A stretch of 64,000 bases of DNA, taken from assembly GCA_018333525.1 (NCBI GenBank), contig JAGXTF010000075.1:1-64000 (forward strand), written 5' to 3'. A model generated the notes under the pieces. It was given only the letters and a program-made list of their open reading frames with translations, ran no database searches and had not been told where the DNA came from. Source of the stretch: Bacteroidota bacterium (lineage in GTDB: Bacteria > Bacteroidota > Bacteroidia > NS11-12g > UBA955). Below are positions 1-64,000 of the stretch, in pieces (position 1 is the stretch's first letter; the number at the start of each line of letters is the position of its first letter). The position numbers and the translations under genes are program-made.

Positions 1-110
1 TCTTCACTCCTACAATCTCCAATGATCACAATCAAATATAGAATACCAAAAAATATTAATAACCCCAAAATAGTTAAGATAGTTTTTTTATATAATTTAA
101 AAATACTCAA
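1..110 (-). CDS. Partial small membrane protein downstream of RHS remnant
   Basis: Reading leftward from a TTG at 110, an open frame of 36 codons runs off the window edge. It encodes a short basic start (SIFKLYKK) and then a hydrophobic segment of about 20 residues (ILTILGLLIFFGILYLIVII) followed by GDCRSE, so a single N-terminal membrane span or signal anchor. It begins 5 bases after the RHS stop on the same strand, which is the usual position of an immunity or accessory gene behind an RHS toxin end. No family is recognised. The immunity role is only an inference from position. Confidence 0.45.
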   Translation of the reverse strand, partial: MSIFKLYKKTILTILGLLIFFGILYLIVIIGDCRSE

Positions 111-115
111 TTTTA

Positions 116-1465
116 TTACTTTGTATCTGAATTTAATCTAATGACGCCTGATACAGTGCTACTGACAACACCAGAGAATGTATTTTGTACTGCATTTAAT
201 TTTGGCATATCTAAAGACCTTTCAACAACATTAAAATCAAATTTGTGTGGCTTTATGCTCGCAAGATTATACGAAATTCCGTTTCCTACCGCATTTCCTG
301 CAACGTTTGTTAAGAATTCCCTGGTATTTGATACGTCTCTATATAATTGTTCACCAGAACTTAAGGAATTAATATTTATATTAACACTGCCACTTATTGT
401 TCCAGCACTATAATTCAAAAAAGAAGGAGTCTGAAAAACTCCGGCAGCTGCAACTGAACTCAAGTTAATTTGTCCAAATGCTTCTTTAAAATCTCCAGAG
501 TTCGCCAAATTTGTCATGAATTGAGCATTAGCATTACTTAGAGAATTTGTTAATCCAATTGTAAATCTTGACCCTCCAATAACGCCGCCTGCACCCAATG
601 TACTTAGTGTTATTGCCGTGTTAAATACGAATTTCTGGCCTTGATCACAGAACGAATACCATACTTCTCGTCGTGCTTTTGCTAATTTTGCATTTGCACT
701 TAATCCCATTCTATCTAAAGAAGTATTGAATCGCTCTGTATAGACTCTTTGATTTCCCCAAGTCTCTCCTGTTTGAGTTCTTAAATTATCGGTAGTCTCA
801 TATTTATTGTTGTTCATACCAAAGGATACCGTATTATTCTGATTGTCCACAAATGATAGTACGGTTCCTGGAAGTGCATTATATTCAATACCTCCATCAG
901 TTTTATATTTTACACCACTTTCACCAACTATTTCCATACTTTTCGCGTTTGTAATTTCAGCTAATCTGCCATTCCACATTTGAAGTATATATGTACTATT
1001 TGGATTTACATTTAATGTGTATGTATTTCCTTTAACAATTGTTGCTTTGCTGGCTTCTAAACCTTCTAAATCAACACAACTTATTGGCTCATTTTCTGAA
1101 AATGCATAACAACTAATTCCAGGATAATCTCGTGCCAAAGGATCCACACTCAAGAATTTACCTAGCATAGCATTGAGCATTCTGTATTCAAATGCAAAAT
1201 AATCACCTAATTCTCCAACTTTCTCCTGGTTATTAAACCCAAATCTATACCCATCGCTAGAATCGTGCGTGTAACTAAGCCCCGGCATGCTGCTACCAAA
1301 TGCATAATAAGTTTGCGCAGTATAAACATCTGCCATGTAATACATAACGGTATCACCGGCGCTATTCGTGTCAACCACTGCTGTTTTTCTGTCTAAAATC
1401 GTAGTAAGTACGTTGCCTAAGTGATTACTTAATTCATATTGTTTATATGTAAGTGTGCGTTTCAA
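116..1465 (-). CDS. RHS repeat-associated core domain protein, C-terminal remnant
   Basis: Residues 10-135 carry the Bacteroidota RHS-associated core: SNHLGNVLTT, then YRFGFNNQEK, a degenerate GARMYDP-like YEFRM/LNAMLGKFLSVDPLA stretch, YPGISCYAFSENEPI and DLEG. The remaining 310 residues form a variable C-terminal tip with no toxin motif that I recognise; two weakly hydrophobic Gly/Ala/Ser segments lie near residues 280-300 and 330-345. Full RHS proteins exceed 1000 residues, so the shell-forming repeats are missing. The nominal start is a TTG inside conserved sequence (VYIPNVKYLKRTL continues upstream in frame to a stop), so this is not a true start. An upstream piece continues in another frame at 1501-1599. 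Best read as a decayed gene that still holds a long open 3' part. Confidence 0.75.
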   Translation of the reverse strand: MKRTLTYKQYELSNHLGNVLTTILDRKTAVVDTNSAGDTVMYYMADVYTAQTYYAFGSSMPGLSYTHDSSDGYRFGFNNQEKVGELGDYFAFEYRMLNAMLGKFLSVDPLARDYPGISCYAFSENEPISCVDLEGLEASKATIVKGNTYTLNVNPNSTYILQMWNGRLAEITNAKSMEIVGESGVKYKTDGGIEYNALPGTVLSFVDNQNNTVSFGMNNNKYETTDNLRTQTGETWGNQRVYTERFNTSLDRMGLSANAKLAKARREVWYSFCDQGQKFVFNTAITLSTLGAGGVIGGSRFTIGLTNSLSNANAQFMTNLANSGDFKEAFGQINLSSVAAAGVFQTPSFLNYSAGTISGSVNININSLSSGEQLYRDVSNTREFLTNVAGNAVGNGISYNLASIKPHKFDFNVVERSLDMPKLNAVQNTFSGVVSSTVSGVIRLNSDTK

Positions 1466-1500
1466 ATACTTTACATTAGGAATATAAACTGTAAAGTTAG

Positions 1501-1599
1501 AATATTTGCAACAGTATCCAAATTCCCTGTACTATCCATAGCCAAGGTGCGCTGTAGGAGAGTTCTGCGTGGCTGGCACATGCCTATGCGCGATGAAAC
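1501..1599 (-). pseudogene. RHS gene fragment in shifted frame
   Basis: On the minus strand, a frame different from the downstream RHS reading frame encodes SSRIGM, a version of the YGSSRLGM motif that precedes the RHS core in Bacteroidota, followed by QRTLAMDSTGNLDTVANI. The homology then continues in the other frame as NFTVYIPNVKYLKR, so a frameshift near 1500 separates the two. Upstream, the similarity stops within about 30 bases, close to the insertion-element remnant. This shows the RHS gene is broken and truncated at its 5' side. Confidence 0.55.
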
Positions 1600-1781
1600 A
1601 GAGAAAAACATGAAAAAACGTATTTTATTGTGTTATTTTGTGATATTTCATGCAGTAATTGCTTAATTATTGCTACGAAAGATTGGAAGGAATCCCATTG
1701 CTTGGGAATTAAATCACTGCGAAGGAAGCCAGTGTTTTTTTCAAGTGCAGAGCGGATTATGCACGAAAGAATCATCCCGCC

Positions 1782-2041
1782 TTGATGATTATAATGTAGG
1801 CCAGACCGATGAGTTTGTATCACCGCACATGCACGCCACTGAGAAATCCGAAAACTCTCCACCAGAGATTGCGCCAGCCAACGCATTTTGGCCGACTTCA
1901 GAGCTTTTTTTTCAGCACCTCCTGCAACATGTGTTTATCCAGACTTAAATCAGCAACTAGTTTCTTTAAACGAAAATTTTCATCTTCAAGCTTCTTTAGC
2001 CTTCTAGATACTTTTTCAAATATGCTGAATTCTAATTTCAA
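1782..2041 (-). pseudogene. IS3 transposase OrfA C-terminus and OrfB N-terminus fragments
   Basis: OrfA fragment of 47 codons (1898-2041) ends in the conserved VADLSLDKHMLQEVLKKK motif of IS407-group OrfA. The OrfB fragment (about 35 codons to 1782) has the SQWRACAV..THRSGLHY motif, the usual ERRACRVLGLSRSSYHY region. After residue 35 of OrfB the sequence no longer looks like transposase. No DDE residues remain, so the product cannot be active. Confidence 0.65.
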
Positions 2042-2082
2042 TTAACCGAACTCAGGGAGTCTAGACAGGGGGGCAGTTTCCA
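1782..2082 (-). mobile_element. IS3-family (IS407-like) insertion sequence remnant
   Basis: Minus-strand reading from about 2082 begins with TGGAAACTGCCCCCCTG, resembling the C-rich terminal inverted repeats of IS3-family elements. Only 40 bases later comes the C-terminal end of OrfA (1898-2041), with the leucine-zipper type sequence RRLKKLEDENFRLKKLVADL and the ending LDKHMLQEVLKKKL before a TGA. The start of OrfB (1782-1886) follows, reading RWLAQSLVESFRISQWRACAV, the HTH-like N-terminus of OrfB. The rest of OrfB (catalytic DDE domain), the OrfA N-terminus and the right end are gone. The element is an internally deleted, inactive relic beside the broken RHS gene. Confidence 0.7.
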
Positions 2083-2131
2083 GCGGCGTCCGGGGAAAAT
2101 TGAGAAAAATTCAAATTATATGTCAAATTTT

Positions 2132-2635
2132 TCATTGCTCTCTGATTAGCGGCTTAGCATTTATGAATAGGGTGTCTCTGTTCAAACATTTAGCACACCT
2201 GGTATATATTATTTTATATAATTGATCATCTTTATAAATTAATAAATGTTTTAATTTGCCTCGTTTGTTGTAAATAAATAGTGGACCTTGTAATAAACCA
2301 ATCGAATCCAAATATTTCATTTGAATCAAAATGTTATTCTGAAAGCTCAAGGAATATCCACCCTTTGCATATCCCAAAGAATCCTTCTTTGCAAGAAACT
2401 CAATATCCCCTTGCTCATTATATATCAATGAATAGTCTATTTTATCATCAACATAAATCCAACCATATATTATAGAATCCTTACCATTAATCAATTCCTT
2501 TCTATCGATTACAAATTTCACGTTGCAGTCATTGCATTTTTTTGAAAGATCAATTTTTAATTTGCGCGAACAATTAACATTTGAGAAAATTGCAAGAAAA
2601 AGAACAACAAATAATTTATTTCCTGAGATAGTCAT
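2132..2635 (-). CDS. Hypothetical secreted or lipoprotein-like protein
   Basis: 167 residues with a hydrophobic N-terminal segment (KLFVVLFLAIFSNV) ending at Cys22, a possible but poor lipobox (NVNC). The rest contains four further cysteines in CNDC and CAKC pairs (residues about 34-37 and 147-150) and repeated beta-type segments (YGWIYVDDKIDYSLIYN, GPLFIYNKRGKLKHLLIYKDD) that resemble the MORN/toxin-antitoxin YwqK-like 'G.l..Y...G.l' pattern. No family is claimed. The ATG overlaps the end of an upstream open frame by 20 bases. It sits between mobile remnants and the ftcD operon. Confidence 0.5.
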   Translation of the reverse strand: MTISGNKLFVVLFLAIFSNVNCSRKLKIDLSKKCNDCNVKFVIDRKELINGKDSIIYGWIYVDDKIDYSLIYNEQGDIEFLAKKDSLGYAKGGYSLSFQNNILIQMKYLDSIGLLQGPLFIYNKRGKLKHLLIYKDDQLYKIIYTRCAKCLNRDTLFINAKPLIREQ

Positions 2636-2918
2636 ATGAGCCTTCTTGTGGTTTAGTGCTGGTTCTTGACATGCCCTTTATTGGCGTTGTAGTAGGTTCT
2701 TTACCATCGGCTGATGTCCACATTAGTCTATGCACTTGATAGTCATAAGTTTTACCTCTATTTGTGGAAATAAAATCACTAATTTGTAATTGTGTCATTC
2801 CTATCATCGCTCCAAATGATGTTTCGAGATGCATTCCATAATACATTGATGTTTCATTGTCATTTTGAGCGAGAACATACCAATAATATTGATTTACCCG
2901 TGTCAAAGTAATGTAAAA
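2616..2918 (-). pseudogene. Unrecognised open frame, possible gene fragment
   Basis: Between the SRPBCC gene and the gene starting at 2635 an open frame of about 100 codons ends in a stop that overlaps that downstream start. It encodes hydrophilic sequence (for example MYYGMHLETSFGAMIGMTQ and YDYQVHRLMWTSADGKEP) that looks like real protein rather than random translation, but no start codon fits without overlapping the SRPBCC gene. It may be the tail of a truncated gene. Function unknown. Confidence 0.25.
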
Positions 2919-2919
2919 C

Positions 2920-3297
2920 TTAATCGAAAAACTCCTGCAAACTGGCCATATATGCACCATCCCAACCTTCAGCCATGTCTTCATAGGATTCATCCGGAAT
3001 ATTGGTGTGCCGGACTTCCACGCTGGTGCCATCCTTATCTGCATGTAATTTTATGGTTACAATGGATGCGGGTTCCTGATCCCCGAAATACCAATGCTGT
3101 ACAATCTTTTTATTTTCTTCAAACTCCAGATTTTTACCAATTATACTGTCATTCCATAAACTGAATTCACTATTTGGTACGGTATCCATAACCGCATCCT
3201 CCCCGGTCCATAATTTAATACTTACAGGATTTGTCAACGCCGCATACACCTCTTCCGGAGGCGCAGGTAAATAATAATATTTCTTAAAGTCCTTCAA
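2920..3297 (-). CDS. SRPBCC / AHSA1-like domain protein
   Basis: 125 residues spanning one START-like (SRPBCC) fold of the AHSA1 type. Landmarks are the first strand and helix YYLPAPPEEVYAALTNP, the KLWTG turn, the central VQHWYFGDQEPASIVTIKL strands, EVRHTNIP, and a C-terminal amphipathic helix WDGAYMASLQEFFD. Members bind hydrophobic ligands or assist chaperones; the ligand cannot be told here. Length is normal for the family. It is the third gene of the leftward ftcD run, 28 bases downstream of the sorting-domain protein. Confidence 0.8.
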   Translation of the reverse strand: MKDFKKYYYLPAPPEEVYAALTNPVSIKLWTGEDAVMDTVPNSEFSLWNDSIIGKNLEFEENKKIVQHWYFGDQEPASIVTIKLHADKDGTSVEVRHTNIPDESYEDMAEGWDGAYMASLQEFFD

Positions 3298-3325
3298 TAC
3301 TTCAAATTTAATTGTTTCACCGAAT

Positions 3326-4294
3326 TCATTCCACCATTATTTTGTGAAATGCGTCATGTATTTGAACGCAATATATTCCGGAATGGAGATTCAATGGTAT
3401 TTCATTATATCCCGCTTCCATGTCTATCTCTTTAATTAACTTTCCGGAGCAGGAATAGATACAGATTTTGCAAGAATTAACGCTGGAAAAATGCCATACA
3501 TTTCCTGAAATAGGATTTGAAAAATATTCCAAATTTGATTTTTGATTTGTGGCGGAAACATTTTTATTTTCATGAATAACACCCACGGCATCCAGATCAA
3601 ATCCGCCTGAGGGAAACCGCGTTGGCCAAGGGTCGTTGATTTTTCTACCGTTAATATCGTGTTGTGCATATTTGGAATTTAAACAACCTACAACATCCCT
3701 AATCCTTACAAAACGAATATCAGAAATATCAAGGTTCCCGCTATCCTTTAACTCCAATAAATCAAAAGGTGTTCCATAGCCTGCTATATATTTACCTGCA
3801 AGATTGTTTACATTTTCCGGATAGGTAAATCCAAATCCTGCTGTTTGTTTACTTGTATCTGTAAGGGATTGCGACGGAAACCGCACAAAGTGGATTCCAT
3901 CAGAACTCACTTCCACAAATGCGAGTTCCAAAAATGTATCTAAAAAAGTATTTTCAAAAACTGCAAAATCCCAACCACCTTCATCGCGGATCGGATATTG
4001 AAATTGAAGTGTTGCATACCCACCGTCGCCAAGACTTAAAACTCCATTTTGAAGTGCTTTCCCTGTTGCGGAAATGGTATCTCCAACATTTGCATATCCG
4101 GAATCCGGCATGGAAATATCCATGAAACCGCGCACTACTTTGCAAGTTTTTGCCCAAGAGACAAAACAACTGCTGTCATGCTTAAGCGCAGAACTCCCCG
4201 ATTTTCCCGCTGCGGGAGCGAATTGTGAAAAACCAGTTTTTATCGTAAAAACAGAAATAAAAAAGAAAGAAGAAATAATAAGAAATTTCTGCAT
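3326..4294 (-). CDS. Secreted surface protein with type IX sorting domain
   Basis: 322 residues. Residues 1-23 form a signal peptide (IISSFFFISVFTIKTGFSQ). The body has a jelly-roll-like pattern also seen in cell-surface proteins of vitamin/cobalamin uptake loci: LGDGGYATLQF, GWDFAVFENTF, AFVEVSSDGIHFVRFP, FVRIRDVVG and GFDLDAVGVI. The last 70 residues, with SNPISGNVWHF, CKICIYSCSGKLIKEI and SGIYCVQI, are a C-terminal beta domain of the type A sorting class, so export through the type IX system and attachment at the cell surface are expected. It begins 11 bases after ftcD stops and is probably cotranscribed; a functional link to folate/histidine metabolism is not evident. Confidence 0.7.
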   Translation of the reverse strand: MQKFLIISSFFFISVFTIKTGFSQFAPAAGKSGSSALKHDSSCFVSWAKTCKVVRGFMDISMPDSGYANVGDTISATGKALQNGVLSLGDGGYATLQFQYPIRDEGGWDFAVFENTFLDTFLELAFVEVSSDGIHFVRFPSQSLTDTSKQTAGFGFTYPENVNNLAGKYIAGYGTPFDLLELKDSGNLDISDIRFVRIRDVVGCLNSKYAQHDINGRKINDPWPTRFPSGGFDLDAVGVIHENKNVSATNQKSNLEYFSNPISGNVWHFSSVNSCKICIYSCSGKLIKEIDMEAGYNEIPLNLHSGIYCVQIHDAFHKIMVE

Positions 4295-4305
4295 GATTCA
4301 GGTAT

Positions 4306-5997
4306 TTATCCGCGCAAACGGGTTTCTACGCCATCAATGATTTGATTCAATTGCTTCCTGGAATCCTGGAATAATTTTTCTGCTTTTATTGTAATTTCTG
4401 ATGCCCAATTTTTATCATCCAGACTCTGTGCATTTATCAATACATTCATCCAGGCACCTTGCATGGCAGTGAGTAAACATGCGGCTCCAACCCCTGCATC
4501 ACTGAGGGAATTTGGATTGCCCTTTTCCACCATTTCGCGAATCAACGGAATGGCCTCAGCTGCGGTTTCCAATGTGGTATATGGAATTTCAGTTGCAAAT
4601 TTACTCGCAGCCTGAATTTGTTTCTTTCTCGCTACTTTCTGTTCATCGGTGTCTTTCGGCATTCCAAATCCTTCCATAATTGCATTAAATGAGCGCGTAT
4701 CTTCATCCACGAGAAACAGCATTCTGGATTTAATTTTTTGTCCTTTTTCAGCCCACGGTGAAAATTCAGCTACCCTCTCTTCCCAACCTCTTTTTGAAGC
4801 AGATAAATTGGCAACCATGGTGCCTAAAGCTATGCCAAATGAACCAACAGCGGCCGCAACGCTACCGCCTCCGGGAGCAGGACTATCCGATGCTGTAACA
4901 TTAGCAAATTCCTTTACACTTAATGAAATTAATTTTTCATCAGCAATATTTTTTAACAAATATTCAATTATTTTTTTATTTGGATCAAATGGACCAAGTT
5001 CATCCAAACCCATACTTTTTACTGCAGTCCAAATCAAATCTTCCTCACTGACTCCTACACTTAATCCCTGTTTTTCTAGAAAATATTTTCCTGCGTCCAG
5101 CATGGGTTGCAAGGGTACAAGTCCTACGAGTTCAGATCCGGTAACTCTTGCACCGCGTTCATCTGCGCTTTTTCTGCATTCTTCAAATACAGTATGTAAG
5201 GCTGTATTTCTGAAATTCGTGAGATTGATACTAATCTGCGCCATTTGATATTCCTCAATATACCATCCAATTGCTTTTACATTTTTTAATTTTCCGGGAA
5301 TACGAACAGGTTCTCCGTTCGCATCTGTTTTTATTTTCCCGGAATACGGATTTCCTTCGCGCACCACACGTCCCGCTTCTCTAATATCAAATGCAATTCG
5401 GTTCGCAATTCTGGTGCTTTTGGAATTCAGATTTACATTATATGCGATTAAAAAATCGCGGGCTCCTATAACCGTACCACCTGCTGATGTATGAAATTCA
5501 TCAGGACCAAAATCCGGTTTCCATTCCGGTAATTTTATTTTATCAAAAAATCCTTCATACTCCCCGGCGCGAATCACGCTTAAGTTCTTGCGGTTTTCAT
5601 TTTCCTGCGCGGCTTCATATAAATAAATCGGAATGTGTAATTCGGTTCCCACTTTCCTGGCTAGCATTTTCGCATATTCTGCTGTTTCTTCCATGGAAAT
5701 ACCACTGATAGGTATCAGAGGACAAACATCGGTAGCACCCATTCTGGGATGTTCCCCTTTATGGTTGGCCATATTGATGAGTTCAGAAGCTTTTTGAATT
5801 CCCAGAAATGCCGCTTGTACTACCGCCTCCGGTTCACCAACGAAAGTAACCACGGTACGATTGGTTGCTTTGCCCGGATCCACATCCAACAATCGAATAC
5901 CGTCAACAGATTCAATAGCATTTGTAATTTGCTCAATCACAGCCATATCGCGGCCTTCACTAAAATTAGGTACACATTCAATCAGCCTTTTTTGCAT
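4306..5997 (-). CDS. ftcD: Glutamate formimidoyltransferase / formimidotetrahydrofolate cyclodeaminase
   Basis: Bifunctional enzyme of histidine degradation: moves the formimino group of formiminoglutamate to tetrahydrofolate and then deaminates it to 5,10-methenyl-THF. Residues 1-180 are the transferase N domain (CVPNFSEGRD at the start; catalytic His83 in GEHPRMGATD), 181-300 the transferase C domain (GWYIEEYQMAQISINLTN), and about 360-560 the all-helical cyclodeaminase domain (ASDSPAPGGGSVAAAVG, GNPNSLSDAGVGA). Its 563 residues match the fused eukaryote-like form found in many Bacteroidota. First gene of a leftward operon; no other hut gene is in the window. A TACCTTTG promoter box ends 4 bases before the ATG. 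Confidence 0.95.
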   Translation of the reverse strand: MQKRLIECVPNFSEGRDMAVIEQITNAIESVDGIRLLDVDPGKATNRTVVTFVGEPEAVVQAAFLGIQKASELINMANHKGEHPRMGATDVCPLIPISGISMEETAEYAKMLARKVGTELHIPIYLYEAAQENENRKNLSVIRAGEYEGFFDKIKLPEWKPDFGPDEFHTSAGGTVIGARDFLIAYNVNLNSKSTRIANRIAFDIREAGRVVREGNPYSGKIKTDANGEPVRIPGKLKNVKAIGWYIEEYQMAQISINLTNFRNTALHTVFEECRKSADERGARVTGSELVGLVPLQPMLDAGKYFLEKQGLSVGVSEEDLIWTAVKSMGLDELGPFDPNKKIIEYLLKNIADEKLISLSVKEFANVTASDSPAPGGGSVAAAVGSFGIALGTMVANLSASKRGWEERVAEFSPWAEKGQKIKSRMLFLVDEDTRSFNAIMEGFGMPKDTDEQKVARKKQIQAASKFATEIPYTTLETAAEAIPLIREMVEKGNPNSLSDAGVGAACLLTAMQGAWMNVLINAQSLDDKNWASEITIKAEKLFQDSRKQLNQIIDGVETRLRG

Positions 5998-6001
5998 GGC
6001 G

Positions 6002-6009
6002 CAAAGGTA
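6002..6009 (-). promoter_or_regulatory. Promoter -7 box of ftcD (TACCTTTG)
   Basis: Minus-strand TACCTTTG matches the Bacteroidota -7 consensus TAnnTTTG. Only 4 bases separate it from the ftcD ATG, so the transcript would have almost no leader. Confidence 0.5.
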
Positions 6010-6100
6010 CTTCTATCAGAATGAAAGTCAAAGTTGAAAGATGAGTTCGCATTGTGTATAGCTTGCGCAGCAATATGCTGTTGACAACAACCCATTATTT

Positions 6101-6255
6101 CGCACAGAACACACAGAAACTCACAGAAGGATTTTTCGCAGTAATTGTAGATGATTTTTTATTTCATTCTGTCGCCTATTTGAAAATTTGGAATTTATGA
6201 ATTGGATGCTAATTAATTTCTGTGTTTTTTCTGTGGGTTCTGTGTTTTCTGTGCG
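6101..6255. repeat. Inverted CAGAAAACACAGAA-type repeats before the GxxExxY gene
   Basis: A run made of CACAGAAnnCACAGAA phrases at 6101-6130 is repeated in inverted orientation at 6217-6255 (TTCTGTGTTTTTTCTGTGGG and TTCTGTGTTTTCTGTGCGC), with about 87 bases between. The 6010-6364 interval holds no other gene; the second arm lies inside a meaningless upstream extension of the following open frame. Confidence 0.6.
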
Positions 6256-6364
6256 CATTTTCAGGATAACTCGGCTTATATTAATTAAGTTCGGTTATCC
6301 GTGTATAAACTTATATAATCGGTTATTCCTTTTTATTATCTTTCGTTTCATTGAATCATTGCAT

Positions 6365-6742
6365 ATGGAATTAAATGATCTAAGTTTTATTATTCGCAAA
6401 TGTATTTTTGAAGTCCATAAAAATTTAGGTCCTGGTTTACTTGAAAGCATTTATGAAGATGCATTGTACATTGAATTAGAACAATGCAAACTTGCAGTGA
6501 AAAGGCAAGTTGGTATTCCCGTGAATTACAAAGGTGTAAATTTAGGTCATGGATTTAGGGCTGACTTAATTGTAGAAGGAAAGGTGATTATTGAGATTAA
6601 ATCAGTGGAGTTTTTGAATAGGGTACATTCAAAGCAAGTTTTAACTTACCTCAAGCTTATGAATATGAAACTTGGCATTCTGGTAAATTTTAATGAGTCT
6701 TATATAAGCGATCAGGAAAGCATCATTCGCCTGATGATTTAA
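6365..6742 (+). CDS. GxxExxY family protein (PD-(D/E)xK-like)
   Basis: 125 residues of the GxxExxY family: the name-giving motif is GLLESIYEDAL, followed by YKGVNLGHGFRADLIVEGKVIIEIKSVE, in which the Asp and the E-x-K pair are arranged as in PD-(D/E)xK nucleases, then HSKQVLTYLKLMNMKLGILVNF. Catalytic activity is unproven for the family. The frame is open 60 codons further upstream, but that part translates the inverted CACAGAA repeats, so the ATG at 6365 (MELNDLSF) is chosen. Such genes are frequent, dispersed and often multicopy in Bacteroidota. It stands alone between the ftcD operon and the phosphohexomutase. Confidence 0.8.
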   Translation: MELNDLSFIIRKCIFEVHKNLGPGLLESIYEDALYIELEQCKLAVKRQVGIPVNYKGVNLGHGFRADLIVEGKVIIEIKSVEFLNRVHSKQVLTYLKLMNMKLGILVNFNESYISDQESIIRLMI

Positions 6743-6902
6743 TTTGATTGGAGAAACCGGAATAAATCATCAGGAAAATACAATTTAATGGATGAACTCC
6801 AGGGTGGATTTTGCGTCAATTGTTCGCATTTATCGAAGTATCTGGCGGCATTGGATTCTGCTCCATACGTCAAATGGGCTTAAAATTCTCATTTTTAATG
6901 CC

Positions 6903-6910
6903 TAATTTCG
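6903..6910 (+). promoter_or_regulatory. Promoter -7 box of the phosphohexomutase gene (TAATTTCG)
   Basis: TAATTTCG is one base off TAnnTTTG and lies 11 bases before the ATG at 6922, supporting that start over the earlier in-frame ATGs. Confidence 0.35.
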
Positions 6911-6921
6911 CGCCCCGATTT

Positions 6922-8298
6922 ATGACGCTCATTAAATCTATCTCAGGTGTCCGCGGTACTATTGGCGGTAATGCAGGAGACAACCTTACCCCCATTGATA
7001 TTGTTCAGTTTTCCGCCGCATTTGGATCCTGGCTTCTTGCCCAAAACAAGGGTAACCGTGTTGTCATTGGCCGCGATGCACGTTTGAGTGGTGAAATGGT
7101 TCAGGGCCTTATTGCGAACACACTTGTAGGTATGGGATTTGAAGTTGTGGATCTGGGGCTCGCTACAACACCTACTGTCGAAATTGCTATTCCTGAAGAA
7201 AAAGCTGCCGGTGGTATCATTATTACCGCCAGCCATAATCCGAAACAATGGAATGCAATGAAATTGCTCAATTCCAGAGGGGAATTTATTTCAGAGGATG
7301 ATGGAAATTCAATATTGAAAATAATAGATCAGGGCAATGTTTGGTACGCCACCATTGATGCTTTGGGATCTATTACACAAAAAGATTATCTGGACCGCCA
7401 CATTGAAATGATACTTCAACTGCCGTTGGTAGACGTGGAAGCCATAAAATCCAAAAATTATCACATAGCAGTGGATGCAGTGAACAGCGTTGGCGGTTTA
7501 GCCATTCCGCAATTGCTCGATGCTCTGGGAGTTAAGAAAATTGAAAAACTGCACTGTGAACCTACAGGCAAATTTGCCCATAACCCGGAACCATTGCCGG
7601 AACATCTGGGCGAAATTGCTTCCCTGGTTAAGGATAAAAAGTGCAATCTGGGTGTGGTAGTAGATCCGGATGCGGATCGTTTGGCTTTGGTTTGCGAAGA
7701 CGGAGAAATGTTTGGCGAAGAATATACTCTGGTTGCCATTTCCGATTATGTTTTAAAAAATACACCGGGTAATACTGTCAGTAATTTGAGCAGTACCAGA
7801 GCCCTTCGCGAGATAACCGAAAAGGCAGGACAAAAATATTTTGCAAGTGCGGTTGGTGAAGTGAATGTGGTTGCAAAAATGAGAGACAATAATGCCATTA
7901 TTGGGGGAGAAGGAAATGGAGGAGTCATATATCCCGAATTACATTATGGTCGCGATGCATTGGTTGGAATCGCTTTGTTCTTGAGCCATCTGGCAAAATC
8001 CAATGTGAGTGCCAGCGTATTGCGCCGCGGTTATCCGAATTATTTTATTTCAAAAAATAAGGCAGAATTACAACCTGAAACCAATGTAGATCAAGTATTG
8101 GCATCGCTGCGCGATAAGTATAAAAAAAATCCGGTGAATACCATTGACGGAGTGCGCATTGAGTTTGACGAAGACTGGGTGCATTTACGCAAAAGCAATA
8201 CTGAACCCATCATACGCATTTATGCAGAAAGCAGTACACAGAATACAGCAGATGCACTTGCGAAAAAGATCATTCAGGATATTGGTAATTTGATTTAA
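6922..8298 (+). CDS. glmM: Phosphoglucosamine mutase-type phosphohexomutase
   Basis: 458 residues of the alpha-D-phosphohexomutase family, which interconverts hexose (or glucosamine) 1- and 6-phosphates through a phosphoserine; in Bacteroidota this copy is normally the GlmM that feeds UDP-GlcNAc and cell-wall synthesis. Visible motifs: N-terminal IKSISGVRGTIG, phosphoserine loop TASHNPKQWNAMK (Ser104), metal loop DPDADRLAL, sugar loop GGEGNGGVIYPELHYGRDA and C-terminal phosphate loop RKSNTEPIIRIYAE. The frame extends 37 codons upstream without family similarity; the ATG at 6922 gives the expected N-terminus and sits behind a promoter-like box. ychF follows after 33 bases. Confidence 0.88.
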   Translation: MTLIKSISGVRGTIGGNAGDNLTPIDIVQFSAAFGSWLLAQNKGNRVVIGRDARLSGEMVQGLIANTLVGMGFEVVDLGLATTPTVEIAIPEEKAAGGIIITASHNPKQWNAMKLLNSRGEFISEDDGNSILKIIDQGNVWYATIDALGSITQKDYLDRHIEMILQLPLVDVEAIKSKNYHIAVDAVNSVGGLAIPQLLDALGVKKIEKLHCEPTGKFAHNPEPLPEHLGEIASLVKDKKCNLGVVVDPDADRLALVCEDGEMFGEEYTLVAISDYVLKNTPGNTVSNLSSTRALREITEKAGQKYFASAVGEVNVVAKMRDNNAIIGGEGNGGVIYPELHYGRDALVGIALFLSHLAKSNVSASVLRRGYPNYFISKNKAELQPETNVDQVLASLRDKYKKNPVNTIDGVRIEFDEDWVHLRKSNTEPIIRIYAESSTQNTADALAKKIIQDIGNLI

Positions 8299-8331
8299 TC
8301 TCAAAAAGCAATTAATTTTTTCGAATAATAT

Positions 8332-9429
8332 ATGTCACTTCAATGTGGAATAGTAGGACTGCCGAATGTTGGAAAATCAACACTGTTTAATGCAGTGAGC
8401 AGTGCGAAAGCGCAGGCAGCAAATTTCCCTTTTTGCACAATAGAACCAAATGTAGGAACCATTACTGTTCCGGATGAAAGAATGAATGCACTGGCAGAAT
8501 TGGTGCATCCTCTAAATCTGGTACCAACCACTATTGAAATAGTAGACATTGCAGGTCTTGTAAAAGGCGCCAGCAAAGGCGATGGGCTGGGAAATCAATT
8601 TCTCGGAAATATTCGGAATACGAATGCCATTTTACATGTATTGCGTTGTTTTGATGATCCCAATGTAATCCATGTAGATGGTTCGGTAGATCCAATTCGC
8701 GACCGCGAAATTATTGATACCGAATTGCAGTTAAAAGACCTGGAAACTCTGGATGCGCGGATATTAAAAATAAAAAAACAGGCACAAACCGGAGACAAGG
8801 ATGCGGCACGATTGCTGGAAGTTTGTGAAGCTTTTAAAGCCCATTTGGAACAGGGGAAAAACGGCAGAACATTGCCCTTGGAACCTGAAAAGAGAGCACT
8901 TACCAAAGAATTAAATCTACTCACGGATAAACCGGTATTGTATGTATGTAACGTAGATCCGGCAAGCGTGAACAGCGGCAATGCATATGTAGAAAAAGTG
9001 CGTGAATCGGTGAAAAATGAGAATGCGGAAATATTAATTATTTCTGCAGCAATTGAAGCGGAAATTGCGGAGTTGGAAAGTTTCGATGACAGAAAAATGT
9101 TTCTCGAAGAAATGGGATTGAAAGAAAGTGGAGTGGAAAAACTCATTAAAGCATCATACAAATTGTTAAATTATATTACCTATTTTACAGTAGGTGTAAA
9201 AGAAGTAAGGGCATGGACGATTACTGATGGGACTAAGGCTCCGGGAGCGGCTGGTGAAATCCATTCGGATTTTGAAAAAGGATTTATTCGCGCAGAAGTA
9301 ATTGCGTACAAAGATTATATTGAATTAAAAACTGAAGCTGCATGCCGTGCTGCAGGCAAATTGCGCGTGGAAGGAAAAGAGTATGTGGTGAAGGATGGCG
9401 ATTGCATGCATTTCTTGTTTAATGTGTAA
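8332..9429 (+). CDS. ychF: Redox-responsive ATPase YchF (Obg/HflX-related P-loop protein)
   Basis: 365 residues, full family length. The P loop is GLPNVGKST (residues 8-16), switch II DIAGLVKGASKGDGLG, and the C-terminal third is the TGS-like domain (TVGVKEVRAWTITDGTKAPGAAG ... HSDFEKGFIRAEVIAY, KDGDCMHFLFNV). YchF binds ATP rather than GTP because the usual NKxD base-reading motif is replaced by NxxE; here the position reads NVDP, so the Glu is absent. Associated with ribosomes and oxidative-stress control in other bacteria. Ends just before a strong bidirectional hairpin terminator. Confidence 0.95.
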   Translation: MSLQCGIVGLPNVGKSTLFNAVSSAKAQAANFPFCTIEPNVGTITVPDERMNALAELVHPLNLVPTTIEIVDIAGLVKGASKGDGLGNQFLGNIRNTNAILHVLRCFDDPNVIHVDGSVDPIRDREIIDTELQLKDLETLDARILKIKKQAQTGDKDAARLLEVCEAFKAHLEQGKNGRTLPLEPEKRALTKELNLLTDKPVLYVCNVDPASVNSGNAYVEKVRESVKNENAEILIISAAIEAEIAELESFDDRKMFLEEMGLKESGVEKLIKASYKLLNYITYFTVGVKEVRAWTITDGTKAPGAAGEIHSDFEKGFIRAEVIAYKDYIELKTEAACRAAGKLRVEGKEYVVKDGDCMHFLFNV

Positions 9430-9453
9430 CTATTGTAGTTAGAATAATTAAAT

Positions 9454-9484
9454 AAAAAAAGCGATGGATTCCATCGCTTTTTTT
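9454..9484. terminator. Bidirectional terminator between ychF and the DUF2807 gene
   Basis: Perfect hairpin AAAAAAAGCGATGGA / TCCATCGCTTTTTTT with A and T tracts on both sides, placed between two convergent genes, so it can end transcription from either direction. Confidence 0.9.
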
Positions 9485-9508
9485 ATTTGGAAATGAAAAT
9501 TAAAAATT

Positions 9509-10303
9509 TCAATTCTCATGTTCCACACTACCGCTTCCGCTAATATGGGAGTTTACCTTGGGCCAGCCCCGATACTTGACATTGCCGCTTCCGGTAATAT
9601 CTACATCGAGATTGTCACTCACATTTACTTCTGCATTTCCACTGCCTGATATTTTTACATAACTGTCTTTTGCAAGGTAATTGAAGGTCTGAATTTTCCC
9701 GGAACCGGTGATGAAATTGTCAGCACTATTGGTGCTTCCTTCACAAATGATTTTTCCGGAACCATTAATATTAAAACTGCACCACATTACCTTCGCATTT
9801 AAATCCAGTTTTCCGGAGCCGTTAATATTTGCATAGAGGTTTGTAGCTAAAATATCTCCATTCACGGTGATATTTCCGGAACCATTAATAGCATATTTGG
9901 AAGTTGGAAGGTTGTTGTTATTGGTTTTGAAAACATGAATATTGCTGCTTCCGTTTAATATGATTTCGCGTACAGAAGGCATATGAATCCGGATGTTGAG
10001 ATTGGATTTGTGTCTCACACAATGCCTTTGGCGAATGACCAGTATTTCTCCATCCACGTTCAGTCTCAGATTGTCGATGATGTTTTGTTGGCCATCGAGG
10101 ATTACAGAAAAACCAGTGTCTTCTACTATGGTAATTTCTGCATCTCCCTGCATGTCTACTTTCGTAAATCCGGAAATGCTTCTGCTTTCAGTAACTGCCG
10201 GTCCTTCTCCGCGGATACAGCCGAGCACATCGCGCTCGCAGGAGGAAAATGAAACCGCACATAAAAGCGCGATCATGGTGTTAAATAAATAGGTGTATTT
10301 CAT
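9509..10303 (-). CDS. Head GIN / DUF2807 domain lipoprotein
   Basis: 264 residues. Signal peptide with lipobox SFSSC (Cys22), so probably lipid-anchored. The rest is the DUF2807 'putative auto-transporter adhesin, head GIN' fold: a beta-solenoid built from repeated INGSGNI / ITGSGKI / ISGSGN turns, at least eight copies between residues 110 and 260. The early part has GFTKVDMQGDAEITIVED, the typical start. Exact function unknown; surface adhesion is the family guess. It starts 11 bases after the TonB receptor stop, so the two are one operon ending at the terminator near 9470. Confidence 0.85.
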   Translation of the reverse strand: MKYTYLFNTMIALLCAVSFSSCERDVLGCIRGEGPAVTESRSISGFTKVDMQGDAEITIVEDTGFSVILDGQQNIIDNLRLNVDGEILVIRQRHCVRHKSNLNIRIHMPSVREIILNGSSNIHVFKTNNNNLPTSKYAINGSGNITVNGDILATNLYANINGSGKLDLNAKVMWCSFNINGSGKIICEGSTNSADNFITGSGKIQTFNYLAKDSYVKISGSGNAEVNVSDNLDVDITGSGNVKYRGWPKVNSHISGSGSVEHEN

Positions 10304-10314
10304 TTTATTTTTAT

Positions 10315-12648
10315 TTAGAATTCAAGTTTGTATGCCAATATTGGAATCAAAGGAGTTTGTGTTATTTTTTCGATGGCTTTGGTTTTGGTATTAAAAAAAG
10401 TACCCCAAACATTTTTTCTGTTGGTTGCATTTTGTATATCCAAACTCCAGGTGGAGCTGTGTTTTTTGTGATTGATCTTGTAACTGATTTTGGTGTCAAT
10501 TCGGAAATAATCCGGATTTTTCCACTGGTATGTTTTTTTCAAATCGCGTACGGTTTTTTGAAATTTCTCTGATGCTTCCACATCAATTGGCATGTCGTGC
10601 AAACCGCCTATCCACATGGTTTTAATGTTTATACCCAATCGGTTCTTTTTAAAATTCCATTCTTTTCCTGCAAGCAGGGAAAGGGTGTGACCCACATTAA
10701 ATCTGGTATTAAATTGGTTGCCGTGTGCATCGGTATATTTAGAATCGCTCAGGGATCCGGTGAGTAATAAATAGGTACTGTTTGTAAAGAATTTTTCTAT
10801 GGTAATTTCAGCACCATAATTTCTTCCTTTTGCTCTGCTCACCAAGGTATCGGTATAGAATCCATCCAGGCTGTTAATACTGCAATACGTGTTTCCAGTT
10901 TCGGGAGAACCTGGTAAATTCTTTAATTGCTGGTAATATAATTCACTCTTTATGTGCCAGTTTTTCCCTATCAATTGATCATAACCTGTGATGTAATGAA
11001 ATGCTTTGGATAATTTCAGATTTTTATTGATGTAAACACCCTGTTCATTTTTATAAAAATAAGTTCCCAGCGGTTGCATTTGTCCATGTACACCCACTCC
11101 GGCACTCAGCCATTTGTTCTTACCCAATTGGTATTTCATGCCAAACCTTGGTTCTACAGACCATGTTTTATTAAGCATTAAAGCCAGAGCGTGAATTCCG
11201 GAATTCATGGTGAATTTGGAATTTAACCTGTATTGCCATTGCGAATAAATTTGAGCAGTTGATGTATTTCCATCAGCATCTAAAAAAGACCTTAATATAT
11301 TTTGGTTATTCAGTGCCTGTTTTTGCAGATTAAACCGCCAATAATTTAATAGGATACCACTGCGGAAGAGGTGCTTGGAATTAGGCTTAAAATTGCTTTC
11401 AGCGCTGAATGTTCCGCGATATTGGTTATATTTTTCTTTATAATTGGTTTGCAGGGAATATTCGCTATTTAATTTTGATTCTGAATATCCGTTTTGTGTT
11501 ATCCCCAGGCCTGTTTTTATTTCTAAATTGTGTCTTGGGCTGATATGAATATTGGCTTTTGCACCGTTAAATATGCTATTGGCCATAAAGCGCCAGTCGT
11601 ACTGTTTGTCTTCCCGGGTTAGCCAAACTGTACTGTCTTTGATGGAGGCTGCAAACTGATTGCTGAGGCCGGTAAATCCAAAAAAGGAAACAGTTAATTT
11701 TTTATTTACCGGTAAATTTACATGGTAAGATAAATCCTGAAATTTGGTAACGGCATCACCGAGTTCAATACCCAAAGCAGAAATCATGGACAAGGTGCTG
11801 TATCTGTAATTGACCAGATATGAACCACCTTTTTTCCCGGCAGGACCTTCAGATGCCACGTCCAATCCAAGCAGTCCAAATTGGATGGTATGTTCTTTTT
11901 TTTCATTATTCCCTTTGCGTAATTTTAAATCAAAAACACCGCTGAGTCCATTGCCATATTCAGCAGGAAAAGCGCCTGTAAAAAAATCACTGTTGGATAA
12001 CAATTGTGCACTTAGTATGGTAATACCACCACCGCTGGTTCCAACATTGCTGAAATGGTTTGGATTTGGTATATCCATCCCTTCCATTCGCCATATTAAT
12101 CCATTGGGTGAATTACCGCGAATTACTATTAAATTATTTCCGTCATCCGGTGCAGTCACACCTGCAAACCCCATTGCCATGCGGGCAGGATCATTCACTG
12201 CAGCGGCATACCTTTGGGTTTCTTCCACATTAAATTGTCTGGCGCTAACGGTAGCCATTACATTTAGTGGCTTTTCACGCGGATTTTTTTGTATGGTAAT
12301 TTTAGCTTCTTTTAATTGCTCTGCTTTTTCTTCCATGGCAATTTGTAATACCAATTCTTTCCCGGCACTCACATCCATGTTGTTGATGGTTCTATCCAGA
12401 AAACCTGCTTTAATAATTACGAATGATTGTCGTCCTACCGGAACATTTTCCAGACGGAAATAGCCATTGCTGTCTGTGAACACGGTGCGCATTAATCCGT
12501 CACAAGTGCAGCAAATTTCAGCGGTTTCAATTTTATTTCCGGTTCCCAATTCAAATACAGAACCTCGCACGGTTTGGGTTGGGGATTGTGCAGTAAGTTT
12601 ATGAAATAGTGAAGTTAAAAGTGTAAAAAAGAGAATTCCTGTTTTCAT
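10315..12648 (-). CDS. TonB-dependent receptor with carboxypeptidase-regulatory-like N domain
   Basis: 777 residues. Signal peptide (ILFFTLLTSLFHKLTAQ), a CarboxypepD_reg-like beta sandwich at about 25-110 (VRGSVFELGTGNKIETAEI, GYFRLENVPVGRQSFVI), a TonB plug at about 130-240 (DDGNNLIVIRGNSPNGLIWRMEG, GGITILSAQLL, FPAEYGNGLSGVFDLKLRKG) and a 22-strand type barrel to the C-terminal aromatic residue (LAYKLEF). Such receptors import large substrates through the outer membrane; the substrate cannot be predicted and no SusD partner is present. The DUF2807 lipoprotein follows at once and may be its surface partner. Confidence 0.88.
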   Translation of the reverse strand: MKTGILFFTLLTSLFHKLTAQSPTQTVRGSVFELGTGNKIETAEICCTCDGLMRTVFTDSNGYFRLENVPVGRQSFVIIKAGFLDRTINNMDVSAGKELVLQIAMEEKAEQLKEAKITIQKNPREKPLNVMATVSARQFNVEETQRYAAAVNDPARMAMGFAGVTAPDDGNNLIVIRGNSPNGLIWRMEGMDIPNPNHFSNVGTSGGGITILSAQLLSNSDFFTGAFPAEYGNGLSGVFDLKLRKGNNEKKEHTIQFGLLGLDVASEGPAGKKGGSYLVNYRYSTLSMISALGIELGDAVTKFQDLSYHVNLPVNKKLTVSFFGFTGLSNQFAASIKDSTVWLTREDKQYDWRFMANSIFNGAKANIHISPRHNLEIKTGLGITQNGYSESKLNSEYSLQTNYKEKYNQYRGTFSAESNFKPNSKHLFRSGILLNYWRFNLQKQALNNQNILRSFLDADGNTSTAQIYSQWQYRLNSKFTMNSGIHALALMLNKTWSVEPRFGMKYQLGKNKWLSAGVGVHGQMQPLGTYFYKNEQGVYINKNLKLSKAFHYITGYDQLIGKNWHIKSELYYQQLKNLPGSPETGNTYCSINSLDGFYTDTLVSRAKGRNYGAEITIEKFFTNSTYLLLTGSLSDSKYTDAHGNQFNTRFNVGHTLSLLAGKEWNFKKNRLGINIKTMWIGGLHDMPIDVEASEKFQKTVRDLKKTYQWKNPDYFRIDTKISYKINHKKHSSTWSLDIQNATNRKNVWGTFFNTKTKAIEKITQTPLIPILAYKLEF

Positions 12649-12756
12649 TTCGAATTCAGGACGTATTTACACTTTGTTACCCCTAACTTGAAATAAAAAA
12701 GAATGTCATATTTATGGATTGGGTAAATAAATGTGAACTTAAATTGCGGTGGAGAA

Positions 12757-12786
12757 TAATAAAAAAACCCGCTTCTATGCGGGTTT
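12757..12786 (-). terminator. Intrinsic terminator of the STN-repeat / FecR / sigma operon
   Basis: Minus-strand AAACCCGC ATAGAA GCGGGTTTTTTTATT: 8-bp stem, 6-base loop and T run, 40 bases after the stop at 12826. Confidence 0.85.
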
Positions 12787-12825
12787 CTGTTTGATTTAAA
12801 TTATATCAAGCCGGTAAATGAATTG

Positions 12826-14541
12826 TTAATTCAACCCAACACCAACATGAAAGCCAACCCATGCAATTCCTTTTCTTCCATAATTAAAGTCAAATGATTG
12901 AATGGGTTTGATATAGGAAATGGGATCCTTGTAATTTGTATATGTTCCGGTAGTTCCTGTGGTGTAATAAAAATTCAAATCCGGGCCGAACATCACACTC
13001 ACTGTTTTAAAAAGCGTTAACTCCTGGTAAAGTGAAATTCGGGTCAACATGGGTATATCATGGAAAGTTCCCAAATACAATGCATTGCCCACAACTTCCA
13101 CGTGCAGATTGGCCTTCCTGCCTTCTCGAATGCTGCATCCGATTCCATACCCCGCACTGTAAGCCTCATTCGGATAAGGATGGTAACCGGCAGTTAAAAT
13201 ATTGTAAAAATATCGGGATCCGGTGCGAAGGGTTGCGTTGTGTTGTAACACATCAGAATAAGAATATTCTACCTGATGCACACCGGATTTGCAGAAAGAT
13301 AAAAATCCGATTTGCACCCCATAAATGGTATCTACCAAATTGATAAACCCAATTTGTGTTCCATACAATTTATGTGCGCGATTCACCAGTCCACTGATTT
13401 GAGTACCTTGCACAAAATTTGCAGTATTTATTACTCCCGCAATTTGAGTTCCCTGCAGCCTGTCTGTATAATTGATGACACCAGCAGCCTGCGTGCCACG
13501 CAATAATTTCTTTTCAAAATTCATTACACCTGCAGCCTGAAATCCGGTGAAATTTCCGGAACAGGTATTTAAAACACCTCCAAATTGTGCTCCGCGAAAT
13601 TCACTGAAATGGTTATTTGCAACTCCACCAAATTGCGCTCCATTAAATGGTCCGGCTGTTAAATTATACACTCCCGCAAACTGCGCTCCTGCGCTGCTAT
13701 CTCGGTCTATATTAAAAATACCTCCAAATTCTGCCCCCTGAATACCTCCGCTGTATCCTCCCAGAATATTGAGGGAAATATTATTGGTAACTGCACCCGA
13801 CATGGAACCATTCGTTCCTAAATAAGGTAAAAAAGATACCTGCCAGTGTTTGGTGAGTTTGCGTTTTAAATTCAATGATTGAAGTCGCTGTTTTGCATTG
13901 GTAAGCAAATTCACAAGTGCATCATTATCCAATTTGGTTTTTCCGCTATCCACGTAAATAGTATCTTTCGGTTGCCACTTCTCCAGTGCAATGCTCAATT
14001 GCCTGTTGTCAATCGGTTTTACCAAAATAAAAGTATCTCTGTAATTCGCTTTTGAAATGCCTATCTGCCGTTCCTGATCTGGATTCTGTTCTATGGAAAG
14101 GGAATAAAAACCACTGCTGTCGCTAAACGTGCTTTTTAGCGTTGCGCTGTCAAAAATACTCGCAAATGGAAGTATGGTATTGTTCGAAGCATCATATACG
14201 TATCCGCTGATGGTATACACAAATTTCTCATTTTTAGCTACAATTTCAGAAGTGCTTTTAAGGATAATATATTTTCCTTTTTCCCTAAAAACTATCTGAT
14301 TTCCCAATGTTTTTTCTAAAACAGTAATCAATTCGGTTTCCACAAAATTTCCGTTATACACCGGACCATCATTGAATATTTCAGCATTGTAAGCGAATCT
14401 TGCATTGGATTTTGTTTCTATCTGATGCAAAAAATCTGCAGCCTTTTTATTTTCAAATTGGATAGTGATTTTCTGATTGAGAATTTGGGCATGCAGAAAC
14501 AACTGAAATCCGGCTAACAATAATAATAAAAACAGTCTCAT
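12826..14541 (-). CDS. STN-domain protein with carboxypeptidase-like domain and LA_2272-type surface repeats
   Basis: 571 residues in an unusual order. Signal peptide 1-19; STN (secretin/TonB N-terminal, signal-receiving) domain about 22-98 (KITIQFENKKAADFLHQIE, YIILKS); CarboxypepD_reg-like domain about 108-187; a linker; then ten copies of a G-x-Q-x-x-G-V-x-N repeat at about 262-415 (for example RGAQFGGVLN, RGTQAAGVIN, QGTQIAGVIN) as in the LA_2272 surface repeat family; and a C-terminal outer-membrane-like region. There is no TonB plug or SusC barrel. The ATG overlaps the FecR stop (TAATG), so it takes the position normally held by the receptor regulated by FecR. Likely an outer-membrane sensor or target of this sigma system. 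Confidence 0.75.
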   Translation of the reverse strand: MRLFLLLLLAGFQLFLHAQILNQKITIQFENKKAADFLHQIETKSNARFAYNAEIFNDGPVYNGNFVETELITVLEKTLGNQIVFREKGKYIILKSTSEIVAKNEKFVYTISGYVYDASNNTILPFASIFDSATLKSTFSDSSGFYSLSIEQNPDQERQIGISKANYRDTFILVKPIDNRQLSIALEKWQPKDTIYVDSGKTKLDNDALVNLLTNAKQRLQSLNLKRKLTKHWQVSFLPYLGTNGSMSGAVTNNISLNILGGYSGGIQGAEFGGIFNIDRDSSAGAQFAGVYNLTAGPFNGAQFGGVANNHFSEFRGAQFGGVLNTCSGNFTGFQAAGVMNFEKKLLRGTQAAGVINYTDRLQGTQIAGVINTANFVQGTQISGLVNRAHKLYGTQIGFINLVDTIYGVQIGFLSFCKSGVHQVEYSYSDVLQHNATLRTGSRYFYNILTAGYHPYPNEAYSAGYGIGCSIREGRKANLHVEVVGNALYLGTFHDIPMLTRISLYQELTLFKTVSVMFGPDLNFYYTTGTTGTYTNYKDPISYIKPIQSFDFNYGRKGIAWVGFHVGVGLN

Positions 14542-15545
14542 TATCTGCAGCCCTTTCCGTCCAGGTATATAATGTTGCCATTTTTCTGAACTTTAATATT
14601 GAATGTTTCCTGTATTACATCTAAAATATTATCCAGAGTTTCATCGCTGAATGTTGCAGTAAACTTGCAGGTCCCAATGGCATTGTTAGAAATACGCAGG
14701 TCCACTTTGTATGCCGCATTCAGCGTGCTAACCACCTTCGATAATTCCGTATTTTGGAATGAAATGGTCTTCCCCCTGACTTCTTTTTCAGTGCTGCCTT
14801 CGGATTGTTTTTTCATCCGTATTTGATCCAGACCGGTGGTAATTTCTGCAGTATCTCCTTTATAAAGTCGAACAGAATCCTTGAGATTTACCACGTCTAC
14901 TATACCCTGTAAAACTGCCACGGAAGTATATTTTTCTTTGCCGTAAACATAAAAAACTGTTCCAATATCTTTGATGGTGGTTTCCCCGTGTTTTACTGTA
15001 AATAATAAGGGTTTACCATGTATGGTTTTAAATTTTGCAGCGCCTTTTAAATGCACTATACGATTGCTGCTATTAAAATTGCTATCTGCCCTGAGTTGGG
15101 AATAGGGCTCCAAAGTTACTTCGGTTTTATCCGGTAATATGGTAGTATATGCTTCCTGTCCTGCTTGTATAAAAATTCCTTTTTCTGTAGGCATATCCGC
15201 TAAAAATCCGGTAGGTTGCAAGGAGACACTGCGCCAGATAATGGCAATGATGGCAATCGAAGCGGCAGCAGCAATAGCAAATTTATTGTTATAAATCACC
15301 TTCCATACTCCTGCACTTTTTTTGCGCATTTGCAATTGGCTTTCCCATTCATGTTGGATATTCAGATTCATTGAATCTTCATTTTCTGCTGAATTCCAAA
15401 TAGTAGCAAATTGGTCTGCATATTTTTTGTTTTCTGCAGACGCATCCATCCAGTTTTGCAAAACCTGGAGCTCTTTTTCACTTGCTTCTCCGGCCAGCCA
15501 TTTCGCCAGAAGTTCGTCTGTATGATATTCGTAGTTCTGGTTCAT
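14541..15545 (-). CDS. FecR-family anti-sigma regulator
   Basis: 334 residues. The cytoplasmic part (1-85) carries DELLAKWLAGEASEKELQVLQNWMDAS, the anti-sigma N-terminus; one membrane span at about 92-110 (FAIAAAASIAIIAIIWRSV); the periplasmic FecR domain at 140-235 (EVTLEPYSQLRADSNF, VHLKGAAKFKTIHGKPLLFTVKHG, AVLQGIVDVV); and a DUF4974 domain at the C-terminus (ISFQNTELSKVVSTLNAAYKVDL). It is expected to hold the cognate sigma factor until a signal arrives through an STN domain. Overlaps sigma by 4 bases and the STN protein by one, an intact three-gene cascade. Confidence 0.93.
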   Translation of the reverse strand: MNQNYEYHTDELLAKWLAGEASEKELQVLQNWMDASAENKKYADQFATIWNSAENEDSMNLNIQHEWESQLQMRKKSAGVWKVIYNNKFAIAAAASIAIIAIIWRSVSLQPTGFLADMPTEKGIFIQAGQEAYTTILPDKTEVTLEPYSQLRADSNFNSSNRIVHLKGAAKFKTIHGKPLLFTVKHGETTIKDIGTVFYVYGKEKYTSVAVLQGIVDVVNLKDSVRLYKGDTAEITTGLDQIRMKKQSEGSTEKEVRGKTISFQNTELSKVVSTLNAAYKVDLRISNNAIGTCKFTATFSDETLDNILDVIQETFNIKVQKNGNIIYLDGKGCR

Positions 15546-16153
15546 AGGAATAAGTTTTGAAGAATGCTCACCAATAAAAGGGAAATCAGATAATCAGATA
15601 ATTTGCTACGCATGAGAGAAAGCGCTTTTCCCATATGATTTTCAACGGTCTTTACAGAGATTTCCATCACTTGTGCAATCTCCTGGTAACTCAGTTGGTG
15701 ATACCTGCTAAGTTTAAAGGCAGTACCGCACTGAGGTGGCAGTTGTTCCACTGCAATGCGAATTTTGTTTTCCAATTCCCGGGTCTCCGGTAAATGGTTT
15801 TCGGAGATTTGATTCAACTCCATTTCCCTCTGGTTGTGTTCCATATACATTTCTTTCACGTTGGCATGACGGGCGCGGTTTACACATTCGTGATACACAC
15901 TTTGGTACAAATAGCTCTTTGCGTTCGAAATTCTGCGCTCATGGCGCTGTTGCCACATTTTGAAAAAAATCTGCTGTACCACATCCCGGGCTTCATCCCG
16001 ATCCTGCGTATAGCCTAAAGCATACCTGGTTAAAGGCGCAAAAAGTTTTTCAAACAGATCCTTAAAGACTGTCTCAGAGCCATCAAATTGGAGGGTCTCT
16101 CGGTTGGGGGCCTTTCGGATCAATGGTTCTTGCATGGAAACATTGCACGTCAC
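15542..16153 (-). CDS. ECF RNA polymerase sigma factor (Bacteroidetes expansion family)
   Basis: 203 residues. Region 2 (FEKLFAPLTRYALGYTQDRDEARDVVQQIFFKMWQ, near 33-68) and region 4 (LPPQCGTAFKLSRYHQLSYQEIAQVMEISVKTVENHMGKAL, near 135-175) are both present and typical of the Bacteroidetes expansion family 1. A hydrophobic tail (DYLISLLLVSILQNLFL) closes the protein, as often seen in this group. The nominal start is GTG at 16153; an ATG at 16135 is an equally good start. A TAACTTCG box at 16174-16181 may be the promoter. Controls the FecR/STN operon that it heads, by inference. Confidence 0.92.
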   Translation of the reverse strand: MTCNVSMQEPLIRKAPNRETLQFDGSETVFKDLFEKLFAPLTRYALGYTQDRDEARDVVQQIFFKMWQQRHERRISNAKSYLYQSVYHECVNRARHANVKEMYMEHNQREMELNQISENHLPETRELENKIRIAVEQLPPQCGTAFKLSRYHQLSYQEIAQVMEISVKTVENHMGKALSLMRSKLSDYLISLLLVSILQNLFL

Positions 16154-16582
16154 AATTCAGAGACGTATAAATGCGAAGTTACCCCTATCGGATGAATTTT
16201 TTTTTAGGGTAGGGTATCCGAAAAGGTTTTCAAGGTAGTTGATCCGACTTCAAATAGTGTTCTTCACCTTCAACCGATTTTAGCTGATTCAATTGCCATT
16301 GTAAAAATGAATACTATAATGAATACAAATCAGATGAATTCCATTTTTAGAAGGTGACTGTTAATTGCTCCTAATCTATTGGACTATACTACAGGACATG
16401 CACTTCGAAAAATAAATGATATTTATTTTTAGTATTCCAAATTCTGCTCCCTTCTCTGCATTGCCAGCTTGTTTTGCTTGATTGTCACGGGAGTAACAGG
16501 TTTGTATATCTTAAAATATTATGACAACCCGAGCAACGAAATGTACAAACTTGCGTCATAACTAATATGAAAGGGGCGCATT
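16154..16582. other. Intergenic region between divergent sigma operon and lipoprotein gene
   Basis: 429 bases with no credible gene on either strand. It holds the promoter-like box TAACTTCG for the sigma gene (minus strand, 16174-16181) and a short AT-rich palindrome AAAATAAATgatATTTATTTT near 16410-16431. No RNA structure or operator is otherwise recognised. Confidence 0.5.
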
Positions 16583-17719
16583 ATGAAATTTTATTTTTGG
16601 TTTTTCAATTTTTGTTTTTTATGGATACTCGCTCTTTCCTGCAAAAAAATATACAGGAAGGATGAATCACTGCCTCTGCGGCAGATTTCGGTTAAAACGA
16701 CCCTCAAAAACCATACACCGGGAGTGGATTATACCATAACCGGAAGCCTTCAGGTAAGCGCAGAACTTAGTATAGAACCGGGTGTGGAAATTGCAGTTGA
16801 ATCCGGAGGAGAAGTGGTAGTAAAAGACACCGCGGTGATTCACGCAATAGGCACAGCAAATGATCCGATTAAATTCACCTCCAAAGAAAAAAATGGAACC
16901 TGGTCCGGTATTTTATTCCATTGTAAAAATCCTTCGGAATTTAACCATGTGGAAGTTAAAAACGCCGCTTCAAGAGGGTGGGACAGAGGTTGCCTGGAAG
17001 CTTCCGGCAATGCGCATTTGATTTTGGAAAATGTAATTATTGAAGGCGGTCAGGCAACAAGTGCCGTTCTTGCGGAACTAGGCGCCCTGGTAGAAATCAA
17101 ATCAGGATGTAATTTCCATGACAACCAGGCACCGTTTCAGCAAGACTTAAATTCAGAATTGCGATTTACTGGTTCAGGTACTTTTATTTCAAATACCAAA
17201 AATGTTATCGTTCTCAATTCTTCCGGATTTGGAAATTTCATGATTACAGGTAAATATGTAATTCGCAAAAAGCCTATCGATTATCTGGTAGCGAGAAATT
17301 TTTATATAAACGATGGAGAATTGGATATTGAATCCGGAATTAACCTGCAATTTGTGCAAGGCGCCGGAATTTATTGCAGCCACCAAAATGCGAAATTATT
17401 GATTTTGGGAAATGCAGTACAACCGGTAAAAATGTACAATGAAACCGGAATTTGGAAGGCTGGGGAACCAAGCTGGGCAGGAATAATGGTGGGTTATGGT
17501 TACGCAAAACTTCGTTATGTGGTTATTGAAGATGTAAGTAATCCTTATGTAGGTGCGGTTACAGTTCAAGGTCGTGGAGTGTTGGATATGACAAATTGTA
17601 CTATGAAAAATTTTATTGGCAAATGCAGCATTATGAAATTGGGGAATTACGCAATGGTTAATAGCGGAATTGCCGGTCAGAATACGTATATTAATTCAAA
17701 AGGATACTGCGATCAATAA
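16583..17719 (+). CDS. Lipoprotein with right-handed beta-helix repeats
   Basis: 378 residues. N-terminal signal with lipobox LALSC (Cys20). The body is rich in short beta strands separated by GxI/GxV turns typical of parallel beta-helix proteins: LSIEPGVEIAVESGGEVVVKDTAVIHAIG, FTSKEKNGTWSGILFH, FNHVEVKNAA, LILENVIIEGG and AKLRYVVIEDVSNPYVGAVTV. No catalytic lyase motif is seen, so a structural or surface-binding part is likely. The DUF5723 gene follows after 17 bases, suggesting joint expression and an outer-membrane complex. Confidence 0.65.
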   Translation: MKFYFWFFNFCFLWILALSCKKIYRKDESLPLRQISVKTTLKNHTPGVDYTITGSLQVSAELSIEPGVEIAVESGGEVVVKDTAVIHAIGTANDPIKFTSKEKNGTWSGILFHCKNPSEFNHVEVKNAASRGWDRGCLEASGNAHLILENVIIEGGQATSAVLAELGALVEIKSGCNFHDNQAPFQQDLNSELRFTGSGTFISNTKNVIVLNSSGFGNFMITGKYVIRKKPIDYLVARNFYINDGELDIESGINLQFVQGAGIYCSHQNAKLLILGNAVQPVKMYNETGIWKAGEPSWAGIMVGYGYAKLRYVVIEDVSNPYVGAVTVQGRGVLDMTNCTMKNFIGKCSIMKLGNYAMVNSGIAGQNTYINSKGYCDQ

Positions 17720-17736
17720 TCTAAATATGAAACGCC

Positions 17737-19227
17737 ATGAAACAGATTATTTTAATTTCAGTTGTATTTTTACTCCACCTGTATATTCATGCACAGGTAG
17801 CAAATTTTTCCGGATTTGACAGTTATCTGCCAATAAATGGCGGCGACATTAATCCAGCACTAAATGCGGAAAGTCGCGGGAAATGGGTTTTTTCTCCGGG
17901 AAGAATGGACATGAATCTCACCAATAATTTATTTTATCTGAAAATGCCATATTCGCCGTATAAGGTTATTGGAAAAAATGTGCCTTCCGCATATAAAACT
18001 GAAAATGGAAATGCATATTGGGACTGGAGCTGGTTTAAAATGAATTCTAAAACAAATGTTTTTAATTTTCAGGGGATTTCACGCAATTACGGTCCTTCAC
18101 TTATTTTGAAAAAAGGTAAATATTATTTTAGTGTGAGAAGTGAAATTACAGCCTTTGTATTTTGTAAAGGATTACCTGCAGGAATTATTCGGGATCAGGT
18201 GGATAACTGGAATAATTCTGATGGAAATTCTGCTCCATCGACATTGCTCAACTCTGCTTTTCAATATAGAAATGCCACCATGTATATTTCTCAGCAGGTG
18301 TATTCCGGTGTTTCATTTGGGGTTGCAAGAAAATTCAAATTGAAAAGAAGCAAAGATTTCAGTATGGGTGTGAACTACAGATTGCTTCATTCCATGGGCG
18401 GGTATTATTTGAAGGTAAAAACTGGCAATGTAGAGGCAGAAAATGCAAGCCATATTAAGATATCTGCGCCCTCTGTTTATTTTGCAGAAATGCTCCCACG
18501 CAACAATATTTTCTGGCCTCATGGCAAGGGGGGGGTAGATTTTGGTTTTGTGTTTACACACAGAAATACAGAATGCAGAAGACCTGGAAATTATAATGGA
18601 ATTCACCCGGATTATAAATGGAAATTGGGATGGTCTGTTTTGGATATTGGAAGGTTGATGTATACAAGAACAATAGTTACCAATGTTGCCATGAAGAACG
18701 ATGTTTCATTGCCGGATCCCAACGGGTTTATAGACAAAGATCCGGAGGAAATATTGCAAGATTATCGCTCCATTTTTCAAACAGAAATAGGTTTGGAAAA
18801 TACCATGACATATGGGAAAAAAGTATTTGTAGGTTTGCCTACACGTTCCATTTTTACTGCAGATTTACAACTTTCCAGACATTTATTTTGGGGCAGTATG
18901 TACATGCAAAATATGAGAAGAACTGTTAAGAATAATATATTTTTCGCATCCAATTTTTCTACCGGATTGCGGGCGGAATTCAAATATTTTGGATTTTCAC
19001 TACCACTAAATTATGCCCCATCTTTAAATGCTGCTACTGTGGGAATGGGAGTTCGGATTGGGCAGTTGTATTTCGGAACCGGGAATCTGGCGCCATTTAT
19101 TCATCCAAACGGTAATTATGCGGCGTCTTTTTATTTCGGGATACAAATTACTGATTTGCCCGGTACAGTTTTTCGCAAAAAATTGCCCTATATGTTCTCC
19201 GGAAGAAGGAGTTGTGCAGGGTTTTAA
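17737..19227 (+). CDS. DUF5723 family outer-membrane protein (first paralogue)
   Basis: 496 residues with a signal peptide (ILISVVFLLHLYIHAQ). The N-terminus has the family landmarks: INPALNAESRGKWVFSPGRMDM then NNLFYLKMPYSPYKV; later GPSLILKKGKYYFSV, WKLGWSVLDIGRLMYTRT, VGLPTRSIFTADLQLSRHLF and GMGVRIGQLYFGTGNL. The even pattern of alternating strands suggests a beta barrel of the outer membrane. Function is unknown. The second copy (19971-21446) lies tail to tail with it across a repeat array; the two share the same order of motifs, so they arose by duplication. Confidence 0.75.
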   Translation: MKQIILISVVFLLHLYIHAQVANFSGFDSYLPINGGDINPALNAESRGKWVFSPGRMDMNLTNNLFYLKMPYSPYKVIGKNVPSAYKTENGNAYWDWSWFKMNSKTNVFNFQGISRNYGPSLILKKGKYYFSVRSEITAFVFCKGLPAGIIRDQVDNWNNSDGNSAPSTLLNSAFQYRNATMYISQQVYSGVSFGVARKFKLKRSKDFSMGVNYRLLHSMGGYYLKVKTGNVEAENASHIKISAPSVYFAEMLPRNNIFWPHGKGGVDFGFVFTHRNTECRRPGNYNGIHPDYKWKLGWSVLDIGRLMYTRTIVTNVAMKNDVSLPDPNGFIDKDPEEILQDYRSIFQTEIGLENTMTYGKKVFVGLPTRSIFTADLQLSRHLFWGSMYMQNMRRTVKNNIFFASNFSTGLRAEFKYFGFSLPLNYAPSLNAATVGMGVRIGQLYFGTGNLAPFIHPNGNYAASFYFGIQITDLPGTVFRKKLPYMFSGRRSCAGF

Positions 19228-19256
19228 AGGAGAATTAAAAATTAAATAATTATAAC

Positions 19257-19712
19257 GTCGTTGGTCCTCATGCCTTGCCTGCGAAGCGCAAGGCAATCAA
19301 CGACTTACCAGGAATCAATTTGTTAAAAATTTCAGAGCTGTTGGTCGCCGCACGTTACACAATGCGGCGTGAGGACCAACAGCGCTCAACGCACTGTACT
19401 TTTAACTACGAATATACCGTCGTTGGTCCTCATGCCTTGCCTGCGAAGCGCAAGGAGACCAACGACAAATCAGGAATCAATTTGTTAAAATTTCAGAGCT
19501 GTTGGTCGCCGCATGTTTCAACAATGCGGCAAGAGGACCAACAGCGCTCTACGCACTGCACTTGGAACCACCGCAATACCGTCGTTGGTCCTCATGCCTT
19601 GCCGGCGGAGCGCAAGGAGACCAACGACAAGCCCAGAATTAATTTGTTAAAACTTCAAAGCTGTTGGTCGCCGCATGTTACACAATGTGGCGTGAGGACC
19701 AACAGCGCTCTA
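19257..19712. repeat. Three tandem 162-bp double-hairpin repeats
   Basis: Copies begin at 19257, 19419 and 19581, an exact 162-base period. Each has two hairpins. Hairpin A (19257-19304, 19419-19466, 19581-19628) has outer arms GTCGTTGGTC / GACCAACGAC and inner arms CCTTGC / GCAAGG. Hairpin B (19337-19383, 19498-19545, 19660-19706) has arms GCTGTTGGTC / GACCAACAGC and an inner CCGCAT / ATGCGG stem. A spacer with AATTTGTTAAAA is conserved between A and B. The array lies between two convergent DUF5723 genes. A 160-codon frame across it is an artefact. Changes in one arm are partly matched in the other. Confidence 0.9.
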
Positions 19713-19810
19713 TCATTTTTATCTCATTTCCATGGATTGATTTGGTTGTGTTTTTAATATTTATTCTTTGCTGAAAATCTTACAGATTTTGGCATGACCC
19801 TGTAGGGGTC

Positions 19811-19853
19811 ACATATTGCTAGCCCCGGGTTTCAACCCGGGGCAGCAATATGT
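19811..19853. repeat. Long GC-rich palindrome
   Basis: ACATATTGCTaGCCCCGGGTT tc AACCCGGGGCaGCAATATGT is a nearly perfect 20-bp-arm inverted repeat with a 2-3 base loop. A smaller GACCC tgtag GGGTC palindrome lies directly before it at 19796-19810. No T run, so it is more like a dispersed palindromic element than a terminator. Confidence 0.7.
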
Positions 19854-19871
19854 ATTGAATGCGTTTGGCGA

Positions 19872-19902
19872 TTTTTTTTGCGCCGAAGGCAAGCAAAAAA
19901 AA
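19872..19902. terminator. Terminator-like hairpin between convergent DUF5723 genes
   Basis: TTTTTTTTGC ... GCAAAAAAAA arms around an 11-base loop (gccgaaggcaa). It lies 70 bases beyond the stop of the leftward gene and may end transcription in either direction. Confidence 0.45.
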
Positions 19903-19970
19903 TGACAAACCATGAAAGAATTTATTTACGATTTTTGGATTAAAAATTTGTAACCCAATTTTAGAAAATA

Positions 19971-21446
19971 TTACATCTTCTCGCAATCATGCGCTTTATT
20001 ATCGCTCTTTTTCTTTTCCATTTCCTTGATCTTGCGATCGCGCCATTTACCCGGCAAATCGGAAATGGTAATGCCCATATACACATCTGCATCGCGCAAT
20101 GCACGTGTATACAGCATGCTCACAACACTGTTGGAGCCTATATAAAACCATCCCATTCTCAGAGAAGCACCTGCGCGCAAACTGCGGTAATCGTATTCGA
20201 GAAAAACAGGTAATGAAAATTCAAAAAACTCACGTTCATATCGGGGTGCCAACATTACATAACTCTGATGTCTGGCATGCACGCTGTACCTGCTTCGCAA
20301 ACTTTGCACCCATGTAGTATTCAGATATAAATCCGGCATGATCTGATAATCTGCCGTAAAAGCAATTCTTGTTGGTAGACCGATAATTTCTTTTCGGTTT
20401 ACATGTTTCATATTCGGCAATTCGTTCAGCACATTGTCTGCAACACCTACGCCGTTACCCTGATTTTGAAATTTGTTTTGATCGTTACGGATATTCCAAC
20501 CAATAGTATTGTTGTTCACAATGGTGGTGTAATAAGCATCCTTATAACGAATTTTGCCAATGTCTAACACACTTAAGCCCAGTTTCCAAAGGTATCTGGT
20601 GTGTTTGTCTGAATATCCTCCCTGTTGCCTGTATTCCGGTTTGTGGTATACATATGCGATTCCGAAGTCCAGACCCATGCCTTTCCCATTGTTGTAATAT
20701 TCTGAATAACGCACATTAGTGCCACTTAGCGTAATACTGTCGGGGCCAACCTGATGCAGGGTCATATTGTCGTATTGCAAATAATTTCCACCCATTCCCC
20801 ATACTTTTTTTATGGTGGCACCAAACATCAATTCCTTCTTCCATGCCATTGGCAAACTATAGGAAACATTGGCTCCTGCACTAATCCATGCATTGGTGGA
20901 AAGTGTGGTTTTGTGTATTTGAACATTGTTATTTTTATCCCAATAAAAATATTGAAACGCACCTCTTGCAGAGTCAAGTTCTTTATAAAAAGCATGCGCA
21001 AGATTTTCACTTAACCCGCTAATTCTCGCCAGCCCGGTTGCATCTGTTACCAATCCCAAATGCCATCTTTTGATTTTAATGGTAAATGATGGTCCGTATA
21101 ACATTGCCCCCGCTGCTGCATGTTTGTTGCGGTTGTTGATGTGTTCATGCAGCCACGAAGTATCGAACTTCGGATTGCCATTTTCATCCTTGTACTGCGG
21201 TGCCATGCCATTGTTGATGTACTTGTACGCACTATATGGCAAGTGCAGGCTCAGATAATTATTGTTTACATTGGCCCAAATACCAACCAGATTCAAATGC
21301 CATTTGTACGGGGTATAGGCCGTTAACGCAGGATTGATTTTAGCCGCATGGATACCACTATAGTATCCATTTGCGATCGGGCCGAAATGTTGCGCGCTTA
21401 ACCTGCCAGAAATAAGCAGCAACAGCCCTAAGATGATGTTCTTCAA
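19971..21446 (-). CDS. DUF5723 family outer-membrane protein (second paralogue)
   Basis: 491 residues, signal peptide IILGLLLLISGRLSAQ. Family landmarks: GYYSGIHAAKINPALTAYTPYKWHLNLVG, NNYLSLHLPYSAYKYIN, YGPSFTIKIKRWHLGLV, WKLGLSVLDIGKIRYKDAYY and IGLPTRIAFTADYQIMPDLYLNTTW, then a charged C-terminal tail (KEMEKKKSDNKAHDCEKM). Matches the neighbouring paralogue in length and motif order but has diverged strongly. Predicted outer-membrane barrel of unknown function. Confidence 0.75.
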   Translation of the reverse strand: MKNIILGLLLLISGRLSAQHFGPIANGYYSGIHAAKINPALTAYTPYKWHLNLVGIWANVNNNYLSLHLPYSAYKYINNGMAPQYKDENGNPKFDTSWLHEHINNRNKHAAAGAMLYGPSFTIKIKRWHLGLVTDATGLARISGLSENLAHAFYKELDSARGAFQYFYWDKNNNVQIHKTTLSTNAWISAGANVSYSLPMAWKKELMFGATIKKVWGMGGNYLQYDNMTLHQVGPDSITLSGTNVRYSEYYNNGKGMGLDFGIAYVYHKPEYRQQGGYSDKHTRYLWKLGLSVLDIGKIRYKDAYYTTIVNNNTIGWNIRNDQNKFQNQGNGVGVADNVLNELPNMKHVNRKEIIGLPTRIAFTADYQIMPDLYLNTTWVQSLRSRYSVHARHQSYVMLAPRYEREFFEFSLPVFLEYDYRSLRAGASLRMGWFYIGSNSVVSMLYTRALRDADVYMGITISDLPGKWRDRKIKEMEKKKSDNKAHDCEKM

Positions 21447-21517
21447 TGCCGTGTTATTAATAGGAAACGAAACCCTCCAGTGGATTATTCATACAAATAT
21501 ATCCGTTTAAAGTCAAA

Positions 21518-22138
21518 TTACCAAGCGTAATCGCAGCTTAACGGCAGGTAAATTGGCTTTCTTACCCTATTGGGTGCGGTTTTCGGGCGATCACTTTCGT
21601 AAATATCCTTTAATAAAGGTAAAAAAATGCGATTTTTCGGTACTTTGTACAACGGGATGGTAAATTGAAATCCTATGTATGGAACAAAGCATTTTTGAAT
21701 ATCCCCCGGAATGTTGGGATAGGAATTGATTGGTTTGAAAAAGGGACCAAAAACAGATTTTTTTCCAATTGGTTTGTAGGTTGCAATTCTAAAATTTACA
21801 ATGCTGTAATATCCTGCAGAATAATAAAATCGGGCAATCCGTTTTCTGTTTTCCAATTGTTTTATTTCGCACCATTGTGCAAACCCCGGAATTGTTTCTG
21901 TTCGCATTCCACTTTTTTGAGTTCGACCGAAAATGCTGCCTGAACTTAACTGGAGTGTAAAATCAAAATTTACATGGGTAGAATAGAAACCAAATTTTAA
22001 ATGCGAACATTGAAAATATGAGTTCTGATATTCTATCAAATTGGGGTTGAACTTGCGGTGAATATTCTTTAATTCCGGTATAAAATCAGGATAAGCTAAG
22101 TTGGTATGAAAAAATAGAAATACTACTGCGTATTTCAT
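21518..22138 (-). CDS. Hypothetical exported protein
   Basis: 206 residues from the ATG at 22138 (MKYAVVFLFFHTNLAYP, a signal peptide); an ATG three codons earlier is also possible. The rest is rich in aromatic residues and beta-type segments (FGFYSTHVNFDFTLQLSSGSIFG, RFYYSAGYYSIVNFRIATYKPI, VPYIGFQFTIPLY), suggesting a small outer-membrane barrel or periplasmic beta protein. No family recognised. It starts 47 bases after the E1 dehydrogenase stop on the same strand and may be expressed with it, although no functional link is visible. Confidence 0.5.
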   Translation of the reverse strand: MKYAVVFLFFHTNLAYPDFIPELKNIHRKFNPNLIEYQNSYFQCSHLKFGFYSTHVNFDFTLQLSSGSIFGRTQKSGMRTETIPGFAQWCEIKQLENRKRIARFYYSAGYYSIVNFRIATYKPIGKKSVFGPFFKPINSYPNIPGDIQKCFVPYIGFQFTIPLYKVPKNRIFLPLLKDIYESDRPKTAPNRVRKPIYLPLSCDYAW

Positions 22139-22185
22139 ATCCACCATACGAAATGCTTTTCAAAATGTTACCCAATAATAGATAT

Positions 22186-24159
22186 TTAATACGCTTCTAA
22201 AGCGCGGAGTTCCAGCTCCAGCCGGCCCCATGGCAAAAAATTATCTTCCAGCGTTTTGGCCAGCGGCACGGGTGTGTCCAAACTTCCCAAACGCTTTACA
22301 GGTGCATCCAAATATTCAAAACAATTTTCAGATATCCATGAAGCAATATCAGATGCAATGCTTCCGGTAAATGTATCTTCAGTTAAAACCAATACTTTTC
22401 CGCAGGCCTGAACCACATTTTTTACGGTTTCCTTGTCCCAGGGAATTAATGTGCGCAAATCGATAATACTTGCCTTTAAACCCATTGCCTTTGTTATTTC
22501 TAATGCTTTGTGTACCCCCCATCCGTAAGTAATGATGCAAATATCTTCACCATAATTATGTACTGTTGCACTGCCTTCTGCAATGGTATAATAATCATCG
22601 GAAACCGGTCCGCTAACACTTCGATACAAATGTTTGTGTTCAAAAAACAACACCGGATTAGGATCGTTTATCGCCGTGGCTAATAATCCTTTTGCATCTG
22701 CAGGATTTGATGGGAAATAAATTTTTAATCCCGGAATATGGTAAAACCAGGCTTCCGTGCTTTGACTGTGAAATGGTCCGGCCTGAACACCGGCACCTGT
22801 TGGCATTCGCACTACCACATCTGCAGGCTGTGCCCATCGATAATGGCTCTTCGCAAGATTATTTGCAATTTGATTGAAACCACAACTCACAAAATCCGCG
22901 AATTGCATTTCCACCACAGCTTTAAAACCCTTAATTGCCAATCCATATCCGGCACCTAGAATACTGCTTTCTGTAATTGGGGTATTTCTCACTCTGGCTT
23001 TGCCAAATTGTTGTACAAATCCTTCGGTAATTTTAAAAACACCGCCATATTCCGCAACATCCTGTCCCATAATCACCAAATTGGAATGTAGTTCCATGCT
23101 CTGTCGCAGCCCATCACTAATGGCGTCTACCAATCTTTTTTCGGAAGTTTTGGATGTTGGAGAAATTTCTGTAGCCTGAAGCGGAGCATAAATATCGCGT
23201 AATTCTTCATTGGTGTCCGGAGTGATTTCCGGTTCTGCAAATACCGCCTCCAAATCTTCATCCATGCCAGCGAGCAATTCACTTCGAATTTGAATTTTAT
23301 CAGATTCGGAAATGATATGATTTTCTAATAAATATTTTTCGAAATTTTCTACAGGATCTTTTTTCTGCCATTCCTCAAATAAATGCTGCGGAACATATTT
23401 GGTACCGCTGGCTTCTTCATGGCCACGCATGCGAAAAGTAATGCATTCCAACAAAACAGGCTCCGGATTTTCTCGAATTTCTTCTGCGATTTTTTTAATG
23501 GTTTGATAAACTTCCAGAATATTATTTCCGTCAATTTGGATAGCGCGCATTCCATATCCAATGCCTTTATCAATAAACTGTTTACAGCGAAATTGCTCAT
23601 TGCTTGGCGTAGACAATCCATATCCATTATTTTCAATTAAAAAAATAACCGGCAATTGCCAAACAGCTGCAACATTTAATGCCTCATGGAAATCACCTTC
23701 ACTTGTACCACCATCACCGCTGAAAACAAGGCTCAGTTTTTTTTCACCTTTTAAAAGGGATGCAAGACTAATTCCATTTGCAACACCGAGCATTGCACCC
23801 AGATGACTAATCATCCCCACAATGTGGTATTCATTGGTCCCGAAATGAAAGCTGCGATCTCTTCCTTTGGTAAATCCACTTTTCTTTCCCTGCCATTGCG
23901 CAAATAATTTTCGAAATGGAATTTTTCTGCCGGTAAATACACCTAAATTCCGGTGTAAAGGCAAAATGTATTCATCTTCGTGAAGCGCCATAGTGGCTCC
24001 AACTGAAATGGCCTCCTGACCAATTCCGCTGAACCATTTCCCTACTTTTCCCTGACGCAGCAGAATGAGCATTTTCTCTTCTATCAGCCTTGGATACAAC
24101 AGGTTTTTGTAAATTTCTTTCAGCTCCGATTCGCTGAGGTTATGGGACTTAAAATCCAT
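22186..24159 (-). CDS. 2-oxoacid dehydrogenase E1, fused alpha and beta subunits
   Basis: 657 residues. The alpha part (about 10-330) has the thiamine diphosphate motif GDGGTSEGDFHEALN ... IENNGYG (GDG-x-NN) and RMRGHEEASG; the beta part (about 340-655) has VIMGQDVAEYGGVFKIT, ITESSILGAGYGLAIKG, the FADF stretch, MPTGAGVQAGPFHSQS, EHKHLYR and a transketolase C domain (IIDLRTLIPWDKETV). The enzyme decarboxylates pyruvate or branched-chain 2-oxoacids and passes the acyl group to the E2 lipoyl domain; E2 and E3 are not here. Fused E1 of this type is common in Bacteroidota and fits branched-chain fatty-acid priming. The TTG upstream overlaps a promoter box, so the ATG at 24159 is preferred. Confidence 0.92.
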   Translation of the reverse strand: MDFKSHNLSESELKEIYKNLLYPRLIEEKMLILLRQGKVGKWFSGIGQEAISVGATMALHEDEYILPLHRNLGVFTGRKIPFRKLFAQWQGKKSGFTKGRDRSFHFGTNEYHIVGMISHLGAMLGVANGISLASLLKGEKKLSLVFSGDGGTSEGDFHEALNVAAVWQLPVIFLIENNGYGLSTPSNEQFRCKQFIDKGIGYGMRAIQIDGNNILEVYQTIKKIAEEIRENPEPVLLECITFRMRGHEEASGTKYVPQHLFEEWQKKDPVENFEKYLLENHIISESDKIQIRSELLAGMDEDLEAVFAEPEITPDTNEELRDIYAPLQATEISPTSKTSEKRLVDAISDGLRQSMELHSNLVIMGQDVAEYGGVFKITEGFVQQFGKARVRNTPITESSILGAGYGLAIKGFKAVVEMQFADFVSCGFNQIANNLAKSHYRWAQPADVVVRMPTGAGVQAGPFHSQSTEAWFYHIPGLKIYFPSNPADAKGLLATAINDPNPVLFFEHKHLYRSVSGPVSDDYYTIAEGSATVHNYGEDICIITYGWGVHKALEITKAMGLKASIIDLRTLIPWDKETVKNVVQACGKVLVLTEDTFTGSIASDIASWISENCFEYLDAPVKRLGSLDTPVPLAKTLEDNFLPWGRLELELRALEAY

Positions 24160-24168
24160 AAAGGGCTG

Positions 24169-24176
24169 CAAAGATA
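24169..24176 (-). promoter_or_regulatory. Promoter -7 box of the E1 dehydrogenase gene (TATCTTTG)
   Basis: Minus-strand TATCTTTG, a full match to TAnnTTTG, ends 9 bases before the ATG at 24159 and includes the alternative TTG start, which argues against that start. Confidence 0.5.
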
Positions 24177-24399
24177 GGCCGGAAAATCCTTGGATACAGA
24201 ATGGAATTTAATAGTGAAAACATAAAAACCGATGGAGCTCTGGTTTTTTTCTTTTAATGAAGGGTTAAATCAATTTTATATGAAGTCGAATAATTATCAT
24301 ATGTAAGTTGCAAAAAATGGATGAATATAAAATGAAAGCAAAATAATAACTTCAATTCATTTAACACCAATTTAACCATAATATTAAGTAGTGTAAATT

Positions 24400-25527
24400 T
24401 CAGAACGCTTCGCCAAAAGCGACATAAAACCCACTGTTTCCGTTCATTCCCCAGGCATAATCCAGGCGGAGATTTACATTTTCTTTTCTATCGATGAGAA
24501 AGCGTATTCCTGAACCCACATTACCAACAATTTCGAAAATATCATATAAATCATATTGACTTAGGGAGGGATTTGCTTCACCAATAAAGGAAGCACCACC
24601 AAAAAAAGCGATTGCCCATCGTTTGTAAATTCTGATTTTTGTTTCTTTCTGTAAGGTCAGAAATAGGGAAGAGCGATAACGACCGGCATAGTACCCTCTA
24701 GCAGTTACATCTCCACCAAAAGCCGCCATATCAAAGGCATTGCTGCAATTGCTATAGACAGTTTTGAACTGAAAACTATTGGTAAATATCTTCCATCTGG
24801 TATTATATTTTCTGAAATCTAAAACCATATAATTGTAATTGTCCTTTGGCTTATACATATTGGTTACATGCGTAAATAAATACATGCCTTTTGTGGTGAG
24901 CAGAATATTGTCTCTTGTGTCTCTAAGTAAGGCTATACCCGGGAATCCTACAGCTTCATGAAATTTCAACACGCGGTAAGTCCAAAAATCACCGGATAAG
25001 AAGTTGACGTTGGAATATTTAATATATCGGATTGAAGCACCTATATACCATTTCTTTTTTATAAGGTGAAATCCAAGACATTCAGCAAACATTCTGTTTG
25101 CCGAATATTGAACTTTATCCTTTTCGGGTACAAAAGAACCTGTTCCCCAAAAATAATCCGGAAATTTAGAAAAATGCAATTTCCCCTGATAAAAATTGCG
25201 TTCGTTTTTACTAAATATATTCCAACCAATTTCATAAATAAATTGCTTGCGTTGGGTATAATTGAATTCAACCTTGGCATTGGATGCGCGGGTATTGGAA
25301 GGATCGCCAAGCCTGAAAGTAAAAAGACAAACTGCGCCAACATAAGTTTTGGTTTCAGGTGAATAGCCGAATGCGGGTACCGGTAACACTGAAAATTTCT
25401 TCGTTTTGCCGGAACTGCTGTCAGCATTATCTGCTAATAATTGCGGAATTTGCAAAAGCAAAAGAAACATCAAAAAACAAACTCTTTTTAAGTCCGATTT
25501 GTGTAACATTTTTTGCAATTCTCTCAT
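24400..25527 (-). CDS. Surface antigen (BamA/TamA C-terminal) barrel protein without POTRA domains
   Basis: 375 residues from the ATG at 25527; the frame opens 14 codons earlier at a TTG. Signal region KRVCFLMFLLLLQIPQLLA. The rest is a barrel of the bacterial surface antigen type: VLPVPAFGYSPETKTYVGAV at the start, FPGIALLRDTRDNILLTTKGMYLFTH (the conserved D-x-RDN...P.G turn, here with TTKG), FGGDVTARGYYAGRYR (the R-G-Y/F loop-6 motif) and GSGIRFLIDRKENVNLRLDYAWG before the last strand. No POTRA repeats, so it is a short member of unknown role, not the essential BamA. Divergent from the desaturase. Confidence 0.75.
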   Translation of the reverse strand: MRELQKMLHKSDLKRVCFLMFLLLLQIPQLLADNADSSSGKTKKFSVLPVPAFGYSPETKTYVGAVCLFTFRLGDPSNTRASNAKVEFNYTQRKQFIYEIGWNIFSKNERNFYQGKLHFSKFPDYFWGTGSFVPEKDKVQYSANRMFAECLGFHLIKKKWYIGASIRYIKYSNVNFLSGDFWTYRVLKFHEAVGFPGIALLRDTRDNILLTTKGMYLFTHVTNMYKPKDNYNYMVLDFRKYNTRWKIFTNSFQFKTVYSNCSNAFDMAAFGGDVTARGYYAGRYRSSLFLTLQKETKIRIYKRWAIAFFGGASFIGEANPSLSQYDLYDIFEIVGNVGSGIRFLIDRKENVNLRLDYAWGMNGNSGFYVAFGEAF

Positions 25528-25674
25528 AGGTGTTGCAACAAAGGACAATATTTGGATGGGTATTTCCAAAACTTATACACAGACGGGCACCGCATTCATG
25601 CGCATTACGCAATGTCATTGAATACGATGTGACTTTCATCACTCCCGAATTTTCCCTGTTTGCTGCTTTTAGGT

Positions 25675-25682
25675 TACCTTTG
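25675..25682 (+). promoter_or_regulatory. Promoter -7 box of the desaturase gene (TACCTTTG)
   Basis: TACCTTTG exactly matches TAnnTTTG and lies 17 bases before the ATG at 25700. Confidence 0.5.
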
Positions 25683-25699
25683 CACTTTCAAATACAAAG

Positions 25700-26770
25700 A
25701 TGACGAAAGTAACCTTCGCAAGAGCCCAAGATGAATTTTCATTGGTATTGCGCAAGAAAGTGGACGAATATTTTCGAACAAACCGTATCAAGCAGACCGG
25801 AAATCTAAAGTTGTATACCAAAACAGGTGTATTGCTTATTACTTTGATAGCCCTCTATTATGTTCTTGTTTTCCAGACACCGGCAGCTTGGCTTGCACTA
25901 CCACTGTGCGCTTTGGCAGGAGTGAATCTCGCTGCTATTGGGTTTAATGTGATGCACGATGGCTGCCATGGAAGTTATTCCAGGAAACAATGGGTAAATG
26001 ACCTGATGGGATATACCCTGGATGTAATGGGTGGTTGTTCGTATTTCTGGAAGGTGAAGCACAATGTAGCTCACCACTCTTATACCAATATTGAAGGACA
26101 CGATGAAGATATTGATATCAGGCCCTTTTTGCGATTAAATACACAACAGAAGAAACGCTGGTTTCACAAATACCAGCAATTCTACTGGCCTGTATTGTAT
26201 TGCCTTACTTATTTCTGGTGGGTTTGCTTCCGCGATATCAAGAAATACATTGAAAGACGTGTTGCAACTACAGAAATTCCACACATGGACTTTAAACAAC
26301 ACGCCATATTTTGGGGTGGTAAACTATTATATTTCTGGCTGTGGTGGTATGTTCCAATCAGCTTAGTTGGCTTCGGTCCATTTATGTTGGGATATGGAAT
26401 TACCCTGGCGGCAACCGGAATTACGCTGGGTGTTGTATTTCAAATGGCACATGCCATTGAAGAACTTGATTTCCCTGAACCGGATCCTCAAACACTAAAA
26501 ATTGATAATGCCTGGTTCATACACCAGTTAAATACCACCGCGAATTTTGCTCCAAGATCTAAATTCTGGGGATGGATTACCGGAGGACTCAATTTTCAGG
26601 TAGAACATCATTTGTTCCCCAGAGTAAGCCATGTTCATTATCCGAGTATTGCTCCAATAGTGCAACAGGTTTGCGCGGATTACAATGTTAGATACAATGT
26701 TCATCAGACCTTTCCTTCCGCTTTGTTTTCGCATATAAAGCATCTGAAGTTTATAGGAAGGCAACCCTGA
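25700..26770 (+). CDS. Membrane fatty-acid (acyl-CoA/lipid) desaturase
   Basis: 356 residues, polytopic. The three His boxes of front-end/acyl desaturases are present: HDGCHGSY (about residue 90), HNVAHHSYTN (about 120) and QVEHHLFPRVSHVHYP (near 298). Hydrophobic pairs at about 43-65 and 70-88, then 155-180 and 210-250, give four or more membrane spans. It uses di-iron and oxygen to insert a double bond in a membrane acyl chain; the position of the bond cannot be told. No cytochrome b5 domain. Divergent from the surface-antigen barrel and followed by a strong terminator, so monocistronic. Confidence 0.9.
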   Translation: MTKVTFARAQDEFSLVLRKKVDEYFRTNRIKQTGNLKLYTKTGVLLITLIALYYVLVFQTPAAWLALPLCALAGVNLAAIGFNVMHDGCHGSYSRKQWVNDLMGYTLDVMGGCSYFWKVKHNVAHHSYTNIEGHDEDIDIRPFLRLNTQQKKRWFHKYQQFYWPVLYCLTYFWWVCFRDIKKYIERRVATTEIPHMDFKQHAIFWGGKLLYFWLWWYVPISLVGFGPFMLGYGITLAATGITLGVVFQMAHAIEELDFPEPDPQTLKIDNAWFIHQLNTTANFAPRSKFWGWITGGLNFQVEHHLFPRVSHVHYPSIAPIVQQVCADYNVRYNVHQTFPSALFSHIKHLKFIGRQP

Positions 26771-26784
26771 TTTGAAAGAACTTC

Positions 26785-26812
26785 GCCCGGTACTACTGCC
26801 GGGCTTTTTTTT
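26785..26812 (+). terminator. Intrinsic terminator of the desaturase gene
   Basis: GCCCGG tactactg CCGGGC followed by eight T residues, 15 bases after the stop. Confidence 0.92.
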
Positions 26813-26947
26813 GCCCATTCTGTTCCAAAATCCTTTGTACCATTTGTATACATTGTCGGTCAGTACCGCAATACCGGTAGTGGAATCTAAAAAAAACGAT
26901 TTTTTTTGCAACCATTAATCCATTGTGCGTCACTAATATGAAGCAAC

Positions 26948-27487
26948 TTGCTTGAAGATGAAGACATCATACAAGGTTGTAGGGAAAATGACCGTCGTGC
27001 CCAGCAGGAGCTGTTCCTGAGGTATGGCCGTAAAATGTTTGGCTACTGCCTCCGTTATTCCGACAACCCCGATGATGCCAACGATCTTCTTCAGGATGGC
27101 TTTATAAAGGTCTTTGACAACATTAAAAGTTATAAGGGGGATAGTCCTCTGCAAGCCTGGATGTCGCGCGTATTTATCAATATGGCCATCACCAGGTTTC
27201 GCAAAAGAAACGCGGGACCGCGATTTGTGGACATGGAAGACGCAGAATTTGCTGAAGATACCGAAGAGGACGTTCAAACGGAAGCCCGGGATCTGGACAA
27301 AGTGATGCAATGTTTACAACAGCTTCCCGAAAAATATCGCCTTGTACTTAACCTGTACGCCATTGATAAATTGGGTCATAAGGAAATAGCAGAACAACTC
27401 GGAATTACCGAGGGCACTTCCAAAAGCCAACTCAGTCGCGCCAGACAAATGTTAAAAAACCTATTGGAGAACAAAAAATCTGAATAA
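26948..27487 (+). CDS. ECF RNA polymerase sigma factor
   Basis: 179 residues. Region 2: QELFLRYGRKMFGYCLRYSDNPDDANDLLQDGFIKVFDNIKSY; region 4: LPEKYRLVLNLYAIDKLGHKEIAEQLGITEGTSKSQLSRARQMLK. The start is a TTG at 26948: the only ATG nearby (26938) is in another frame and stops after five codons, and a stop lies in frame at 26939. The next gene has an N-terminal membrane anchor and is likely its anti-sigma partner. Unlike the first sigma gene in the window there is no FecR. The gene is a typical general ECF sigma of Bacteroidota. Confidence 0.92.
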   Translation: MLEDEDIIQGCRENDRRAQQELFLRYGRKMFGYCLRYSDNPDDANDLLQDGFIKVFDNIKSYKGDSPLQAWMSRVFINMAITRFRKRNAGPRFVDMEDAEFAEDTEEDVQTEARDLDKVMQCLQQLPEKYRLVLNLYAIDKLGHKEIAEQLGITEGTSKSQLSRARQMLKNLLENKKSE

Positions 27488-27512
27488 CGAAAGATTTCAT
27501 ATCGATCAAGTT

Positions 27513-28829
27513 TTGGAGTCCGCCTACGCCGGTTTCGAACCCGCTTTGCCAGCTTTTGCATGGGAAGGCATCGAACACAGGCTGAATGGCCGGAAACGCA
27601 AAGTAGCCCTTCTTTGGTGGAGCGCTGCTGCTATTGTGGTGGCCACCAGTATCACCGGAATTATCTATTGGAATCAACATACAAGTATTCCCGACACTAA
27701 TAGTGCATTTCATAAAGACCAATCTTCCGGAGAAATTCAAAAGCAATCCACTGCACCCGGAAATCAGGGAATGAACGATGCGACTGAGAATACGGAGAAT
27801 CCTGCAGATTTGAATTCTGAAAATAAAAAGGACAATCGTTCTCAGAATTCAACATCCGGAAATGCTTCCAATAAGCCAAATCCAAACACACCGGTTAGAA
27901 TACAGAATGAAGACATCATCCATCCAGAAAATTTGAATCCTGATTTAAATGAAGCGGATGCCAATTCAGGTTCATATGCTGCTACTTTTAATCAATTAAA
28001 CGGATTCGGTTTGCGCTATGAAAATTCAGAAGCAATGCGAGCAGAAATTCAAATTCCTGCGAGTGAATCGCACAAACTGAAATTGAATATTACGCCTCCG
28101 GATCGCGTGATGGGTGCCAGAGTGATGCTGGGATTGGGAGTAGGACAAATTGTTTCACAAACTGGTTTTGGTGTCAATCCAAAATATAAAAATTATGTGC
28201 ATGAGGAATTCCAGAAACAAATGAAAAATGGTGAAGGAATTCTGGGTGCAATGAGCTTCAGCGGAAGTGTCGGATATCGCGTAATTTCCAATCATTATTT
28301 ATATACCGGAATTAATTATTACCAGCGCAGAAATTCAATAAATTTCGATTTCGATTGGCGCGTTCCGGTAACTACAAGTACAGGTGGAGAAAAGCCCGAT
28401 TTGAACGGGAATTACCCAATTAAAAGTTATTTTACTTTTGTGAATCATACCAAATTTGAGGGTACAAATACCTATACAGAAATAGATATTCCACTGGGTT
28501 GGTATGCGCAATATAAAGTTGGTAAAAAATTCACCTTTATTCCTTCTGTTTCCGCCAATATTGGATTTATTTCAATCGGAAGTAATAATGTAACATTGGG
28601 GTATAAAGATTTGGATGCAATTGCACAACCCAAATCCTGGTACCGCAGTTCCATCATGCTTTTCAATGGATCTGCCGGAATTTACAGAGACTTAAATAAT
28701 AAAATAAAATGGGGTATAAATGCCAATGCAAATTACACTGCTACTCCTTTGTATGATGCAGGGCAAACCCTGAGACCCCGGGCTTTCACAGGTGGTTTAA
28801 CTACCCAAATAATATGGAGGCTTGACTGA
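27513..28829 (+). CDS. Single-pass membrane protein with C-terminal barrel-like domain, possible anti-sigma factor
   Basis: 438 residues from a TTG; the frame also allows a CTG at 27480 that would overlap the sigma gene, and the sequence NNERFHIDQVL upstream of the TTG looks coding, so the true start is uncertain. Residues 1-28 are cytoplasmic, 31-53 form one membrane span (VALLWWSAAAIVVATSITGIIYW), 55-150 is low-complexity and rich in Asn, Ser and Glu, and 165-438 resembles a porin-like beta-barrel domain (GYRVISNHYLYTGINYYQRRN, LGWYAQYKVGKKFTFIPSVSANIG). An inner-membrane anchor joined to a barrel-like domain is unusual. Position right behind an ECF sigma gene suggests it regulates that sigma. 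Confidence 0.6.
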   Translation: MESAYAGFEPALPAFAWEGIEHRLNGRKRKVALLWWSAAAIVVATSITGIIYWNQHTSIPDTNSAFHKDQSSGEIQKQSTAPGNQGMNDATENTENPADLNSENKKDNRSQNSTSGNASNKPNPNTPVRIQNEDIIHPENLNPDLNEADANSGSYAATFNQLNGFGLRYENSEAMRAEIQIPASESHKLKLNITPPDRVMGARVMLGLGVGQIVSQTGFGVNPKYKNYVHEEFQKQMKNGEGILGAMSFSGSVGYRVISNHYLYTGINYYQRRNSINFDFDWRVPVTTSTGGEKPDLNGNYPIKSYFTFVNHTKFEGTNTYTEIDIPLGWYAQYKVGKKFTFIPSVSANIGFISIGSNNVTLGYKDLDAIAQPKSWYRSSIMLFNGSAGIYRDLNNKIKWGINANANYTATPLYDAGQTLRPRAFTGGLTTQIIWRLD

Positions 28830-28832
28830 TCA

Positions 28833-31292
28833 ATGACAAGTAATTGTTTCATATGGTATAAATTGCACAGTGTGAGGAAACTGCTGGTTACAGGCTTTTC
28901 ATTACTGTGCTTTCCTTTGTTGGCACAGGTGCTGCAACCTCTTGGTAAAGGTTTACCCTCGAAGGTTGTGGCATCCTTTGCCGCTGGTAATGAGTACCTT
29001 GCATTGTTTCATGATTCATCCACCATCCCTGCACAACACACTGTTGCCAGATGGAATGGTGCTTACTGGAGCTATTTTCCCGGATTAAAAACTCCCGGAA
29101 TTATCACCGGAACCAATGGTGAAAAATACCATTTTAATTCGGTGGTTTTATATAAAGATACCATGTATGTAGGGGCTTATATCGAGTCACCCTCCGATGT
29201 TTTGGCCAATGTTGACCATCTGTACAAATGGGATGGAAAAGCCTGGGTAGTAATGACGAATACCATCAGTTCCAAAAATTATGGTATCAAAGCCATGACG
29301 GTTTTTGATGGCAAAATGATTGTTGCCGGTAAATTTCAAAACATGCTTGGAATGGGTGTGGTAGATAATATCGCAGCATACAATGGAAATTCATGGAGTT
29401 TTTTAGGGGATAGTATAACAAAACAAGGAACCGACGGAGAAATCAATGCTTTGGTTGTAGAAGGAGACCGTTTGTATATCGGTGGTAATTTTCAAAAATT
29501 CGCAGGCTCTGTTACTGGAAATTTGGCATATTATACAGCAACCAATCCAACCTGGGGTGGCATTGGAAGTCCTTTCAGCAGGCCGGTTGACGGGCTTGCA
29601 AGTTACAACGGAACATTAGCAGCTATTTCTTTGGGTAATATTACAGACCCTGCAGAAATTAGAATATTTAAAAACTATTCATGGTCAAGCGCCATAGATT
29701 TTTCGGAATACAGCCTGAGTGAACCACTCACCATTGCCGGTACAAATTCCTACTTGCTGATTGGCGGAAATTTTGTAAAAAATGGTGGAGGTGCCAATTT
29801 ATTGCGCTATGAAAACGATACATTATTTGCAACTGGAAATAAAATATCAGGTAACTTCACATTGGGTCAACGGGGCTCCGAAGCATTTATCTGGGGCGAG
29901 TTTTCAGAGTCCAATACAGGTATTCGGTATATATCCAAAATAGAAGCTTATTCCGGTGATGTAACCGGTTATTTGTTTTACGACAAGGATCAGAATTGCA
30001 CCATGGAATCCACAGATCCGGGATTAAAGAATATTCTGGTAAGGTTTGAAGGAAATTCAAAAATATTTTTTGCAATGACCAATTCCGATGGGAAATTCGT
30101 TGCTACATTACCAGAAGGAATTTATTCTGTTTCTGCATTTCCCGGTTTGCACTGGATCAACAATTGTCCAACCAATTACGCGGTTAAAGTGCGTAAAGGA
30201 AAATACAGCTGGCTGAGCCTTGGTCAATACATGGCTCCCAACACGCAAGACGTGGAATTGCATTTGGGTGCAGCCACTTCTCCTACCATCAATGCCGGTG
30301 ATAAAATCAAATATATTATTACCATAAAAAATACAGGTAATACCATATTGAATGGCACTACCATTCATTATAACCACAATTCCAGACTGGTTAATTTTAC
30401 CAGCAACCCTGCAGCAGATAATTATGATGCATCCAGATACGAAGCTACATTTACCGTATTGGATTTAAAACCCGGAGAAACGCGCACCATTGAAGTATTT
30501 CTGAATTTGCCATCGGATGCAACAGCGGAAGAAAAATTTGATTGTAATTTGAAAGCAGGATCTTTATTTACCGCATCTGATGCGAATAAAGAAGATAATT
30601 TTGATACGCTTTCTTTAGGAGTAATGCAGGGTAAAAGTGGATCGGTTTTTAAAGAAGGAACTTCAGGAGATCTGGTGAATATATCTGTAACCAGATTGAA
30701 ATATGAAGTGCATTTTTCCAATGTTTCCGGTGAAAAAGTACAACGTGTGGTGTTGATGGATAGTATTGACAAAACAGTACAACTTCGCTACATGCATGTA
30801 AGTACCATTTTCCCGCCAGCTTCCTGGGACATTGTAAATGATATTTTGGTGGTGCAATACGACAATGCCAATTTATCTGCACAGGAATTAGATCCTTCCC
30901 AGAGCAATGGTTATGTTACTTATTATCTCGAATTATACAAACCTTTGCAGCATAATGACAAGGTGCACAATCGCGCCACATGCGATTTTGACAGCAAATG
31001 GTTTGGCACTTCAAATACAGTAGTTGTAACGATGGTAGATCCGAATCTGGGAGTGAAAATGTTAAAACCGGGGGAATTAAAAGTATATCCCAATCCATCT
31101 TTTGGAACCATACATATTGAATTTTTGAAGAATTACACCGGTGAAATAGTGATGACAGATAATGCCGGAAAAGTGGTAAAACATTGGCATTCCAATAGCA
31201 ATGAAATTGCGTTGAGTACCGATGGAATTGAAGCCGGAATTTATATGCTTCGCACTACTGTCGGTGCAGCAATGGTTACTATTTCCAAATAA
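28833..31292 (+). CDS. Large secreted protein with type IX sorting domain
   Basis: 819 residues. Signal peptide after a basic start (KLLVTGFSLLCFPLLAQ). Residues about 35-370 hold propeller-like repeats with W-N/D-G-x-x-W (VARWNGAYWSYF, KWDGKAWVVM, AYNGNSWSFLG, LYIGGNFQKFAG). Then an SdrD_B-like domain (GYLFYDKDQNCTMESTDPGLKNI), a DUF11/CARDB-like module (NAGDKIKYIITIKNTGNTIL), a second such module typical of Bacteroidota adhesins (YEVHFSNVSGEKVQRVVLMDSI), and a C-terminal type A sorting domain (LKVYPNPSFGTIHIEF ... GIEAGIYMLRT). It should be exported by the type IX system and held on the surface. Starts 3 bases after the anti-sigma-like gene, so it may belong to the sigma operon. Confidence 0.82.
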   Translation: MTSNCFIWYKLHSVRKLLVTGFSLLCFPLLAQVLQPLGKGLPSKVVASFAAGNEYLALFHDSSTIPAQHTVARWNGAYWSYFPGLKTPGIITGTNGEKYHFNSVVLYKDTMYVGAYIESPSDVLANVDHLYKWDGKAWVVMTNTISSKNYGIKAMTVFDGKMIVAGKFQNMLGMGVVDNIAAYNGNSWSFLGDSITKQGTDGEINALVVEGDRLYIGGNFQKFAGSVTGNLAYYTATNPTWGGIGSPFSRPVDGLASYNGTLAAISLGNITDPAEIRIFKNYSWSSAIDFSEYSLSEPLTIAGTNSYLLIGGNFVKNGGGANLLRYENDTLFATGNKISGNFTLGQRGSEAFIWGEFSESNTGIRYISKIEAYSGDVTGYLFYDKDQNCTMESTDPGLKNILVRFEGNSKIFFAMTNSDGKFVATLPEGIYSVSAFPGLHWINNCPTNYAVKVRKGKYSWLSLGQYMAPNTQDVELHLGAATSPTINAGDKIKYIITIKNTGNTILNGTTIHYNHNSRLVNFTSNPAADNYDASRYEATFTVLDLKPGETRTIEVFLNLPSDATAEEKFDCNLKAGSLFTASDANKEDNFDTLSLGVMQGKSGSVFKEGTSGDLVNISVTRLKYEVHFSNVSGEKVQRVVLMDSIDKTVQLRYMHVSTIFPPASWDIVNDILVVQYDNANLSAQELDPSQSNGYVTYYLELYKPLQHNDKVHNRATCDFDSKWFGTSNTVVVTMVDPNLGVKMLKPGELKVYPNPSFGTIHIEFLKNYTGEIVMTDNAGKVVKHWHSNSNEIALSTDGIEAGIYMLRTTVGAAMVTISK

Positions 31293-31303
31293 TTTAGTTT
31301 GAT

Positions 31304-31903
31304 TTAATGCATCAATCCGGGTAAAACCTTTTTGGTTAATTCCTGATTGTAATGAACGAATTTTTCAAGTCCAATATCATATTCGGTATTCCCAACGCTG
31401 TTACCTGCCGGATCCAAAGCCTTTTGCGTAAACTGGCTTTCAAACATTTTTGCAGAAACCACACTGGATAAATCCATGGCGCTTACCAGTTTGTTCAATA
31501 CGTAACTTAATTGAACGGAGGGAATTCGTCCCCCACGCCCTGAACTGGTTCCGCAGGTTGCGAATATTTTTTTCCCCCAACATTCTGCAAAATCTTTATT
31601 CCCAAACTGGTTGATGAGATTAATGATTTCCGCACTGGGAAACCAATTGTATTCTGGAGAAATAACAAATATCAAATCGGAATTGGCCATTGCATCATAC
31701 ACCGATTTTTGAAAAACAGAGAATTGATCTTTATGCAGGTTTTGCCCGTTGTGAAATGGAATATCGTATTGAGTAAAATCAGGCAGGAATATATCGGATT
31801 CATGTGCTCCGGATTCCAGCAAAATACGTTTTATAGCGAGACCGACTTTAGTCGTATTGGAGTTTTTACGTGAACTACCACACAGGATTGCATACATCTT
31901 CAA
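31304..31903 (-). CDS. NAD(P)H-dependent FMN reductase family protein
   Basis: 199 residues with a flavodoxin-like fold: phosphate loop CGSSRKNSNTTKVG (residues 8-21), then DLIFVISPEYNWFPSAEIINLINQF, the SPEYN motif of the NADPH-dependent FMN reductase family, and KIFATCGTSSGRGG. Reduces FMN or quinones with NAD(P)H. Its start overlaps the MeaB stop by 4 bases, so the two are translated together. Convergent with the large surface protein, separated by 11 bases. Confidence 0.88.
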   Translation of the reverse strand: MKMYAILCGSSRKNSNTTKVGLAIKRILLESGAHESDIFLPDFTQYDIPFHNGQNLHKDQFSVFQKSVYDAMANSDLIFVISPEYNWFPSAEIINLINQFGNKDFAECWGKKIFATCGTSSGRGGRIPSVQLSYVLNKLVSAMDLSSVVSAKMFESQFTQKALDPAGNSVGNTEYDIGLEKFVHYNQELTKKVLPGLMH

Positions 31904-32799
31904 TAAAATTGTTTACTGTAGAGATACAAATTAAATCCGGGTTTGTTCATTTTGTCTTTAAGATCCAATGCAATTTTATGCAGATCGAATTCCTTCATCT
32001 TATGACGGGCAACCAGCATCTCTATTTTCTCTGCAAGCAATAAATATTTTCGTTCATCCGTATGCATGGATGCCGCATGTTCTGCAATGGCCAGAGATAA
32101 CAATTCTATTCCTGTGTTTTCGGTTGCCACAGTAGAAATAACCGGGATTTTCCAATGGCCACTTTTGGAGTGCACCATGTCGCGAAGAAACTGTGCGAAT
32201 TTTTCCGCACCATCCCGATCACTTTTATTCACTACAAAAATGTCTGCAATTTCCATGACACCGCTTTTTAGAACCTGTACTTCATCGCCACCTTCCGGCA
32301 CAGTTACTACTACCGTTGTATCTGCAATTCCTGCAATTTCTACTTCGCTTTGTCCAACACCAACTGTTTCTATAACAATATTATCAAATCCTGAATTTTT
32401 AAAAATGTCAGTAATTTCAATTATGGACGCGGAAAGTCCGCCCAAACTACCTCTGGTGCTCAGGCTGCGAATGAAAACATTGGGATGGGTGAATAATCCG
32501 GCCATGCGTAACCGGTCTCCCAAAAGGCTTCCAAAATTGAATGGAGATGCAGGATCTACTGCAATTACTGCCACTTTTCTTCCCGTTGATGCCCAAAGTG
32601 TAACCAGGTTATTTACCAGACTGCTTTTGCCGGCACCCGGAGGTCCGGTAAATCCAACTACCGGAATCCTTCGCGAGGAATCCAAAGACTCCAGAATTTC
32701 CTGATAACCTTTGCTGTGATTTTCAACCAAACTTATTGCTCTGGCAATGGTTTTGGGATCTCCTGCATGCAATAGATTCAGAAATTCTTTCACTGGCAC
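31900..32799 (-). CDS. meaB: MeaB-type GTPase, methylmalonyl-CoA mutase chaperone
   Basis: 299 residues. P loop GPPGAGKSSL near residue 53, VIAVDPASPF switch region, RMAGLFTHPNVFIRSLSTRGSLGG, ETVGVGQSEVEIAG and the base motif NKSDRDGA. MeaB/ArgK GTPases load and protect adenosylcobalamin on methylmalonyl-CoA mutase. The mutase genes are not in the window. Starts at GTG with a TATCTTCG box 4 bases before it. Forms a two-gene operon with the FMN reductase. Confidence 0.92.
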   Translation of the reverse strand: MPVKEFLNLLHAGDPKTIARAISLVENHSKGYQEILESLDSSRRIPVVGFTGPPGAGKSSLVNNLVTLWASTGRKVAVIAVDPASPFNFGSLLGDRLRMAGLFTHPNVFIRSLSTRGSLGGLSASIIEITDIFKNSGFDNIVIETVGVGQSEVEIAGIADTTVVVTVPEGGDEVQVLKSGVMEIADIFVVNKSDRDGAEKFAQFLRDMVHSKSGHWKIPVISTVATENTGIELLSLAIAEHAASMHTDERKYLLLAEKIEMLVARHKMKEFDLHKIALDLKDKMNKPGFNLYLYSKQFY

Positions 32800-32803
32800 C
32801 TTG

Positions 32804-32811
32804 CGAAGATA
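32804..32811 (-). promoter_or_regulatory. Promoter -7 box of meaB (TATCTTCG)
   Basis: Minus-strand TATCTTCG, one base off TAnnTTTG, ends 4 bases before the GTG start of meaB. Confidence 0.4.
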
Positions 32812-33090
32812 GGGAAGAGATAATTCAATTTTTCGGTGTTCATTTGGATTCTAAATTTAGTATAAACCCATTTTTATCCTTCAAAACAATAGTGAAAAAT
32901 GCAAAATATGAATGTGAAATTTGCATCCGATGGAAAATTTCGCAGAGATAAATTCTTTCGTCAACAATTTGCACATTTCGCAAAATTCTTAAATTTGAAT
33001 TGGGTAAACCTCAAAAACCTTAGCTGAATTCACTTGATTTTTGTTTGCGATACATGACCCGGTTGGGAATTGTATTTTAAATAAAGAAAA

Positions 33091-34302
33091 ATGATTCAAT
33101 TAATTGCTGTATTTATTCCTGTTTTTTTACTCGCTGTCGCGATCGAATGGTATTTTTCCAATAAACGCGGAGACAATCGCTATACCACGGGAAACACTTT
33201 GATGAACATAGCCATTGGTGCAGTGGATCAGGTGGGTGGAATTGCCTACATGTTTTTGTTGTATCTGGTAATGGATTATGTTTATGACCACTTTAGATTT
33301 TTTACCCAGAATGATTCCTGGTACCAATGGATAATCGGATATATAGCGATCGATTTTCTTTCTTATTGGTACCATCGGTTTTCACACAGGGTAAACATTC
33401 TTTGGGCGGGACATATTACCCATCATTCCTCCGAATTGTACAATCTTTCCAATTCCTTTCGTACCAGTTTATTTCAGGGATTTAACAGAATTGTGTTTTG
33501 GGCTTTTTTACCGTTGTTCGGTTTTGATCCCATAATCATGATCGTTATTTTTAAAATTTCCGGTGTGTATGAATTTTTTCTACATACGGAATACATTCCC
33601 AAACTTGGATTTCTGGAAAAGATATTTATTACACCGTCAGCACACCGCGTACATCATGGAAAAAATGATATATATATAGACAAAAATTACGGTTCAAATC
33701 TGGTGATTTGGGATAAAATATTTGGCACGTATCAGGAGGAAACTGAAAAAGTAATTTATGGAGTGAAGGCAACTTACATAGATCAGGATCCTTTAAACGC
33801 CATAGGGTTTCATTACTTCTATCTGCTCCGCGCAATAAAAGGTACGCAAAATTTCAGGGATAAAATCAAGTTTATTTTCATGCCTCCGGAATGGAGATCA
33901 GTTTCTGAGGATACTATAATCGAAACGAAAAAAGCAGGCTTTGTTGAATTGAATATCAAATGGAAAAAATATACCAATTTTCAGTTTATTTTTGGATGTA
34001 TCGGATTTGTTCTGACTTTAGCATTTCAGTATTATTTATCTGCATGGGATCTCGCACTTTGCTTTGGAGTATTTCTGTTTTCAATTATAGAATCAGCGAA
34101 AATCCGCAATGGCTCAGAAGAAATAGCCAATGATAAAAACTATATTTTGCGATATTGGATTGTTTTTCTTCCTGTTTTATTTTCGGTTATATTTTATAAA
34201 GAAAGTTTTCTGATGCCCTTGTTGTGGTACCAATTGATTGTTTTGGTTTATACCGCAGTAATTTCAGCGCGGGTTAGATCGAATGAGATAAAGTGGAGGT
34301 GA
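33091..34302 (+). CDS. Sterol desaturase / fatty acid hydroxylase family membrane protein
   Basis: 403 residues. The di-iron His motifs are present: DFLSYWYHRFSHRVN (about 90-104), HITHHSSE (near 109) and SAHRVHHGKN (near 184). Hydrophobic spans at 1-18, 45-65, 78-95, 140-158 and several in the C-terminal 120 residues, which form an extra hydrophobic domain as in alkylglycerol monooxygenase-like members. Hydroxylates a lipid chain using oxygen; the substrate is not predictable. Alone between divergent meaB and convergent tsaD. Confidence 0.88.
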   Translation: MIQLIAVFIPVFLLAVAIEWYFSNKRGDNRYTTGNTLMNIAIGAVDQVGGIAYMFLLYLVMDYVYDHFRFFTQNDSWYQWIIGYIAIDFLSYWYHRFSHRVNILWAGHITHHSSELYNLSNSFRTSLFQGFNRIVFWAFLPLFGFDPIIMIVIFKISGVYEFFLHTEYIPKLGFLEKIFITPSAHRVHHGKNDIYIDKNYGSNLVIWDKIFGTYQEETEKVIYGVKATYIDQDPLNAIGFHYFYLLRAIKGTQNFRDKIKFIFMPPEWRSVSEDTIIETKKAGFVELNIKWKKYTNFQFIFGCIGFVLTLAFQYYLSAWDLALCFGVFLFSIIESAKIRNGSEEIANDKNYILRYWIVFLPVLFSVIFYKESFLMPLLWYQLIVLVYTAVISARVRSNEIKWR

Positions 34303-34370
34303 GGAAAATGGCTTCCGGCCTCTGGATTTAGGCTGCTTGCTCGAGATGTCGTTGATTTGGGGCGTTGTCG

Positions 34371-34390
34371 GCGCTTCCTGCAGGAAGCGC
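34371..34390. repeat. Perfect 20-bp palindrome
   Basis: GCGCTTCCTG / CAGGAAGCGC is perfect with no loop, and its left arm recurs at 34439-34448 (GCGCTTCCTG). It lies between the convergent hydroxylase and tsaD genes. No T run, so terminator function is doubtful. Confidence 0.6.
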
Positions 34391-34476
34391 ATTTCATTGT
34401 CAGAAGCTGCCACATTCATAGTAAGCACGCGTTGCATGCGCTTCCTGCAAAAAGCTTATGGCAAAAAATGATTGAA

Positions 34477-35484
34477 TTATTTTCCCATTCTGACAAAGGG
34501 CAAGGCTCCCAGATCCGTTGTATGTCCCGATTCCAACAGGTAATGGCCTGCTGCGGCAATCATTGCTGCATTGTCTGTACAATATTCAAAGGCGGGAATT
34601 AACGCAGGAATTCCGGTTACTTTGGAAATATTCAAAAAGTCTTTTCTGAGTTGAGAATTTGCGCTTACACCACCGGCCAACGCAATATTTCCGGGTTGAA
34701 ATTTGTGAATGGCCATGCGTGTTTTTTTCAATAAGTAATCTACAATACTGTGCTGGTAAGATGCACAAATGTGATACAATTCCATTTCAACAAAATCCGG
34801 ATCTTTTATTTTTTCATCACGCAAAAAATAGAGCAAACTGGTTTTAATTCCGCTAAAACTAAAATGCAATTCCGGGACTTTTCCTTCCGGGAATTTGAAT
34901 TTCAATGGGTCGCCTAATTTTGCATATTTATCAATTAATGGCCCGCCAGGATATGGCAGTCCCATCATTTTTGCACCTTTGTCAAATGCTTCCCCCGCGG
35001 CATCATCCATGGTACTGCCAACAATTTCCATTTCCATGTAGCTTTTCACCAAAAGCAACTGGGTATGTCCGCCACTTACGAGTAAACATAATATGGGGAA
35101 AACAGGATTCGGTGTTTCAATGTACAGCGCGGCAACATGCGCCTGTAAATGATTCACCCCAATCAATGGTTTTCCGGTAGAAAGACTCAGTCCCTTGGCA
35201 AAATTGCCACCAACATGCAACGATCCTATCAAACCTGGCCCCTGGGTATAGGCTATAGCATCCACATCCTGAATTTTAAGGTTAGCCTGATTCAGTGCCT
35301 GATCCGTAACAGGAACAATATGACTCTGATGTGCCCTGCTGGCCAATTCCGGTACCACACCTCCATATTTTTCATGTACAGCCTGACCGGCAACTACGTT
35401 GGCAAGGATTTTGCCCTTATGCCAAATGGCTGCAGCGGTATCATCGCAACTGCTTTCAATGCCCAATATTGTGGAATAACGCAT
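34477..35484 (-). CDS. tsaD: tRNA threonylcarbamoyladenosine transferase TsaD
   Basis: 335 residues, full length. Starts with LGIESSCDDTAAAI; metal ligands in SRAHQSHIVPV (HxxxH near 112-116); QGPGLIGSL; GGHTQLLLV; MDDAAGEAFDKGAK; the late LAGGVSANSQLR and CTDNAAMIA motifs. With TsaB, TsaC and TsaE it makes t6A37 on ANN-decoding tRNAs, an essential step. The partner genes are not in the window. Divergent from tamB with 44 bases between the start codons. Confidence 0.96.
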   Translation of the reverse strand: MRYSTILGIESSCDDTAAAIWHKGKILANVVAGQAVHEKYGGVVPELASRAHQSHIVPVTDQALNQANLKIQDVDAIAYTQGPGLIGSLHVGGNFAKGLSLSTGKPLIGVNHLQAHVAALYIETPNPVFPILCLLVSGGHTQLLLVKSYMEMEIVGSTMDDAAGEAFDKGAKMMGLPYPGGPLIDKYAKLGDPLKFKFPEGKVPELHFSFSGIKTSLLYFLRDEKIKDPDFVEMELYHICASYQHSIVDYLLKKTRMAIHKFQPGNIALAGGVSANSQLRKDFLNISKVTGIPALIPAFEYCTDNAAMIAAAGHYLLESGHTTDLGALPFVRMGK

Positions 35485-35515
35485 AGGAAGTTGATTTTGC
35501 CACCTGCATCCCGGC

Positions 35516-35523
35516 TAACTTTG
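35516..35523 (+). promoter_or_regulatory. Promoter -7 box of the tamB-like gene (TAACTTTG)
   Basis: TAACTTTG matches TAnnTTTG and ends 5 bases before the TTG start codon at 35529, with a TTG 16 bases upstream as a possible -33 element. Confidence 0.45.
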
Positions 35524-35528
35524 AAGCT

Positions 35529-38500
35529 TTGAAAAAGCGGCGCACAAAATTACGCAAGTTTCTTATCAGAACCTTGCTCTTCCTGTTATTGCTTCTCGGG
35601 CTTACAGGTGTTTTGTCGCGCAGTAAAACCGTTCAGACTTATTTCGCCAAAAAAGTAGCTACCTGGTTATCCAAAGAATTGGGTGTTAAAGTAAAGATTG
35701 GATCTGTGGAATTTGATTTTTTCAGAAATATCCATTTAGAAAATGTTTTTCTTGGTGATCGAAATAAAGATACTTTGATTTCAGCCAAATCCATCCATTT
35801 GGAAATTGTAAAATATGATGGAACAAATCGTTTGGTTTTATTTGATAATCTGCTGCTAAAAAACACATACGTAAATATTGGATATCACAAAAATACCGAA
35901 GATAAAAATATTGATTTTTTATTGGATTATATCAATGGCCCCAAAAAGCCTAAAACAGGGCCGCCCAAGCTTTGGACCATCCGATTTGCACAAGCTGAAT
36001 TGCGAAATTGCGAATTTCATTATTTTGATGACGAAAGAAAAACTACAGAAAAGGGACTGTTAGATCAGAACAATTTGCGCTTCCGTAAATTGAACGGAAT
36101 ACTAGAAGAATTAAATATAGTGGATGATTCGCTTCATTTTACCGCGAAAAACCTTCGGACGAATGAGCGCAGCGGTATGAAAATTAAGCGAATGGATGCA
36201 CATTGCAATATCCACTACAAAGGAATGGATTTTACGAAAATGGATGTGCAATTGGGATGCTCTCGTTTAAAAGGGGAATTACATTTCAAATATCCGGGAT
36301 ATAAATATCTGGATGAATTTGTGAGCAATACCCAATGGAAAGGTAGTTTCACAAATAGTAAAATCTGTTTGGGAGATTTGTCCATTTTTACCGAAGACCT
36401 TAATGGTCATACTGAGAATTTTCAGGTAAATAAATTAAAGGTTATGGGAACTTTTGACCACATCAAACTGTACCAGGCAGATTTAATTTATGGTAAAAAA
36501 TCTCGAGTACAGGGTGAATTTTATATGGCAGGATTGCCGGATTGGAGAACCACTATTTGCGACTTTGAAATAAAAAAACTGAACACGAACGCCAAAGATC
36601 TGGAAAGTCTTTTTATGGGTGCAAAAATGCCGGTTCAATTGCACGACGCTGGAGATATGCTAGCATCCGGAAAATTTAAAGGTAAATTTTTGAATTTTGA
36701 ATGGAATGGTTCTTTGGAATCTGCATTGGGCAATGCCACTACCGATGTAGCCATGAACCTGGAATCGGGATTTGAGAATGCGGAATATTCAGGTAGAATT
36801 ATGACAGATAATTTCGACCTGAGTAAGTTCAGTACCGATTTGGGAGTAACTGCCCTGGATATTACGATGGACGGAAAAGGACTTACGGAAGCGAATTTTA
36901 AATCCTCCATGGATGCGAGGTTAACGCATTTTACTTTGTTCGGAAGAAACTTTAAAGACGGTATTATCATGGGGGATTTAACGGCAAGTCATTTTGAAGG
37001 CAAGGCCGTTTTAAATGATTTGCGTGTGAATTCGGAATTTGAAGGTAAAATTGAATTCAACAGCGAGAATCCAAAATTTGATTTTCGTGCTTCGGCCAAT
37101 GGTTTGGATTTGTACGAAATAGGACTGGATTCTGTACATACTCTGGTATGGGGGAAAGCAAGAGTGGATGCCAGCGGTATGTCACTCGATGAATTCGAAG
37201 GTCGTATTTCTTTGCAGGATGTAAATATTCACCGATTGGGAGAAGTATTTGATTATCGATATCAAAATATTTCAAAAACAGGTAAAAAGGAATCGGTAAT
37301 TATCCTGGATGGAAATTTGGTAAGCGGCAACATACGTGGAGACCTTTCCGTCAGTAACATCGATGCCATAGTGGTAAATTCCATGGCAGAAATTTTCCCC
37401 GGCAGGCTGGTGGCCAGAAAGGATTATCACGGCAATGATGATTTTCAATTTGATATTACATTAAAAGAACCTGCTATTTTTTATAATTATTTGATGCCCG
37501 GGATGAAAACAAATGCAATAGTTTTCAAAGGAAACTATCAGTATTCCGAAAGGTCCGGACATTTGGATGTAGAACCAATAGATTTACAATATGGGGATTA
37601 CCTGATCAATAAAGTTGAATTTCATGCAGGGCTTTCCAAAGAAACAGGTCTTCATGTGGAAACTGCGGCTGAATCCTTTGAAAATACCGGGGAAATTTTA
37701 CTCCGGAATTTTGGAATATCAGGTGATGTTTTGCAGGGTTTGGCGGAGTATAATTTAAAATTATCAGATAAAACCGGTAAGTATCTGGTAGATCTGGATG
37801 CCATCAGCAATATTCTAAAAGATAGTTTTACTGTGAGCTTTACAGCATCCGACATTAAGTTTGATAAGGAAGACTGGAAAATTGATCCGGAATCGAAGCT
37901 GGTTGTTTTGGATAATGCCATTTTGCGTGTGCCATATTTATATCTGGATGGAAAAGAACATTTTGTAGAAGCAAGAGGAACGATGAGCAAAAGTCAAAAA
38001 GATACACTCAATCTCGACCTTGGTAATTTTGGTTTTGACTTTATCCGGCCATTTATGAAAAAATCCTTTTTGGATAGTTTGGAGGCCAAAATAAATGGCA
38101 CAGTTCAAATCAGTGGAGTGTTTGGTAATCCAGGTTTTTCAGGGGGAATTTCCGGCAGGGATATTCGATTTTACAGCGTAAAATATGGGGATATGGATAT
38201 TTCTATTAACAATATCATTGGAACAGACCGATTGAGTGTATCATCCAGATTTTTAAACGGCATGTTAAAGGGCCTGGAATTGAGCGGTAATGTGAGATAC
38301 ATGCATGTTGCAGATCCTGACGCCATGAATTTGCTGGTCGAAATTCCCAATGGAACAGGAATTCAATTTCTTCAACCATTCTTATCGGATGTTTTGAATT
38401 GGAAACGTGGAACAGTTGGTGGATTTGTGAATATTAACGGCAAGTTTAGTGCACCTGAAATTACAGGGAATTTGAAGGTAAAAGATGCGTTTGCAGAGGT

Positions 38501-39986
38501 TATCTACCTCGGCACATCTTATCACTTTGATGGAAATTTTGAATTAAAAAAGAACGGAATTTTTACCGAAAATCCAATTTATTTATATGACGAAAACCAT
38601 ACCGGAGTTGCAAAAACCAAATTTTCCATTACCCATCGCAATTACGAAAAATATTATATGGATTTGCGAATTGACTCCGCAGTTAATTTGAAATGCCTGA
38701 ATACCACGGAGAGAGATAATGATATTTATTTTGGAAAAGCCTGGGCTGATGGATATTGTCATATCTACGGGCCTTTGGATAAAATTTCAATGGATATTCG
38801 CTTAAAGAGCAGAAAAAACAGCAGTGTCAAATTGTTATACAGCGATGTAGAGGAAAATGAAATTTTTGGCTTTATAACATTTGGTGATAAAAACAGCGGA
38901 AAGAAAGATAGTTCCATTAGGACTGTAAATACGAATGTGCTTCAAAAAGTGAATATTACCCTGGAATTAACACCTGATCTGGAGGCGGAATTTGTAATTG
39001 ATAAAAAGCTGGGAGATGTAATTAAGGGAAGGGGTAGAGGTGTATTAAAAATGGAATATGATGAGAATGAAAATTTTTACTTATATGGAACTTATAGGGT
39101 TTCAGAAGGTGATTATATATTCTCCCTTCCGGGAATTAATTTATTAACCAAGAAAATTGCATTAGCACCTGGCGGTACTATCGTATGGTCTGGAGATCCA
39201 TATGATGCCAATTTGAATATTTCGGGAAGTTTTGAGAAAAAAATATCACCGGCAGCTTTAATGACAGCGGTAGGAAATCAAAAGTCTTACGCACCGGTTA
39301 AAGTGAAAAGTACTTTGTATTTAACAGGAAGTTTGTTGAGCCCGAATATTCGATTTGATATAGAAGCACCTGAATTGGAAAATACTACTGCGAGCTCCTC
39401 TAACGACGTTTATCGCGTGATTCAGCGCATACGCGCAGACAAGGATGAAACGATGCGACAGGCGGTTTCTATTTTGTTATTTGGTAATTTTATTACGCCC
39501 GCTTTTGCACAGAGTTCTGGTACTTCTGTAGGCGGAATAAGTGGATCCGGTATAGCCGGTAATAGCCTTTCATCCATCGCGAGTTCAGTGGTAAATGATA
39601 TTTTTACCAGATTGGGAATTCCAACACGCATTCAGGTAAATATCGATGATGTGCGAAATACCAAGGGAAGCACGAATACCCAATTATTTGTGAGCAGCGA
39701 AACATTTTTAACAGAACGTGTGCGTTTGGATGTGAATTATGATCCTACATCTGCTTCACTTTTAAATAACATTGCGGTGCCTTTGAATTTTAAATTGGAA
39801 TACCAAACCCGAAATGAAAATTGGAGATTTAATGCTTTCTCCAGGAGCAGTAATTTGCTGTTGCAACAGAGTTCTACTTCTTTACAGACCGGGGTTTCCG
39901 GAAATACATTGGGTGCGGGAGTTATTTACAGAAAAGAGTTTGAAACATTTCGACGTGCTAAAAAAGTGGATAGTACGGGGAGTTGA
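35529..39986 (+). CDS. tamB: TamB-type translocation/assembly module protein
   Basis: 1485 residues. An N-terminal signal anchor (FLIRTLLFLLLLLGLTGVL) is followed by AKKVATWLSKELGVKVKIGSVEFDFF and FLGDRNKDTLI, typical of AsmA/TamB family starts, then a long beta-taco of repeated amphipathic strands. The C-terminal DUF490 domain lies about 1100-1440 (YLYGTYRVSEGDYIFSLPG, ALAPGGTIVWSGDPYDANLNIS, LYLTGSLLSPNIRFDIEAPE, VSILLFGNFITPA), ending near EFETFRRAKK. TamB-like proteins bridge inner and outer membranes to move phospholipid or help barrel assembly. Begins at TTG right behind a promoter-like box. Confidence 0.9.
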   Translation: MKKRRTKLRKFLIRTLLFLLLLLGLTGVLSRSKTVQTYFAKKVATWLSKELGVKVKIGSVEFDFFRNIHLENVFLGDRNKDTLISAKSIHLEIVKYDGTNRLVLFDNLLLKNTYVNIGYHKNTEDKNIDFLLDYINGPKKPKTGPPKLWTIRFAQAELRNCEFHYFDDERKTTEKGLLDQNNLRFRKLNGILEELNIVDDSLHFTAKNLRTNERSGMKIKRMDAHCNIHYKGMDFTKMDVQLGCSRLKGELHFKYPGYKYLDEFVSNTQWKGSFTNSKICLGDLSIFTEDLNGHTENFQVNKLKVMGTFDHIKLYQADLIYGKKSRVQGEFYMAGLPDWRTTICDFEIKKLNTNAKDLESLFMGAKMPVQLHDAGDMLASGKFKGKFLNFEWNGSLESALGNATTDVAMNLESGFENAEYSGRIMTDNFDLSKFSTDLGVTALDITMDGKGLTEANFKSSMDARLTHFTLFGRNFKDGIIMGDLTASHFEGKAVLNDLRVNSEFEGKIEFNSENPKFDFRASANGLDLYEIGLDSVHTLVWGKARVDASGMSLDEFEGRISLQDVNIHRLGEVFDYRYQNISKTGKKESVIILDGNLVSGNIRGDLSVSNIDAIVVNSMAEIFPGRLVARKDYHGNDDFQFDITLKEPAIFYNYLMPGMKTNAIVFKGNYQYSERSGHLDVEPIDLQYGDYLINKVEFHAGLSKETGLHVETAAESFENTGEILLRNFGISGDVLQGLAEYNLKLSDKTGKYLVDLDAISNILKDSFTVSFTASDIKFDKEDWKIDPESKLVVLDNAILRVPYLYLDGKEHFVEARGTMSKSQKDTLNLDLGNFGFDFIRPFMKKSFLDSLEAKINGTVQISGVFGNPGFSGGISGRDIRFYSVKYGDMDISINNIIGTDRLSVSSRFLNGMLKGLELSGNVRYMHVADPDAMNLLVEIPNGTGIQFLQPFLSDVLNWKRGTVGGFVNINGKFSAPEITGNLKVKDAFAEVIYLGTSYHFDGNFELKKNGIFTENPIYLYDENHTGVAKTKFSITHRNYEKYYMDLRIDSAVNLKCLNTTERDNDIYFGKAWADGYCHIYGPLDKISMDIRLKSRKNSSVKLLYSDVEENEIFGFITFGDKNSGKKDSSIRTVNTNVLQKVNITLELTPDLEAEFVIDKKLGDVIKGRGRGVLKMEYDENENFYLYGTYRVSEGDYIFSLPGINLLTKKIALAPGGTIVWSGDPYDANLNISGSFEKKISPAALMTAVGNQKSYAPVKVKSTLYLTGSLLSPNIRFDIEAPELENTTASSSNDVYRVIQRIRADKDETMRQAVSILLFGNFITPAFAQSSGTSVGGISGSGIAGNSLSSIASSVVNDIFTRLGIPTRIQVNIDDVRNTKGSTNTQLFVSSETFLTERVRLDVNYDPTSASLLNNIAVPLNFKLEYQTRNENWRFNAFSRSSNLLLQQSSTSLQTGVSGNTLGAGVIYRKEFETFRRAKKVDSTGS

Positions 39987-39990
39987 AATA

Positions 39991-40160
39991 AAAGGCAGAA
40001 ACGCGGATTAGGCGGATTAAAAAAGAGGATTTAACGCGGATTACATACCTGTGGTTAAAAAAAGGCAGAATCACAGATTTATCAGATTAAGGAAAGGATT
40101 GGCGCGGATTACGTCCGTATTACTTTGCGGCTTTGTGTTAAGCGCAGCGGCTTGGTGTCT
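39991..40160. repeat. Degenerate CGCGGATTA / GTGGTTAA intergenic repeats
   Basis: Two related direct units, AAAGGCAGAAACGCGGATTA ... CGCGGATTAC at 39991-40045 and AAAGGCAGAATCACAGATTT ... CGCGGATTAC at 40060-40112, are followed by phrases such as TTTGCGGCTTTGTG and GGTGTCTTTGTGGTTAA. No gene is present between the convergent tamB and porin genes. Confidence 0.55.
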
Positions 40161-40172
40161 TTGTGGTTAATT

Positions 40173-41411
40173 TTAAAAATAAGTGGAGAAGCCACATTGA
40201 ATAGCTCCTGTATGCGCTGCCGGATTGCCCAACAAATCACGTGTTTCCATGTATCTATAATTCAATCGCAATACAGTGGAGCCCGTTGGTCTGAATGCCA
40301 ATGATGGCATAATGGACCAGAGCTGATCATATATTTTTGTACCTGTTTCCTTAAATTTTCCTTCATTATAATCTACATATTCCAATCGCGTTCCAATTTG
40401 AAATTTGGCATTTTTCCAAACCCCTATTTTTCTTTGCAAAAATGTATATATAAAATCCGTATATGCTCCGCTTTGTGATTTACCATAAGCCTGTGTATAG
40501 GTTTCTGGCACGTCAACCATACAACGCACCCATTCCCCGGTTATATGAAATTTATTTTTAAATAATGATGTATTAAAATCTATTGCAAAAATGCTGGCAT
40601 TTCTTCGCGTATCCACCACCTGACTTTCTACCTTCCATTGGTTGTAAACTCCGGTAAGATAGGAGATCCCCATTTCTCCGATTTTTCTGTTTCTAATTGC
40701 AATTTTTCCCGTAAAAACAGGACTTCCCGGAGGGTTGTCCTCGAAGCGATTTGGATTTAGTTTTGTAGCGGCAAAAGAAGTACGGTTCTCTGAATTGGAA
40801 ATGATATTGGAATTTAATCCATTGGTAAAATATGCCTCATATCCAAGTGTCCATCTATTTACATAATATTTTCCAAACATTCCAAATCCCACATTGGACC
40901 AGGTGGATGGAATCAATGTAGTAGCGGAAATTGGTCTGTCAATAAAATCCCATTTTGGACCATCGTGGTTTTGGTTAAATGCACCAATTGGATTCATGAC
41001 AATTCCACCGCGCAGGTTTAATAAAGGGTGAAATTCAATATCCATCGCTGCAAATTCAATATTAATTTCTTTGGTACCATCTTCAAATTCTATTTCCGAC
41101 AAAAAATGAATTCTCTCCGCAATAGTGGAAGACATGAAAATGGTTAACCTGCGTGCCTGAAAGGTCAAACCCTCTGATGCACCATCCGTTTGCTCATAAT
41201 TTGAATTTGCTTCCAAATAACCTCCAATTGCAATAGGGATTTTGTCAGACATTAAAAATGGTCTGTTATAAATAGCGTCCATATTCAATTTGGAACCTGT
41301 ATCTGCAGGTAGAATTCTGTTGCTTTTTATAGAATCGTTTTGCGCTTTTAATTGCGGTCCGCAAAAGGAAAGCAACAAAATACTAAAGGTATATGTAAAT
41401 ATTTTTTTCAT
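40173..41411 (-). CDS. Porin of the phosphate-selective OprO/OprP-like type
   Basis: 412 residues. Signal peptide TYTFSILLLSFCGPQLKAQ; an early IPIAIGGYLEANSNYEQ, LTFQARRLTIFMSSTIAERIHFLSEIEFEDG, then HPLLNLRGGIVMNPIGAFNQNHD and TWSNVGFGMFGKYY, with regular amphipathic strands and a terminal Phe (FSTYF), as in phosphate-selective porin O/P families. Starts inside the Rieske gene's last 29 bases, so it is cotranscribed with the Rieske and di-haem genes and likely under the same metal-dependent control; its substrate may be an iron source rather than phosphate, by context. Confidence 0.75.
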   Translation of the reverse strand: MKKIFTYTFSILLLSFCGPQLKAQNDSIKSNRILPADTGSKLNMDAIYNRPFLMSDKIPIAIGGYLEANSNYEQTDGASEGLTFQARRLTIFMSSTIAERIHFLSEIEFEDGTKEINIEFAAMDIEFHPLLNLRGGIVMNPIGAFNQNHDGPKWDFIDRPISATTLIPSTWSNVGFGMFGKYYVNRWTLGYEAYFTNGLNSNIISNSENRTSFAATKLNPNRFEDNPPGSPVFTGKIAIRNRKIGEMGISYLTGVYNQWKVESQVVDTRRNASIFAIDFNTSLFKNKFHITGEWVRCMVDVPETYTQAYGKSQSGAYTDFIYTFLQRKIGVWKNAKFQIGTRLEYVDYNEGKFKETGTKIYDQLWSIMPSLAFRPTGSTVLRLNYRYMETRDLLGNPAAHTGAIQCGFSTYF

Positions 41412-41814
41412 CAGAATTGGTTTTAAAACTCCTTAATGGATTTTCAGCTGGTGGATTTTGTACTTCTCCGGTTTTGGAAAACTCACTGCCATGACAGGGG
41501 CAAACGAGGAAATCTCCCTGTGGTTTTACTTCGCAGCCCTTATGGGTGCATTCTGTCAGTAGTGCAGAATATTGCGAATTTTCCAATGCATATAAAACAA
41601 TGGGCATTTGAAATTTCTCATTGCGTATTAAAATGAATTTTCTGGATTTGTTATTCTCCGTTTGAAATTCTGTTTTAGCAATGGATATTTTATTTCCGCT
41701 AAAGGTAGATTTGGCAACATATGCAGCTGATACACAAGATTCCAGTAAGGTAGTAGCAAATGCTCCGGACATGCATAACAACCCGCAATTTTTTATAAAA
41801 TCTTTGCGCTCCAT
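41383..41814 (-). CDS. Rieske [2Fe-2S] lipoprotein
   Basis: 143 residues. N-terminal RKDFIKNCGLLCMSGAFATTLLESC with a possible lipobox (Cys27). The Rieske cluster ligands are in CTHKGCEV and CPCHGSEF, giving the standard C-x-H and C-x2-H pairs with the two bridging cysteines present. The fold ends GEVQNPPAENPLRSFK, the normal loop. It should carry electrons in the periplasm. Start overlaps the di-haem gene's stop (TAATG), and the porin begins within its end, so this is a three-gene operon. Partner by position: the di-haem protein. Confidence 0.88.
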   Translation of the reverse strand: MERKDFIKNCGLLCMSGAFATTLLESCVSAAYVAKSTFSGNKISIAKTEFQTENNKSRKFILIRNEKFQMPIVLYALENSQYSALLTECTHKGCEVKPQGDFLVCPCHGSEFSKTGEVQNPPAENPLRSFKTNSDEKNIYIYL

Positions 41815-43013
41815 TATAGAGATTCCAAAAATTGTATCAATGCTTTTTTGTCCGAATCACCCAAAAGCAAATAATTGTTTTTGCTTTTTAATGCTTCTCC
41901 ACCATGAAATTCAATGGCAGATTCAATGCTGGTTGCCCTCCCGTCGTGCAGTAAAAAATAACTGCCACCCTGAGAATTTTTTGACAATCCCAAGCCCCAT
42001 AGTGGTGGCGTACGCCATTCTGAAGTAAGCGCACTTCCTTCAGTATATCCATCATCCAGTGCAGGACCCATATCATGTAATAAAAGGTCTGTGTATGGAT
42101 GAAATAATTTTTCAGATAATGCAGCAGTTTTGCTTGTGGTTGTTTTTAATGTTTCTCTATGGCAATTTTCACAACCAATCTGTTTGAATATTTTTTCACC
42201 CTGCACATTCATTGCATCCCCAGAATTTCGGCGAATTGGGGCTTTTAATGTTTGCAGATAAAATACAACTGCATTTATATCCGATTCAGATATTTCCGGA
42301 TCGGTTTGCAATCCGGTATATGGATCCACCGGTTCAAAAACAGAAGTAATTCCAATATCCTGATTGTATGCATTTGCTGTTTGATGCAACAAATTATAAG
42401 CTGCTGCTTTTTTTCCGAATCTATGTATATAATAGCCGTTTTTCGGCGCAGCAAAATCAAATACTTTTAAATAACCCGGGATTTTTTTCCAGTTACAGGC
42501 GCCGCTAATTCCATCACCATCTGCATCATTTGGATCAGACATAGCGAGAATATCCGCATCACTAACCAATTCCAAAAAACCCAATCCCGTATTTGCAGGA
42601 GGCATAAAGTTCGAATGCGGTGCACCAGCCGGTAATTGTTCCGGCTTAAACCCGGGTATAGCGCGATTTTGCAGTTGCGGACCACCCAGATGCAAAAAAG
42701 TATTGCCATTGCTGTCGTATTGCCCGAATCTCGTAAGTGTGGTAAAAGGATGTCCCTTTCCATCGCCCGCATGACAAGAACCACAACTGGTTGCTACAAA
42801 GCCAGGTCCTAATCCTGTTTCAACCGTAAATATTTGTTCGTTAAACAAGGCATCACCATGCAGAAAAGTGCTCATTTCAGAATTGGTAAGCCCACCCACC
42901 GGACCATCCAGAATGCTATCCGCAGCAGGCGCTTTGGGAAGCATTTTCTCACAAGCCACTACCAAAACCAAAGCGGGTAAAGTGAATGTCAAAAGCCATT
43001 TAGGTATTCTCAT
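41814..43013 (-). CDS. Di-haem oxidoreductase (DUF1111/DHOR family) lipoprotein
   Basis: 399 residues. Lipobox LVVAC (Cys21). Two c-type haem sites: CGSCHAGDG (about residue 77) and CENCHRE (about 277), plus the family landmarks NGPVGG-like LDGPVGGLTNSE, LFNEQIFTVETGLGPGF, RAIPGFKPEQLP, DADGDGISGACNW, FGKKAAAYNLLHQTANAY and WRTPPLWGLG ... LHDGRA. A periplasmic haem redox protein of unknown substrate, often encoded near iron-uptake genes. The promoter and a DtxR-type operator lie directly upstream. Confidence 0.9.
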   Translation of the reverse strand: MRIPKWLLTFTLPALVLVVACEKMLPKAPAADSILDGPVGGLTNSEMSTFLHGDALFNEQIFTVETGLGPGFVATSCGSCHAGDGKGHPFTTLTRFGQYDSNGNTFLHLGGPQLQNRAIPGFKPEQLPAGAPHSNFMPPANTGLGFLELVSDADILAMSDPNDADGDGISGACNWKKIPGYLKVFDFAAPKNGYYIHRFGKKAAAYNLLHQTANAYNQDIGITSVFEPVDPYTGLQTDPEISESDINAVVFYLQTLKAPIRRNSGDAMNVQGEKIFKQIGCENCHRETLKTTTSKTAALSEKLFHPYTDLLLHDMGPALDDGYTEGSALTSEWRTPPLWGLGLSKNSQGGSYFLLHDGRATSIESAIEFHGGEALKSKNNYLLLGDSDKKALIQFLESL

Positions 43014-43028
43014 GATAAATTACAGGTG

Positions 43029-43036
43029 CAAATCTA
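43029..43036 (-). promoter_or_regulatory. Promoter -7 box of the di-haem operon (TAGATTTG)
   Basis: Minus-strand TAGATTTG matches TAnnTTTG and ends 15 bases before the ATG at 43013. The expected -33 position falls on the palindromic operator. Confidence 0.45.
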
Positions 43037-43045
43037 ATAATAAAA

Positions 43046-43059
43046 TTAGGTAAGCCTAA
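43046..43059. promoter_or_regulatory. DtxR-family operator TTAGGtaagCCTAA
   Basis: A 14-bp palindrome with arms TTAGG and CCTAA closely resembles the central part of the DtxR/IdeR consensus (TTAGGTTAGGCTAACCTAA). It sits midway between the divergent di-haem operon and the DtxR-type regulator gene, covering the expected -33 regions of both promoters, so one bound repressor could block both directions. Confidence 0.7.
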
Positions 43060-43081
43060 AAATATTTTTATTATTTTTTCG

Positions 43082-43089
43082 TATTTTTG
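43082..43089 (+). promoter_or_regulatory. Promoter -7 box of the DtxR-type regulator gene (TATTTTTG)
   Basis: TATTTTTG matches TAnnTTTG and ends 8 bases before the ATG at 43098. Confidence 0.4.
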
Positions 43090-43097
43090 AACTTGCA

Positions 43098-43757
43098 ATG
43101 ATCAGCACCGCAGAAGAAAACTACCTGAAAGCCGTATTTAAGCTGGAGACCGAGCTTCAGGGAACGGTTCCAACAGGTGCCCTGGCACAATCGTTTAATA
43201 TTCAGGCGCCCTCGGTTACGGATATGGTGAAAAAACTCGCCTCCAAAAAACTATTGCGTTATGAAAAATCGAAAGGTGTAAGGCTAACGGATAAGGGAAG
43301 AAAGATTGCAGTTGCAATTGTGCGCAAACACCGGATATGGGAAACTTTTTTGGTTCAGACACTGGAATTCAGGTGGGATGAAGTTCATGCCCTGGCCGAA
43401 CAATTGGAACATGTGCATTCTGAAGAATTAATCGATCGTCTGGATACTTTTTTAGGTCACCCTAAAATCGATCCCCATGGAGATCCGATTCCGGATAAGA
43501 ATGGTAAAATTCAGGCCACAAGAGCTATAACCCTGAAAATGGGTGAGCCCGGAAATACCTATAAACTCATTGGCATACGCGAAGATTCTATAGAGTTATT
43601 GCAGTTTTTAAACAAACTCAAAATTGGTTTGGGTTCGGTGTTGTTTATAGAAGACAGAGAGTCCTTTGACCAAAGTTTGCGTGTGAAGGTGGACAATAAA
43701 GCCCAAGGCTTTTTAAGTGCCATTGTTGCCAATGCTTTGTTGGTTGTAGACGCATAA
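43098..43757 (+). CDS. Metal-dependent DtxR/MntR-family transcriptional regulator
   Basis: 219 residues. N-terminal winged helix (TAEENYLKAVFKLE, FNIQAPSVTDMVKKLASKKLLRYEKSKGVRLTDKGRK), then the metal-binding dimer domain (VRKHRIWETFLVQTLEFRWDEVHALAEQLEHVHSEELIDRLDTFLGHP), in which Glu and His residues of HALAEQLEHV and the HP match the family ligands, and a C-terminal FeoA/SH3-like domain (GNTYKLIGIREDSIELLQFLNKLKIGLGSVL). It represses iron or manganese genes when metal is plentiful. The operator in its own promoter suggests autoregulation together with the divergent redox operon. Confidence 0.93.
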   Translation: MISTAEENYLKAVFKLETELQGTVPTGALAQSFNIQAPSVTDMVKKLASKKLLRYEKSKGVRLTDKGRKIAVAIVRKHRIWETFLVQTLEFRWDEVHALAEQLEHVHSEELIDRLDTFLGHPKIDPHGDPIPDKNGKIQATRAITLKMGEPGNTYKLIGIREDSIELLQFLNKLKIGLGSVLFIEDRESFDQSLRVKVDNKAQGFLSAIVANALLVVDA

Positions 43758-43848
43758 GTGGTCGAAAAAAATATCCATTGTAACGACAAAAGCTGTAAAT
43801 TTTTCGAAGCGTGAATCTGCGTGCACAATTGCCATTAAATTTGTCTTT

Positions 43849-45120
43849 GTGAATTGGTTCTCGGCTATATCGGAAGGCTTTACCATGGCACTTGGTTCAT
43901 TGTTGCGAAACAAGCTGCGTTCCATGTTGTCTGTGTTGGGAATCACCATTGGAATTTATTGTATCATCGCCGTTTATGCTTTGGTACATTCTCTGGAGAA
44001 AAATTTGAATGACAGTTTTTCTAATTATGGAACTGATGTATTGTTTGTGCAAAAATGGCCCTGGGATGAAATTGGGGGTGAATATCCCTGGTGGAAATAT
44101 AACAACCGGCCTCAGGCAACAGCGGAAGAATCGCAATTTATTTCTGAAAATATAAATAAGGATTTGGTATCTGCAGTAGCATTTACATTCAGCACCAGAG
44201 CTTTGGTGGAGCGCAAAGAGATATCACTGAGCAATGTGCAGTTGATGGCAATTAGTTTTGAATATAATGCCATTCAAAAAGTAGATGTGGAATTGGGAAG
44301 GTATTTTACTCATGCCGAAATGAACAGCGGCAGACCTGTGGTTATAATTGGAGCAAATGTTGCCGAAAATCTATTTCAGGGGCAATATGCGGTAGGTAAA
44401 AATATCAAAATCAAAGGCAAAAATTGTGTGGTAATTGGAGTTTGTAGAAAAGAGGGAAAAACCGTTTTGGGAAATTCTGCAGATGAGCAGGTGTTTCTTC
44501 CGGCGCGCCTTGCCATGGGAATGATGAATTACAAAAGAGGAGAAAAAGGTTGTCAAATTATGATCAAAGCGAAGCCAAAAGTTTCTCTGGATTTGTTAAA
44601 ATTTGAAGTGGCACAAATGATGCGCAGATATCGGAGATTGTCTCTTTCTGCCGATGATAATTTCGCGGTAAATACCATGAGCATGATTACCAATGTTATC
44701 AGTAATCTTTTTGGACAAATCAGAACCATCGGATTTGTAATCGGTGGATTCTCTATGCTGGTGGGTTGTTTCGGTGTTGCAAATATTATGTTTGTTTCCG
44801 TAAAAGAACGCACACAGGAAATAGGAATTCAGAAAGCATTGGGCGCGCACAATTATTTTATTTTGATTCAATTTTTAATTGAATCGGTATTTCTTTGTCT
44901 GATTGGGGGAATTATTGGTTTAATTCTCGTATGGTTTACGCTTTCTGCAATGAATTATGGATTGCAACATTATTTAGAAAGTGCCATTCGATTGTATCTG
45001 GCCAATTCAGATATTTCCATTGGAATTATCGTATCGGTAATAGTTGGAATTATCGCCGGATTTATTCCCGCCTTGGGCGCAAGCAGGTTGAATCCGGTGG
45101 ATGCGATTAGGTCGAAGTAG
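43849..45120 (+). CDS. ABC transporter permease (MacB-type FtsX fold)
   Basis: 423 residues beginning at GTG. First span at about 25-46 (NKLRSMLSVLGITIGIYCIIAVYALVHSLE), a periplasmic MacB-PCD domain (about 50-280), then three C-terminal spans: GFVIGGFSMLVGCFGVANIMFVSV, FLIESVFLCLIGGIIGLILVWFTL and ISIGIIVSVIVGIIAGFIPALGA, with the linking RTQEIGIQKALGA motif and ASRLNPVDAIRSK ending. No ATPase gene is adjacent. Follows the regulator by 91 bases. The accessory island starts about 50 bases after its stop. Confidence 0.92.
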   Translation: MNWFSAISEGFTMALGSLLRNKLRSMLSVLGITIGIYCIIAVYALVHSLEKNLNDSFSNYGTDVLFVQKWPWDEIGGEYPWWKYNNRPQATAEESQFISENINKDLVSAVAFTFSTRALVERKEISLSNVQLMAISFEYNAIQKVDVELGRYFTHAEMNSGRPVVIIGANVAENLFQGQYAVGKNIKIKGKNCVVIGVCRKEGKTVLGNSADEQVFLPARLAMGMMNYKRGEKGCQIMIKAKPKVSLDLLKFEVAQMMRRYRRLSLSADDNFAVNTMSMITNVISNLFGQIRTIGFVIGGFSMLVGCFGVANIMFVSVKERTQEIGIQKALGAHNYFILIQFLIESVFLCLIGGIIGLILVWFTLSAMNYGLQHYLESAIRLYLANSDISIGIIVSVIVGIIAGFIPALGASRLNPVDAIRSK

Positions 45121-45171
45121 GAGGGGGGGACTAATTTTATTTGACCGAAATTCCGGGAAGCTTACAATCCA

Positions 45172-45291
45172 AAAAACATTAAAAAACTCAACTAAAAATG
45201 GTTTTGCGTCTGCTTCTTCGTTTGAAGTGTCAGCCCATTCTTTTGAGAATTTTAATGCGCGGTCTTTTATTTCGTTCCAACTTAAAGTCAT
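45172..45291 (-). pseudogene. N-terminal fragment of an MmeI-like (type IIL) restriction-modification gene
   Basis: The minus-strand ATG at 45291 begins 40 codons that match the start of MmeI-like single-chain restriction/methyltransferases: LSWNEIKDRALKFSKEWAD, EEADAKPFLVEFFNVF. The normal next residues (G-I-S/N-R-R-x-V) are missing; from about 45172 the sequence is unrelated and stops. Full proteins have about 900 residues, so over 95% is gone. The start follows the HEPN gene by 8 bases on the same strand. It marks the right-hand junction of a deleted defence locus against the ABC permease gene. Confidence 0.7.
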
Positions 45292-45299
45292 TTTTAGTG

Positions 45300-46232
45300 C
45301 TAATTAAAAGTTTTGTATTCCATAAATTTACTCCAATAACCTAAGGCTGGCGATTCTGCAAATTTAGATTCAGGGTTCATTGATATTATTTGAAAGCCCC
45401 CATTATTCATTACTGGTGCGTGTTGGTGATAATTCTCACGAAACTCATCATACATTCCATTTAGAACGTGAGCAATTTTTAAAAGTGTTTGCTTTATCAT
45501 TTCAGATGATGCATAACTGACGCAATAATTTAAGTCCTTGTCAATAATTTTTTTGAGGTTGATTTTTATTTTATCGGAACACTGAAATTTAGTAATAACT
45601 TTTCCTGAGTTTAATTGCCAAGATACATTAGCAAATGATGTTGATTTTTTTCTGTGAATTAATTCCGCACGATAATCATTGAATTTACTCACGAAGTCTG
45701 CGTCAACCGTTTTGATATTTTGAATAAACTTCCTTTTAGCAAATTCACTTTTAGAATTATGGCAATGTTTAGCTAATGTAATCCATTGAAGTTTGCTTTC
45801 AGGGTTTTTGCCAAATACAAATTGAGTTAGCATAGCGAGATAGTCGAAACAAGAAGATAAATGAAAAACTATGCTGTCATATAATGCCATAATTTCATCA
45901 GATGCCATCTCAAAATGTGGGTTTCCCATTATGAAACCATTGAAAACAGTTGGATTTTCTTTAAGCATCTTTTCAAATCTGTGTTCTATTTCAAGTTTTC
46001 TAACAAGTAACAAGTAAAAATGAAGGTTTGCACTTCTTATTCTGTAATTGATATTGTCTCGCAATTCATAGATTTCGTGTTTGCCATCTTTGGTCTGTCC
46101 GAAAACGTTGTTTATATGATAACCGTAGTCCATAGCAAGAGCCATAAAACCTTCGTGAACTACACTTATCAGTTTTTGGATTTTGTCTAAACTTTCCTGT
46201 GGATTGTCAATATAAATTATTTTTTCTTTCAT
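45300..46232 (-). CDS. HEPN-like protein with RxxxxH motif
   Basis: 310 residues, mostly helical and soluble; no signal peptide. Residues 188-193 read R-A-E-L-I-H within KFNDYRAELIHRKKS, the R-x4-6-H motif of HEPN ribonucleases, with a preceding helix containing HLSSCFDYLAMLTQFVFG typical of HEPN helix pairs. The family is not recognised with certainty. It lies in a defence island, downstream of the Pycsar operon and just upstream of the MmeI-like remnant. Could be a toxin-like RNase or a partner of the lost R-M gene; a non-enzymatic role is equally possible. Confidence 0.55.
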   Translation of the reverse strand: MKEKIIYIDNPQESLDKIQKLISVVHEGFMALAMDYGYHINNVFGQTKDGKHEIYELRDNINYRIRSANLHFYLLLVRKLEIEHRFEKMLKENPTVFNGFIMGNPHFEMASDEIMALYDSIVFHLSSCFDYLAMLTQFVFGKNPESKLQWITLAKHCHNSKSEFAKRKFIQNIKTVDADFVSKFNDYRAELIHRKKSTSFANVSWQLNSGKVITKFQCSDKIKINLKKIIDKDLNYCVSYASSEMIKQTLLKIAHVLNGMYDEFRENYHQHAPVMNNGGFQIISMNPESKFAESPALGYWSKFMEYKTFN

Positions 46233-46280
46233 TCAATTTCACTCTGTTTTGATGTCGGTTGTGTCGTCCGTTAAGCTTGC

Positions 46281-46410
46281 ACCTTACGTTTTGGCGCTTG
46301 CCGCAGTGGGGGATTTCGGAGGACTGAACTGTCAGCCCACCATAAAAGTTGATAGAAGCGCAAAATTTCAATTAACCACGTCCCCCCCATTGCGGCAAAC
46401 GCCTGTTAGC
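46281..46410 (-). other. attC-like imperfect palindrome between the Pycsar operon and the HEPN gene
   Basis: 20-base arms GGCGCTTGCCGCAGTGGGGG (46293-46312) and CCCCCATTGCGGCAAACGCC (46384-46403) pair with only two wobble-type mismatches around a 71-base centre. On the minus strand the outer edges read CGCTAACA (46404-46411) and ACGTAAGGT (46282-46290), close to the RYYYAAC and GTTRRRY boxes of integron attC sites. It starts 10 bases after the cyclase stop and ends about 50 bases before the HEPN start, the usual spacing for gene cassettes. Confidence 0.5.
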
Positions 46411-46420
46411 GGTAGTTTTT

Positions 46421-47152
46421 CTATTTGCATCCATTGTCTTTTAACCAATTTTGCATGTATAAGTTAATTACGTTCCCATGATAACAGCCTCTATTGGCGT
46501 TCCAAGAAAGCAATTTTTTTTTATCTTCATTTAAGTTAGAGTAAAAGTCACTTGAAACCATTGTCTCATTGTCGTAATATGTTCTGTTGCCATGAGCACA
46601 AAGTTTTCTTGCATCATTCACGACTTCTCCCATCCAAACTACGTCATTTAAACCACTTCCGTCATAGCCCGCTTTTATCATAAGTACTCTACCGAAGTCC
46701 ATTCCTATTCCAACACTAATAGGGTTGATGTTTTTCTTTTTGTATTTGCAATTTAATGTGTCAATGAGTGATGAGAGTTGCGCAGCAGTTGAAAATATGC
46801 CATCTATTTGGCTTTTGTATTGAGAGTCAAAAACTCCCCAAACACAATCGCCATGAATATTAACCTCTGCACAATCATAATTACCATTAATTACTGCTAC
46901 ACATTCGGAAATATATGACCTGTATATTTTTGCCAAAGTTGGTCGTGTATAATCTGATGCCATTTTACTTGAACCTCTAATGTCTATAAAAAGTGCCGAT
47001 GTTTTTGTAACATAAAAACCATTGTTAAAAGTGAGTTTGTCCCGTGATGGAATTTTCTCAACTTCTTCATAGGAAGCGTCCTTGGCATCAAGTATTTCGT
47101 CAATACGCTTTCTGCTTTTTTCGTAGTCGTATGATAAGTAATTGCTTTTCAT
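46421..47152 (-). CDS. pycC: Pycsar pyrimidine nucleotidyl cyclase (PycC)
   Basis: 243 residues, a class III nucleotide cyclase of the Pycsar anti-phage group, which makes cCMP or cUMP on infection. Metal-binding Asp57 is in LFIDIRGSS and Asp102 in NIHGDCVWGVF; the catalytic Asn/Arg region is VVWMGEVVNDARKLC (Asn179, Arg182). The stretch IKAGYDGSGLNDVVWMG and the ending CYHGNVINLYMQNWL are typical of PycC and not of eukaryote-like adenylate cyclases. The protein is one cyclase domain with a short helical N-terminus and no membrane span, as in known PycC. Starts directly after the effector stop (TAAATG). Which pyrimidine it uses cannot be decided from this. Confidence 0.9.
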   Translation of the reverse strand: MKSNYLSYDYEKSRKRIDEILDAKDASYEEVEKIPSRDKLTFNNGFYVTKTSALFIDIRGSSKMASDYTRPTLAKIYRSYISECVAVINGNYDCAEVNIHGDCVWGVFDSQYKSQIDGIFSTAAQLSSLIDTLNCKYKKKNINPISVGIGMDFGRVLMIKAGYDGSGLNDVVWMGEVVNDARKLCAHGNRTYYDNETMVSSDFYSNLNEDKKKLLSWNANRGCYHGNVINLYMQNWLKDNGCK

Positions 47153-47650
47153 TTATCTGCTTAAGAAATAATAAAGAAGGTTTATTGAAAGTAAAATTAT
47201 TGAAGCAAAAAAGTATCTCATAGATAAAGTAAACATTGAAAATTTTTTCCAAGCTACTATTGAATTGATGTGTATTTGTTCTGAAAGTTGTTCATTTAAT
47301 TTTTGATTGTCAGAAAATGTGTCCTTTACTGCTAGGTAGTATGATGTGTAGTCTTTGAACTTTTCTTGTATGTGTCCGAAATAGATCAGTGAGGTGGGGT
47401 TATTGTTTTTTAGTTGTGGATTAATAACTAAAAAGCTATATACTATTGAAGTAATTGTTGTTCCTGCAATCAAAACTGTTAGAAGAATGGTAAACCAATT
47501 CTCAAATGAATAATCATATACACTGTCAGCATTCGTATATATGATAGTCAATAATACTCCATGAACTGTAAGTAGCAGAACAGCTTTTGTGTCTGAATAC
47601 TTTACCCAGTCAGTTGTCTTGGTCAATATGTTCCAAAGTTCTTGTGTCAT
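47153..47650 (-). CDS. pycTM: Pycsar membrane effector, PycTM type (DUF5706-like)
   Basis: 165 residues. Three hydrophobic spans at about 22-39 (KAVLLLTVHGVLLTIIY), 52-75 (WFTILLTVLIAGTTITSIVYSFLVI) and 144-163 (MRYFFASIILLSINLLYYFL). Family landmarks: WVKYSDTKAVLLL near the start, then LIYFGHIQEKF after the second span and the helix SEQIHINSIVAWKKFSM before the third. PycTM proteins bind the cyclic pyrimidine and are thought to open the membrane, stopping growth of infected cells. Overlaps the preceding gene by 4 bases and touches pycC, so the three are one transcript. Confidence 0.88.
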   Translation of the reverse strand: MTQELWNILTKTTDWVKYSDTKAVLLLTVHGVLLTIIYTNADSVYDYSFENWFTILLTVLIAGTTITSIVYSFLVINPQLKNNNPTSLIYFGHIQEKFKDYTSYYLAVKDTFSDNQKLNEQLSEQIHINSIVAWKKFSMFTLSMRYFFASIILLSINLLYYFLSR

Positions 47651-48351
47651 TGTCCTATCAAGTTTTGTAATTTTCCTTGTACTAATAGAAAAATCAAATT
47701 GGTTAATAGTCCAGTTAGTACAACATAAAATAATGTCCTTTGAAATGTTCTTTTTCGATTTTCACCTACAAAAAAGACATAAGGGAATAACCATCTTAAA
47801 TACTTTTTAATAGGAAAACTCAATATAAGAAAAAAGAATATTAGATAGTCCCTTTTAAAATTTAGTTTCAAGATAAAGTCGCTAAAGAAGTATGAAATAG
47901 AAATGTAAATGAGGTAAGAAACTGCTATCGAAATAGGTATACCATAAGTATGAAGTAAGTTGTGATAATTACTTCGCTTTTTGAAAAAGGAGCTAATTTC
48001 TTCAATTAGGCCATTTGTGATAATTCTATCGTCACTGTCAACAGATACCTTGGAAAAAATTGGTCCAAGCGGATTTATTTCATTTGAACTAAGCGTAATA
48101 TTAATTTCTAACTTGTCTGTTGCCGAAATTGTAATATCTATTAACTCTAATCCTTCTTTAAAGTTTTGAAATTCTGGGAAATTGTCATATTTATATTCTT
48201 CCTTATAAGTCTTACCCTGGAAGACAACGATAGAGTTGACTTGCCTGTACTTTTTGTCCTTGAGATAAGAGACAATTGTGTCAACCAACTGTTTAAGAGC
48301 AGGGAACTCAATCGTTACAGCTTGGATATTTAATTGTCCTGATGCTTTCAT
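47647..48351 (-). CDS. Unrecognised membrane protein, first gene of the Pycsar operon
   Basis: 234 residues. Residues 1-130 are soluble with alternating strands (LNIQAVTIEF, QVNSIVVFQGKTYKEEYKY, ELIDITISATDKLEINITLS) and one or two helices; three hydrophobic segments follow at about 136-157, 168-195 and 205-225, with a basic KKYLRW / GENRKRTFQR linker. No signal peptide, so the N-terminal domain is probably cytoplasmic. No family recognised. Its last codons overlap the PycTM start (ATGA), so it is translationally coupled to the effector and likely acts in the same system, as a sensor, second effector or regulator. Confidence 0.7.
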   Translation of the reverse strand: MKASGQLNIQAVTIEFPALKQLVDTIVSYLKDKKYRQVNSIVVFQGKTYKEEYKYDNFPEFQNFKEGLELIDITISATDKLEINITLSSNEINPLGPIFSKVSVDSDDRIITNGLIEEISSFFKKRSNYHNLLHTYGIPISIAVSYLIYISISYFFSDFILKLNFKRDYLIFFFLILSFPIKKYLRWLFPYVFFVGENRKRTFQRTLFYVVLTGLLTNLIFLLVQGKLQNLIGQ

Positions 48352-48373
48352 ATTATAGTCGTCATAAAATTAC

Positions 48374-48445
48374 TGCCAACTTGTTTATATGGATGAAAAA
48401 CTAATCCCAATATCCGATTTAAAACGGTTATTGGGGCAATTGTTA
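48374..48445 (-). other. Possible second attC-like site upstream of the Pycsar operon
   Basis: The minus strand has TAACAA at one edge (48440-48445) and GTTGGCA at the other (48374-48380), with an internal stem CCCAATAACCG / CGGATATTGGG (48406-48435). The sequence after the GTTGGC edge ends in GACGAC (48358-48363) before the ATG at 48351, and the HEPN gene also has GACGAC after its attC-like site (46263-46268). Weaker than the site at 46281-46410. Confidence 0.3.
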
Positions 48446-48995
48446 TTTGTATATTATTCGCAAATTGCATGAGTATTATTTTCCTCTTTTCTTATTATAT
48501 TTTATTTCAATCATTGTTTTCTTTCCATACATAGCTTCGCTCCTTCAGTCACATATCTGTGTGCCTATTTGTGTGCTGTAGTTTCGTAATTGTTTTATGT
48601 AAAACCATCCCAGGGCGCAAGGCGCGATTCGGCGTTCTGCCGGTGCAGTGCCCATGCTTGTAATAGGTTCTGCGGTTCAGAGGGTATGGTTAGAAGCCGT
48701 TCAGAGCAATGCAGCTTCTGGAGGGGTTTGTTTCAAAAAAAGGAAATTATTTTTAGAAATGCAAATGTGGGGGATTTTTTACCGCCAGGACACTAAGACG
48801 TCGCAACGTTCGCACCTGCACGGGCGGGCGCTTTTCACAATGAGCACAGGGATTTCGTAGTAATTCATTTCGTTTAAATAACTCAGTGCTGCAATTAGAT
48901 ACAATGGCTCCTTTCACTCGAGAATAGAGGTAGTTGGACGCTGAGCGGAGCCGAAGCGACTAACTAGGTGCCCAGCCAGCGGCTCGCAGCCTGTA
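48446..48995. other. Gene-free region at the edge of the accessory island
   Basis: 550 bases with no credible gene. The left part is AT rich. From about 48600 composition becomes more GC rich, with phrases such as CGCCAGGACACTAAGACG that recall the dispersed intergenic repeats elsewhere in the window. The end of the barrel gene lies at 48996. Confidence 0.5.
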
Positions 48996-49817
48996 TTAAA
49001 TTTTCGCACCCAAACGAAAAGATAAAGTCTGCACAGCAGAGAAATCATATTCGACTGCTGCATTGAGCCATTTGTATTCGGTTTTTAATCCAACAATAGC
49101 ACGTGGCGTAATGATATTTTCGTTTTTCAAATTTACTTTATTGGTGGTTTCTGATGCATGACTCCAGGAAGTACTTATACCGAAATAAGGTTCCAGAATA
49201 TGCCATTTTTTAGAAATAATTAAATCTATAGCCGTATTATTTAATTTTAAATCAGCAGGGCCGAACATCCGCGCATGGCTAATTCTACCGGCCAGATATA
49301 CCGATTTATTTTCCTGAATTTTTTGACTGTATTTTAAGTCCAATCCATAAAAACCATAATTCGCACTAAAGTCTCTGGTAACAAACATTCCTATATCGAT
49401 TTGATCGGTAATACCTGCAGCCAATCTCAAATTTGGTAATTTAATTTTATCTCCGAGGTAATGTGGTCTTTCACCGGTTTCTGTTACGGGATGTGCAAAT
49501 GTATTGTTCCAGGCTCCGGAAGTTTGATCGATTGGAGTATTGCTCATGGCAATACCCAGATTAAAGTGTTTTTTCCCCAGTGACGATGCGCCGGTTAAAG
49601 GTTGAAAATACACAATATTTCCTGCTTCCCGGGTAAAGCGGTGAAACTCAGTTTGCGTAAGAGATGGATCCACCATAAATGAACAGTTTTTCCAGGTTTC
49701 TCCGTTTTTAAAGGTGTGAATGGTAACATTTGGATCATCGCCATGTGCCAGTACATTCGTATTAAAAAGTGCAACGGTAAGCATGGAGAAAATGGATAAG
49801 TTAGGAAAAGCTTTCAT
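48996..49817 (-). CDS. Putative outer-membrane beta-barrel protein
   Basis: 273 residues from the ATG at 49817 (KAFPNLSIFSMLTVALFNTNVLAHGDD, a signal peptide); the open frame extends 35 codons upstream without a signal sequence. Strand-rich sequence with paired aromatic residues: IVYFQPLTGASSLGKKHFNLGIAM, NLRLAAGITDQIDIGMFVTRDF, YGFYGLDLKYSQKI, HILEPYFGISTSWSHAS, RAIVGLKTEYKWLNAAVEYDFSA, ending LSFRLGAKI. No family recognised. HGDDPNV at the mature start might bind metal. Confidence 0.6.
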   Translation of the reverse strand: MKAFPNLSIFSMLTVALFNTNVLAHGDDPNVTIHTFKNGETWKNCSFMVDPSLTQTEFHRFTREAGNIVYFQPLTGASSLGKKHFNLGIAMSNTPIDQTSGAWNNTFAHPVTETGERPHYLGDKIKLPNLRLAAGITDQIDIGMFVTRDFSANYGFYGLDLKYSQKIQENKSVYLAGRISHARMFGPADLKLNNTAIDLIISKKWHILEPYFGISTSWSHASETTNKVNLKNENIITPRAIVGLKTEYKWLNAAVEYDFSAVQTLSFRLGAKI

Positions 49818-50055
49818 GATATTTTTTTGTTTTGTGCTTGCAAGACGATTGTGTAAAGGGATACCCCTATTTGATTTGAAAAAAAAGGCCTCTGGCCACA
49901 CTAGCCTCAAGCCACATGCCACAAGCCTCGAGCTTGTTTTGGGGAATTATTGGCTGAGTTATCTATCTAATGTACGTCTTTACAGTAAAATCATTTTCCA
50001 TCAAATTGAGTTTAATTGGTAACTGGCTCATTCTTAATTCGTAAATGAAAAAAGC

Positions 50056-50063
50056 TATCTTCG
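50056..50063 (+). promoter_or_regulatory. Promoter -7 box of the PhnA-like gene (TATCTTCG)
   Basis: TATCTTCG, one base off TAnnTTTG, 7 bases before the ATG at 50071. Confidence 0.35.
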
Positions 50064-50070
50064 CAGCCCA

Positions 50071-50409
50071 ATGACTGCCTCACTTTTATGCCCCAACTGC
50101 AATTCGGATTTAATTTATCCGGATCAAAATCTGATGGTTTGCACGCAATGTGGAAATCAATGGGATCCCTCAGTTATGGAAGAAAATCCAAATACAAACA
50201 GGGTTTTAGATGCAAATGGGAATGAATTAAAAGACGGAGATAGTGTGGTAATTGTAAAAGACCTTCCTGTTAAAGGTTTCTTAAAAGCGATAAAAGCTGG
50301 AACCAAAGTTAAAAATATCCGACTCACTGACGGCGATCACAATATTGATTGTAAAATTGAAGGGTTTGGTTCCATGGCTTTGAAATCGGAATTCGTTAAA
50401 AAAGCCTGA
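50071..50409 (+). CDS. PhnA/YjdM-type zinc-ribbon protein
   Basis: 112 residues. Zinc ribbon CPNCNSDLIYPDQNLMVCTQC (two CxxC pairs, residues 7-28) followed by the PhnA C-terminal SH3-like domain: DANGNELKDGDSVVIVKDLPVKGFLKAIKAGTKVKNIRL and IDCKIEGFGSMALKSEFVKK. The family was once linked to alkylphosphonate use but its role is not known. Stands alone between two outer-membrane protein genes. Confidence 0.9.
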   Translation: MTASLLCPNCNSDLIYPDQNLMVCTQCGNQWDPSVMEENPNTNRVLDANGNELKDGDSVVIVKDLPVKGFLKAIKAGTKVKNIRLTDGDHNIDCKIEGFGSMALKSEFVKKA

Positions 50410-50657
50410 TTAAATTTGTGGATTCTTAACCAGTTGCTAAATGGGGAATCCTTACTCCTGATCTTTCCATTCTTCGTCACTTTAATTCCCTTCATTGACT
50501 ATTAGGTCCATTTGATTTCCTGAGGCATACATCCACTTGCGGAGGCCTGAAGCCCGACGGAATCTTTTTTCCTTCCAACAAGCTATTCTATTCGATATAA
50601 GTACCATTCCTGTGGCAACAACCTTGGCTTTTTTTCAAGACCTTTGCCGCCAGTAAT

Positions 50658-53141
50658 ATGAGACATATTCGAACGATTGCTTTTACTGTTTCTATCTTCC
50701 TTTTTTCATTTGCCAGGGCCCAGCAACCTGGTGGTTGGACGATGCCTTCGGGGTATATGGTAATGGGTATGGCCATGGATTCCGCAACCAAATTCCCCAT
50801 TAATCTTGCAGCCACTTCATTGGTGGATGAAATCACTGCTAAAACAGTTGACGGAGGAATTACAGATAGCACAGGCCGCGTATTTTTTATCGTATCCAAT
50901 CCGGGCAAATACAGGTTGCTGATTACTGCGGTGGGATACGGAAATTACAAAAGTGAACCTTTTGTGTTGAATGATTCTGCCAGAATGCAGAAATTAGGAA
51001 TGATTTTATTGGTCAATCACGCTGTTGTAAATGTGGGAGAAGCGGAGGTAAAAGTGGAGAAAATGCTGATTGAAAGCAAAGTAGATAAACTCATTTATAA
51101 TGCATCTCAGGATATCAGCAGTAAAGGTGGGTCTGCCACCGATTTATTGAGGAAAGTTCCGATGGTGGAAGTAGATATGGATGGCAATGTTAGCATGCGT
51201 GGAAGTTCAAATATTAAAGTATTGATTAATGGGAAACCAAGTGGAATTGTTTCTGCCAGTGTAAAAGATGCATTGCAAAGTATTCCTGCAGATCAAATAG
51301 AAAGGGTAGAAGTAATTACGAACCCCAGTGCAAAATACGATGCAGAAGGTACGGCAGGGATATTAAATATAGTATTAAAAGAAAGCAAATTAAAAGGCAC
51401 TACAGGTGGTATTCATAGTGGTGCCGGAAATCGCAGTGGCAATTTGGGTGCAAATATTTCTAACCAAAAAGGGAAAACCGGAATTACATTTCGCTTGGGT
51501 GGTTTTTATTGGAGAAATGTAGGTAAAGGTACTACGGATCGGTATAACAATTATGGAGGAACTGAATATAGATTGTTGCAAAATAGCAAGAACAATACTT
51601 TTGGTGGCGGGCCTTTCGCATCCCTTGGATTGGATAGGGAAATAAATAAATATACCAGTTTTTCCATTGCGGGAACATTGCGCGGTAACTGGAACCGAAC
51701 CAAAAGCACGTGGGAAACCAATACAGGAATTGCGGATAGCACACTCAAATTATTGTATGGCAGAAGTACCAGAAATTTTAACCTTACTTTGGGTTACGAT
51801 GTTACCGCAGATTTGCGCAGGACATTTAAAAAACAAGGTCGCGAACTTGGTTTTTCTATGCAATACAATGGCAGCTCTTCCAAGGTGGATTATAGTGCGA
51901 TACAGAGTAATGCTTATTCCATTGAAAATTATAAAGAACGAAGCAACAATCTTGGTTTAAATAATGAATTTACAACACAAATTGATTTTACCGAACCCAT
52001 TAATAAAAATATAAATCTGGAATCGGGAATAAAAACAATCCTCAGAAAGGTTACGAGTGGTTATGATTTCGACAGTTTTTCCTATTTAAATCAGGAATAC
52101 AAAACCATTACCGCCCGTTCAAATAGTTTTTATTACAATCAGAATGTGTATGGCGGATATACGCAGTTTACATGGCAATTTCACAAAAATTACAGCATGC
52201 GCGTGGGTGGCAGATATGAATTTACCATGTACGGCGGCGGTAGAAATGACTCTGGTGTGAGCTTCACAGGAAAGCCATATGGCAATTTAATTCCTTTCAT
52301 TAACATCAACAGGAAATTCGGTTACAGTGGATTCTTGAAATTCAATTACACGCAGCGATTGTTGCGTCCGAGTTTATTTTATTTGAATCCTTATACCAAT
52401 TTCAGTGATCCCAGAAACCTGACAACCGGCAATCCATATTTGCGTGCGGAAATTTCAAATAATTTTGAATTATCCGGAGGAAAATATACCCAAAAAGGTG
52501 GAGGTTCCGTAAATCTATACCATCGCAGAACCAGCAATGCCATTGAGTCTATTCGCAACGTTGACAGCCTGGGAATTTATAGAACCACCTATGGAAATGT
52601 AGGGCAAAATTCATTTACCGGATTGGATTTAAACATGAATATTACCGGTAAAAAATACATGTTAAATTTTAATGGCGGTGTAGGTTACGCTTACATAAAA
52701 AGCAATCAGACTTCCGGATTGGTTGCTGGTTTAACCAATTCAGGAATTACCTATAGTGCGGGAATGTATGGATTTTATAAGTTCGCCAAAAACTGGTCTG
52801 TAGAAGGTTTTGCCAGGATTAACGCTCCAACTTTCTCCTTACAGGGCCGCACCCAGAACTGGTATTTTCATACCATGGGAATCAAGCGCAGATTTAACAA
52901 AGACAAAGGCGGAATTGGTTTGGGAATCGACAATCCGTTTACCCCTCATGTTACCTATACCACCATTCAGGAAGGTAAAGATTTCAAATACACGGATGTA
53001 CGCGAAATCAATATGCTGGGAGTGCGTTTGAATTTTGATTACAAATTTGGTAAACTGGAAGTTGAGCCGCCTAAAAAACCGAAAAAGGGAATCAAGAACG
53101 ATGACCTGAAACAGGGTGAGGACCAGAATCAGGGGAATTGA
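50658..53141 (+). CDS. TonB-dependent receptor-like outer-membrane barrel protein
   Basis: 827 residues. Signal peptide AFTVSIFLFSFARAQ; carboxypeptidase-regulatory-like domain about 34-120 (MGMAMDSATKFPINLAATSLV, GRVFFIVSNPGKYRLLITAVGY); plug domain about 130-240 (YNASQDISSKGGSATDLLRKVPMVEVDMDGNVSMRGSSNIKVLINGKPS, PADQIERVEVITNPSAKYDAEGTAGILNIVLK); and an outer membrane barrel of the OMP_b-brl_3 family to the end, closing with a Lys/Pro-rich tail. No SusD partner. Typical of Bacteroidota receptors that act without a lipoprotein lid. The substrate cannot be inferred. Confidence 0.88.
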   Translation: MRHIRTIAFTVSIFLFSFARAQQPGGWTMPSGYMVMGMAMDSATKFPINLAATSLVDEITAKTVDGGITDSTGRVFFIVSNPGKYRLLITAVGYGNYKSEPFVLNDSARMQKLGMILLVNHAVVNVGEAEVKVEKMLIESKVDKLIYNASQDISSKGGSATDLLRKVPMVEVDMDGNVSMRGSSNIKVLINGKPSGIVSASVKDALQSIPADQIERVEVITNPSAKYDAEGTAGILNIVLKESKLKGTTGGIHSGAGNRSGNLGANISNQKGKTGITFRLGGFYWRNVGKGTTDRYNNYGGTEYRLLQNSKNNTFGGGPFASLGLDREINKYTSFSIAGTLRGNWNRTKSTWETNTGIADSTLKLLYGRSTRNFNLTLGYDVTADLRRTFKKQGRELGFSMQYNGSSSKVDYSAIQSNAYSIENYKERSNNLGLNNEFTTQIDFTEPINKNINLESGIKTILRKVTSGYDFDSFSYLNQEYKTITARSNSFYYNQNVYGGYTQFTWQFHKNYSMRVGGRYEFTMYGGGRNDSGVSFTGKPYGNLIPFININRKFGYSGFLKFNYTQRLLRPSLFYLNPYTNFSDPRNLTTGNPYLRAEISNNFELSGGKYTQKGGGSVNLYHRRTSNAIESIRNVDSLGIYRTTYGNVGQNSFTGLDLNMNITGKKYMLNFNGGVGYAYIKSNQTSGLVAGLTNSGITYSAGMYGFYKFAKNWSVEGFARINAPTFSLQGRTQNWYFHTMGIKRRFNKDKGGIGLGIDNPFTPHVTYTTIQEGKDFKYTDVREINMLGVRLNFDYKFGKLEVEPPKKPKKGIKNDDLKQGEDQNQGN

Positions 53142-53290
53142 TGTGGGAAGTTAGATGTTGGATGTGAGATGTTAGAAGTGGGAAGCTTGTCCGTGCCGAA
53201 GGGTCGGGTGGGGTATAAAAGCCTGAATCCCTAATCCAACATTTTATACCCAATCTTTACACCATTAACAAACCGTCAGTACATTCCAAT

Positions 53291-53298
53291 TAATTTTG
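53291..53298 (+). promoter_or_regulatory. Promoter -7 box of the DUF3127 gene (TAATTTTG)
   Basis: TAATTTTG matches TAnnTTTG and ends 4 bases before the ATG at 53303. Confidence 0.45.
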
Positions 53299-53302
53299 TA
53301 GC

Positions 53303-53680
53303 ATGGAGATCACAGGAAAGATCGTGCAATTATTGCCAAAACAGAGTGGACAGAGCCAAAAAGGTACCTGGGAAAAGCAGGATTACATTCTGGAAACAGA
53401 AGGGCAGTATCCCAAAAAAGTATGTTTTAATCTTTGGGGTGATAAAATAGCGCAATTTGGAATTCAGGAAAACGACCAGGTAATGGTAAGTTTTGACTTG
53501 GAAAGTCGCGAGTACAATGGCCGCTGGTATACCGATGTTCGGGCATGGAATGTAAAGAAAGTTGGCGCCGCCCAACCAGTATCCAGCGCTCCGGAAGATT
53601 TGGCTTTCAGTCCTTTTGAAGAAGGTGGAGATCCATTTGCTGCCGACAATAGCAGCGGTGGAGATGACCTGCCGTTTTAA
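53303..53680 (+). CDS. DUF3127 OB-fold-like protein
   Basis: 125 residues. Core DUF3127 domain about 1-90: EITGKIVQLLPKQSGQSQKGTW, YPKKVCFNLWGDK, NDQVMVSFDLESREYNGRWYTDVRAWNVKK. The tail is acidic and ends DDLPF, like the tip of single-stranded DNA-binding proteins that recruits repair partners. This suggests, but does not show, a role in DNA metabolism. Single gene with its own promoter-like box. Confidence 0.87.
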   Translation: MEITGKIVQLLPKQSGQSQKGTWEKQDYILETEGQYPKKVCFNLWGDKIAQFGIQENDQVMVSFDLESREYNGRWYTDVRAWNVKKVGAAQPVSSAPEDLAFSPFEEGGDPFAADNSSGGDDLPF

Positions 53681-53827
53681 TAATTTTCTTTTTTAATTCA
53701 TTCCATTTGTTCAAATGGAAGGCTTTATTGCATCAACTTTGATGCAATTTTAACCATACATATTTAATAAAGTCACACTTTTATTCCGGAAGTTAGTATT
53801 AAACCAAAAGCAACATGTCATTTTAAC

Positions 53828-54084
53828 TTTTTCCACCTTTGGCATTGCCCAAAGGTGGAGCCAAAAGCTAGGCCCTCGGATAAAAAGCTGAAAAACTACG
53901 ATTTGGATTTTCCACGCCGCTAAGGTTTTTGTCGAGGGGATGCAACGCTAAAATTCGCACTTATTGACAAAAACTGCAGCGGCTTCCTGCGCCCTTGCTT
54001 ACGCCGGGCCGTCCCTGCGCGCAAATCCTGCATCTTGTTTTTCTACGCTTTTTCTCCGGATGGGCCATCACCGGGTTGCAACAA
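53828..54084 (+). repeat. Intergenic repeat element, forward copy
   Basis: Starts with the hairpin CCACCTTTGG cattg CCcAAAGGTGG (53833-53858) followed by AGCC, and ends with CCGGGTTGCAAC (54071-54082). GC-rich interior (CCTGCGCCCTTGCTTACGCC and similar) has no gene. A facing copy of the same design lies at 54172-54345. Confidence 0.6.
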
Positions 54085-54171
54085 GTATGAATAAAATTTG
54101 TAATTGGAACACATTTTAACTTAGAACAAAAAATGTTAAAATTCGTTTCCTAATTATTGTTCTTAAATAAG

Positions 54172-54345
54172 CGTTGCAACCCGGCTTTAGCTGGCAGCAG
54201 CGTGCGAAAGGGCGCGAAACCCGTGCGGAGCGAAGCGGAGTAAGGGCGAAAGCTTGAGAGCGCCCTGAGCTGACTTCGGTCCGAAATGACGCCTTTGCCA
54301 GCTAAGAGTTTGGGCTCCACCCTTTTCGGCAAAAGGGTGGATTAA
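54172..54345 (-). repeat. Intergenic repeat element, inverted copy
   Basis: On the minus strand it starts with CCACCCTTTT gccg AAAAGGGTGG (54317-54340), then AGCC, and ends with CCGGGTTGCAAC (54173-54184). Same layout as the forward copy at 53828-54084 but a different interior. Small open frames across it (60-80 codons) are artefacts. Confidence 0.6.
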
Positions 54346-54697
54346 AAATAAATTTACTTTCACAAAAAATATTGTTTTCATTTTAATTGCACGACGCATA
54401 AAAAGAAATTTATTAAAGAAAAAAAACAACAAGAAAGGTTGCCCATAGGCATCCCTTTCCTGAATCAGGAATCAAACTGCCGCTTTCCCGCGTTCCTCAG
54501 CTCCCGGCAGTGCTCTGCGGGCTGATGGGTCCAGTTTATCGTTAATTGTTTGGTGGACCAGCAGCTGCGTTCAATTATAATAACGCAAAACCCGTGCAAA
54601 AGATTTTATTAGAACATTGGAATTACATTTTAATGAAGAATTCCCATATCGTGAAAACAGTAGTGCGCTGTAAGTCAATTACTTCAATAAATATTAT
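54346..54697. other. Gene-free stretch between repeats and nnrDE
   Basis: About 350 bases with no gene, RNA gene or clear terminator recognised. A small palindrome TTCCTGA a TCAGGAA lies near 54466-54481. Confidence 0.4.
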
Positions 54698-56122
54698 TTA
54701 TACTGTTTCTCCCAGACCACACAAATACATAGCAGCCATGCAAGCCATTTTGGGGTCTGAAGTTCTGGCCATCCAGGCCGCAATTGCTCCGGTGAGTGTA
54801 TCTCCGCTGCCACCCTGCGAAAGTTCAGGCCCTCCGCTGCCATTAAATACGATAGAACCATCCGGACAAATCAATGCAGAATATTTGTCCTTAGCCAAAA
54901 TATAGATTTGTTTGGATTGGCATACCTCTCTTGCCTTTTGAAATTTGTCTGAAGTGTGATTGAAAATCCCAAATAATCTGGTGAATTCTCCCGGATGCGG
55001 AGTGAGAATACTTCCGGGTAAAACATATTTCCAAAAGCCCTCATTTTCTGCCAGAATATTCAATGCATCTGCATCCAGAATTACCGGTTTATTCCAGGTT
55101 TTGAGAATGATTTTCAGGAATTCCGTGGATTCTGAATCCAGTCCCAATCCGGGACCAATTGCAAGTGTGGTGAAATTTTTATCGTTTACATGAAATGCAT
55201 TTTCAACAATTAATTTTTTTGCGATATGCATGGCCTTTGGAATATTCGCCAGGTATAATTTTGCTCCTGCCGGTGCAAATGCAGTGGTCAAACCTGCCCC
55301 ATGTTGAATACAGGAATTTGCTGCCAGGGCAATGGCTCCGTGCATCCCATTGTTGCCGCCGATGAGCAAAACATGTCCTGAATTACCCTTGTGTCCGTGT
55401 TCCGGTTTTTGGGGAATTGCCCGTAAAATATTTTTTATGTGTTGGGCTTCTGCAGATAAAAAATATTCCTCTGTTGGAGCATCCTTGATTTTTATTCCCG
55501 CATTTGCAATTCGGAAACTAATTTTATTTTCCGGATAAAAAAATGAGGGTTTGGGAGCTTCAATGGTATAAGTTATTTTGGAATGTACAAAAGAGTTGTA
55601 GGGCTGAAAACCTTTATCCAGAAGGCCGCTTGGCATGTCAATGGAATAAACGGTACCGCTAAAGTTGTTGATGATTTGAATGCATTTCAAAAACAAATCA
55701 GTAGCAATATGCTGCATTCCGGTTCCAAAAATGGCATCCAAAACTATGTCGCATTTTTCGAAATCAAGCTGATTCGGATCTTCAATATCTTGCACCAGAT
55801 CAGCTTTATATTGCATCAATAATTGGTAATAAAAGGTATGATCGGCAGAGATATTTTTGCCGAAAATAGTTCTATATATTTTTACATCAAAACCATCGCG
55901 AAGCAGCATGAGAGCGATACATAAGCCATCTCCACCATTATTTCCGGGACCGCAAACTATTGCAATTTTTTGCCTTGCATTTAATTCAGGAATTAATTTA
56001 TTATAAATCCCACGAGAAGCTCTTTCCATTAAATCAATTCCCGAAATGGGTTCTTCCGCAATGGTTTTTGCATCGCATTCCCTCATGGTATTTCCCGTTA
56101 AAACCGGAATCAGAAAGTCCAT
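54698..56122 (-). CDS. nnrDE: Bifunctional NAD(P)HX epimerase / ADP-dependent dehydratase
   Basis: 474 residues. The N-terminal YjeF epimerase domain (1-215) has CGPGNNGGDGLCIALML and DAIFGTGM; the C-terminal carbohydrate-kinase-like dehydratase domain (225-474) has GHKGNSGHVLLIGGNNGMHGAIALAA, LDADALNILAEN, ILTPHPGEFTRLFG and GGPELSQGGSGDTLTGAIAAWM. Together they repair hydrated NADH and NADPH. Slightly short at the C-terminus but all motifs are present. The start lies inside the lipid kinase gene (13-base overlap), in a leftward operon. Confidence 0.93.
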   Translation of the reverse strand: MDFLIPVLTGNTMRECDAKTIAEEPISGIDLMERASRGIYNKLIPELNARQKIAIVCGPGNNGGDGLCIALMLLRDGFDVKIYRTIFGKNISADHTFYYQLLMQYKADLVQDIEDPNQLDFEKCDIVLDAIFGTGMQHIATDLFLKCIQIINNFSGTVYSIDMPSGLLDKGFQPYNSFVHSKITYTIEAPKPSFFYPENKISFRIANAGIKIKDAPTEEYFLSAEAQHIKNILRAIPQKPEHGHKGNSGHVLLIGGNNGMHGAIALAANSCIQHGAGLTTAFAPAGAKLYLANIPKAMHIAKKLIVENAFHVNDKNFTTLAIGPGLGLDSESTEFLKIILKTWNKPVILDADALNILAENEGFWKYVLPGSILTPHPGEFTRLFGIFNHTSDKFQKAREVCQSKQIYILAKDKYSALICPDGSIVFNGSGGPELSQGGSGDTLTGAIAAWMARTSDPKMACMAAMYLCGLGETV

Positions 56123-56991
56123 ATATTCAGACTTTTGGGAATAACATGTACTTCTGCCAGCTTACTTACAAATCCTATTGCTTCTCCATCGACATGCATG
56201 GGTTTTCGACCTTCAAATTCCATCACAAAACTCGCACCGCTAATGCGATAAATATCCGGGCTTTTTGAAACCGTATTTGACGCAAAGCGAAAACCGAGAG
56301 ATGGAATTTTTACCGGGCTCATTTTTTTAAAAATTACTGCATTTAAAGTTCCATCATCATCACGCGCACCGGATTCAACGCGAAAATTATTTCCCCATTG
56401 GCTGCCATTGCAAAAATCTACCATCCAGGTTTCACCCTGCCATATGCTGTTTTCATTGCTCACCACGGCTTCAAATGGCTCCATTCTCAGATTGCGCACC
56501 ACAGTGGTGGTATAGCCGCGCAATCCACGGCGTTTGGTACCCTTAAATGCGTGGCTGATTTTTGCGGCAAATCCAATTCCCGCAATATTCAAAAAATGTA
56601 TGCCATTGATGGTTCCGGTATCGCGTTTGCTGATTTGTGGATTCTCTATTATTTCCAGTGCTTTATTCCATTTTAAAGGAATGCTGTGATGCCTTGCAAA
56701 TCCATTTCCTGAACCCAGCGGAATCATTGCCAGTGCAGTATCCGTTCCCAATAATTGTTTGCTGATGAGATTTAAAGTTCCATCTCCGCCACATCCAAAT
56801 ACCGCTTCAAAATTATGCTTTGCAAGATCCGCGGTGATTTCGCTAACTTCTTCGGAACTTCTGGTTTTATATAGCGCTTTCGGATTGTTTTTTTGTAAAT
56901 AATGGATTAATTCAGTGGCCTGTTTTCTTGAAGCCACAGTTCCCGCTTCCGGATTGATGAGAAATGCAATTTTATTGTGTTTCAAATTCAA
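56110..56991 (-). CDS. Diacylglycerol kinase-family lipid kinase
   Basis: 293 residues. Catalytic domain signatures: FLINPEAGTV at residue 10, FGCGGDGTLNLISKQLL (GGDGT nucleotide loop), and IPLGSGNGFARHHSIP. The C-terminal half has FCNGSQWGNNFRVESGARDDDGTLNAVIFKKM, usual for YegS/BmrU-type lipid kinases that phosphorylate diacylglycerol, sphingoid or related lipids. Start is TTG within the DUF4159 stop (TTGA, 4-base overlap), second to last gene of the operon. Confidence 0.88.
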   Translation of the reverse strand: MNLKHNKIAFLINPEAGTVASRKQATELIHYLQKNNPKALYKTRSSEEVSEITADLAKHNFEAVFGCGGDGTLNLISKQLLGTDTALAMIPLGSGNGFARHHSIPLKWNKALEIIENPQISKRDTGTINGIHFLNIAGIGFAAKISHAFKGTKRRGLRGYTTTVVRNLRMEPFEAVVSNENSIWQGETWMVDFCNGSQWGNNFRVESGARDDDGTLNAVIFKKMSPVKIPSLGFRFASNTVSKSPDIYRISGASFVMEFEGRKPMHVDGEAIGFVSKLAEVHVIPKSLNIWTF

Positions 56992-57722
56992 TTGTTAAAG
57001 GAATATTGAATCAGATTTGCACCCATTTGCAATGCTTTAGCGCGAATGGTTTCCGGATCGTTATATACCTCGGCATCTTCCCAACCATTTCCCAAATCGC
57101 ATTGGTAATCATAAAAACAAACCAACCTCCCCTCATGGATCAAACCAAAGCCCTGTGCAGGTTTGCCATCGTGCTCATGCACTTTAATCAGTCCGGTTGG
57201 GAATGAATAGGATTGGTTATAAACCGGATGTGAAAATGGCAATTCCACAAACTGCAATTCGGGAAAAACTTTTTTCATTTCCTTGCGAATATATTTATCC
57301 AATCCATAATTGTCGCAGATGTGCAAAAAGCCACCGCTGGTAAGATAGTTGCGCAGGTTGTTCGCTTCTGCATCTGTGAATATTACATTGCCATGGCCGG
57401 TCATAAAAACAAAACTGTAATTAAATATATCCGGAGACCCTGCATCCACTTGTTGCTCTTCCGGATCTATTCCAGTGCCAATATTACGGTTACAAAAAAC
57501 CGCCAGATTTTTTAAAGCTGTTCTGCTGCTATACCAATCTCCGCCTCCATTGTATTTAAGTCTGGCGAGCTTCACAGAATATGAAGCCTGTTGCTTCGAA
57601 GCTGCAATAAAGGCTACACCGGTAAATACAGCTACTGCGGATATCCAAAACCACTTTTTATTAAACGGAATCATCACCAAAGCGAATTTAACTGTTTTTA
57701 AGGAATCCTGTAAAGATTTCAT
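56988..57722 (-). CDS. DUF4159 domain membrane-anchored protein
   Basis: 244 residues from the ATG at 57722, chosen because it overlaps the upstream stop by 4 bases (ATGA); the longer frame begins in unrelated sequence. One N-terminal span (WFWISAVAVFTGVAFIAAS), then the DUF4159 domain: VKLARLKYNGGGDWYSSRTALKNLAVFCNRN, FVFMTGHGNVIFTDAEANNLRNYLTSGGFLHICDNYG, FRKEM-like IRKEMKKVFPELQFVELPFSHPVY and CDLGNGWEDAEVYND. The fold is related to class I glutamine amidotransferase-like / ThuA domains. Function unknown. Shares an operon with the polytopic protein and lipid kinase. Confidence 0.82.
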   Translation of the reverse strand: MKSLQDSLKTVKFALVMIPFNKKWFWISAVAVFTGVAFIAASKQQASYSVKLARLKYNGGGDWYSSRTALKNLAVFCNRNIGTGIDPEEQQVDAGSPDIFNYSFVFMTGHGNVIFTDAEANNLRNYLTSGGFLHICDNYGLDKYIRKEMKKVFPELQFVELPFSHPVYNQSYSFPTGLIKVHEHDGKPAQGFGLIHEGRLVCFYDYQCDLGNGWEDAEVYNDPETIRAKALQMGANLIQYSFNN

Positions 57723-58990
57723 ATCCCAATTCCATAGAAAAGGTAAACCCCTGCAAAATTTGAGAAGATGGACCAGAGCAATGGAATTACAGACGCATAT
57801 TTCATCCATTTCTTGTTGGGATACCAATGAAATAATATAACAATTGGGATGATTAGAAAAAACTGATAATCCAGACTATATCGGGAGGCAAACTGCACCC
57901 AACCCGGACCCATTATACTGAATACCAATAATGCTATACAGACGGAAGAAATCAACGATGTAACAAACAGCCAGTTCAACATTAATTTCGTTTTCCATTG
58001 AAAGAAAATCAATATCACCGCAGGAATTAAAAATAAGAATACAGGTGAATTCCACAAAAGTCCGAAACCGTCATAATCCATTAGCAGCAAAGGGAATGCG
58101 GCCTGAAACTTTGGAAATTTCAATACTTCTATAAAAAAGTTTTCCGGAATATAGTGAAAGGAAAAAAATCCAAAATTCTCAAAATTCTCTTTAAAATAAG
58201 GATGAATATTTTGATAATACAATCCATTGTTCATTACATCTCCAAAGCGTGCATAATTGTACCAGCCGTTTAGAATAAAGGCAAGAAGTATTGGAATACC
58301 AAAGGAAATACTGTGTTGAAACCATTTAATTTTTCCAAATTTGTAAGCATAAATACACACAAAAAAAGGAATGGAAAATATCAGGTGATTTCTGGAAAAA
58401 ACTGCCCCTGCAAATAACAAACCTGAAAGCAGAATACCAGTTTTCCCTTTTGCAATTAACAACATATAAATAGAGGTAAGCAATACCAGTTGCGCTACTA
58501 CCTGGGCAAAAAACCAAACCGAACTGTTCATGGACATGTAGAAATGTACAGTGCCCAGTCCCCAAAATATTCCAAACCAGGCAATGAGATTATCAGAAAT
58601 ATTCAGTTGAAACCATTTCGCCATTTGTTTCAATACGAGCATAAAAAATAAAACATTTAAAAAGCCAATGATGGAAACAATGAGATCATCGGGAGTATTT
58701 AAGCCGAAAATGGCCACCCAAGGCATATAAATAATGGCTGGAACCGGAGGCCAGTACAGGTAGTTCTTGCCATGGAATTCGCTGAGATCATGGCAGTCCG
58801 GATAGGCAGGACAACGCACATCGGTATGGCCATGAAGAAATGAGTAGGCTAAATCTTTGAAATAGTGAAATCCGTTGGATTCTGTTCTAAAATGAAAATA
58901 CTCCGGCAAGAATATTCCGGAATAAAATAACCATACCAATAATGCAACTAAAATGAATTTCAGATAGTATGGAATGGGAATCATTTTCAT
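57719..58990 (-). CDS. Polytopic membrane protein, possible GT-C-type glycosyltransferase
   Basis: 423 residues with about ten hydrophobic spans. An early loop has FHYFKDLAYSFLHGHTDVRCPAYPDCHDLSEFHGKNYLYWPPVPAIIYMPWV, whose Asp, His and YLYWPP pattern resembles the first periplasmic loop of GT-C (PMT/GT39-like) enzymes. Later spans include ILLSGLLFAGAVFSRNHLIFSIPFFV, where the Arg-Asn-His after the span is also usual for the class. The donor would be a polyprenyl-phosphate sugar, fitting uppP 48 bases upstream. Assignment is tentative. Confidence 0.55.
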   Translation of the reverse strand: MKMIPIPYYLKFILVALLVWLFYSGIFLPEYFHFRTESNGFHYFKDLAYSFLHGHTDVRCPAYPDCHDLSEFHGKNYLYWPPVPAIIYMPWVAIFGLNTPDDLIVSIIGFLNVLFFMLVLKQMAKWFQLNISDNLIAWFGIFWGLGTVHFYMSMNSSVWFFAQVVAQLVLLTSIYMLLIAKGKTGILLSGLLFAGAVFSRNHLIFSIPFFVCIYAYKFGKIKWFQHSISFGIPILLAFILNGWYNYARFGDVMNNGLYYQNIHPYFKENFENFGFFSFHYIPENFFIEVLKFPKFQAAFPLLLMDYDGFGLLWNSPVFLFLIPAVILIFFQWKTKLMLNWLFVTSLISSVCIALLVFSIMGPGWVQFASRYSLDYQFFLIIPIVILFHWYPNKKWMKYASVIPLLWSIFSNFAGVYLFYGIGI

Positions 58991-59038
58991 TTTTATACAG
59001 ATTGGTGTATATAATTTACCTGCGAAATTCCGGTAAAA

Positions 59039-59806
59039 TCAACGCATCCAAAGGAATGCCAAAAAAGCACATCCAACAAGGATACGGTAGATTCCAAATG
59101 CTGCAAAACCTTGTTTTTTTACCAGATTAATAAAGAATTTAATTGCAATTACAGCAGTAATAAAACTGAGTACATTTCCGATGGCGATATCCTTCAACTG
59201 TGATTCAGAAAGTACATCCCAATTTTTGAGTAATTTATACAGACCAGCTGCGGTTAGAGTTGGCACAGCCAGGAAAAAGGAAAATTCTGTAGCCGCAACT
59301 CTGTTTAATTTACAACCCAATGCACCGGCAATACTTGCGGCACTTCTGGATACCCCCGGAATCATGGCAATGCTCTGTACAATGCCAATCACAACTGCAT
59401 CCTTGTAACCCATTCCGTCTACCGTTTTTTCACCACCAGGAAGTAATTTCTGGATAAACAAAAGAAAAATTCCAATGATAATTAGCGTGAATCCAACAAT
59501 CACGGGTGTTTGTAGCATTTGTTCCAGAAAATCATCCAACAAGAGACCAAGAATGGCAGCGGGTATAAAACCTACAAGAAGTTTTAAATAGAAGGAATAG
59601 CTTTTGAAATTAAAAAATCTGCGCCAATAAAGGAAAACCACCGCTAAAATGGCTCCAAACTGTACGGAAATAATATAGGTATCGATATTCTCCAGCCTGA
59701 GCCCCAGTACTTCTCCGGTCATCATCAAATGACCTGTGGAACTTACGGGCAGGTATTCGGTAATCCCCTCAACTATAGCGAGGATCAGGTTTTGCAACCA
59801 GGTCAT
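59039..59806 (-). CDS. uppP: Undecaprenyl-diphosphate phosphatase
   Basis: 255 residues, eight hydrophobic segments. Active-site motifs VEGITEYLPVSSTGHLM (residues 12-28) and IPGVSRSAASIAGAL. Recycles undecaprenyl pyrophosphate to the monophosphate carrier needed for peptidoglycan and glycan export. Overlaps DUF3098 by 4 bases. Order ftsX, DUF3098, uppP is the standard Bacteroidota arrangement. Confidence 0.95.
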   Translation of the reverse strand: MTWLQNLILAIVEGITEYLPVSSTGHLMMTGEVLGLRLENIDTYIISVQFGAILAVVFLYWRRFFNFKSYSFYLKLLVGFIPAAILGLLLDDFLEQMLQTPVIVGFTLIIIGIFLLFIQKLLPGGEKTVDGMGYKDAVVIGIVQSIAMIPGVSRSAASIAGALGCKLNRVAATEFSFFLAVPTLTAAGLYKLLKNWDVLSESQLKDIAIGNVLSFITAVIAIKFFINLVKKQGFAAFGIYRILVGCAFLAFLWMR

Positions 59807-60084
59807 TCGGCTGCGTTATCTTCTTGTTTCTTTTCGCGATAAAAAATGGCGACAAATCCGAGACAGAATCCCAGGATTACCACTATAGGTGCAACTGTTG
59901 TGCGACGCATATCATAAATATCTCCGCTTTTGCCAGACATAATGATAAAGCCAAGCGTAATAACTGCCAAAGAAATCGCAGTGAAAATATAATTCATTTT
60001 GCCAAACAAGAAAGGAGCTTTGGAGAGGTCCTTTTTTGCATGAGTACCGGTTTGAACTTCCTGTTTGTGTTTGTTGGTGTGCAT
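59803..60084 (-). CDS. DUF3098 two-span membrane protein
   Basis: 93 residues. Two spans: YIFTAISLAVITLGFIIM and TVAPIVVILGFCLGFVAIFY; the family motif FGKMNY precedes the first and IYDMRRTTVAPIVV the second. Function unknown; always near ftsX and uppP in Bacteroidota, so probably linked to envelope growth. TGATG overlap with ftsX, ATGA overlap with uppP. Confidence 0.92.
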   Translation of the reverse strand: MHTNKHKQEVQTGTHAKKDLSKAPFLFGKMNYIFTAISLAVITLGFIIMSGKSGDIYDMRRTTVAPIVVILGFCLGFVAIFYREKKQEDNAAE

Positions 60085-60971
60085 CAGTATAAATTTTCGA
60101 TTTTACTGCGAAGATACTTACGGGTACTGAACCATGCACAAATAATCGCCAGGATTATTCCAAAAATCGCTATTCCGGTAAAAACGATTACGGCATATTG
60201 CCAGTTGATAAATGCCGCAAACTCGCGCATGGTGCCGAATTCCTTCCAAACATAGTGCAATCCGTACAGAATTCCTGCAAGGGCAAAACCGGCAATGGGG
60301 ATGGCCAATAAAGCATGTTTGAGAAACTTCAATAAAAACGGTCGTACAATGAAAGAATTGGTGGCCCCAACCAACTGCATGCTTTTGATTATAAAGCGAT
60401 TGGCGAATATGCTCAGCCTGGTACTGCTATTGATCAGGCCGATGGCGATAAGTGTAAATAATATTACAAGTACAAGAAGTATCCACTGGATTCGGTTTAC
60501 ATTTTTGTTAACGGATTCCACCAGATTTTTTTGGTAGACTACATCTTCAATAAAAGGGAAAGATTCAATTTCTCTGGCAACCGTTGCAATATTTGCCGGC
60601 TGTGCTTTTTCAGCCTTGAAGAATACTTCCAGGGATAATGGCAATTCAGATGCTTCCACATATTGCATGAAATCATCATCGTATTTATCACCCATTTGTT
60701 TCAACCCTTCTTCGCGGCTCACAAAATGACTGCGTTTCAGCCAGTCTTTTGTTTTCAATTCGTTTTCGAATTTGAAAACGGTTTGTTCAGAAACGCTGTC
60801 TTTGAAATAAATATCGATTCCGGAACCTTCAATAAGGCTGCGTGAAAGGCCATTGAAACCCAGTACGGAAAAGCCGAGAAGACCCAGCATAAACATGACC
60901 AGTGCCAGGCTCAGAATGCTTGGAAAAACCGAGGGTTTGCGTCTTCTAATTTTAGGAGCGGTTTCAGTCAC
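60084..60971 (-). CDS. ftsX: Cell division protein FtsX
   Basis: 295 residues from GTG. First span at about 16-38 (SILSLALVMFMLGLLGFSVLGFNGL), the periplasmic domain (IDIYFKDSVSEQ, FEIEN, SHFVSREEGLKQMGDKYDDDFMQYVEASELPLSLEVFF), then three further spans (WILLVLVILFTLIAIGLINS, HALLAIPIAGFALAGILYGL and IVFTGIAIFGIILAIICAWF) with RLSIFANRFIIKSMQLVGATNSFIVRPFL between. With FtsE it activates peptidoglycan hydrolases at the division site. FtsE is not next to it. Confidence 0.94.
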   Translation of the reverse strand: MTETAPKIRRRKPSVFPSILSLALVMFMLGLLGFSVLGFNGLSRSLIEGSGIDIYFKDSVSEQTVFKFENELKTKDWLKRSHFVSREEGLKQMGDKYDDDFMQYVEASELPLSLEVFFKAEKAQPANIATVAREIESFPFIEDVVYQKNLVESVNKNVNRIQWILLVLVILFTLIAIGLINSSTRLSIFANRFIIKSMQLVGATNSFIVRPFLLKFLKHALLAIPIAGFALAGILYGLHYVWKEFGTMREFAAFINWQYAVIVFTGIAIFGIILAIICAWFSTRKYLRSKIENLY

Positions 60972-61119
60972 AACGCGAAATACCGCCGTGATTGAATTTT
61001 AAACAAAGAAAGTTATCCTCAATGTGCGCATTACGTCATTAGATGAACTTACACGGATATGATGAGCAAAGGCTAAATGTATTCGGTGTATATTCTATAA
61101 ATTCGCCGCATAAAATTTT

Positions 61120-61653
61120 ATGACAGATTATCCAATTGGCACCAGAATTAAACATCCCAGTAAAGGCGAGGGTGTAATTATGACCGATACCGGCTCCTCT
61201 TACAGAATCTTTTTTTCTCCGGAATCCATACTTGAAATAGGAAAGGGCTTTGCCGGATTGGAACTGATTGAACTGGGCGCTCCTTCCGAAGCTCCTCTGA
61301 GTATGGAAAATATTGAAGAAGCACTGAAAAATATATTGGTAAAATACAGCGACTTCAGTGGAAAAGCGGAACTTGGAGGAAAATGGATAAAAGGCAATCT
61401 TGTCTTTGAACCCAACGATGCTTCCCTATCCGGTCATGAAATTCCGATTGAAACATTTTTTCATAAAGTGGTAATGGTGCGCGACAGGCTTAGGGTGCTG
61501 GAACAAAACGTCAACAGCCATTCCAAACTGGATGATGAAGATAAGGTAAATCTGCAGCAATATATTACCAGAGTATATGGCAGCCTTACGTCCTTTAACT
61601 TTCTTTTCAAAAACAAAAGCGACCATTTTGTGGGCGAATCTTCTAAAAAATAA
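61120..61653 (+). CDS. Conserved hypothetical cytoplasmic protein
   Basis: 177 residues, no signal or span. The first 50 residues look like a small SH3-type barrel (YPIGTRIKHPSKGEGVIMTDTGSSYRIFF, FAGLELIE); residues 60-170 hold ALKNILVKYSDFSGKAELGGKWIKGNLVFEPND, then ETFFHKVVMVRDRLRVLEQNVNSHSKLDDEDKVNLQQYITRVYGSLTSFNFLFK, a long helical part. Similar proteins are found in Bacteroidota but I know no function. Followed after 12 bases by the DUF4139 gene. Confidence 0.65.
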   Translation: MTDYPIGTRIKHPSKGEGVIMTDTGSSYRIFFSPESILEIGKGFAGLELIELGAPSEAPLSMENIEEALKNILVKYSDFSGKAELGGKWIKGNLVFEPNDASLSGHEIPIETFFHKVVMVRDRLRVLEQNVNSHSKLDDEDKVNLQQYITRVYGSLTSFNFLFKNKSDHFVGESSKK

Positions 61654-61665
61654 ATAAATAAACTT

Positions 61666-63240
61666 GTGAAATATTCCATCTTTTCCGGCTTCCTGTTCCT
61701 GTTTGCAATAAGCTGCAAGGCCCAACCTGCACTAAAAACCAAAGAAGTTTTTATGTACAAAAACGGTTTTACCTATGTGCATGCCACCGGCTCTGTGAAT
61801 ACATCCAATGGACAATTTAAATTTCCTGAAAAGGAAATTCCAAATGCATTATTCGGAGCCTTTTGGTTCGAGTCTCCGGGAGGAATTCAATTCGTGCTAC
61901 GCCAGATAGACTCTACGGAGAAGCCAATAAAATCGCCTGCATTGGAAGATATTTTTGCAGCCAATGTTGGTAAGAAAATAAAACTCACCAATTATTTATC
62001 CAAAGAAAGTTCGGTGATTGAAGGAACGATTTATTCCGTTTATCCGAAGAGCGAAACAGAACAGGAATACAATTACAACCGCAGCGTGGCCGTGATTCAA
62101 ACTGCCACCGGAATGATGGTTTTAAACCAGCAAATGCTATTGAGTATTTACCATGTGGAATTCGAAAATGGATCTCAATTAATTCCAACCAAAAAAATGG
62201 GAGAGCCAAAGTTGGTGGTCCAATTTAAAAAGCAAGACAAAACACAGGAACTGGGCATGGTATACCTGGAACACCATGAGTCCTGGTCACCGGCATACAG
62301 GTTGGTGTTGGAAAGCGATAAAAAAGCGCATTTAATTTTGAGTGCGGAAATACGTTCCGGAACTCTGGATATTCAAAATGCAGATTTGAATCTGGTAGTT
62401 GCAGCACCCAATATTTATTCAGCATATATGCCGAGCAGCCTGGTTGGAAATGTAAACTGGGTGCCCACTCCGGCAGGTAAATATGGTTACGGGGATAACA
62501 GGGTTTCACTCGCAAATAGTTCGAGCGAATCAAATGATATTGCGATTTCTGATACCAAAGTAGAAGATTATTTTATTTATAAAATCAGCAATTTTAATCT
62601 GCAAAAAAATCAAACTGCATTGGTGCAAATTCAGGAAGGAGAAATTAACACCGAACAATATTTCCAGTCAGTGTTGCCAGAGGTAAATGAATATTCGGCA
62701 CCTTATACAGATGTTTATGGGGAATTACCGAAATATGATGTTTTTCATATGTTGAAATTCAAAAACAATTTAAAACAACCACTCACTTCTGCACCTGTTT
62801 TGATTGAATCCAAAATTTCAGGTGGAGGAAATTTGGTGATGTCTCAACCCATATTAAATACTACTGTTGTGGGAGGAGATTGTTATCTGAACATTGCAAA
62901 ATCTCTGGATATTCCGTTGACCATGAAGGAAACTGAAAAATCAAGAATTTCCAATGCAAAAATAGTTGAAAATAAAACAGAAGTTGTGCAATATGATAAT
63001 ATCACAATGGAAAGTAATATGCACATGGAAAATCAAGGTGAAAAGGAAGTAGTATTAAAGGTTTCCAGAATGGTATTTGGCAATCTGCTAAAATGTGATG
63101 TAGATTGGAAAATTACATCAACCAAGCCCAGATATGGATCTTCCAATCCAGGGAATATGGTGGAATGGGAAATAAAATTAAAACCTGGGGAGAAAAAAGA
63201 CATTACTTATTCTTACCAATATTATTTACGGGTCTATTAA
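61666..63240 (+). CDS. DUF4139-type domain lipoprotein
   Basis: 524 residues from GTG. Signal with lipobox FAISC (Cys17). The N-terminal part KEVFMYKNGFTYVHATGSVNTSNG fits the DUF4140/4139 mucoidy-inhibitor-like start; the main DUF4139 body includes LVVQFKKQDKTQELGMVYLEHHESWSPAYRLVL, ADLNLVVAAPNIYSAYM, LQKNQTALVQIQEGEI, and closing TSTKPRYG ... VEWEIKLKPGEKKDITYSYQYYLRVY. Function unknown, probably a periplasmic lipid-anchored scaffold. Confidence 0.78.
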   Translation: MKYSIFSGFLFLFAISCKAQPALKTKEVFMYKNGFTYVHATGSVNTSNGQFKFPEKEIPNALFGAFWFESPGGIQFVLRQIDSTEKPIKSPALEDIFAANVGKKIKLTNYLSKESSVIEGTIYSVYPKSETEQEYNYNRSVAVIQTATGMMVLNQQMLLSIYHVEFENGSQLIPTKKMGEPKLVVQFKKQDKTQELGMVYLEHHESWSPAYRLVLESDKKAHLILSAEIRSGTLDIQNADLNLVVAAPNIYSAYMPSSLVGNVNWVPTPAGKYGYGDNRVSLANSSSESNDIAISDTKVEDYFIYKISNFNLQKNQTALVQIQEGEINTEQYFQSVLPEVNEYSAPYTDVYGELPKYDVFHMLKFKNNLKQPLTSAPVLIESKISGGGNLVMSQPILNTTVVGGDCYLNIAKSLDIPLTMKETEKSRISNAKIVENKTEVVQYDNITMESNMHMENQGEKEVVLKVSRMVFGNLLKCDVDWKITSTKPRYGSSNPGNMVEWEIKLKPGEKKDITYSYQYYLRVY

Positions 63241-63250
63241 CACATAAAAA

Positions 63251-63256
63251 AGGAGG
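63251..63256 (+). promoter_or_regulatory. Strong ribosome binding site of the exonuclease gene (AGGAGG)
   Basis: AGGAGG sits 6 bases before the ATG at 63263, a full match to the 16S tail. Such sites are rare in Bacteroidota and in this window. Confidence 0.6.
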
Positions 63257-63262
63257 GAATAA

Positions 63263-63994
63263 ATGAAGGTATTAAAAAATTTGGATGTATCCAATATTGT
63301 TTTTTTGGATATTGAAACGGTATCCCAGCAGCAGGAATATGAGGTGCTGGAAAATGACTGGAAATTGCTTTGGGACAAGAAGGCCAAGGCATTAGCAAAA
63401 AATGAAGAAAGCGCTGAAGAGGTATATGAACGCGCCGGAATTTATGCGGAATTCGGAAAAATTATTTGCATTGGGGTTGGGGTGCTTCGGGAATTTGGAG
63501 ACGGATATAAACTGCGTGTAAAAACCTTCAGCGGAGATGATGAAAAAATATTGTTGAAGGAATTTGCTGACATGTTAAACGGTCATTATCACGGGCATCA
63601 ATTTTTGCTTTGTGCGCATAACGGTAAGGAATTCGATTTCCCATATCTGTCGCGCAGAATGCTGGTTCATGGCATTGTTTTACCTCAGTTGCTGGATAAT
63701 GCCGGTAAAAAACCCTGGGAAGTTCCGCATTTGGATACCATGGAGTTGTGGAAATTTGGTGACTATAAAAATTTTACTTCCCTGAACCTGTTAGCCAAGA
63801 TTTTTGATATCCCCACACCAAAGGACGATATCGATGGCAGCCAGGTGGGGTCCGTTTATTGGCAGGATCACGATCTGGAGCGGATTGCGTTGTACTGTTC
63901 CAAAGATGTAATAACCCTTACCAGGTTGTTTCTAAAGTTCCGCGGAGAAGGATTTTTGGAAGATGAAAGGGTGGAATACATTCGGGATAATTAA
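63263..63994 (+). CDS. 3'-5' exonuclease, PolB-like (DNA_pol_B_exo2)
   Basis: 243 residues in the DnaQ/RNase H-like exonuclease fold: Exo I FLDIETVSQQ (Asp18, Glu20), Exo II HNGKEFDFPYLSRRMLVHG and Exo III YCSKDVITLTRLFLKF. Between them SLNLLAKIFDIPTPKDDIDGSQVG. It matches the stand-alone 3'-5' exonuclease family related to the proofreading domain of DNA polymerase B. All acidic residues expected for activity are in place. It has an unusually good AGGAGG ribosome binding site and ends at the window edge. Confidence 0.9.
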   Translation: MKVLKNLDVSNIVFLDIETVSQQQEYEVLENDWKLLWDKKAKALAKNEESAEEVYERAGIYAEFGKIICIGVGVLREFGDGYKLRVKTFSGDDEKILLKEFADMLNGHYHGHQFLLCAHNGKEFDFPYLSRRMLVHGIVLPQLLDNAGKKPWEVPHLDTMELWKFGDYKNFTSLNLLAKIFDIPTPKDDIDGSQVGSVYWQDHDLERIALYCSKDVITLTRLFLKFRGEGFLEDERVEYIRDN

Positions 63995-64000
63995 AAAAAA

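Follow-up and report, generated by a model that had tools for sequence, protein, structure and literature searches.

The window, i.e., the whole stretch of 64,000 nt analysed here (contig JAGXTF010000075.1 of assembly GCA_018333525.1, a Bacteroidota bacterium of the lineage NS11-12g; UBA955), contains a short tandem array between two convergent genes. The upstream gene, which stops 23 bases before the array, is a distant paralogue (27% identity, BLASTP 1.6e-46) of the downstream DUF5723 gene (Pfam PF18990, 2.2e-24), and the description of the pair as convergent paralogues in the first-pass annotation was correct. Both genes are listed as context only:

17737 to 19227, plus strand: upstream flanking gene, an open reading frame
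19251 to 19712, no strand: BIME-like array in which a 162-bp unit is present in 2.8 tandem copies, each unit carrying an inverted pair of REP hairpins (I minus, II plus), from TRF, repeats and the covariance model
19257 to 19304, minus strand: REP type I of unit 1, covariance-model match of 67.3 bits, with a decayed arm (GTTGATT)
19337 to 19383, plus strand: REP type II of unit 1, covariance-model match of 59.6 bits
19419 to 19466, minus strand: REP type I of unit 2, covariance-model match of 72.2 bits
19498 to 19545, plus strand: REP type II of unit 2, covariance-model match of 66.8 bits
19581 to 19628, minus strand: REP type I of unit 3, covariance-model match of 71.2 bits
19660 to 19706, plus strand: REP type II of unit 3, covariance-model match of 61.4 bits
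19971 to 21446, minus strand: downstream convergent gene, an open reading frame

TRF applied to the window reported a single array (19251-19710) with a period of 162, 2.8 copies, 88% matches and a score of 706. The hairpins follow each other in the order I(−), II(+), I(−), II(+), I(−), II(+). The exact 162-base spacing of three copies that had been claimed before holds for the type I hairpins, which start at 19260, 19422 and 19584. For type II the starts are 19340, 19501 and 19663, with spacings of 161 and then 162 bases, since the first type II copy is one base shorter. The window has 13 occurrences of the heptamer GTTGGTC, with 5.1 expected, and 11 of the 13 lie inside the array. Directly after the array (19796-19910) the window carries a second, unrelated dispersed repeat, composed of GACCCTGTAGGGGTC, ACATATTGCTAGCCCCGGG..CCCGGGGCAGCAATATGT and TTTGGCGATTTTTTTTGC..GCAAAAAAAATGACAAA. 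Elsewhere in the genome this repeat has about 17 matches with 75-91% identity, and some of these are in tandem (C117/C31, 257 bp apart). A 48-bp tandem repeat in two copies was also seen at 13549-13641, within the minus-strand open reading frame 12826-14541.

The two hairpins of a unit are one element in opposite orientations, in agreement with the earlier view of two related hairpins with nearly the same core. The element consists of an outer stem of 10 bp (G-NN-GTTGGTC / GACCAAC-N'N'-C), an inner stem of 7 bp, a loop of roughly 9-11 bases and a bulge of five unpaired bases, usually ATGAG, that is confined to the 3′ side. The two variable outer pairs are TC/GA in type I and CT/AG in type II. 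DNA folding predicted this structure for both types, with z-scores of −4.0 to −5.7. In unit 2, seven stem pairs differ between type I and type II, and six of these seven are double changes that keep the pairing. Same-type hairpins of the array differ without any compensatory double change: the differences lie in the loop, are one-sided or break a pair, as in the type I hairpin of unit 1, where one arm is decayed (A-C mismatch). The statement that paired changes preserve pairing is therefore valid between the two types and, as described below, across the genome, but not among same-type copies of the array.

A covariance model was built from 41 distinct hairpins, and a match of at least 44 bits was counted as strong. 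In the genome-wide alignment 17 pairs are formed and 96.7% of the cells are paired. Double changes occupy 139 cells, compared to 43.5 after shuffling, which breaks the relatedness between copies, and to 8-20 in slid structures, which preserve it; sliding the partner strand abolished the covariation signal. Almost no variation is seen in TTGGT/ACCAA or in the bulge's GA, while the remainder covaries, with GGTG/CACC variants in place of GGTC/GACC as compensatory stem changes. The covariance analysis proposed in the first-pass annotation thus came out in favour of its view, and the hairpin structure is under selection. Outside the hairpin, strong conservation over 66 copies is limited to one base, the G that immediately follows the 3′ foot. 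The unpaired GT[AG]G of canonical GTAG-tagged REPs is absent from the 5′ foot, each of the 28 upstream bases carrying at most 0.66 bit over the 66 copies, and the same copies have no conserved unpaired CGTC tag.

These 66 copies are the matches of the covariance model at ≥44 bits in the own genome, and 60 of them lie beyond the array of the window, so that the recommended search for further units was clearly positive. The exact GTTGGTC..GACCAAC hairpin was found 42 times (the reversed control pattern was not found at all), and blastn detected 22 matching stretches. Other arrays are present on C12 (8 hairpins), C31 (6) and C59 (7) as well as on C99, C89 and C14, and arrays comprise 1 to 8 hairpins with both orientations together. 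Neighbours within 150 bp are inverted in 29 of 35 pairs, and in arrays of the two main types, type and orientation alternate in every neighbouring pair but one. After removal by hand of 12 spurious open reading frames that consisted of hairpin DNA, 65 of the 66 copies are intergenic, and the one exception sits in a probable N-terminal over-extension of a transposase open reading frame. The 31 intergenic sites include 11 between convergent genes (among them the array of the window), 14 between co-directional genes and only 2 between divergent genes. Short palindromes in many copies, an extragenic position and alternating orientation are the general criteria for REPs and BIMEs, and all of them apply to these hairpins. 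On C14 (G000:C14:57898-58421; L059 4893-5422) we also observed a tandem array with a period of 141 bp and a single orientation, which is cut off by the contig end; its unit combines a hairpin of the GGTG type with one of another kind, TGTGCTTGC..GCAAGCACA.

All-versus-all comparison of the proteins encoded near the hairpins revealed one recurring transposase family with three paralogues (C59, L038; C104, L083; C58, L085). These match the NCBIfam profile NF047646 (REP-associated tyrosine transposase, RAYT) with E-values of 1.4e-17, 2e-20 and 5.4e-17, respectively. With 62-73 bits all three are below the curated cut-off of 80 bits, a threshold that only 1 of 14 control genomes passes while 6 of the 14 match the profile. 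The three proteins also score below the cut-off of Pfam Y1_Tnp, and a sequence search of the PDB gave weak matches only, the best being E. coli TnpA-REP (4er8, E 0.033). An alignment of 28 proteins shows that the HUH, tyrosine and SSA tail motifs (MPNH[IF]H, Y[IT]HxNP, SSA) are intact in all three. The motif set of RAYT/TnpA-REP class 2, i.e., HUH, a single catalytic Tyr in Y-x-x-x-NP and a C-terminal SS motif, is complete; the individual versions in the C59, C104 and C58 proteins are NHIH, NHIH and NHFH, then WE, WE and WK, and finally YIHDNP, YTHNNP and YIHKNP.

Hairpins adjoin all three RAYT genes, and a rough estimate puts the chance of this far below 1e-6. The C59 gene (C59:61535-62050) is preceded by four hairpins and followed by three, which belong to the same types I and II as those of the window. 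One match of the model lies upstream and two lie downstream of the C104 gene, and the C58 gene has two matches on one side and a related, decayed stretch of the CGTCGGTCGCC.. type on the other. The hairpins at C104 and C58 have GGTG or CGGTG cores, and therefore each RAYT has its own related hairpin set. The C59 RAYT, which lies between seven copies of both hairpin types of the window, is most likely the cognate enzyme of the window hairpins. An associated RAYT with the same REPs on either side, a further general feature of REP/BIME elements, is likewise present.

Among the groups described so far, TnpA-REP subclass 2.6 comes closest; it corresponds to RAYT group 5 of Bertels, occurs in Bacteroidetes and is characterised by NH[LIV]H, WQ and YIH[QN]NP (Quentin et al. 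2018, PMC6006769). Its genes were found by manual inspection to be "flanked by atypical secondary structures" (PMC6006769). As in this subclass, the RAYTs described here are from Bacteroidota, have about 170-180 aa and an SS tail, and are encoded by genes between non-canonical hairpins that recur at other sites of the genome; their HUH and tyrosine motifs are close to NH[ILV]H and YIHxNP, and they differ in having WE or WK instead of WQ. Gene content, such as DUF5723 and the Por secretion tail, likewise points to Bacteroidota. Judged by the described motifs, our RAYTs appear to be close to this subclass. The E. coli RAYT gene yafM has a BIME on each side, and RAYTs with flanking inverted REPs have been published (PMC2817692). 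E. coli TnpA-REP requires a bulge in the REP stem (PMC8266576). The arrangement in our genome resembles E. coli BIME-2 (Y-Z2 pairs) in the inverted alternation of two hairpin types, and E. coli BIMEs and yafM in the hairpins on both sides of a RAYT gene and in the conserved bulge that breaks the stem. It differs from the E. coli REPs by the lack of a GTAG guide, by unrelated sequence, by another RAYT subclass and by fewer copies. Most knowledge of REP-RAYT systems comes from Proteobacteria, in which the GTAG guide plays a central part. CGTC-tagged palindromic repeats, reported in Bacteroidetes, also form inverted heterodimers, have an unpaired CGTC tag and are without a transposase (Di Nocera et al. 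2013, PMC3733652), whereas in our genome a RAYT is present and the unpaired tag is absent. Type I read backwards does begin with CGTC, but the G, T and C of this string take part in pairing, and no such match is seen in the other types.

In other genomes the exact hairpin was not found, apart from probable chance matches. In 57 relatives, blastn with the array gave no match beyond the own genome, and in 107 other genomes of the order the best score of the covariance model was 31 bits, compared to 76 bits in the own genome. The exact pattern had three lone matches in unrelated phyla among about 85,000 GTDB species genomes, about the number estimated for chance, and none in viral contigs. RAYT homologues are present in 22 other genomes of the order, and palindromes flanking the relatives' genes include GTGGTTGGTG..CACCAACCAC, TTTGTTGGTG..CACCAACAAA, TGGTTGGTCTTTACGC..GAGACCAACCA and GTTGTTGGTC..GACCAACAAC, with GGTTCGTG..CACGAACC in one sub-clade. 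In a tree of 27 RAYT proteins, palindromes with a TTGG core accompany 16 of the 19 members of one supported clade (96/95) and none of the 8 proteins outside. The core labels had been set by eye prior to tree construction, and shuffling them gave equal clustering in 0 of 200 trials (all groups together). The association of hairpin and RAYT recurs in other genera with diverged RAYTs. The first-pass annotation had stated that a lack of copies in related genomes and of compensatory changes among the units would speak against its view. Compensatory changes were found; the exact hairpin was indeed not found in the related genomes searched, where related RAYTs carry related TTGG palindromes. REP systems typically show lineage-specific repeats, and for this reason we do not count the absence against a REP. 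A shorter hairpin, GTTGGTCTCGCTCCGCTGCGCTGCACAAAGACCAAC, was noticed in the own genome (C91, C3, C118), and a similar form occurs in two other genera (G008:C38, G018:C77); in G018 it flanks the RAYT of that genome, which suggests an older, shared REP type.

We are highly confident that the array is a BIME of a Bacteroidota REP-RAYT system, in which two REP hairpins of opposite orientation have been amplified together in tandem. Mobile DNA of this kind is known, and the array adds a new example that is specific to its lineage. The earlier suggestion of an amplified mobile palindromic, REP-like element is supported by the 60 further strong copies and by the three hairpin-flanked RAYT genes, and its advice to look for a REP-associated tyrosine transposase proved fruitful. 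It is unlikely that the hairpins are instead kept for a task in a transcript, such as protection of mRNA 3′ ends or termination between convergent genes. Such a structured RNA or terminator would fit the low number of divergent sites, the RNA fold of the array (z −7.8) and also the covariation of the stem; a downstream bias is, however, also reported for REPs generally (PMC3733652). The hairpins lack a T run and match no Rfam family. Further points against a role of this kind are that both orientations occur side by side, that the arrays are lineage-specific and hold 1 to 8 hairpins, and that RAYT genes are adjacent. A structured transcript between the convergent paralogues, the other option named in the first-pass annotation, is a possible side effect and is not needed to explain the array.

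A repeat that is mobilised by an unrelated element, for instance a MITE of a DDE transposase, and that came to lie beside RAYT genes incidentally is very improbable. The IS200-like Y1 genes with other hairpins in the same genome and the second dispersed repeat beside the array would be compatible with it, but this reading has to face the hairpins at all three RAYT genes, with the very low chance estimated above, and the recurrence of the association in other genera, and no long terminal inverted repeats of the DDE type were seen. The IS200-like Y1 genes were themselves considered as mobilisers and rejected: the five PF01797 genes of the genome are surrounded by other palindromes (GACCC..GGGTC, CCCAGAAC..GTTCTGGG, CGAATCC..GGATTCG), and only one of them has a GTTGGTC hairpin, at a distance of about 330 bp. 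In an integron-like cassette array the hairpins would act as attC-type sites for a tyrosine recombinase. The folding into hairpins that carry a bulge is in line with this idea, and similar hairpins separate genes of the same orientation on C32, C80, C91 and C15. The arms of attC sites read RYYYAAC..GTTRRRY, while GTTGGTC..GACCAAC has the reverse order and does not match GTTRRRY. Moreover, no genes lie between the units in the window, arrays alternate in orientation, and the best candidate for an integron integrase reaches 81 bits, below the cut-off of 265, so that the integron reading is mostly refuted and has next to no probability left.

For the REP-RAYT system we infer that the hairpins are mobile and that they are bound and cut by the RAYT; the strand and site used and the origin of the tandem copies would be as follows. 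The hairpins would serve as single-strand recognition structures of a Y1/HUH transposase, and a REP would fold when the DNA is single-stranded, e.g., on the lagging strand. The RAYT may then read the TTGGT/ACCAA stem and the one-sided bulge, cut beside the hairpin and copy or move pairs of REPs into intergenic DNA. After the insertion of a pair, the 162-bp unit could be multiplied, either by the RAYT or by recombination or slippage between the repeats. More tentatively, and with rather more doubt than conviction, we consider a guide-less system, in which this RAYT clade would read the stem core (TTGGT/ACCAA) and the bulge instead of a 5′ tetranucleotide, types I and II would represent left and right ends, and only inverted I/II pairs would move.

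In Bacteroidota, the REPs of subclass 2.6 had been reported only as "atypical structures"; a defined example from what appears to be a close RAYT group is now at hand: a hairpin with a covariance model and a matched RAYT, in two types that alternate like Y and Z of E. coli and have no guide tetranucleotide. How such a RAYT would find and cut its REP is now directly testable, and three RAYT paralogues with related but distinct hairpin sets in one genome are suited to the study of REP-RAYT co-evolution.

Two further observations concern the transposase genes of this genome. Directly downstream of an IS200-like Y1 gene (L034, G000:C101) there are about ten tandem copies of ACGACCCCTACTGGGTCG plus a spacer; this hairpin family is distinct from the REPs described above and goes with another Y1 enzyme. 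A motif resembling ATATAACCGTTTATTTCCG, with repeated CCG/TTTAT, closely precedes several of the RAYT and IS200-like genes (L030, L032, L038, L085) and is possibly regulatory.
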